Shown here piece by piece: positions 1 through 23,678 of a stretch of 23,678 bases of DNA. The translations under genes were made by a program, and so were the position numbers. Source of the DNA: a virus; the IMG/VR virus record IMGVR_UViG_3300042889_000286, positions 1 through 23,678 of that record. One strand, written 5' to 3'. How positions within the stretch are numbered: the first letter of the stretch is position 1; every line of letters starts with the position of its first letter. The notes beneath the pieces were generated by a model, which was not told where the DNA came from, did not search any database, and saw nothing but the letters and a program-made list of their open reading frames with translations.

Positions 1-333
1 ATTATGCTAACAGGATACTTCTTAGCACCTACTACAGATACCTATACATTCTACACTAGCACAGACGATGCTAGTTATATGTGGATTGGACCAGATGCCA
101 TTACAGGATATACTCATACCAATGCTGTTGTCCAGAACGGCGGCCTTCACGGTGTTACAGAAGTGAGCGGAACCATTGCAATGATAGCAAACATTTATTA
201 TCCCTTCCGTGTTATGTTCGGTAACCTAACAGGCCCAGGAACAATGACCGTTAGTTGGGCGAGCGGAACACAAGCTAAAACATCAAACTGGTCCGGTAAA
301 CTGTTCTACAACTCAGCCACTAACGGATTCTAA
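1..333 (+). CDS. C-terminal part of a PA14-like domain protein (5' truncated)
   Basis: The reading frame is open from the first base, so the true start lies upstream and only about the last 110 residues are seen. The pattern fits PA14/GLEYA carbohydrate-binding beta-barrel domains: a GYFLAPTTDTYTF strand, then a TSTDDASYMWIG segment with paired acidic residues, then YYPFRVMFGN and a closing MTVSWASG strand. In phages such domains usually sit on tail fibres or other adsorption proteins. The position directly before a collagen-like tail fibre supports a virion-surface role. The calcium- or sugar-binding function is inferred from the family. The TAA stop overlaps a late-promoter-like box for the next gene. 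Confidence 0.7.
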   Translation: MMLTGYFLAPTTDTYTFYTSTDDASYMWIGPDAITGYTHTNAVVQNGGLHGVTEVSGTIAMIANIYYPFRVMFGNLTGPGTMTVSWASGTQAKTSNWSGKLFYNSATNGF

Positions 334-339
334 TAAATA
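332..339 (+). promoter_or_regulatory. T4-type late promoter box (AATAAATA)
   Basis: AATAAATA matches the T4 late box TATAAATA at 7 of 8 positions and overlaps the TAA stop of the upstream gene. Using the T4 convention (box at -13 to -6), +1 falls on the A of the ATG at 345, which would give a leaderless mRNA. Confidence 0.5.
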
Positions 340-344
340 ACACT

Positions 345-590
345 ATGAGAGCAGCAGAATTCATGAGGGCCTTGGCCGACATTATTGAAAAACTAGACGG
401 CAACGAGTCTAGTGAAAGCCAGCCAAAGAATCCAGAGGAAAAAGACCCAAATCCCATAATGGTTTCACCGTTACAGCAAGAATTAGAACTGGACAAAGCT
501 GAAGCGGGCAAAGATTCGCCAATCATCCGCAAACTCACTCAAGACGAGACTGAGCACAATCCCAACAATCCAATCTTCAGAAGCCGATAA
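345..590 (+). CDS. Small acidic conserved phage protein, unknown function
   Basis: An 81-residue hydrophilic protein. The N-terminal half (MRAAEFMRALADIIEKLDG) is a predicted amphipathic helix. It is followed by a Pro/Glu/Asn-rich linker, an IMVSPLQQELELDKAEAGK segment that looks like a second short helix, and a disordered tail. It resembles small conserved proteins I recall beside structural genes in marine T4-like phages, but I cannot assign a function. The opening MRAAEF...IIE fits the capsid-targeting-like leader seen in other proteins here. It lies between two adsorption genes and its stop codon is embedded in the next late promoter. No Shine-Dalgarno sequence is visible before the ATG. 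Confidence 0.7.
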   Translation: MRAAEFMRALADIIEKLDGNESSESQPKNPEEKDPNPIMVSPLQQELELDKAEAGKDSPIIRKLTQDETEHNPNNPIFRSR

Positions 591-593
591 ATA
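586..593 (+). promoter_or_regulatory. T4-type late promoter (GATAAATA) for the tail fibre
   Basis: GATAAATAC overlaps the TAA stop at 588-590 and lies 19 nt before the tail-fibre ATG. The box is half of an inverted repeat, AAATAC (589-594) and GTATTT (605-610). TAGGG follows at 601-605, as at several other late boxes here. Confidence 0.75.
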
Positions 594-612
594 CTCTAAC
601 TAGGGTATTTCG

Positions 613-3600
613 ATGGCATTTCGCAAAATAGAAGCAGGACTGGTACAGAGTTCTGTAGACAACTTCATTGGCAGACGCGGCACATTATTCTATGATAATA
701 GTACTGGTATACTTCGTTTGAGTGACGGTTCTACTCCCGGAGGTACTATTGTCAGTGGAGGGGGCGGATCTCCCGGGCCAACTGGACCTACAGGCGCTAC
801 AGGACCCGCAGGACCACAGGGAGCTACGGGTGCGACAGGACCCACAGGACCACAGGGAGCTACGGGTGCGACAGGACCTGCAGGCGCACAAGGCGCACAA
901 GGCATACAAGGAATACAAGGTGTAAAGGGCGATACCGGCGAACAAGGTGCTGCTGTTACTCTAAAAGGTTCTAAAAATAACGAAGCAGAAATATTAGCCG
1001 TAGTTAGTCCTTCAGCAGGCGATGCTTGGATCAATCAAGAGAACGGCGATTTATATTTCTGGAATGTCACAGACAGCCGTTGGGATAATATTGGACAGAT
1101 AGTTGGCCCACAGGGACTGCAAGGTGCTCAAGGTATACAGGGACTAAAAGGCGACACGGGGGCCACAGGAGCAACTGGCGCTACAGGACCCGCAGGCGCA
1201 CAAGGTGCTCAAGGAATACAAGGTGATACTGGGTCAACCGGTGCTGCAGGAGCAACTGGGCCACAAGGCATACAAGGAGAACAAGGCCCTGTTGGACCGC
1301 AAGGTCCTGCGTCAACATTTACATTTAATGTGGCCGCAGACGATAGCACTATGATTGCTATCGACACAGAAGAAACAGTCAAGTTTATTGGTAGCACTGG
1401 CATTGATACTTCGTCAAATGCCGAAGGTGCTATAACTATAGCTGTTGATAGTACTGTAGTTAGAACCAGCGACACAGACAAAGTCACTAATGCTATGTTA
1501 GAAGGCAACATTGCCAATGCCAAGTTGTTGAACAGCACAGTTACTATTGGTAGCACAGTCGTAGCGTTAGGCACTACAACCGCTAACCTAGCAGGATTAA
1601 ACTCTGTAACAGCAACTAACTTTATTGGTAATGCTACTACAGTGACTAATGGCGTTTACACAAATAGTATAGGTGCTGTTACAGACATAATGTTAGCCGG
1701 GTCAATAGCCAATAACAAACTAACCAATAGTTCAATAACTGTAAATGGCACAAGTATTAGTTTAGGATCAAGTGCTACTATCTTAGCGGCTAATCCAAAC
1801 GCCTTGACTATCGGCACGGGATTGAGTGGTACAAGTTATACGGGCGGTTCAGCAGTTACCATCGCATTGGCTTCGGGTTATGGTGATACACAGAACCCTT
1901 ATGCCAGTAAGACAGCCAACCATTTCCTAGCCGCACCAAACGGATCTAATGGGGCTCCAACATTCCGTGCTATTGTAGCCGCTGACATACCTACACTAAA
2001 TCAAAATACCACAGGTTCAGCAGCAACACTAACCACGGCACGAAACATCAATGGTGTCGGCTTTGACGGCAGTGCAGCCATTAATATACCTACACTAACA
2101 GACGGTACCAACACATTAAAAATTGTTGCCGCACCAAGCTCACTAACAGGTGCAGTAGGAGATGCTGTAGGCAATGTGGCCTTTGACAGTAGCTACATTT
2201 ATTATTGTACCACAGCCTATGTAAGCAATAGTTATACTGGTACATTCTTAAACAGTGAAAGTGCTTCTAACTACAATCAACTTAGAATCAGCAACAATTG
2301 GAATCCACTTGCACTTACACCAGGTTACGGGTGGACTGTGACATTTAATCCCGGCGGCGGAAATATTACCCGCACAGTATCGAGTGTGTCTAGTTGGTCC
2401 GAAAACTATCCAAATGGTTTTTGGGACCTTATACTTACTTCCAGTTGGACCGGCACAGTTACTCTCGGAGACAGTTTCACGATTACCAGTGCCAACCCAT
2501 TGCCTACTATTTGGAAACGCACTCCGTGGAATGCTATTACAAATACTTTTACATTCAATGTAGCCGCAGATGACAGCACTTTAAGAACAATCGGTACAGA
2601 AGAAACAGTCAAGTTTGTAGGTGCAGGTGGTATCACCACAGCTTCAGATGCAGAAGGTGCTATCACTATCACTCAGAGTGCAGCAGCCGCTGGCACACTG
2701 ACTGGAAATACTCTAGCATCAGGAGTAACAGCAAGTAGTCTTACAAGCGTAGGTACCTTAACAAATCTATCAGTTACAAACACTATCACCGGGTCAGTGA
2801 ATGGGTCAGCCGCTACGCTGACCACTGCTCGCAACATCAATGGAGTTAGCTTTAATGGCAGTTCTGATATTACAGTTACAGCCGCGGCAGGCACACTGAC
2901 TGGTAACACATTAGCCAGCGGTGTAACAGCGAGCAGTCTAACCAGTTTTGGTGCCACGCCAGCAATGACCAGTCCAGCAATTACCACAAGTCTGACAACA
3001 CCAAGCTCAAGTTTTAATTTAATCAATACTACCGCTACAACTGTAAACTTTGCCGGAGCCGCTATCACTTTAAGTGTTGGAGCAGCTACAGGCACTACCA
3101 CTATCAACAATAACCTGTCAATGGCCAGTGGCAAGACCATAGGCACAACTGCCACTGTCACAAGTAATCACACAACAGCATTTAGTGCGGGCGACAGTGC
3201 TATCAGCAATGTGGCATTGTCTGTGCCCAGAGATGCGGCTATCCGTGATCGTACCAACGGCGCCAGTGTAATATACTTTGATGTTAGCAATGGCGGAACC
3301 ACTAACGGAGAATTCCAGTTCCGTAGTAGCAGTGCGTTTACCAATGTGTTGACCATGAACACCACTGCGTTTAATATTAACACGGATGCAGTAGTAACAG
3401 CAAGAACACCAAGTCTTGCTAGAACAGCGTTCAATGCCGCAATGGGCACTGAACTTACTGTGAATGATATGCGTTTCCGCATAACAAATTCTGGGCTTGC
3501 AGGCGTATTTCCGCAGGTTATCAGCAACGCCAGTTACTCAAAAAATCTTGCTTGGACAGCGGTAACCGCAAGATCCGGCAGTGCGATAAACCAAGCAGGT

Positions 3601-3792
3601 AGCACTGGGGTGATAGTAGCAAATAATGCCTGGACTAGTTTGTATACCAGTCTTGGTATAGATAGTCCAGGCGATACTGTTACAGTTACACTACAGGATA
3701 AAGCATTGGGCCGTATCTATCGTGTGACATTTATGCGTAGTGATGACGGTGCTACAGATGGCTTCAATATCATAGCAGAGAGATTATTATAA
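613..3792 (+). CDS. Collagen-like tail fibre protein
   Basis: A 1059-residue adsorption protein. Residues 1-50 (GRRGTLFYDNSTGILRLSDG) look like the beta-prism module common at fibre N-termini. Collagen-type G-X-Y repeats run through about 55-114 and 165-233. Between them is a GDAWINQENGDLYFW...W insert of a type often found in phage fibres. The shaft is Ser/Thr/Asn/Gly-rich and repetitive: FTFNVAADDST occurs near residues 235 and 645, GSAATLTTARNINGV twice, and LTGNTLASGVTASSLTS twice. The last 100 residues lose the repeats and end GRIYRVTFMR...FNIIAERLL, a likely receptor-binding tip. Function is inferred from architecture. The repeats are sites where recombination could swap shaft segments or tips. 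Transcription is probably from the late box at 586. Confidence 0.85.
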   Translation: MAFRKIEAGLVQSSVDNFIGRRGTLFYDNSTGILRLSDGSTPGGTIVSGGGGSPGPTGPTGATGPAGPQGATGATGPTGPQGATGATGPAGAQGAQGIQGIQGVKGDTGEQGAAVTLKGSKNNEAEILAVVSPSAGDAWINQENGDLYFWNVTDSRWDNIGQIVGPQGLQGAQGIQGLKGDTGATGATGATGPAGAQGAQGIQGDTGSTGAAGATGPQGIQGEQGPVGPQGPASTFTFNVAADDSTMIAIDTEETVKFIGSTGIDTSSNAEGAITIAVDSTVVRTSDTDKVTNAMLEGNIANAKLLNSTVTIGSTVVALGTTTANLAGLNSVTATNFIGNATTVTNGVYTNSIGAVTDIMLAGSIANNKLTNSSITVNGTSISLGSSATILAANPNALTIGTGLSGTSYTGGSAVTIALASGYGDTQNPYASKTANHFLAAPNGSNGAPTFRAIVAADIPTLNQNTTGSAATLTTARNINGVGFDGSAAINIPTLTDGTNTLKIVAAPSSLTGAVGDAVGNVAFDSSYIYYCTTAYVSNSYTGTFLNSESASNYNQLRISNNWNPLALTPGYGWTVTFNPGGGNITRTVSSVSSWSENYPNGFWDLILTSSWTGTVTLGDSFTITSANPLPTIWKRTPWNAITNTFTFNVAADDSTLRTIGTEETVKFVGAGGITTASDAEGAITITQSAAAAGTLTGNTLASGVTASSLTSVGTLTNLSVTNTITGSVNGSAATLTTARNINGVSFNGSSDITVTAAAGTLTGNTLASGVTASSLTSFGATPAMTSPAITTSLTTPSSSFNLINTTATTVNFAGAAITLSVGAATGTTTINNNLSMASGKTIGTTATVTSNHTTAFSAGDSAISNVALSVPRDAAIRDRTNGASVIYFDVSNGGTTNGEFQFRSSSAFTNVLTMNTTAFNINTDAVVTARTPSLARTAFNAAMGTELTVNDMRFRITNSGLAGVFPQVISNASYSKNLAWTAVTARSGSAINQAGSTGVIVANNAWTSLYTSLGIDSPGDTVTVTLQDKALGRIYRVTFMRSDDGATDGFNIIAERLL
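685..936 (+). repeat. Collagen-coding tandem GGN-NNN-NNN repeats (first block is the core)
   Basis: The DNA of the first G-X-Y block is a degenerate 9-nt-periodic repeat. One 36-nt unit (ccacagggagctacgggtgc plus acaggaccc/acaggacct) is present twice in a row around 806-877. Repeats of this kind commonly vary in copy number by slippage. Confidence 0.6.
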
Positions 3793-3802
3793 GGAGACAA
3801 CA

Positions 3803-3952
3803 ATGGACAACAATGACACAAGCTATCAAAGATTAAAACCCAAATGCACCTGCTGGTGCACCGCACACTGCGGATTCAGTTGTATGACAGACGACTGCGA
3901 TTGCAACGAGTGTTCGTGTTTAGATTGTATAGATAAAAAGGAATGTGAATGA
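3803..3952 (+). CDS. Cysteine-rich metallothionein-like miniprotein (49 aa)
   Basis: A short gene with a strong Shine-Dalgarno AAGGAGA at 3791-3797, 5 nt before the ATG. It encodes 49 residues with 11 cysteines (C15, 17, 19, 23, 27, 32, 34, 37, 39, 42, 48). These include CTCWC near residue 15 and CDCNECSC at 32-39. The CxCxxCxC pattern is typical of bacterial metallothioneins and other small zinc-cluster proteins. There is one His (H22) and no signal peptide or membrane segment. It sits directly after the tail fibre and overlaps the next gene by ATGA, so the two are probably translationally coupled. Metal binding is inferred from composition. A disulfide-rich structural peptide is an alternative, although the spacing and acidic C-terminus fit metal thiolate clusters better. 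Confidence 0.8.
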   Translation: MDNNDTSYQRLKPKCTCWCTAHCGFSCMTDDCDCNECSCLDCIDKKECE

Positions 3953-4584
3953 GTTTTCTAGTTGCCAACCTTCCTCCAGTACATTGTTTCGTAAGACGAG
4001 AGTTCTTATACGATTTTAAAAGTGGCCACGGTGAGTACGAACCTTGCATCTGGGTTTCAATCAAGAGCCTACGCAGTCAAGCATTTCGCATAGAAGCCTA
4101 CTTGCCACGCTATGGTGCGCTTTATGACAAGCTGCCCCTGCATGCCTATGTGAGCCGTTCAGACAATCTAGAACCGGAAAAGTTTTTACCCTTAGATACA
4201 CTACAAATATGGGACTGTTTCAGTTATGACATTGCTGTGATACAGAAAGCATTCCTACGCAATCTCAGTTGTAAATTCTATGCCAAGAACAAAGAGTTTT
4301 ATCAAGGCAACTATCTGTTCACAGTGGATAATGCAGCGCCGGATATGAACATCATAGACACCACCTATTCAGAATGGCCTGAAGATCACAAGAGCTTTAA
4401 CTTCATTGAACTGGACAACGGACAGTATGCTGCCCAGCCCAACAATCGCTGCTTGTTTTTAGATGCTGCTAGTAATCCCAAAGAGATGCTGTTCCCAGAC
4501 TTCAAGGTAGCTACCAAGAAGTGGGTAGTTGAAACTAATCCTAAATGGTCTTTAGGTGACTCAGACACTGTTACATACGAGTGA
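3949..4584 (+). CDS. Conserved T4-like phage protein, unknown function
   Basis: A 211-residue soluble protein opening MSFLVANLPPVHCFVRREFLYD and continuing with a GEYEPCIWVSIKSLRSQAFRIEAYLPRYGALYDKLP segment read in two adjoining pieces. This opening resembles a conserved unknown of marine T4-like phages that I recall, but I know no function for it. It is rich in aromatic residues and has no signal peptide, transmembrane helix or recognisable catalytic motif. The start is the ATG overlapping the TGA of the Cys-rich gene. The next gene starts 1 nt after its stop, so the three probably form one operon with the tail fibre. Confidence 0.75.
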   Translation: MSFLVANLPPVHCFVRREFLYDFKSGHGEYEPCIWVSIKSLRSQAFRIEAYLPRYGALYDKLPLHAYVSRSDNLEPEKFLPLDTLQIWDCFSYDIAVIQKAFLRNLSCKFYAKNKEFYQGNYLFTVDNAAPDMNIIDTTYSEWPEDHKSFNFIELDNGQYAAQPNNRCLFLDAASNPKEMLFPDFKVATKKWVVETNPKWSLGDSDTVTYE

Positions 4585-4585
4585 T

Positions 4586-5197
4586 ATGCAATACATCGAC
4601 GACAAGGATGTATGGCGTCGTTGTCCGATCGATTATCTCTGGGTCTACGATAAACTTGTTCTAGCTGTGAAATGTGGGCATATCGCAGCACCCGCAGGTA
4701 TACCAGTGCCTAAACCAGCACACTACATTGTTCGTCCTATAACCAACATACGCATGATGAGTCGCGGTGCTACGAAACAATGGCTAACACCCCAAGACAC
4801 TGACCTAGTTCCTGACGGATACTTTTGGAGTGAATGTTTCGAGGGCCGTCATATCTCTGTGGACTTTCACTATGGCATACAGACCCTGGCAGTGGAAGGA
4901 TTTCGCGATGATCCTGATAGGCTAGACAGATTCAGCCGCTGGCAGCGTATTGATGAGAAATACAGCTTTCCTAAAGTATTAGGTGAACTATGGCATTTGA
5001 CACCGTGGGTCAATGTGGAATACGTTGGGGACAAGATCATCGAAGTGCATCTGCGTTGGAACGATGATTTCTCCAACCATAGCAGCGATGTAATATACCC
5101 AGTTTGGTGCGATGATCTCAAACCTCAACCCTCCAATACCACATGGTATCCCTCAACTGCCGGAGATAGACTGGGCTTCTGGGTAGAGAATAAATAA
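4586..5197 (+). CDS. Conserved phage protein, possibly ATP-grasp-like, unknown function
   Basis: A 203-residue protein. An in-frame upstream start at 4556 exists, but the ATG at 4586 is preferred because it lies 1 nt after the preceding stop. The central part YIVRPITNIRMMSRGATKQW, followed by VPDGYFWSECFEGRHISVDF, recalls the substrate-binding half of ATP-grasp enzymes (a basic residue on a strand, then an acidic FEGRHISVD strand). The protein is too short for a full ATP-grasp fold, and I treat the similarity as weak. The C-terminal half has Trp/Asp-rich strands such as IEVHLRWNDDF. It follows the conserved gene at 3949 and may act with it. Confidence 0.65.
   Translation: MQYIDDKDVWRRCPIDYLWVYDKLVLAVKCGHIAAPAGIPVPKPAHYIVRPITNIRMMSRGATKQWLTPQDTDLVPDGYFWSECFEGRHISVDFHYGIQTLAVEGFRDDPDRLDRFSRWQRIDEKYSFPKVLGELWHLTPWVNVEYVGDKIIEVHLRWNDDFSNHSSDVIYPVWCDDLKPQPSNTTWYPSTAGDRLGFWVENK
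5189..5196 (+). promoter_or_regulatory. T4-type late promoter box (AATAAATA)
   Basis: AATAAATA overlaps the TAA stop (5195-5197) of the upstream gene and lies 24 nt before the nuclease ATG, leaving room for the AAGGT ribosome-binding site near 5212. Confidence 0.5.
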
Positions 5198-5220
5198 GCT
5201 ATAAGATTTAAAAGGTCCCC

Positions 5221-5664
5221 ATGAATAAACTACTACTATTATTATTATCGACATTGCCCCTGTTAGCATTTGCGCAGGGCAAGATGCCTGCAAAGTCAGC
5301 AACCTACGATGCACAAGTTATTAGAGTGAGTGACGGCGACACAATTGTGATCGCCGCTCCCTTTCTCCCCTTACCACTCAAGCCCGAACTTGCTGTTAGG
5401 ATCTACGGAGTCGACACGCCAGAAAAAGGACACAGAGCTCAATGTCCACAAGAAGACCAGCGAGCGCAATTGGCGAGTAAATTTACAACTCAAGCCTTAC
5501 AATCCCACCCGAAGCACCAAGTTATTATCTACGGATGGGATAAGTTTGGTGGCCGTATATTGGGAGACATCCTGGTAAACGGACAAAGCATTCGTCAGGG
5601 ACTTATCAGCAACGGCCTAGCTCGTGAATACTATGGCGATGCTAAACAAAGCTGGTGCCAATAA
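5221..5664 (+). CDS. Secreted staphylococcal-type nuclease (SNase/thermonuclease)
   Basis: A 147-residue SNase-family endonuclease, predicted to cut DNA or RNA with calcium. Residues 1-18 form a signal peptide: Lys3, a hydrophobic run of leucines, and an AFA|QG cleavage site, with no lipobox. Catalytic-site equivalents are present: D40 in SDGDT, R60 in VRIYGVDTPE, D65, T66 and E68, and R112 in KFGGR. These correspond to the R35/E43/R87 set of staphylococcal nuclease. C75 and C146 could form a disulfide after export. A secreted nuclease in a lytic phage could degrade periplasmic or extracellular DNA, or act against superinfecting DNA; that role is inference. It has its own late box and an AAGG ribosome-binding site. 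Its stop is embedded in the next late box. Confidence 0.9.
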   Translation: MNKLLLLLLSTLPLLAFAQGKMPAKSATYDAQVIRVSDGDTIVIAAPFLPLPLKPELAVRIYGVDTPEKGHRAQCPQEDQRAQLASKFTTQALQSHPKHQVIIYGWDKFGGRILGDILVNGQSIRQGLISNGLAREYYGDAKQSWCQ

Positions 5665-5667
5665 ATA
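5660..5667 (+). promoter_or_regulatory. T4-type late promoter box (AATAAATA), close to the start codon
   Basis: AATAAATA overlaps the nuclease stop codon and is separated from the ATG at 5672 by only TATC. The predicted +1 falls within the ATG. Confidence 0.5.
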
Positions 5668-5671
5668 TATC

Positions 5672-6544
5672 ATGCGCACAGAATCTTATCAATTATTTTC
5701 ACAACTGCTTGAAGGCTATCTCAACGAAGCCAGCACCAGTCTCAACTTGATACTAGACAATCCTGGTGGCAAACAAGTAGTTAAATTCCTTCACACAGAC
5801 ATGGGCCTTGCACATGATCAGGATTATCGACAAGTAGAAAAGATATCATGGAGTGAACTCAAAGACGCCAGAAGAGGTGCTTGGGTCATAATCAAAGGCA
5901 CCACAGGCACAGGAGCCATCCGTGCTACCACTAGCGGTAGTTATGAAGCCACTGCTAGCTCAGGTGGAGAAGTAGACAGTTTTGCAGATGGCCGAGGCGG
6001 CAACGTCATTGATTTTTTGAAATCAAAAATAGGCAAACTAAACAAGTTCTATGTGGGAAACAATACTTCTACAGTGAATGACAAACGAAAGAAACGTAAA
6101 GATCAACAGGCTGGCACTGACACTTCGATGGTCAGTGTAGACACCCTGACTAAAAAATTCAAGCCACTGTGGGCCAAAGCAATTACTGCTGCTATCGCAG
6201 ACGTCAAAGGACATATCGCCAATCAGATCAAGAACGATGCCTTTGACAAAGCTGCCAAAAAACTAGAACATGTGAAACGACTGCAACAAGCCATTGAGTC
6301 GTTGGAAACAGATTCTGACACACCTAACTCAGTCAGAGCTGCTATTAATGTTGCTGTGTTAATGGCAGCCAGTCATCACTACCCCGAACAGACTGGCGCT
6401 ATAAGTCGCAGCGGCTATCGCGACGGCTATAATGCACAGCGATCTGAGGGCGGTAGCCAACTGATGAAAGACATCGCAGGCGGCGATCAAAAGAAATTAG
6501 GCACAGTGCTGACATTCTTTAAAAGGAGTTTGATTTCAGGATGA
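5672..6544 (+). CDS. Unknown phage protein with capsid-targeting-like leader (290 aa)
   Basis: A 290-residue protein that I do not recognise. The ATG at 5672 is preferred to the in-frame ATG at 5624, which would lie inside the nuclease gene. The N-terminus MRTESYQLFSQLLEGYLNEA has two L-x-E sites (LLE|G and LNE|A) of the type cut by the T4 prohead protease. Residues around 60-100 form a strand-rich Gly/Ser/Thr region (VIIKGTTGTGAIRATTSGS). A Lys/Arg-rich linker (DKRKKRKDQQ) near 145 and a long helical segment with repeated basic residues follow. The C-terminus reads GYRDGYNAQRSEGGSQLM. It overlaps the next gene by ATGA, so the two products probably work together. A packaged internal head protein or toxin-like effector is possible but unproven. 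Confidence 0.7.
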   Translation: MRTESYQLFSQLLEGYLNEASTSLNLILDNPGGKQVVKFLHTDMGLAHDQDYRQVEKISWSELKDARRGAWVIIKGTTGTGAIRATTSGSYEATASSGGEVDSFADGRGGNVIDFLKSKIGKLNKFYVGNNTSTVNDKRKKRKDQQAGTDTSMVSVDTLTKKFKPLWAKAITAAIADVKGHIANQIKNDAFDKAAKKLEHVKRLQQAIESLETDSDTPNSVRAAINVAVLMAASHHYPEQTGAISRSGYRDGYNAQRSEGGSQLMKDIAGGDQKKLGTVLTFFKRSLISG

Positions 6545-7653
6545 AACTCAATCAAATAGTTCTCGAAGCCAACATAGCAGCCAAACTCAAAGATCCCAAG
6601 ATGGTCAAGATGTTGAGCATAGCCATGCGCCATGATGGCACATTGCCCAAAGATCGTGTGGCCAAACTAGGACCTAAACCCTCAGATGACGAGATAGTTA
6701 AACTATGGAGTGATCTCCTAGACCTCAGTCTCAGCAGCACAGACTATGGCAACATCTCCACTGATGGCAAGTTTGACGAATGGTTGACTCGCATGTATAT
6801 CAATGGCGTGGCCGACTTTGAAGACATCAACGGCGAAGGTGGCGACGCTCTAGGTGCTTGGAAGGCCCTGAGCATACGTGGCAAACTAGCAGAAAAAGAT
6901 CAAGACTTCAACAAGTTTAAAAATCTACGTCAAATACAATCTATCATTCAGCAGCGCAATTATCGCGATGAACTTAACCGTATCAAAGATGCTGAAGTCA
7001 TTGAAAAACACAAACGTGATCGCAAAGAAATCACCATCGTAGATGATGAACGATTCCTTATCGTAGTTCCTATGAACTACGGTTCATGCTACACATTCAA
7101 CAACTCCGCAGGTTTCCAAGCCAGCTTCTGCACAGGATCAAGCTCAGGTGAACGCTGGTTTAAAACCTATGCTCCAGACGGTCCTGTGATATCTGTGTTT
7201 GACAAAGAAAATTCAGATGATGTTAATGGCAAATGGCAGATACATGCTCCTACTAATCAAATCAACAACGGCAATCAAAGCATACGATCAGACGAGAAGT
7301 TCTCAGAACTGTTTCCTGGACTGATGAAGCGCATTGTCGCAGGTATCCAAAGCAAGGCAGCAGAACTAAAAACAGCCAGCGAAGATGTGGCCCGTGGCGG
7401 GTATGATATTCCGGCTGCTATAGCAGATTTGAAAAAACGATTCCCGTTAAGTTATGCTTCAGGCGAAGAAAAGCCAGCAGCGCCTGAACCAGATGCCAAT
7501 GACGGTCCTGGAACGTATGTAGTAACACAGACTGCATCAGGTAGGACTGCTCGTATCCAAGGTGAAAGCCGCCAAGACATCATTGCCAAGTTAACAGCTC
7601 GATATCCAGATAGCACAGAAGCAGACTATACCATCGAGAAAGCACAAGAATAA
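6541..7653 (+). CDS. Unknown phage protein, partner of the upstream gene (370 aa)
   Basis: A 370-residue protein beginning MKLNQIVLEANIAAKL, another leader with a possible prohead-protease-like site (VLE|A). The core around residues 175-240 (FLIVVPMNYGSCYTFNNSAG, ASFCTGSSSGERWFKTYA, then DGPVISVFDKE and GKWQIHAPTNQ) resembles a family I recall from T4-like phages. That family has a Cys/Trp-rich G.k.WCTa..... WF..Y...GPly.i.d pattern and no agreed function. C-terminal residues from about 325 (GTYVVTQTASGRTARIQGES...ITAKL-like) form a small separate domain after an Ala/Pro/Glu linker. Translation is coupled to the preceding gene by ATGA. No signal peptide or membrane segment is present. Confidence 0.7.
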   Translation: MKLNQIVLEANIAAKLKDPKMVKMLSIAMRHDGTLPKDRVAKLGPKPSDDEIVKLWSDLLDLSLSSTDYGNISTDGKFDEWLTRMYINGVADFEDINGEGGDALGAWKALSIRGKLAEKDQDFNKFKNLRQIQSIIQQRNYRDELNRIKDAEVIEKHKRDRKEITIVDDERFLIVVPMNYGSCYTFNNSAGFQASFCTGSSSGERWFKTYAPDGPVISVFDKENSDDVNGKWQIHAPTNQINNGNQSIRSDEKFSELFPGLMKRIVAGIQSKAAELKTASEDVARGGYDIPAAIADLKKRFPLSYASGEEKPAAPEPDANDGPGTYVVTQTASGRTARIQGESRQDIIAKLTARYPDSTEADYTIEKAQE

Positions 7654-7770
7654 GAACACCCTACCTTAGGAACGTTAGCGTTACTTCAGGGTTGCCCGGC
7701 TGCTGGGCAGAACGTTATGGGAGTCGTGCCCCGGAATGGCGTTCTAAGTGAGCACTTTTATAAAGACTGT
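7654..7770 (+). other. 117-nt structured gap before the accessory island
   Basis: No gene is assigned here. The gap holds several potential RNA hairpins: AACG-TTAG-CGTT (7671-7682) inside a CCCT...AGGG pair (7659-7662/7688-7691); GTTGCCC paired with GGGC(AG)AAC around 7691-7713; and GTGC...GCAC (7726-7729/7752-7755) with an inner GCC...GGC. The octamer GAACGTTA occurs twice, at 7670 and 7710. It lacks a T-tract, so it is not a simple terminator. It does not fit a tRNA. Confidence 0.4.
7759..7766 (+). promoter_or_regulatory. Late-promoter-like box (TATAAAGA)
   Basis: TATAAAGA matches TATAAATA at 7 of 8 positions and is followed by CTGT and the ATG at 7771. This is the same 4-nt gap seen at 5660-5672. 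Confidence 0.4.
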
Positions 7771-8406
7771 ATGAAGATAGCATTGTTCTTGCATCAGCCT
7801 AAATGTTCAGTAGAGTCCGGCAACGGCATCCTCCAAGCACTACAACCATACCACAGTTTTAAAATATTCACACGCTGGCACGTTGATGCTGACTTCTTTG
7901 ATGATGTTGACATGATAGCTGTACCAGGAGGTATTGGTGATGCCGATAGTTTTGATCACCTGCTGGCACACAACGGAGATCGAGTCAGGGACTTTGTTGG
8001 TCGAGGCGGAAGGTATCTTGGCATATGTATGGGAGCATACTGGGCTGCGGAAGACTATTTTGATATCGTAGATGGCATAGAGGCTGTGCAATACATCACC
8101 CGCCCTGGCACAGACACACGTAGACCGCATGCCAAAGCATTACCTATAACTTGGCAAGGGCAACAAGAACGAATGTATTTCTACGATGGATGTGCTTTAG
8201 TAGGTGATACTACAAAATTTAAAACTGTTGCTACCTATGCCAATGGTGATGCTATGGCCGTAATACAAAACAACATAGGGCTAATTGGATGTCACCCAGA
8301 GAGTCAACTCAGTTGGTACAACGAATATCATAGCTGGATGAAGCCTCACTATCACGGTGGGCGACATCATGAACTGCTGTTGGATTTTGTCAGCGACCTA
8401 CAATAA
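7771..8406 (+). CDS. BPL_N-type glutamine-amidotransferase-like protein
   Basis: A 211-residue protein of the class I glutamine amidotransferase fold, closest in pattern to the N-terminal domain of biotin-protein ligases (BPL_N). The nucleophile elbow is YLGICMGAYWA with C86. The His/Glu partners are CHPES (H175, E177). A VPGG motif at 51-54 supplies the usual oxyanion strand. The start at 7771 (MKIALFLHQ) is preferred because the fold begins there; an in-frame ATG at 7717 would add 18 unconserved-looking residues. No ligase or synthetase domain is attached, so the substrate is unknown. It opens the accessory island and its 3' end overlaps the convergent HAD gene by 17 nt. A protease- or amidase-like activity is equally possible from the fold. 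Confidence 0.8.
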   Translation: MKIALFLHQPKCSVESGNGILQALQPYHSFKIFTRWHVDADFFDDVDMIAVPGGIGDADSFDHLLAHNGDRVRDFVGRGGRYLGICMGAYWAAEDYFDIVDGIEAVQYITRPGTDTRRPHAKALPITWQGQQERMYFYDGCALVGDTTKFKTVATYANGDAMAVIQNNIGLIGCHPESQLSWYNEYHSWMKPHYHGGRHHELLLDFVSDLQ

Positions 8407-8974
8407 TACCATAGATCTCTTTCCAATTCTTTACAACTGGATAAGAACATTTGTGATGCATGTTATGTCCGTGTTCGATAAGAATAGATTGTAATCCTAA
8501 GTTATAGCCAACATCGGCATTGGCAGGCTTGTCTTCAATCCAATACAGATCACTATCTTTATAAGGTGCAAGTGCATCATCTTTGTCTGCACCAGTGTCT
8601 AAACAGATCACTGTTTCAATAGCGTTACCAAACAACTTGCGTAGATTCTTTTCTCTAAGCTTCTGTGCGTTTTTATCTAGACTTAGACTGGTGATCACTC
8701 GGAATTGATAACCGTGTTTTTCGTGCAGTTTCTTGACATAGTGAGCTGAGTCACGTAGAGCAGGAAGGAAGCCAATAGCAGCCGACTCGTTGAATGTCTT
8801 GATGACTTTTTTGGAATCTTTTTCTTCTAGCTCGTTGTAGTGGTGATGTAGATAATAGCTTTTTTTATTATCTGCGGTCAGTGTGTAACCGCGTTCTTGC
8901 ATCCAGACTGAGAATGCCCATTCCCAATCTAATAGAACACCGTCTGCGTCTGTGAGTATAATTTTTTGTTTCAT
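8390..8974 (-). CDS. HAD-superfamily phosphatase, possible 5'(3')-deoxyribonucleotidase type
   Basis: A 194-residue HAD hydrolase. Motif I is ILTDADGVLLDW with D9 (nucleophile) and D11. Motif II is RVITSLS (T95/S96), K131 in DKDDAL could be the motif III lysine, and motif IV is WIEDKPAN with E147/D148. Residues 17-75 between motifs I and II form a helical cap, as in C1-capped nucleotidases. Dephosphorylation of a nucleotide fits a phage that also carries ribonucleotide reductase, but the substrate is inferred. The gene is on the minus strand with a near-perfect sigma70 promoter directly abutting the ATG, so early or host-driven expression is likely. It converges with the amidotransferase-like gene and diverges from the desaturase. 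Confidence 0.85.
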   Translation of the reverse strand: MKQKIILTDADGVLLDWEWAFSVWMQERGYTLTADNKKSYYLHHHYNELEEKDSKKVIKTFNESAAIGFLPALRDSAHYVKKLHEKHGYQFRVITSLSLDKNAQKLREKNLRKLFGNAIETVICLDTGADKDDALAPYKDSDLYWIEDKPANADVGYNLGLQSILIEHGHNMHHKCSYPVVKNWKEIYGIIVGR

Positions 8975-8979
8975 ACCAT

Positions 8980-9008
8980 ATTATAGCATTATTTTGGGCT
9001 GTTGTCAA
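8980..9008 (-). promoter_or_regulatory. Consensus sigma70 promoter of the HAD gene
   Basis: Read on the minus strand: TTGACA (9008-9003), a 17-nt spacer and TATAAT (8985-8980). Both hexamers are perfect. The -10 ends 5 nt before the ATG (8974), so +1 is expected at about 8973 and the mRNA would be leaderless. Confidence 0.85.
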
Positions 9009-9011
9009 CCG

Positions 9012-9019
9012 GATAAGTA
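9012..9019 (+). promoter_or_regulatory. Late-promoter-like box (GATAAGTA) before the desaturase
   Basis: GATAAGTA matches TATAAATA at 6 of 8 positions and is followed by AAGA and the ATG at 9024, again with a 4-nt gap. It is weak by sequence but conforms in spacing. Confidence 0.3.
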
Positions 9020-9023
9020 AAGA

Positions 9024-9725
9024 ATGAACATAATAATCTATACCCTAGTGATGGTTCAAATCACCATAGCCTGTGTAACGCTATATTTGCACAGAAGCCA
9101 AACACATAGAGCAGTGCAATTTCACCCTGCGGTTAACCACATTATGCGAGCCTGGCTTTGGCTGACCACAGGCATGGTCACTCGTCAATGGGTGGCCATA
9201 CATCGCCGACATCATCAACGTTCGGACCAAGAGGGCGATCCGCATAGTCCACAGATCTATGGCATTTGGCGTGTGTTATTTGGCGGGGCATTTCTTTATC
9301 ATTCTGCCAGCAAAGACACAGCCATGGTTGATTCATTAAGCAAGGACTGCCCTAATGATTGGATCGAACGCAACCTTTACTCCGCACACAGTCGCTCAGG
9401 TATTCTTTTAATGCTGGTCATAGACTGCTTGCTCTTTGGACCGTGGGGACTGCTCGTGTGGGGTATTCAAATGATCTGGATTCCATTCTGGGCAGCTGGG
9501 GTAGTTAATGGACTTAGTCATTGGTGGGGTTACCGCAATGTTGAAACACCCGACACTTCGAGGAATTTAATACCCTGGGGATTCTGGATCGGTGGCGAGG
9601 AATTACACTCCAATCATCATGCCGATGGTGCCAATGCCAAGTTCAGCCAGAAGTGGTGGGAGTTTGACATTGGCTGGGCCTACATTTCTATACTAAGATT
9701 TTTTAGATTAGCAACAGTTAGATAA
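9024..9725 (+). CDS. Fatty acid desaturase (acyl-CoA/acyl-lipid delta-9 type)
   Basis: A 233-residue integral-membrane di-iron desaturase. All three histidine boxes are present: HRSQTH (23-28), HRRHH (60-64) and HSNHH (195-199). An extra His in GLSHWWGYRN is also typical of the OLE1/SCD-like group. Hydrophobic segments lie at about 3-22, 40-53, 125-143 and 145-165. It is short for the family because it lacks most of the N-terminal membrane region and has no cytochrome b5 domain. It probably inserts a double bond in host acyl chains using host ferredoxin or reductase, changing membrane fluidity; that host role is inference. A bidirectional terminator follows immediately. It belongs to the accessory island with the alpha/beta hydrolase, a possible lipid link. 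Confidence 0.92.
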   Translation: MNIIIYTLVMVQITIACVTLYLHRSQTHRAVQFHPAVNHIMRAWLWLTTGMVTRQWVAIHRRHHQRSDQEGDPHSPQIYGIWRVLFGGAFLYHSASKDTAMVDSLSKDCPNDWIERNLYSAHSRSGILLMLVIDCLLFGPWGLLVWGIQMIWIPFWAAGVVNGLSHWWGYRNVETPDTSRNLIPWGFWIGGEELHSNHHADGANAKFSQKWWEFDIGWAYISILRFFRLATVR

Positions 9726-9727
9726 AG

Positions 9728-9757
9728 AAAAAGCACCCGAAGGTGCTTTTCTTTTAC
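9728..9757. terminator. Bidirectional intrinsic terminator
   Basis: A stem of AAAAGCACC (9729-9737) and GGTGCTTTT (9742-9750) encloses a CGAA tetraloop. A T-rich tail follows on the plus strand and an A-run precedes it, so it can end both the desaturase transcript and the minus-strand operon from 11 kb. Confidence 0.9.
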
Positions 9758-9768
9758 CGCTATGTAAT

Positions 9769-9779
9769 GCTCTATGAGC
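9769..9779. repeat. Inverted repeat GCTC-TAT-GAGC (copy A)
   Basis: It lies just beyond the 3' end of the minus-strand gene at 9786-10058. Fourteen bases (ATGCTCTATGAGCG) match copy B at 10126-10139 except for one base in the loop. Confidence 0.6.
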
Positions 9780-9785
9780 GTACTT

Positions 9786-10058
9786 TTATTTCTTCACGCC
9801 GCTGTTAACAAATGAATACATCTTTTCGGCAGTTTCTAGTACTTTATCTAAACCTGGAAACTCTGGCATACCGACCGTAGTAACGATCTGACCAGTCTTT
9901 TCATCGCGCTTGGCGGTCATTTCCCAGCCTTGAAACTTGGCATGGAAATCGTCTTGCACTAGGCTTTTTGCCATACCTAGGATATCTGAACGGATTTCGT
10001 AGCCGTTCTTGTTGAATTTAACTTCTGGTAGCTTTGGTGTTTCAAATGCGTTTGACAT
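9786..10058 (-). CDS. Small conserved phage protein, unknown function (90 aa)
   Basis: A 90-residue soluble protein. The start at 10058 (MSNAFETPKLPEVKF) is chosen over an upstream in-frame ATG at 10094 because AGGAGATTAAT directly precedes it. The centre (YEIRSDILGMAKSLVQDDF, then FQGWEMTAKRDEKTGQIVTT) and the end (VLETAEKMYSFVNSG) resemble a small conserved unknown that I recall from T4-like cyanophages. The fold is probably helix, beta hairpin, helix. It has its own sigma70-type promoter whose spacer contains an inverted repeat, and a second copy of that repeat lies past its 3' end. This arrangement suggests regulated, perhaps autoregulated, expression. No DNA-binding motif is evident. Confidence 0.8.
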   Translation of the reverse strand: MSNAFETPKLPEVKFNKNGYEIRSDILGMAKSLVQDDFHAKFQGWEMTAKRDEKTGQIVTTVGMPEFPGLDKVLETAEKMYSFVNSGVKK

Positions 10059-10118
10059 ATTAATCTCCTGTGTGTAATGTCTGTATGTTAACAACTACTT
10101 CTTGTTCGCTGTTAACTT

Positions 10119-10147
10119 ATTATATATGCTCTGTGAGCGAAAAGCAA
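10119..10147 (-). promoter_or_regulatory. Sigma70-type promoter of the 90-aa gene
   Basis: On the minus strand: TTGCTT (10147-10142), a 17-nt spacer and TATAAT (10124-10119). The leader to the ATG is about 55 nt. Two GTTAAC sites (10087 and 10111) lie in the leader. Confidence 0.75.
10128..10138. repeat. Inverted repeat GCTC-TGT-GAGC (copy B) inside a promoter spacer
   Basis: A perfect 4-bp inverted repeat with a 3-nt centre lies between the -35 and -10 of the minus-strand promoter at 10119-10147, which is a typical operator position. Confidence 0.6.
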
Positions 10148-10148
10148 C

Positions 10149-10724
10149 TTATTTTTTGAACTTGTTTGTTCGTTCTTTAATAAGTTTAACCACTTGGTCA
10201 CTGAGCACTACTTCATAGTGGTTGTAGTCTACTTCTATCAATTCCATGTCTGCATGATGTTTTTGACTGGCAATAGTAACTACTCCGTCATTGGGCTCAT
10301 GCATGAATGGACTTTGTCCTTTAACTGTTACTATATTAGTCCAGGGATGCTGTATCTTAATCTTACTAGCCTGCTTCATTACCCACGAACTAGGGCCAAT
10401 ATCACGCATTAGTCTACTGAATGGCAAAAAGTATTGAGCATAATCCGCCACTTCTGCACCACCGTAGGGTGTGCTCAATGTAACAGCACCCTTAACACTA
10501 TTGGGCATAGCATTAGCTAGATGTAATGCGTAAATACCGCCTAAACTATGTGCAACAAACACTAGGTTCTGATAGTTCTGCAATGTTGACTGCATGTCTT
10601 TTAGGTTATTTTCAAACCCATTGCGACTATCGTAGTTGATGTCTAGCCCAGTGCCCAGTTTACTCTTAATATAATTGAAACTTTCGCTGGTGGCATTTGC
10701 CCCGTGAATATACACCAAGTTCAT
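10149..10724 (-). CDS. Alpha/beta hydrolase (lipase/esterase-like)
   Basis: A 191-residue alpha/beta hydrolase. The HG oxyanion motif is in LVYIHGANA (residues 3-11), and the nucleophile elbow is AHSLGG with S60. The acid is D146 in PNDGVV and the catalytic His is H169 in YNHYEVV. The order and spacing fit PGAP1-like or lipase-type hydrolases lacking a large lid. No signal peptide is present, so it acts in the cytoplasm or at the inner membrane face. The start at 10724 (MNLVYIHG) is chosen over ATG 10739 because the fold begins at once and a late box lies 5 nt before it. Its substrate is unknown; an ester or thioester of a host lipid would fit beside the desaturase. It is last in a three-gene minus-strand operon. 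Confidence 0.85.
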   Translation of the reverse strand: MNLVYIHGANATSESFNYIKSKLGTGLDINYDSRNGFENNLKDMQSTLQNYQNLVFVAHSLGGIYALHLANAMPNSVKGAVTLSTPYGGAEVADYAQYFLPFSRLMRDIGPSSWVMKQASKIKIQHPWTNIVTVKGQSPFMHEPNDGVVTIASQKHHADMELIEVDYNHYEVVLSDQVVKLIKERTNKFKK

Positions 10725-10729
10725 GCCAA

Positions 10730-10737
10730 TATTTATC
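10730..10737 (-). promoter_or_regulatory. T4-type late promoter box (GATAAATA), minus strand
   Basis: GATAAATA overlaps the TGA stop of the upstream miniprotein and is followed by TTGGC and the ATG at 10724. The predicted +1 is the A of the ATG. Confidence 0.5.
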
Positions 10738-10855
10738 AAGCTCCGTATACGGCTTTGGCTTCTTCAGTGCGCCCCTGACGTGCAAGACTCGCAGCATATC
10801 GTGCTTGTCCAAATGCTTCTAAAAATGACCAGATTGAGTTTAAAATTGTTTTCAT
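10736..10855 (-). CDS. 39-aa conserved-looking miniprotein
   Basis: A short gene encoding MKTILNSIWSFLEAFGQARY followed by a helical Ala/Arg-rich second half (SLARQGRTEEAKAVYGA). The whole chain is predicted to be one amphipathic helix or a helical hairpin, with Trp9 and several Phe on one face. AAGGAAAA precedes the ATG and the start overlaps the TGA of the upstream gene (ATGA), which supports a real coupled gene. Similar very short proteins with an LARQGRxxEAK-type end occur in marine T4-like phages, as I recall. The function is unknown; membrane-surface association is possible. Confidence 0.7.
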   Translation of the reverse strand: MKTILNSIWSFLEAFGQARYAASLARQGRTEEAKAVYGA

Positions 10856-11028
10856 AGATAATTTTCCTTTTGAGAATTGAATTGTCGGATATAACCTTCC
10901 AACTGTGCGGCATCGGTAATGCCTTTGGTGCTTAGATATGCATCTAAACTGCTTTGATAGCTAGATCCTGGGAACATTTCGGATAGACGTTCCAAGATGG
11001 CTAGCATTTTTTCTGATATAGTCTTCAT
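10852..11028 (-). CDS. 58-aa conserved-looking miniprotein
   Basis: A short gene starting MKTISEKMLAILERLSEMFP, with a clear ribosome-binding site (AGAGGAAAA) 2-3 nt before the ATG. The second half (SLDAYLSTKGITDAAQLEGY, then IRQF) reads as two short helices with an STKGITDAAQLE turn. This is reminiscent of small cyanophage proteins with a YIxSKxPxxxAxVE pattern. It is first in the minus-strand operon and overlaps the 39-aa gene by 4 nt. It contains ISE, ILE and LSE sites but is too small for its function to be inferred. Confidence 0.7.
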   Translation of the reverse strand: MKTISEKMLAILERLSEMFPGSSYQSSLDAYLSTKGITDAAQLEGYIRQFNSQKENYL

Positions 11029-11073
11029 ACTTTTCCTCTGTAAGTGTGTGTAGAACTTAGTGTTCCTACTCAG

Positions 11074-11081
11074 TATTTACC
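11074..11081 (-). promoter_or_regulatory. T4-type late promoter (GGTAAATA) of the minus-strand operon
   Basis: On the minus strand TGGTAAATACTGAGTAGG lies about 45 nt before the 58-aa gene. It shares the TAAATACT...TAGG form of the plus-strand boxes at 586, 11146 and 13377. Confidence 0.6.
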
Positions 11082-11098
11082 ATGAGAAGTGTTACAAC

Positions 11099-11127
11099 TT
11101 GATTAAATAGAACAAACAGTGTATAAT
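11099..11127 (+). promoter_or_regulatory. Sigma70-type promoter for the 11.2-13.3 kb operon
   Basis: TTGATT (11099-11104), a 17-nt spacer and a perfect TATAAT (11122-11127). The predicted +1 is about 11134, 38 nt before the first gene. Confidence 0.7.
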
Positions 11128-11145
11128 ATCAAATGACACACAGAG

Positions 11146-11153
11146 GTTAAATA
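11146..11153 (+). promoter_or_regulatory. T4-type late promoter (GTTAAATA)
   Basis: GTTAAATACTAGACTAGG lies 18 nt before the ATG at 11172, with an AGGAAAGG ribosome-binding site after it. Together with the sigma70 promoter just upstream it gives early-plus-late control. Confidence 0.65.
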
Positions 11154-11171
11154 CTAGACTAGGAAAGGCAC

Positions 11172-11450
11172 ATGAAACTAAAAACAAGATCGATCCTGCA
11201 GGAATTAAATGAATTAGCGGAAATCCGTAACAAGGATGAACTGTTTGAAAGCCGTGCCACTAACATCATCAATTCAGCTATTAATCTGCTGGAAACGTTG
11301 AAGAAACACTACACTGCGGAACAGGCAGATGAGCTAGAACGTAGATTGTTAAATGCCATACGCGGTCAGGATCCTGCCAAATTCACACGAGGCATACGTA
11401 AGATTGCCGAATCTAAAAGAACCAAGAGACCGTTAAATGAATCAGAGTAA
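11172..11450 (+). CDS. Small helical conserved phage protein (92 aa)
   Basis: A 92-residue, highly charged, probably all-helical protein. The N-terminus MKLKTRSILQELNELAEIRN carries three L-x-E sites (LQE, LNE, LAE). The middle part ATNIINSAINLLETLKKHYTAEQADELERRLLNAI would form two helices, and residues 70-92 are strongly basic. I recall similar small proteins in marine T4-like phages but no function. It is preceded by a dual promoter and an AGGAAAGG ribosome-binding site. It overlaps the nucleotidyltransferase gene by 14 nt and therefore is probably coupled to it. Confidence 0.75.
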   Translation: MKLKTRSILQELNELAEIRNKDELFESRATNIINSAINLLETLKKHYTAEQADELERRLLNAIRGQDPAKFTRGIRKIAESKRTKRPLNESE

Positions 11451-12252
11451 ATTACTAGAAGGCGGCAATGTATTCAAGGGTTCAGACAAGCAGCCCCTAA
11501 CACAGCGCATTGCCACTGCAGATGTAGAAAGCACAGTGGACTACATTGAAAAGATCACAGGACTGGACTTTACCAAAGAGAAAGATCTAGACGATAAAAA
11601 GCCAGTGAAGTGGTTAGGCACTACTGGACGCAAAGAAGATCCAGATGGCACATTTGAACGCAACAGTTCGGGCGATCTAGACCTCAGCGTGGATGCCAAT
11701 GAAGTAGACAAAAGATCTTTCGCCGACAAGTTAATATCACAGTTCGGCAAAGAGAACATCAAATTAAGCGGTGACAATGTGCATTGGAAGGTGCCTATCA
11801 AAGGTGACAGCGCCAACGGATTTGTGCAAGCAGACTTTATGTTTTCAGCTAATCCCAAGTTCCAACAAGGATCAATGATCAGTGGTGGTGGAGAGTATCG
11901 TGGCGAACATCGCCACATTCTATTGAGTTCTATAGCTAGAGCCAAGAACATGAAGTATAGTCCCAAGCACGGGATATTAAATCCACAAACAGATGAACTG
12001 CTGCCCAACGGCAATGATTGGAATCAAATTGCCAAAGAATTGCTGGGACAGACTGCTACCATCAAAGACATCCGTTCAGTGGATGCCATCCTTAACTACA
12101 TTAAAAAACTGCCCAACTATGAAGAATTAGTCGCAGGGGCTAGAGAAACACTAGGCAAGCAGGGCATAGAGTTGCCTAAGGCCAATCAAATAGAAAGCTA
12201 CCAACCAGGAAGTATAGGTTGGATGCGTCAACTCATAGAAATAGTAAAATGA
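11437..12252 (+). CDS. Pol-beta-fold nucleotidyltransferase-like protein
   Basis: A 271-residue protein with the hallmarks of the nucleotidyltransferase fold. LGTTG (60-64) occupies the GS-type motif, SGDLDLSVD supplies the two metal-binding Asp (D80, D82), and VQADFMF supplies the third Asp (D133). The RGEHRHILLSSIARA helix near 150-165 and YSPKHGILN are further conserved-looking elements that I recall from a T4-like marine phage family. The transferred nucleotide and acceptor are unknown. The N-terminus MNQSKLLEGGNVFKG contains an LLE|G site. It overlaps the next gene by ATGA, and that gene carries ligase-like motifs, so the two may act in one nucleic-acid modification or repair reaction. 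That joint role is inference. Confidence 0.8.
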   Translation: MNQSKLLEGGNVFKGSDKQPLTQRIATADVESTVDYIEKITGLDFTKEKDLDDKKPVKWLGTTGRKEDPDGTFERNSSGDLDLSVDANEVDKRSFADKLISQFGKENIKLSGDNVHWKVPIKGDSANGFVQADFMFSANPKFQQGSMISGGGEYRGEHRHILLSSIARAKNMKYSPKHGILNPQTDELLPNGNDWNQIAKELLGQTATIKDIRSVDAILNYIKKLPNYEELVAGARETLGKQGIELPKANQIESYQPGSIGWMRQLIEIVK

Positions 12253-13346
12253 GATTCTGGGAACTATTATTAGAAGATGATGCGCCTCCTGCCAAGAAAG
12301 TTGGCAGAGAGTTCAACCACCTTGAAGACAAGGTGTTTGCAGAAGATGATGGTGCAATTAAAGTTATACAAGCTCTAAAAGCTGTGGCCAAACCCGAAAC
12401 CAGCATCACAATCAAATGGGATGGCAACCCCACAGTGTATTGGGGACGTGATGATGACGGCACATTCCGCATGGTGGGCAAGAACAACTGGGGACGTGAG
12501 GAAGGTAAAAGCTCTAGCCCAGATGAATTAAAATCATTTATCATGAGTCGCGGCAAAGGTGAAGACTGGCGATCCAAATTTGCCAGTGATATGGCCGCGA
12601 TGTGGCCCATATTCGAAGCTGCTACGCCCAAAGATTTCCGTGGCTATGTCTACGGTGATCTCCTGTTCCACCCAGGCAAGCCATACACAGGTGCAGATGG
12701 TAGGATCTCATTCACCCCTAATCAAGTCACTTACTCAGTTTTAGTCAACAGCGACACAGGCCGAGCACTGGCCAAGGCCAAGGTAGCTGTGGCAGCTCAC
12801 AAGGTATTCGGTTATTTCGGAGACAAGAGTGGAGAAGACTTTGATAATCCAGAACTGTTTAATAACACTCCTGCACTTGAAGTATTTGGACTCACAGCAG
12901 TCAGTCACAGACCAGCTGTGGGTGCAGAAAATCTGGCCAAGATTGAAGCTTTGGCCAAGAATCAGTCAAAGATCAACGGCCTGCTGGCTCCTGTCGCAGG
13001 CATGGGTTATCTACGGACAGAGATCTATAACTTTGTGAATAGTCAAAGCAAGGCTAAACAATTAGATAACATCAACACTGATGCGTTCCTGGCCTTTGAA
13101 CAAAAGACTCCCGCCAAAGCTGCTAAAATAGCTGCACACAGTGAACGTCATCCAGGAGTAATGGATATTTTATTTCAGTTGGTAAAAGAAATTATGTCTG
13201 CTAAAGATGAAGTAATCCGAGAGCTGGACGCAGCTGAAGGTGAAATCACAGCCACTACAGACGGCAAGCCCGGTGGCGAGGGCTATATCATAGGCGGCGA
13301 CAAATATGTGCCTAGAGATCGGTGGACTCCGTTTAGAGCCGATTAA
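12249..13346 (+). CDS. Protein with DNA/RNA-ligase-like motifs (DUF6267-like), 365 aa
   Basis: A 365-residue protein that resembles a widespread T4-like phage family of unknown function (I believe DUF6267). Visible motifs suggest a covalent nucleotidyltransferase/ligase core: ITIKWDGNP with K56 (compare motif I KxDG), GYVYGDLLF at 132-140 (compare motif III), GEGYIIGG at 343-350 (compare motif IV EG-V) and a terminal KYVPRDRW with K352 (compare motif V). The order fits ligases, but motif III has Asp for the usual Glu and the long 145-340 insert is unusual. The start at 12249 overlaps the previous stop; an in-frame start at 12219 would add 10 residues. The leader MRFWELLLEDD has an LLE|D site. 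If active, it could seal or adenylylate nucleic acid. No OB domain is recognised. Confidence 0.75.
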   Translation: MRFWELLLEDDAPPAKKVGREFNHLEDKVFAEDDGAIKVIQALKAVAKPETSITIKWDGNPTVYWGRDDDGTFRMVGKNNWGREEGKSSSPDELKSFIMSRGKGEDWRSKFASDMAAMWPIFEAATPKDFRGYVYGDLLFHPGKPYTGADGRISFTPNQVTYSVLVNSDTGRALAKAKVAVAAHKVFGYFGDKSGEDFDNPELFNNTPALEVFGLTAVSHRPAVGAENLAKIEALAKNQSKINGLLAPVAGMGYLRTEIYNFVNSQSKAKQLDNINTDAFLAFEQKTPAKAAKIAAHSERHPGVMDILFQLVKEIMSAKDEVIRELDAAEGEITATTDGKPGGEGYIIGGDKYVPRDRWTPFRAD

Positions 13347-13376
13347 CGGTCAAACACCCTGATTTTTCCAATCCAA

Positions 13377-13384
13377 TATAAATA
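13377..13384 (+). promoter_or_regulatory. Perfect T4-type late promoter (TATAAATA)
   Basis: TATAAATACTTGCATAGGG is a full consensus match. It precedes a gene with a long leader (about 67 nt), a strong AAGGAGAA ribosome-binding site and a terminator, consistent with high late expression. Confidence 0.85.
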
Positions 13385-13420
13385 CTTGCATAGGGATCAG
13401 GTGATTCCTAATATTGCCGG

Positions 13421-13437
13421 CCTCTGAGCGAGGTCAT
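13421..13437 (+). other. Leader hairpin GGCCTC/GAGGTC
   Basis: GGCCTC-TGAGC-GAGGTC in the untranslated leader can form a 6-bp stem including one G-U pair, about 20 nt before the start codon. It contains CTCTGAGCG, similar to the repeats at 9769 and 10128. Confidence 0.45.
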
Positions 13438-13456
13438 TGATCAAGGAGAATTTATC

Positions 13457-13858
13457 ATGGCAGACGTAACAAGTAGAAATGAAATTGTAGGTAACGACGG
13501 TTCAACCTATGTAACTTTTGGTGCTAACTTTAACAAGCACAGAATCAACCAAGCTGACGTAGGTCGCGAGTTGATTATTAAAATTGCATTGACAAACATG
13601 ACAGACGCAAACGTTACAACAATTCGTAACGCAATTACACTAGCAGGCGGTTCAGCAGGTGCACTACCAGCTAACACAGGTGATGCATTCACTGTAGCAG
13701 CAATTGGTACAGCAGACGGTTCAGCTTTTGTTAGCGGAACAACAGACGTATTATACATGCGTGTTCAAGGCACTGGTACATTTGACACAACAGACGCAGC
13801 AGCCGGTATTGGTGGTTGCACTGTTACTGTTGAAGCAGTCTTTACACCAGCACTGTAA
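13457..13858 (+). CDS. Probable abundant structural protein (133 aa)
   Basis: A 133-residue protein rich in Ala, Thr, Gly and Val, with alternating strand-forming segments (GSTYVTFGANF, GRELIIKIALTNM, VLYMRVQGTGTFD, CTVTVEAVFTPAL) and one Cys. It has no signal peptide or membrane helix. Three features suggest strong expression: a perfect late promoter, an AAGGAGAA ribosome-binding site and a dedicated terminator. Codon use also looks more uniform than in its neighbours (mostly GCA, GCT, ACA, GTA, GGT). A capsid decoration, head-fibre or tail-surface protein would fit. I do not recognise the family, so the structural role is inference. Confidence 0.7.
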   Translation: MADVTSRNEIVGNDGSTYVTFGANFNKHRINQADVGRELIIKIALTNMTDANVTTIRNAITLAGGSAGALPANTGDAFTVAAIGTADGSAFVSGTTDVLYMRVQGTGTFDTTDAAAGIGGCTVTVEAVFTPAL

Positions 13859-13887
13859 TTAGTTAATTCTCAGGGATGGGAAGCATT

Positions 13888-13910
13888 AAAGGACCGCAAG
13901 GTCCTTTTTT
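13888..13910 (+). terminator. Intrinsic terminator
   Basis: AAAGGACC (13888-13895), a GCAA loop and GGTCCTTT (13900-13907), followed by T to 13910. The stem is nearly identical to that of the terminator at 14801. Confidence 0.92.
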
Positions 13911-13929
13911 GTTGGCTGAATTTCTATGA

Positions 13930-13937
13930 GTTAAATA
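13930..13937 (+). promoter_or_regulatory. T4-type late promoter box (GTTAAATA)
   Basis: GTTAAATAC lies 8 nt before the ATG at 13946. The predicted +1 is about 13943, leaving a leader of only about 3 nt. Confidence 0.55.
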
Positions 13938-13945
13938 CATACATT

Positions 13946-14338
13946 ATGGCACGATACCGAATTGTTACTCTCGTAGATATAACCCGCAGCCAACCTGATA
14001 GGAACGACACCGACAAGACTCTGTTGGGTCAACAGGCCAACTTCAACAGCCTGCTACAGGCCATAGGCATGCGATCCAATGTGGAATGGTTACGTGACCC
14101 AAAAAAGCACACAGGAAGACTGCCTGAGCCGGCATCAGGCAAGGCCACGTATTGGATCTGGGAGTTTGACTGCGAACGTGATCAGGTTTTTCTACAAGAC
14201 GGTGATCCAGTTTATCTGCTAGCACATGACCTCAACCATGTGCCTGTGGTTGTTGATTTAGAAAACAGTGAAGACATCGACCCTGCTGCCTTTCAAACTC
14301 AGGGCGACATGATAAATACTTGGGTAACAATGATTTAG
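13946..14338 (+). CDS. Conserved T4-like phage protein, unknown function (130 aa)
   Basis: A 130-residue soluble protein with the pattern MARYRIVTLVDITRSQPDR, GQQANFNSLLQAIGMRSNVEW, GKATYWIWEFDCERDQVF and VPVVVDLENSEDI. This is a signature I recall from a conserved but uncharacterised family of marine T4-like phages. The alternating strands and one helix suggest a compact alpha/beta fold. No catalytic motif is visible. It has its own late box and no visible Shine-Dalgarno sequence (ACATT precedes the ATG), so leaderless or near-leaderless translation is expected. It follows the terminator of the abundant small gene and so is a separate transcription unit. Confidence 0.75.
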   Translation: MARYRIVTLVDITRSQPDRNDTDKTLLGQQANFNSLLQAIGMRSNVEWLRDPKKHTGRLPEPASGKATYWIWEFDCERDQVFLQDGDPVYLLAHDLNHVPVVVDLENSEDIDPAAFQTQGDMINTWVTMI

Positions 14339-14363
14339 GCAAAGTGTGTTTTTACATACTTAG

Positions 14364-14371
14364 TATAAATA
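14364..14371 (+). promoter_or_regulatory. Perfect T4-type late promoter (TATAAATA)
   Basis: AGTATAAATACTAG is a full match. It drives the coiled-coil/membrane protein at 14463 with a leader of about 86 nt. Confidence 0.85.
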
Positions 14372-14419
14372 CTAGTTCAAAGGCACCCATTAGGCATTCA
14401 ATCATAGACTAGGCACATG

Positions 14420-14432
14420 GCTCGGAGCGAGC
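14420..14432 (+). other. Leader hairpin GCTCG-GAG-CGAGC
   Basis: A perfect 5-bp stem with a 3-nt loop in the untranslated leader, 30 nt before the ATG at 14463. It is comparable in position to the hairpin before 13457. Confidence 0.5.
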
Positions 14433-14462
14433 ACTTGACTTATAACATTGGAGACGGCCTTA

Positions 14463-14783
14463 ATGCCTACAGTAGCAGAACGTGTTGGAATAGTAGAAAC
14501 GCAGGTTTCAAATCTTGGCGAGAAACTAGATGACATAAAAGTTGATGTCAAGGACATGCACGATTGCCTGGACAAAACTCGTGACGGTCTCACGGAGAAA
14601 TTAAATCAAATGTATGATGCCTCCTGCACACAGCATGCAGAATTAGGTAAAAAACTCAACGAATTAGAACAAAGCAAAAACAAGATGATGATGTATGGCA
14701 TGGTAGGCATGGCATTCATAGCTGGTCTAGGATGGACTGGACAGTTGAATCTACAGACCATACTCAAGTTCTTCGGAGCATGA
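14463..14783 (+). CDS. Coiled-coil protein with C-terminal membrane anchor (XhlA/holin-like)
   Basis: A 106-residue protein. Residues 5-72 are a predicted coiled coil with heptad-like spacing (VGIVETQVSNLGEKLDDIKV, then LTEKLNQM and LGKKLNELEQSKNK). Residues 75-95 (MMMYGMVGMAFIAGLGW) form a single membrane segment, followed by a short amphipathic end. This layout matches XhlA-type haemolysin/holin accessory proteins and also some tail or membrane adaptor proteins. The ATG at 14463 is chosen because GGAGA lies 8 nt upstream; an in-frame TTG at 14448 is less likely. It has a perfect late promoter and ends before a terminator. A role in lysis is plausible but not shown. Confidence 0.7.
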   Translation: MPTVAERVGIVETQVSNLGEKLDDIKVDVKDMHDCLDKTRDGLTEKLNQMYDASCTQHAELGKKLNELEQSKNKMMMYGMVGMAFIAGLGWTGQLNLQTILKFFGA

Positions 14784-14793
14784 AGTAACAGCA

Positions 14794-14801
14794 CTTAAAT
14801 A
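14794..14801 (+). promoter_or_regulatory. Late-promoter-like box (CTTAAATA) overlapping a terminator
   Basis: CTTAAATA matches TATAAATA at 6 of 8 positions. Its predicted +1 (about 14807) is the last base of the 5' arm of the terminator stem, so transcripts from it could not form the hairpin. Confidence 0.4.
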
Positions 14802-14822
14802 AGGACCATAGGTCCTTTTTTT
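14801..14822 (+). terminator. Intrinsic terminator abutting a start codon
   Basis: AAGGACC (14801-14807), an ATA loop, GGTCCTT (14811-14817) and T to 14822. The next ATG is at 14823, immediately after the T-tract. Confidence 0.88.
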
Positions 14823-15242
14823 ATGACACAAATCAGCCGTAGACTAGAACAGATAGTTCGTCGAGAATTATCTAAAAATATCATTCCTGTTAAAACTCCG
14901 GAGGGTATTCTAGTAGGTGATGTGTTGATAACCAATCAAGACAATCTCAAATTCCTGTATAGAAAATCACAGTTACTCTACGCAGAAATACACTTGAACT
15001 CTGTGGCCATCAAAATGGCCAATATTCTGGCGATGAGACACAGTCATTTATCAGTTGATCAGTTGTATCGAGCTGATCAAGAATACGGACGTTGGTTTGT
15101 TGACAGCCAGATGTTGAGGGCTCAGCATCAAAAAGCCATACATATTCAGGACTATGATCGTGCAGATGTGCTGTGGGCTCGCTACAGCGAGAGTCGAGAT
15201 CGAACTGTTACTGCTAAAAATCAAGCAGAACGTTTGCTGTGA
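14823..15242 (+). CDS. Conserved T4-like phage protein, unknown function (139 aa)
   Basis: A 139-residue, mostly helical, basic protein. MTQISRRLEQIVRRELSKNI is followed by a strand segment (PVKTPEGILVGDVLITNQDN) and long helices (AEIHLNSVAIKMANILAMRH, ADQEYGRWFVDSQMLRAQHQ, ADVLWARYSESRDRTVTAKNQAERLL in two parts). I recall a similar family in marine T4-like phages (YRADQEYG, DRADVLWARY) without a known function. The start codon directly follows a terminator T-tract, so expression must come from read-through or from the box at 14794. No clear ribosome-binding site is present. Confidence 0.75.
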   Translation: MTQISRRLEQIVRRELSKNIIPVKTPEGILVGDVLITNQDNLKFLYRKSQLLYAEIHLNSVAIKMANILAMRHSHLSVDQLYRADQEYGRWFVDSQMLRAQHQKAIHIQDYDRADVLWARYSESRDRTVTAKNQAERLL

Positions 15243-15246
15243 ATTG

Positions 15247-15254
15247 AATAAATA
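15247..15254 (+). promoter_or_regulatory. T4-type late promoter (AATAAATA)
   Basis: GAATAAATACTAC lies 24 nt before the ATG at 15279. It probably drives the group 15279-17613. Confidence 0.7.
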
Positions 15255-15278
15255 CTACATCAATTTGGATCCCATAAA

Positions 15279-16871
15279 ATGAGAACAACCGACCTTTTTA
15301 AAAACAACAGATCTTCTAAAAGACTCAACGAGTCGTTGTCTAAGACATTTGGAACACGGCTAGACCTAGAGAGTTTTGATACTCCAAAGCTAGAGGATGC
15401 ACGTAACAAATTACGCACCCAAATACACACAGCACGACAAGAAAGCGGATTCAATGAAACCATTGAAAACGAAACACTGACCAAGGCACAGTTCATGCAT
15501 GATGCCATTGTTGCAGAACTAATGGATCGTCAAGAGCACATAGTTGATAACACACAACTAGAAGGCCGCAGTCCAGAAGTTGAAGAATTTTTGACAAAAG
15601 TTGCCAATGATCCACAAGCTGGATATGACATGCTTTACGATGCACAAATGGGAAAGTTTGGCAAAGAGATTGAACGAGTTATACAAGACATGTATGACGA
15701 TATCACCATCGATACCGGCTATCATGGCGACGATGATTTTGAACAAATTTATGATCGTATGCTGGACAACATCGAATCAGACTATGCAGACAAAGATGTA
15801 AAAGAAGGTGCAGATGACGAAGTTGCCTCGGTATTAGGTCGTGTTGCTGACGAAGAAGATTTCGAAAAATTATACGATTTGTTCGGGGATCGTGGTCCAG
15901 TAGGTCAATATCTACAAGATCAAATTGATGATATTACAGGTGAAACAGGTCTACATCGTAAAGACGATTTTGAAAGAATTGAAAGTATGATAATGGATCG
16001 TATCCAGCAAGAGTTTGGCGACCAGAATGACGACGATGAAGGTGGCGAAACTGATGACGGGTATGCGCTGGCTTCGGCGGGTTTTGGTTCAGACGAAGAC
16101 TACGAAAGCATTGAAATGGAACGTGTGAGAGATCCAGAAGATTGGGATGAAGGCAACACAGAACCACCAAACAACTTTGCTGTTAGTATCAACGGCAAGC
16201 AATGGAAAGTATTTAAGGGCCGTGGAAAGTATGCTGATGATGACAGAGAAAAACAACATTATCTTCAACTCAAAGACTGGGCAGCTAAAAAATCAGAATC
16301 CACAGGCAAGAAATGGACAGTTTCTATCACAGGCGCACCCGCCACAGAAAGTATACAAAGAATACAAGGAGAAAGTATGAGTAATCTAAGAGAAGGTGAG
16401 ATCCAGCAAGCTTCTGCGATCGTCACAGCAAAGACCATGGTTGACAGAGTCAGCCGTTGGATTGAAGAACTATCAGGCATGGAGAATGACACCCTATTAC
16501 AATTAGGTGATAGCATCCGTGACGAAATGAGTGCTGATCAAGCCAAGAACTTTATCAGTTCAGTGGCACCAGCAATTCAACAGGCACTGGAAAATCTTAA
16601 AACCACTAGAGAAACACTCAGCACAGGAGTGAGAATGCTTACCGGTGAAGAGCAAGGTGCAGAAATGCTAGGCGGCGACCCTGCAGCAGGCGGAGATGAA
16701 ATGGGTCCAGCAGAACCAGATGCTATGAACATGGGCGACGAAATGGGCGACATGGGCGGCGATGAGTTTGCCGCAGCAGAACCAGCAGCAGGCGGCCTAG
16801 GTGATGCAGGTCGTGAACAACGCGAAAGCATCAACCGTAGCAGCAGCCTACTCAAAGTATTGGCAGGCTAA
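15279..16871 (+). CDS. Acidic structural-type phage protein with repeats (530 aa)
   Basis: A 530-residue, strongly acidic protein. Residues about 95-165 and 180-250 are a diverged tandem repeat: each has a (V/Y)-(I/L)-Q-D-x-x-D-D-I-T-x-(D/E)-T-G-(Y/L)-H core, then DDFE-I-x-x-M-x-D. Residues about 300-355 form a small domain with W-V-x-I-x-G-A-P. From residue 367 (MSNLREGEIQQASAIV) a helical domain begins, containing VDRVSRWIEELSGMENDTLL and a Gly/Ala/Met/Asp-rich low-complexity end. That C-terminal domain resembles a stand-alone marine T4-like virion-associated family I recall (MVDRV..W.E......L.LGD.IRDEM). The N-terminus has an LNE|S site. A head-core or scaffold-like role is inferred from the acidity, low complexity and late expression. 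A strong internal start allows a second product. Confidence 0.75.
   Translation: MRTTDLFKNNRSSKRLNESLSKTFGTRLDLESFDTPKLEDARNKLRTQIHTARQESGFNETIENETLTKAQFMHDAIVAELMDRQEHIVDNTQLEGRSPEVEEFLTKVANDPQAGYDMLYDAQMGKFGKEIERVIQDMYDDITIDTGYHGDDDFEQIYDRMLDNIESDYADKDVKEGADDEVASVLGRVADEEDFEKLYDLFGDRGPVGQYLQDQIDDITGETGLHRKDDFERIESMIMDRIQQEFGDQNDDDEGGETDDGYALASAGFGSDEDYESIEMERVRDPEDWDEGNTEPPNNFAVSINGKQWKVFKGRGKYADDDREKQHYLQLKDWAAKKSESTGKKWTVSITGAPATESIQRIQGESMSNLREGEIQQASAIVTAKTMVDRVSRWIEELSGMENDTLLQLGDSIRDEMSADQAKNFISSVAPAIQQALENLKTTRETLSTGVRMLTGEEQGAEMLGGDPAAGGDEMGPAEPDAMNMGDEMGDMGGDEFAAAEPAAGGLGDAGREQRESINRSSSLLKVLAG
16377..16871 (+). CDS. Possible internal-start product of the 530-aa gene (164 aa)
   Basis: Inside the larger gene, AAGGAGAAAGT (16366-16376) lies directly before an in-frame ATG at 16377. 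This is one of the best ribosome-binding sites in the window. The predicted product starts MSNLREGEIQQASAIVTAKT, exactly at the boundary of the C-terminal domain, and shares the stop of the long form. Two forms of a scaffold or head protein from one gene are known in other phages. Here it is inferred only from the signal. Confidence 0.5.
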   Translation: MSNLREGEIQQASAIVTAKTMVDRVSRWIEELSGMENDTLLQLGDSIRDEMSADQAKNFISSVAPAIQQALENLKTTRETLSTGVRMLTGEEQGAEMLGGDPAAGGDEMGPAEPDAMNMGDEMGDMGGDEFAAAEPAAGGLGDAGREQRESINRSSSLLKVLAG

Positions 16872-17248
16872 TGCGACTCAGTGAAATCACTTCTGCTAAA
16901 GAACAGCAGCAGTTAGACGAAATTCTACCTGTGCTGGGCGCAGTTGCGGGTGGCGTAGCTCGAGGAGCAGCTGCCTTGGGTAGTGCTGCGTTACGAGGTG
17001 GTGCCGCTCTTGCTAAAGGAGTTGGCAACGCAGTGTCACAAGGTGCCAAGGCTGTAGGCAATGTTGCATCACAAGGTGCCAAGGCAGTTGGTCAAGCAGC
17101 ACAGGCCGGAGGCATGGCCGGTGGCGAAGCAGATCCAGCAGCGCAGGCTCAACAAGTGGCAGCTGCTAAAAAAGAAGTGCAGGATCAAATCAAAGCCAAG
17201 CAACAAGAACTGCAACAACTACAACAACAATTGGCACAAATAAAATGA
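16871..17248 (+). CDS. Ala/Gly-rich amphipathic protein with C-terminal coiled coil (125 aa)
   Basis: A 125-residue protein starting in a TAATG overlap with the previous stop. The opening MRLSEITSAKEQQQLDEILP has LSE|I and LDE|I sites. Residues 20-85 are a low-complexity Ala/Gly/Val/Lys region with two GAKAVG(N/Q) repeats, likely amphipathic and membrane-seeking. Residues 90-125 (VAAAKKEVQDQIKAKQQELQ, then QLQQQLAQIK) are a Gln-rich coiled coil. The composition is like internal head or core proteins of T4-like phages, though I cannot match it to one. It is coupled to both neighbours by overlapping codons. Confidence 0.7.
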   Translation: MRLSEITSAKEQQQLDEILPVLGAVAGGVARGAAALGSAALRGGAALAKGVGNAVSQGAKAVGNVASQGAKAVGQAAQAGGMAGGEADPAAQAQQVAAAKKEVQDQIKAKQQELQQLQQQLAQIK

Positions 17249-17613
17249 GATTTTTTGAATTTGTAGACACCGACGTTAACCTTGACAAGTTTGTGATGAT
17301 ACTCAAAAATTTTGTAGGTAGATCATCCTCTAAAAAGCAGGCGGCCAAGTTGAATTGGAAGAGTCTACAGCAGATTGCAGACCGTAGTGGATTTGAAATG
17401 GGTGCTGACTATGAAACTTTCAAAAGCATCTACGATTCCAGTCCGATTGTTCAAAGTCTAGTAAAGAATTTTAACGCAGATGGCATTGAACTAAATGTGC
17501 CAGGCACTGACAAAGATACCCAAACTCCCATCAAGCAGGGGCAGACCAGCCAAGACGCAGTGGACAAAATGGCAGCTTCGGCTGCTCCCCAACAATTAGC
17601 CGCTCAGGCTTGA
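17245..17613 (+). CDS. Conserved T4-like phage protein, unknown function (122 aa)
   Basis: A 122-residue protein with MRFFEFVDTDVNLDKFVMIL, a short basic linker, LNWKSLQQIADRSGFEMGAD and YETFKSIYDSSPIVQSLVKN. I recall this pattern as a conserved family next to head genes in T4-like cyanophages; its function is unknown. The C-terminal 40 residues are Gln/Ala/Thr-rich and probably disordered (SQDAVDKMAASAAPQQLAAQ). It overlaps the previous gene by ATGA and is last in the group. The next promoter begins in its stop codon. Confidence 0.75.
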   Translation: MRFFEFVDTDVNLDKFVMILKNFVGRSSSKKQAAKLNWKSLQQIADRSGFEMGADYETFKSIYDSSPIVQSLVKNFNADGIELNVPGTDKDTQTPIKQGQTSQDAVDKMAASAAPQQLAAQA

Positions 17614-17638
17614 CAACTTGATTTAAATCCTGTAATAT
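17610..17638 (+). promoter_or_regulatory. Sigma70-type promoter before the nuclease gene
   Basis: TTGACA (17610-17615, overlapping the TGA stop of the upstream gene), a 17-nt spacer and TAATAT (17633-17638). The -35 is perfect and the -10 matches at 4 of 6 positions. The predicted +1 is about 17645, one base before the ATG. Confidence 0.65.
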
Positions 17639-17645
17639 ATACAGG
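17629..17645. repeat. Perfect inverted repeat CCTGTA-ATATA-TACAGG
   Basis: Arms of 6 bp lie around a 5-nt A/T centre that overlaps the -10 region and ends directly at the ATG of the nuclease gene. It is placed as an operator; as RNA it would also sequester the start. Confidence 0.65.
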
Positions 17646-18347
17646 ATGACTACAATTTTTACTCCTCCACCGTTCATTGAACGTATCCAATACAAAAACT
17701 GCAAACAGATCAACGATCCTGTTACACGCAAACGAGTATATCTAACACCCGACGGCGAAAGCCTTCCAAGCGTGACAACTATTCTGTCAGCCACCAAGGA
17801 CATGACACATTTGAATGAATGGCGGGATAAGATTGGACATGCCAAAGCACAGCAGATCACCACAGAAGCTGCTGGAGTAGGCACAGCCATGCATGCTAAC
17901 CTAGAAAGATTTGTTGTTGGTGAACAACGACAGCCCGGCAACGCACCTGTGCATGTTCAAGCCAACAAGATGGCCGATGTTATCATTGAGAATGGTCTCA
18001 GCAAAGTCAGCGAAGTATGGGCCATGGAGCAGAGTTTATATTTTCCAGGACTGTTTTCAGGCACCACTGATCTAGTAGGTGTGCATGATGGCGAACCCGC
18101 AGTAATGGATCACAAGCAGACCAACAAGCCCAAGAAAGCAGAATGGGTGGAAGATTACTATCTACAACTGATGGCCTATATATTAGCACATAATGAAGTC
18201 TACGGCACAGACATTCGCAAAGGTGTTATCTTTATGTGTAGCCGTGCTTTTGAATATCAACAGTTTACACTAGAACCTAAAGACTTCAACAAGTGGCAAG
18301 ATGCTTGGCTTACAAAGGTAGAGGAATACTATGCCCTAGGAAGATAA
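17646..18347 (+). CDS. PD-(D/E)XK nuclease (RecB/Cas4-like exonuclease fold)
   Basis: A 233-residue PD-(D/E)XK family protein. Catalytic elements are in order: GTAMHANLERF with H83 and E87 (motif I), E128 in MEQSLYF, GTTDLVGV with D142 (motif II), MDHKQTNK with D155 and K157 (motif III), and YYLQLMAYILAHN (QxxxY motif). These are the features of RecB-type exonucleases and of phage DNA-end processing nucleases. It probably trims or degrades DNA in recombination or repair, perhaps host-genome breakdown; the substrate is inferred. It has a sigma70-type promoter with a palindromic operator-like site, unlike the late boxes of its neighbours, suggesting early expression. It has no helicase domain. 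Confidence 0.88.
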   Translation: MTTIFTPPPFIERIQYKNCKQINDPVTRKRVYLTPDGESLPSVTTILSATKDMTHLNEWRDKIGHAKAQQITTEAAGVGTAMHANLERFVVGEQRQPGNAPVHVQANKMADVIIENGLSKVSEVWAMEQSLYFPGLFSGTTDLVGVHDGEPAVMDHKQTNKPKKAEWVEDYYLQLMAYILAHNEVYGTDIRKGVIFMCSRAFEYQQFTLEPKDFNKWQDAWLTKVEEYYALGR

Positions 18348-18350
18348 ATA
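18343..18350 (+). promoter_or_regulatory. T4-type late promoter (GATAAATA) for the tailspike
   Basis: GATAAATACTC overlaps the TAA stop at 18345-18347. A perfect inverted repeat CTCTAT-AGAAC-ATAGAG (18351-18367) follows around the expected +1. Confidence 0.75.
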
Positions 18351-18376
18351 CTCTATAGAACATAGAGGATACCAAA

Positions 18377-19969
18377 GTGGCCGTTGTCCAAATCTCGAAA
18401 ATCCAGGTCAGAAGAGGCCAAAAAAACTCCAACAGTGGCATTCCACAACTAAGCTCTGCTGAATTTGCATGGGCAGTAGATTCGCAAGAACTGTTCATAG
18501 GCAATGGTAGCGTATTAGAAGGTGCTCCGTATGTGGGCAACACCAAAGTTCTCACAGAACATGATAACATACTGGAACTAGCATCTAGCTATCAGTTTGC
18601 CAGCGATGACACAGCCATCACTCTCAGCGTGTCAAGAAGTTTACAAAGCAAGATAGACGAAACAGTGAGTGTAGCAGATTTTGGTGCTGTGGGAGATGGC
18701 AGCACAGACTGTGTGGCAGCATTTGAAACTGCCTTCACAGAACTGTTTAGAAATGCCAACGACAACTATAAGAAAACACTGTTAATACCCAACGGTGAAT
18801 ATCTTTTTACCAGTGACCTTGCTGTGCCTAGCGGAGCAATTCTCCGTGGTGAAACTCAACGCGGTGCTGTATTGAATATTGGAAATAACAACATAAGAGT
18901 TATAACCAGCCAGGGACTTGATCTAGGAGATTTCAACAGCACCAACCGACCCACTAATCTCCAGTTCAGTAATTTTACCATCAAGCGCACCACTGGCCAG
19001 TTGACTTTATCTGGTGTAGCAGACAGCGAATTTAATGCTGTGAGATTTCTTGGCAGCTATACTCTAGGCGACACTACCACCATAGCAACAGCACCAGCGG
19101 CTGTGTTTTGGCAAAATACTCTAGTTGGTATAAGAACTACTAATGTAACTTTTGAAAAATGCGTGTTCCAAGAAAATGCCATATCTATAAAATGTCTACA
19201 AAACGCAGTTTTTGACACAGATATAAGATTTCAAGACTGTGAATTTTTTGTCAATGACACCGCAATTTATGTTGAAGGTGTAACCACACAGGGCACTCGA
19301 TGGCAGATCAATGACTGTGAGTTTCAGGAAATATTCAATCAGGCCTTTAGAGCCACTGCTGGTCGTGGCACACTGATACAGAGAACAAAATTTTTCAATG
19401 TCGGCAATGGCATAGACAACAGCGCCAACCCCAACGACTACATGGTTTATTTTGGCGAGATGGTAGGCAATGTATTGGTAGATTGTTCAAGTAATCGACA
19501 GCAGTCCGTTACCGTCGGAGCCTCCACAGCAGCATTCTCAGAAGTATACAACAGCGCAGGAGTGACTCTAGTTGACAAAAATTATGCTCTAATATATTTG
19601 TCTGATAGCTTTACACCTTTAGCAGCATTTTCTGCGCAGAATAAATTCACAGAGATCAATTACTGTCTAAAGCTAGGGGAACACACTAGATACGGTAAAC
19701 TAATTATTGCCATCGGTGACGATCTCAGTCCTGCCAGTCACGGCAGTGATGTTTCAATACTAGACAATTTTGTATATTCACCTAACACATTGATATCACC
19801 GGGAGGAAACACAATGACTAATTTTGAATTCAGCGTGTCTAAGAGCAGTAACACTGTCTTAGATGATTCAACCGCGCCAGTAATAGACACTGTGATGTTG
19901 ACTTATAAAAATCCTCTTGCCACCGGTATAACCGGGTCCATATCGTATGATGTGGCCTACGGTGTTTGA
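18377..19969 (+). CDS. Tailspike/tail fibre with pectate-lyase-type beta-helix (530 aa)
   Basis: A 530-residue adsorption protein. It starts at GTG (18377) after an AGAGGA ribosome-binding site. Residues 1-60 (VQISKIQVRRGQKNSNSGIP, then LSSAEFAWAVDSQELFIGNG) match the N-terminal module of phage fibres such as the major-tropism-determinant N-terminal type. Residues 97-116 (VSVADFGAVGDGSTDCVAAF) are the classic opening of the pectate-lyase superfamily. They are followed by about 350 residues of short strands with N/D turns, consistent with a right-handed beta-helix that binds or cuts host surface polysaccharide. The C-terminal 130 residues are a separate domain ending SISYDVAYG. No catalytic residues can be assigned. 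It overlaps the next gene by 23 nt. Confidence 0.87.
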   Translation: MAVVQISKIQVRRGQKNSNSGIPQLSSAEFAWAVDSQELFIGNGSVLEGAPYVGNTKVLTEHDNILELASSYQFASDDTAITLSVSRSLQSKIDETVSVADFGAVGDGSTDCVAAFETAFTELFRNANDNYKKTLLIPNGEYLFTSDLAVPSGAILRGETQRGAVLNIGNNNIRVITSQGLDLGDFNSTNRPTNLQFSNFTIKRTTGQLTLSGVADSEFNAVRFLGSYTLGDTTTIATAPAAVFWQNTLVGIRTTNVTFEKCVFQENAISIKCLQNAVFDTDIRFQDCEFFVNDTAIYVEGVTTQGTRWQINDCEFQEIFNQAFRATAGRGTLIQRTKFFNVGNGIDNSANPNDYMVYFGEMVGNVLVDCSSNRQQSVTVGASTAAFSEVYNSAGVTLVDKNYALIYLSDSFTPLAAFSAQNKFTEINYCLKLGEHTRYGKLIIAIGDDLSPASHGSDVSILDNFVYSPNTLISPGGNTMTNFEFSVSKSSNTVLDDSTAPVIDTVMLTYKNPLATGITGSISYDVAYGV

Positions 19970-20387
19970 CGAGTATGGGACCAAAAGACTAGCAGCGTGG
20001 AGACAGTTTAGAGAAAGTTTAGAAACAAGTCCAACCCCATTGGAAGATGTTGCTGAACTTTGGTGTCATGCACCTTTTGTAAGCCCGTATTTAGATCCAC
20101 AACTCCCCTCAGAATGGCCCGATCCATGGCATCTCATGTTGGATCTTAGGCTGGATGATCTTGCATTGGTGCTAGGAATGCTGTATACTATTAAATTAAC
20201 ACAGCGGTTTATTGATACCAAATGCGAGATACATATGTCTATGTGCCCACAAAAGAAACATCACCAATACATGTTAGTAGTCGGCGACGACCGGGTTCTT
20301 AACCTTGAATATGGCACAGTAGTCAGCGTAGCACAACTTAAAAACCTCGATACCAAGACAATATATGCAGTTAGTAAATTGCAATAA
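19947..20387 (+). CDS. Conserved T4-like phage protein, unknown function (146 aa)
   Basis: A 146-residue protein starting at ATG 19947 (or the next codon, 19950) within the end of the tailspike gene. Recognisable segments are RLAAWRQFRESLETSPTPLE, ELWCHAPFVSPYLDPQLPSE, WPDPWHLMLDLRLDDLALVL and GMLYTIKLTQRF. I recall these from a conserved family in T4-like marine phages with no described function. The second half (CEIHMSMCPQKKHHQYMLVV...VLNLEYGTVV) looks like a small beta sheet. It is not a chaperone by any motif, though its position after a spike would fit one. Its stop lies in the late promoter of nrdA. Confidence 0.75.
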   Translation: MMWPTVFDEYGTKRLAAWRQFRESLETSPTPLEDVAELWCHAPFVSPYLDPQLPSEWPDPWHLMLDLRLDDLALVLGMLYTIKLTQRFIDTKCEIHMSMCPQKKHHQYMLVVGDDRVLNLEYGTVVSVAQLKNLDTKTIYAVSKLQ

Positions 20388-20390
20388 ATA
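20383..20390 (+). promoter_or_regulatory. T4-type late promoter box (AATAAATA) before nrdA
   Basis: AATAAATAC overlaps the TAA stop at 20385-20387 and lies 29 nt before the nrdA ATG. ACAGAGAACG is a weak ribosome-binding site. Late transcription of a DNA-precursor gene is unusual; a separate early promoter upstream is not evident here. Confidence 0.6.
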
Positions 20391-20419
20391 CCCCACAACA
20401 ATAAAACAGAGAACGATAA

Positions 20420-22753
20420 ATGAGCATCACAGTTATTAAAAGAAACGGCAACAAAGAACCGTTGGCAGTAGAAAAATGGCAAGCGCAGGTTGCCAAAGTC
20501 TGTCAAGGCATCGCTGATGTAAGTCAGTCAATGATAGAAATCAAAGCACAGCCTCACTTCTATGATGGAATCACCACAGCAGCTATAGATGGGCTCACAC
20601 TAAGAGCCATAGTGGATCTAATTGATGTTGAATCAAATCCAGATGTAGGCAATACCAATTATCAATTTGTAGCGGGCAAACAACGACTCAGCATGTTAAG
20701 AAAGGATGTGTATGGACAATACGAGCCTCCCCACCTTTATGACATCGTCAAGAAGAATGTTTCTGTGGGATTGTATACTCCAGAACTTCTAGAATGGTAT
20801 TCGGAGGATGATTGGAATCGCATGCATGACTTCATTGATCATGCCAAGGATGAGGAGTATTCCTATGCTGCCATTGAACAGTTAATTGAGAAATACCTCG
20901 TAAAAAATCGTGCGACAAAGGAAACTTATGAAACTCCACAAGTTAGATATATGGTGGCAGCAGCGACTGTGTTCCATAAAGAAGAGCCGAATGCTGCAAG
21001 AATGCGTTACATTAAAGAATATTATACAGCGGCATCCGATGGTTTGTTTACTCTTGCTACACCTGTGCTGGCTGGGCTCGGCACTCCTACTAAGCAGTTT
21101 TCTAGTTGTGTTCTTATCCGCAGTGACGACGATCTGGATAGCATATTTGCTTCTGGAGAGATGATGGCCAAGTATGCCAGCAAACGTGCTGGCATTGGGT
21201 TGGAGATTGGTCGCTTGAGATCGCTGGGTAGTCCCATCAGGGGTGGCGAAATCATGCACACAGGTATGATTCCCTTCTTGAAGAAGTGGTTTGGAGATTT
21301 GCGCTCGTGCTCACAAGGAGGTATTCGTAATGCAAGTGCTACTGTATTCTATCCTATTTGGCATCTTCAGTTTGATGATCTTATTGTTCTTAAGAACAAT
21401 CAAGGAACAGAAGAAACCCGAGTCCGTCATATGGATTATGGGGTTGTGCTTAGTGCTTTCTTCTGGAGACGATTTAAAAACAAAGAAGACATAACCTTCT
21501 TTGATCCTAACGAAGTCCCAGATCTATACGAAGCATTTTATAAAAACACACAGAGATTCGAAGAGCTATATGTAAAATACGAAAAACGCAAAGACTTGCG
21601 TAAGAAAACAATGAGTGCTGAAGAAGTATTTCGGTCAGGCATTCTCAAGGAGCGTACAGACACAGGTCGCATCTATTTGGTGTTTATTGATAATGTTATG
21701 GAGCAGGGTCCGTTCGATCCAGAGTATCATACCATATATCAAAGCAACCTGTGCTGTGAGATCTTACTACCGACTCGTCCATTTAAAAGACTAGACGACG
21801 AGACAGGACGCATAGCGTTATGTACACTGGGATCCATTAACTGGGGTGCGTTCCGTAACCCAGAAGACATGCGCCGTGCATGTCGCATACTACAGCGTAG
21901 CCTGTGCAATATTTTGGACTATCAAGATTTCTTGAGCATCCAAAGCAAGCTCAGCAACGATGAAATTCAACCCTTAGGCATCGGAGTGACCAACCTTGCT
22001 TATTGGCATGCAAGAAGGGGAATAAAATATGGCGACAACGACGCATTGGCAGAAGTTAAAATTTGGATGGAGCATCAAGCCTTTTACCTTACAGAAGCCA
22101 CGGTCGAAATGGCGAAAGAAAGAGGACGTTGCAAAGATTCCGATCACACCAGATACGGTAAGGGAGAGTTCCCTTGGGAAAGAAGAGCCAGAGGAGTTAA
22201 CGAACTCACTGACTTTACCCCAGAGCTTGACTGGGAACCACTCCGACAAGAAATGAAACAACACGGTGTGCGAAATGCTACATTAATGGCTATCGCACCT
22301 GTGGAGTCTAGTTCTGTGGTTATCAATTCCACCAACGGTATCGAAATGCCTATGAGTTTGATCTCTACCAAAGAAAGCAAGGCAGGATCATTCACACAGG
22401 TGGTTCCAGAATACAATAGATTGAAACACAAGTATCAGATGATGTGGGACCAGAAAGACTGTGACGGCTACTTGAAAACAGCTGCGGTGTTGGCTGCATA
22501 TGTGGATCAAAGTATTTCAACCAATACCTTTTACAATCCTGCACACTTTGCGGATCGTAAGGTTCCAACCACATTGATTGCCAAGAACCTCATGCAGGCA
22601 CATGTATGGGGATTGAAGACATTCTACTATAGTTTGATTAACAAAGCTGGCAGTAGACAAGAACAAAGAACACCAGAAGTTCACTACAACGGATTCCACA
22701 ACGAACGTGAAGTCATAGAAGAAGACGAAGATTGTGAAGCATGCAAATTATGA
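20420..22753 (+). CDS. nrdA: Ribonucleoside-diphosphate reductase, class I alpha subunit (NrdA)
   Basis: A 777-residue catalytic subunit that reduces ribonucleoside diphosphates to deoxy forms for phage DNA synthesis. The N-terminus (ITVIKRNGNKEPL) begins like an ATP-cone, the allosteric activity site. Redox cysteines are C230 (FSSCVLI) and C468 (ALCTLGS). The active site SNLCCEILLPT holds N443, C445 and E447. The radical-transfer tyrosines are Y736/Y737 (KTFYYS), and the C-terminal thiol pair is C772/C775 (DCEACKL). The length is close to that of E. coli NrdA (about 760). It works with NrdB at 23192, forming the usual alpha2beta2 complex. A small PGDYG-like gene is inserted between the two. 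All key residues are present, so it is predicted active. Confidence 0.97.
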   Translation: MSITVIKRNGNKEPLAVEKWQAQVAKVCQGIADVSQSMIEIKAQPHFYDGITTAAIDGLTLRAIVDLIDVESNPDVGNTNYQFVAGKQRLSMLRKDVYGQYEPPHLYDIVKKNVSVGLYTPELLEWYSEDDWNRMHDFIDHAKDEEYSYAAIEQLIEKYLVKNRATKETYETPQVRYMVAAATVFHKEEPNAARMRYIKEYYTAASDGLFTLATPVLAGLGTPTKQFSSCVLIRSDDDLDSIFASGEMMAKYASKRAGIGLEIGRLRSLGSPIRGGEIMHTGMIPFLKKWFGDLRSCSQGGIRNASATVFYPIWHLQFDDLIVLKNNQGTEETRVRHMDYGVVLSAFFWRRFKNKEDITFFDPNEVPDLYEAFYKNTQRFEELYVKYEKRKDLRKKTMSAEEVFRSGILKERTDTGRIYLVFIDNVMEQGPFDPEYHTIYQSNLCCEILLPTRPFKRLDDETGRIALCTLGSINWGAFRNPEDMRRACRILQRSLCNILDYQDFLSIQSKLSNDEIQPLGIGVTNLAYWHARRGIKYGDNDALAEVKIWMEHQAFYLTEATVEMAKERGRCKDSDHTRYGKGEFPWERRARGVNELTDFTPELDWEPLRQEMKQHGVRNATLMAIAPVESSSVVINSTNGIEMPMSLISTKESKAGSFTQVVPEYNRLKHKYQMMWDQKDCDGYLKTAAVLAAYVDQSISTNTFYNPAHFADRKVPTTLIAKNLMQAHVWGLKTFYYSLINKAGSRQEQRTPEVHYNGFHNEREVIEEDEDCEACKL

Positions 22754-23199
22754 AAACATTAAGAGAATATATTGATTTGATTTCAGAATCTACTACGGTA
22801 GATGATGAATGGTTCAAGGATGGTGCTTTTAAAACTTTTAAAAAGCCAGCTGAAGAAAAGTATGAAATCGCCCAAGAACCCGGAACAGTCGATACCCTAG
22901 AAGGGCCAGTTCGATATGAAGCAGGGCATTATATCATGACAGGTCCAAAAGGTGAGAAATATCCTATTACTCCAGAGAAGTTTGAAAATCTCAAAGACGA
23001 TCAAGGAAACGGTATCGCTACACCTAAGAAGATCCCCAAGATAGCGAAACTTGCAGATCATGATGGTGTGCTACGCACATCATGGGGTGATCTAAACTAT
23101 ACCAAAGGCAACGATTACATTGTACGTCATGGCGAGGGCGACTACGGCGCAGTAAAGAAAGATATCTTTCAACAAACATACGACACAACAAATGAGTAA
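22750..23199 (+). CDS. Duplicated PGDYG-like small protein between nrdA and nrdB
   Basis: A 149-residue protein. The ATG at 22750 overlaps the nrdA stop (ATGA); an ATG at 22741 in frame would add three residues. The leader MKTLREYIDLISES resembles the T4 capsid-targeting sequence MKTYQEFIAE. Two diverged copies of one unit follow: GTVDTLEGPVRYEAGHYIMT with KGEKYPITPEKF (about residues 45-85), and GVLRTSWGDLNYTKGNDYIV with EGDYGAVKKDIFQQTY (about 105-147). The second copy holds the PGDYG-type motif. Such modules occur in phage and bacterial proteins of unknown role. It overlaps nrdB by 8 nt, so translation of the three genes is coupled. Confidence 0.75.
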   Translation: MKTLREYIDLISESTTVDDEWFKDGAFKTFKKPAEEKYEIAQEPGTVDTLEGPVRYEAGHYIMTGPKGEKYPITPEKFENLKDDQGNGIATPKKIPKIAKLADHDGVLRTSWGDLNYTKGNDYIVRHGEGDYGAVKKDIFQQTYDTTNE

Positions 23200-23678
23200 A
23201 CAACAATACAACCTAAACACAAAGACAGACTATCTAAATCGCAAGATGTTTCTTGATCCAGCAGGTCCGGTGACCATCCAACGTTTTGAAGAAGTAAAAT
23301 ACAAAAAGATTGCTGACTTCGAAGCAACTGCACGTGGTTTCTTTTGGCAACCTGAAGAGATCAGTCTTACCAAAGACTCGAACGATTTTAAAGAAGCCAG
23401 CGATGCTGTCAAACATATCTTCACTAGTAACCTGCTACGTCAAACAGCACTAGATAGTTTACAAGGCCGCGGTCCAAGCCAGATCTTTATGCCTGTTATC
23501 AGCTTGCCTGAACTAGAAGCATTGGTCTATAACTGGACATTCTTTGAAACCAATATTCATAGCAAGTCATATAGTCATATCATCCGCAACATCTACAACG
23601 TGCCCAAAGATGTGTTCAATACCATTCACGACACCAAAGAGATTGTGGACATGGCATCCAGTGTTGGCAACTACTACG
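23192..23678 (+). CDS. nrdB: Ribonucleoside-diphosphate reductase, class I beta subunit (NrdB), 3' truncated
   Basis: The first 162 residues run to the window edge. The ferritin-like subunit carries the di-iron centre and the tyrosyl radical that drive NrdA. FFWQPEEISLTKD near residue 50 and HIFTSNLLRQTALDSLQGRG near 80 match NrdB. D88 is the first iron ligand (E. coli D84). E119 and H123 lie in FFETNIHSKSYSHIIRN, and Y127 aligns with the radical tyrosine Y122. The E-to-H spacing is one residue longer than in E. coli (E115/H118), while D-to-E (31) and H-to-Y (4) are unchanged. The second-half ligands are outside the window. Confidence 0.95.
   Translation, partial: MSKQQYNLNTKTDYLNRKMFLDPAGPVTIQRFEEVKYKKIADFEATARGFFWQPEEISLTKDSNDFKEASDAVKHIFTSNLLRQTALDSLQGRGPSQIFMPVISLPELEALVYNWTFFETNIHSKSYSHIIRNIYNVPKDVFNTIHDTKEIVDMASSVGNYY

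Follow-up and report, generated by a model that had tools for sequence, protein, structure and literature searches.

Two overlapping genes in a 23.7 kb viral record (IMGVR_UViG_3300042889_000286; this whole stretch of DNA is called the window below) encode a predicted Pol-beta-fold nucleotidyltransferase (NTase) and a predicted ligase-fold protein of the DUF6267 family, and homologues of the NTase are linked or fused to ligase-like proteins in very different large phages. With somewhat less than even confidence, we read the pair as a head-packaged, injected end-repair module that would combine nucleotide restoration with sealing, RNA being its most likely substrate. The record itself is probably a fragment of a larger genome; blastn of its DNA found nothing among 50,697 phage records, and protein searches returned distant matches only.

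Predicted folds and conserved residues

As a sequence-only reading of this DNA had described, two overlapping open reading frames are present, the NTase gene (11437..12252, + strand, 271 aa) and the DUF6267 gene (12249..13346, + strand, 365 aa). The second gene most likely starts at the ATG at 12249, which overlaps the NTase stop as ATGA (12249..12252, + strand, within AAAATGA), a TTG at 12219 being less likely. The residue numbers used in the sequence-only reading fit the ATG.

The AF2 model of the NTase (pLDDT 90.2, pTM 0.81) has the palm fold of the Pol-beta superfamily, with Pol beta, lambda and mu and ASFV PolX as its top Foldseek matches in the PDB, a probability of 0.97-1.0 for most of these and a best E-value of 1.5e-3. 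The superfamily's motif set (G[GS], DxD and a third Asp) is present: the G[ST] of the Pol-beta signature lies in G61-T-T-G64 (11617..11628, + strand; G61 in 35/35 homologues, S or T at position 62 in 35/35), the metal-binding D80-L-D82 in SSGDLDL (11674..11682, + strand; both Asp in 35/35) and the third catalytic Asp in Q131-A-D133 of VQADF (11827..11835, + strand; Q131 and D133 in 35/35). Across these 35 divergent homologues only seven columns were invariant (G61, D80, D82, Q131, D133, G156 and R159), and the three Asp had been named from one sequence before any alignment was made (three in 7 of 271 columns, p of about 1e-5 if random). The NTase matched no Pfam family above threshold, and membership of RlaP was rejected, as none of the 35 NTases matched PF10127 at E up to 1. 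Its model and conserved residues point to a Pol-beta-fold NTase of a family absent from all libraries searched. A single scan of bacterial and archaeal genomes with one short pattern, limited in sensitivity, confirmed no cellular relatives, and PDB sequence-profile searches with the NTase or the DUF6267 family gave nothing relevant.

The second product belongs to DUF6267 (PF19782, phrog_455; 65.5 bits against a cut-off of 27, E=7.2e-18), a family matched in 469 phage records, mostly of cyanophages, and of which we found no mention in the literature searched. Its AF2 model (pLDDT 90.2, pTM 0.85) had DNA ligases and tRNA ligase as its top 14 Foldseek matches in the PDB, including DNA ligase IV (the best), Trl1 and archaeal DNA/RNA ligases; ligase probability reached 0.93, but with an E-value of 4.8e-3 and a low TM-score, and carbonic anhydrases ranked after the ligases with negligible probability. 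Among 53 homologues (19-71% identity; numbering from ATG 12249), 21 columns were invariant, including K56, W57, D58, G59, D137, E344, G345, K352 and R356. These columns hold ligase motif I, K56-W-D-G59 (12414..12425, + strand; 53/53), a motif III-like G136-D137 (12654..12659, + strand; D137 in 53/53, G136 in 51/53), motif IV, E344-G345 (13278..13283, + strand; 53/53) and a motif V-like K352-x-V-x-R356 (13302..13316, + strand; K352 and R356 in 53/53, V354 in 52/53). Motif I KxDG, motif IV EG, the motif V Lys and the fold are those of the covalent nucleotidyltransferase superfamily. Motif III of ligases usually contains Glu, whereas the presumed equivalent place in DUF6267 holds the invariant Asp137; the motif V, K-x-V-x-R, lacks the second Lys of the canonical K-h-K. 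In the model K56 immediately follows a strand, D137 belongs to the long strand at the centre and K352 to the final one, and a helical stretch intervenes; this predicted order of elements is what a ligase nucleotidyltransferase domain carrying an insert should show.

The ligase motifs proposed from the DNA alone, KWDG (K56), GEGYII (E344) and K352, are present, with K56, E344 and K352 invariant in 53/53 sequences, and naming these three residues ahead of the alignment has a p of about 2e-4 if random (three in 21 of 365 columns). Lack of conservation of K56 or of the D80/D82/D133 set, which that reading had offered as grounds for abandoning it, was not seen among the homologues, and its view that two different nucleotidyl-transfer folds stand side by side is supported by the predicted models and the conserved catalytic residues.

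Closer assignment to known ligase families failed. The DUF6267 protein ends 13 residues after K352, which rules against an ATP-dependent DNA ligase with a C-terminal OB domain (motif VI); it had no match to RNA_ligase (PF09414) at E up to 1, and hhalign of DUF6267 against T4 Rnl1, gp30 and RNA_ligase (PF09414) gave only motif-level alignments, no better than an unrelated control. The motif IV-V stretch of T4 RNA ligase 1 (RnlA), EGYVAVMKDGSHFKI, resembles that of DUF6267, EGFVAIKDGTAVKLV, a likeness that is not significant by profile comparison, and in T4 Rnl1 motif V is followed by a C-terminal domain that DUF6267 lacks.

Linkage, fusion and exchange of partners

Counting as linked any NTase with either of two ligase-like families within 2.5 kb, or fused to it, we found 154 of 166 distinct NTase sequences linked to one or the other, corresponding to 29 of 34 clusters at 70% identity; when only loci found by the NTase query alone were counted, the figures were 102/114 sequences and 23/28 clusters. 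DUF6267 lies downstream of 118 NTases and is fused to 15, a second ligase-like family of jumbo phages lies upstream of 21, and the remaining 12 have none (seven despite room, five at contig edges). The fusions are about 604-612 aa long, or, where they include a middle segment, about 800 aa. Co-occurrence of the pair in other phages, which the sequence-only reading had put forward as a check, therefore extends to very different large phages.

Atu_ph07, Phosso and PA5oct encode a different ligase-like protein, with E-K-[LI]-D-G, E, E-G and K motifs, upstream of their NTase homologue; its gene adjoins the NTase gene in Atu_ph07 and Phosso and stands two genes away in PA5oct. The family is nonetheless homologous to DUF6267 (hhalign 96.7%, E 4.7e-10), and its members match RNA_ligase weakly in 10/19 cases (best 6e-4) and DUF6267 in 6/19. 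In BFVD a 324-aa Atu_ph07 protein, of the same size as the product of the NTase's neighbour gene, is named RNA ligase. Between the ligase-like gene and the NTase of PA5oct (L145:4638-5657) lies a 339-aa gene, possibly nuclease-like, with a D..SMK stretch and no Pfam match. In a Lak phage (L147:7757-8944, read with TAG as Q) a further, different Pol-beta-like gene sits close to the NTase, which has no ligase linked to it.

Cyanophage DUF6267 has a HIGH-type (PF01467) NTase after it in 57/80 loci, while no HIGH-type NTase occurs at any of 297 Pol-beta NTase loci, which indicates that the partner of DUF6267 is exchanged. In one cyanophage locus (L142:7188-8252) a HIGH-type cytidylyltransferase with the leader MRFRQFIIEA comes directly after DUF6267. 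A 591-aa cytidyltransferase-like protein of S-PM2 in BFVD can be aligned to the DUF6267 model, which hints at a fusion.

Leaders and possible head packaging

Possible head-cargo leaders had been proposed for both proteins, and the N-termini are consistent with this, each carrying an (L/I)xE site of the kind cut in T4-type head cargo. The putative NTase leader, MNQSKLLE (11437..11460, + strand), places a prohead-protease-like site before a conserved GG (MNQSKLLE/GGNVF, the slash marking the putative cut); residues 1-8 are disordered in the model (pLDDT about 45), and the jumbo NTase homologues begin directly at M-GG.AF. The DUF6267 leader, MRFWELLLE (12249..12275, + strand; MRFWELLLE/DD, putative cut between E9 and D10), resembles the T4 IPII/IPIII leader MKTYQEFIAE/A and falls in a low-confidence region of the model (residues about 1-20). 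A similar form, MRAFEFLTE/A, recurs before DUF6267 in relatives, and a leader-like ITE/A or INE/G site is retained between the halves of the NTase-DUF6267 fusions. Trimming of the T4 IPII/IPIII leader by gp21 is established, and the T4 internal head proteins (IPI-III, Alt) share this type of N-terminal capsid-targeting leader with its (L/I)xE cut (PMC9958956). None of them is a ligase or polymerase.

The genomic context points the same way for the NTase. Directly upstream of it lies a 92-aa gene (11172..11450, + strand) of the virion structural protein family phrog_11854 (E=3.1e-17), which is also found upstream of the NTase in Atu_ph07 (3.4e-35) and PA5oct (7.3e-20), and the PA5oct NTase and several of its neighbours are annotated as virion proteins by ESI-MS/MS, whereas the PA5oct ligase-like protein is not so flagged. 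Because cyanophage DUF6267 and the jumbo ligases are without a clear leader, support for a packaged ligase comes chiefly from the window's own clade. Virions of S-SM1 have been found to contain a putative citidylyltransferase (PMC3037559) and those of S-CREM2 a cytidylyltransferase (PMC10665884), both of the same type as the leader-bearing NTase beside cyanophage DUF6267. Beside the Atu_ph07 module (L143:8682-12432) runs a tandem series of genes with leaders such as MRWHQLIEN or MKWHQLTEA, most of which have a YRG motif in common. They resemble injected paralogues of ADP-ribosyltransferase-like type, though the members tested had no Pfam match. Within the window, a 370-aa gene (6541-7653) whose product begins in leader-like fashion with MKLNQIVLEA and matches nothing in Pfam or PHROG may be further head cargo.

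Possible roles of the module and its neighbours

Sequential injected end repair, NTase then ligase, is the most economical reading of the module. Both proteins, with their capsid-targeting leaders trimmed by the prohead protease, would enter the host with the DNA. The fold and motifs suggest that the NTase would act first, adding the missing nucleotide or nucleotides to a broken 3' end, and that the DUF6267 protein would self-adenylate on K56 and then activate the 5'-phosphate end and seal the strand. The most likely substrate would be RNA, chiefly tRNA cleaved by the anticodon nucleases with which hosts defend themselves, and injection would provide repair capacity before the phage's own genes are expressed. 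Three points favour RNA: the RNA_ligase matches, the absence of an OB domain and the precedent of RlaP, a Pol-beta NTase found with RNA ligases in phage RNA repair, for which a role in replacing lost nucleotides ahead of sealing has been proposed (PMC7824862). The window pair likewise joins a Pol-beta NTase to a partner of RNA-ligase type, but it differs in its lack of a PF10127 match, in having DUF6267 as ligase and in leaders that indicate head packaging. Separate RlaP genes occur in Atu_ph07, Lak and another relative, and since relatives such as Atu_ph07 have, at other sites, RNA ligase matches of their own as well as an RlaP gene, the module is additional to these. Against the end-repair reading stand Foldseek E-values of only 1e-3 to 1e-2 with low TM-scores, top folds for the NTase that are DNA polymerases rather than CCA-adding enzymes or RlaP, and the Asp at motif III and the variant motif V of DUF6267. 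The hhalign comparisons at control level, the unflagged PA5oct ligase-like protein, the leaderless jumbo ligases and cyanophage DUF6267, and the lack of a consistently linked kinase or phosphatase also count against it. The exchange for a HIGH-type NTase in cyanophages is the observation that fits worst, as it conflicts with simple gap filling.

DNA is the main rival substrate, since DNA enzymes head the results of both fold searches, and it is possible, if rather less likely, that the same cargo is a minimal end-joining or gap-repair kit that would repair the injected genome, circularise it or close breaks made by the host. The PolX family enzymes, ASFV PolX included, that best match the NTase and the DNA ligase IV that best matches DUF6267 favour this, as do the primase/DnaB neighbours of the module in jumbo phages and the precedent of ASFV, whose PolX and ligase form a minimal viral repair pair (PMC5330486) and whose PolX the NTase model matches, although that pair repairs DNA in a eukaryotic virus and no homology was shown for the ligase. 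Against it, the models matched by the jumbo members are those of RNA_ligase and not of DNA ligases, no C-terminal OB domain follows motif V, profile comparison with T4 gp30 gave nothing, and the fold E-values are too weak for ranking DNA over RNA. We consider it unlikely that the two proteins are instead injected effectors that tag host molecules, whether by NMPylating tRNA or protein or with a modified nucleotide, by a logic like that of T4 Alt, an ADP-ribosyltransferase; the leaders and cargo context, the leader-bearing paralogues adjoining the Atu_ph07 module and the HIGH-type partner of cyanophage DUF6267, which suggests nucleotide transfer rather than gap filling as the common theme, agree with such a role, but the ligase partner and the fusions point to a two-step strand reaction.

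Ordinary intracellular repair enzymes whose leader-like N-termini are incidental would account for the leaderless jumbo-phage ligases and cyanophage DUF6267, and for separate RNA ligase matches elsewhere in several of these genomes. We find this improbable given the mass-spectrometric annotation of the PA5oct NTase in virions, the conservation in DUF6267 relatives of a leader form similar to that of T4 IPII/IPIII and the virion protein family encoded directly upstream. Virion association of the PA5oct homologue would also suit catalytically dead structural or scaffold proteins built on enzyme folds, an idea to which we give very little credence, as every catalytic position stays unchanged in homologues with as little as about 20% identity.

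A bolder form of the end-repair reading, which we hold with more reserve, is that DUF6267 is the ligase of a polymerase-ligase system peculiar to phages, separate from both RlaP and the known ligase families, that is virion-borne in many unrelated large phages and injected to mend broken tRNA or the incoming genome before expression begins. If end repair is correct, DUF6267, a Pfam family without function, would acquire a testable activity, two ligase-like families and a Pol-beta family would form one module across large phages, and enzymes of repair or counter-defence would be delivered with the genome instead of being made after infection.

No kinase or phosphatase was found consistently linked to the module; a narrow motif search placed a HAD phosphatase near 9/297 NTases, and in some relatives the NTase has HAD genes nearby. 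In the window itself an NT5C-like HAD phosphatase, below the Pfam cut-off, is encoded on the minus strand at 8390-8974. A fatty acid desaturase (PF00487, 7.4e-15) is encoded at 9024-9725. At another locus (L280:9305-10093), SoxY (7e-24) and SoxZ (4e-17) domains are joined in a single viral open reading frame near the NTase.
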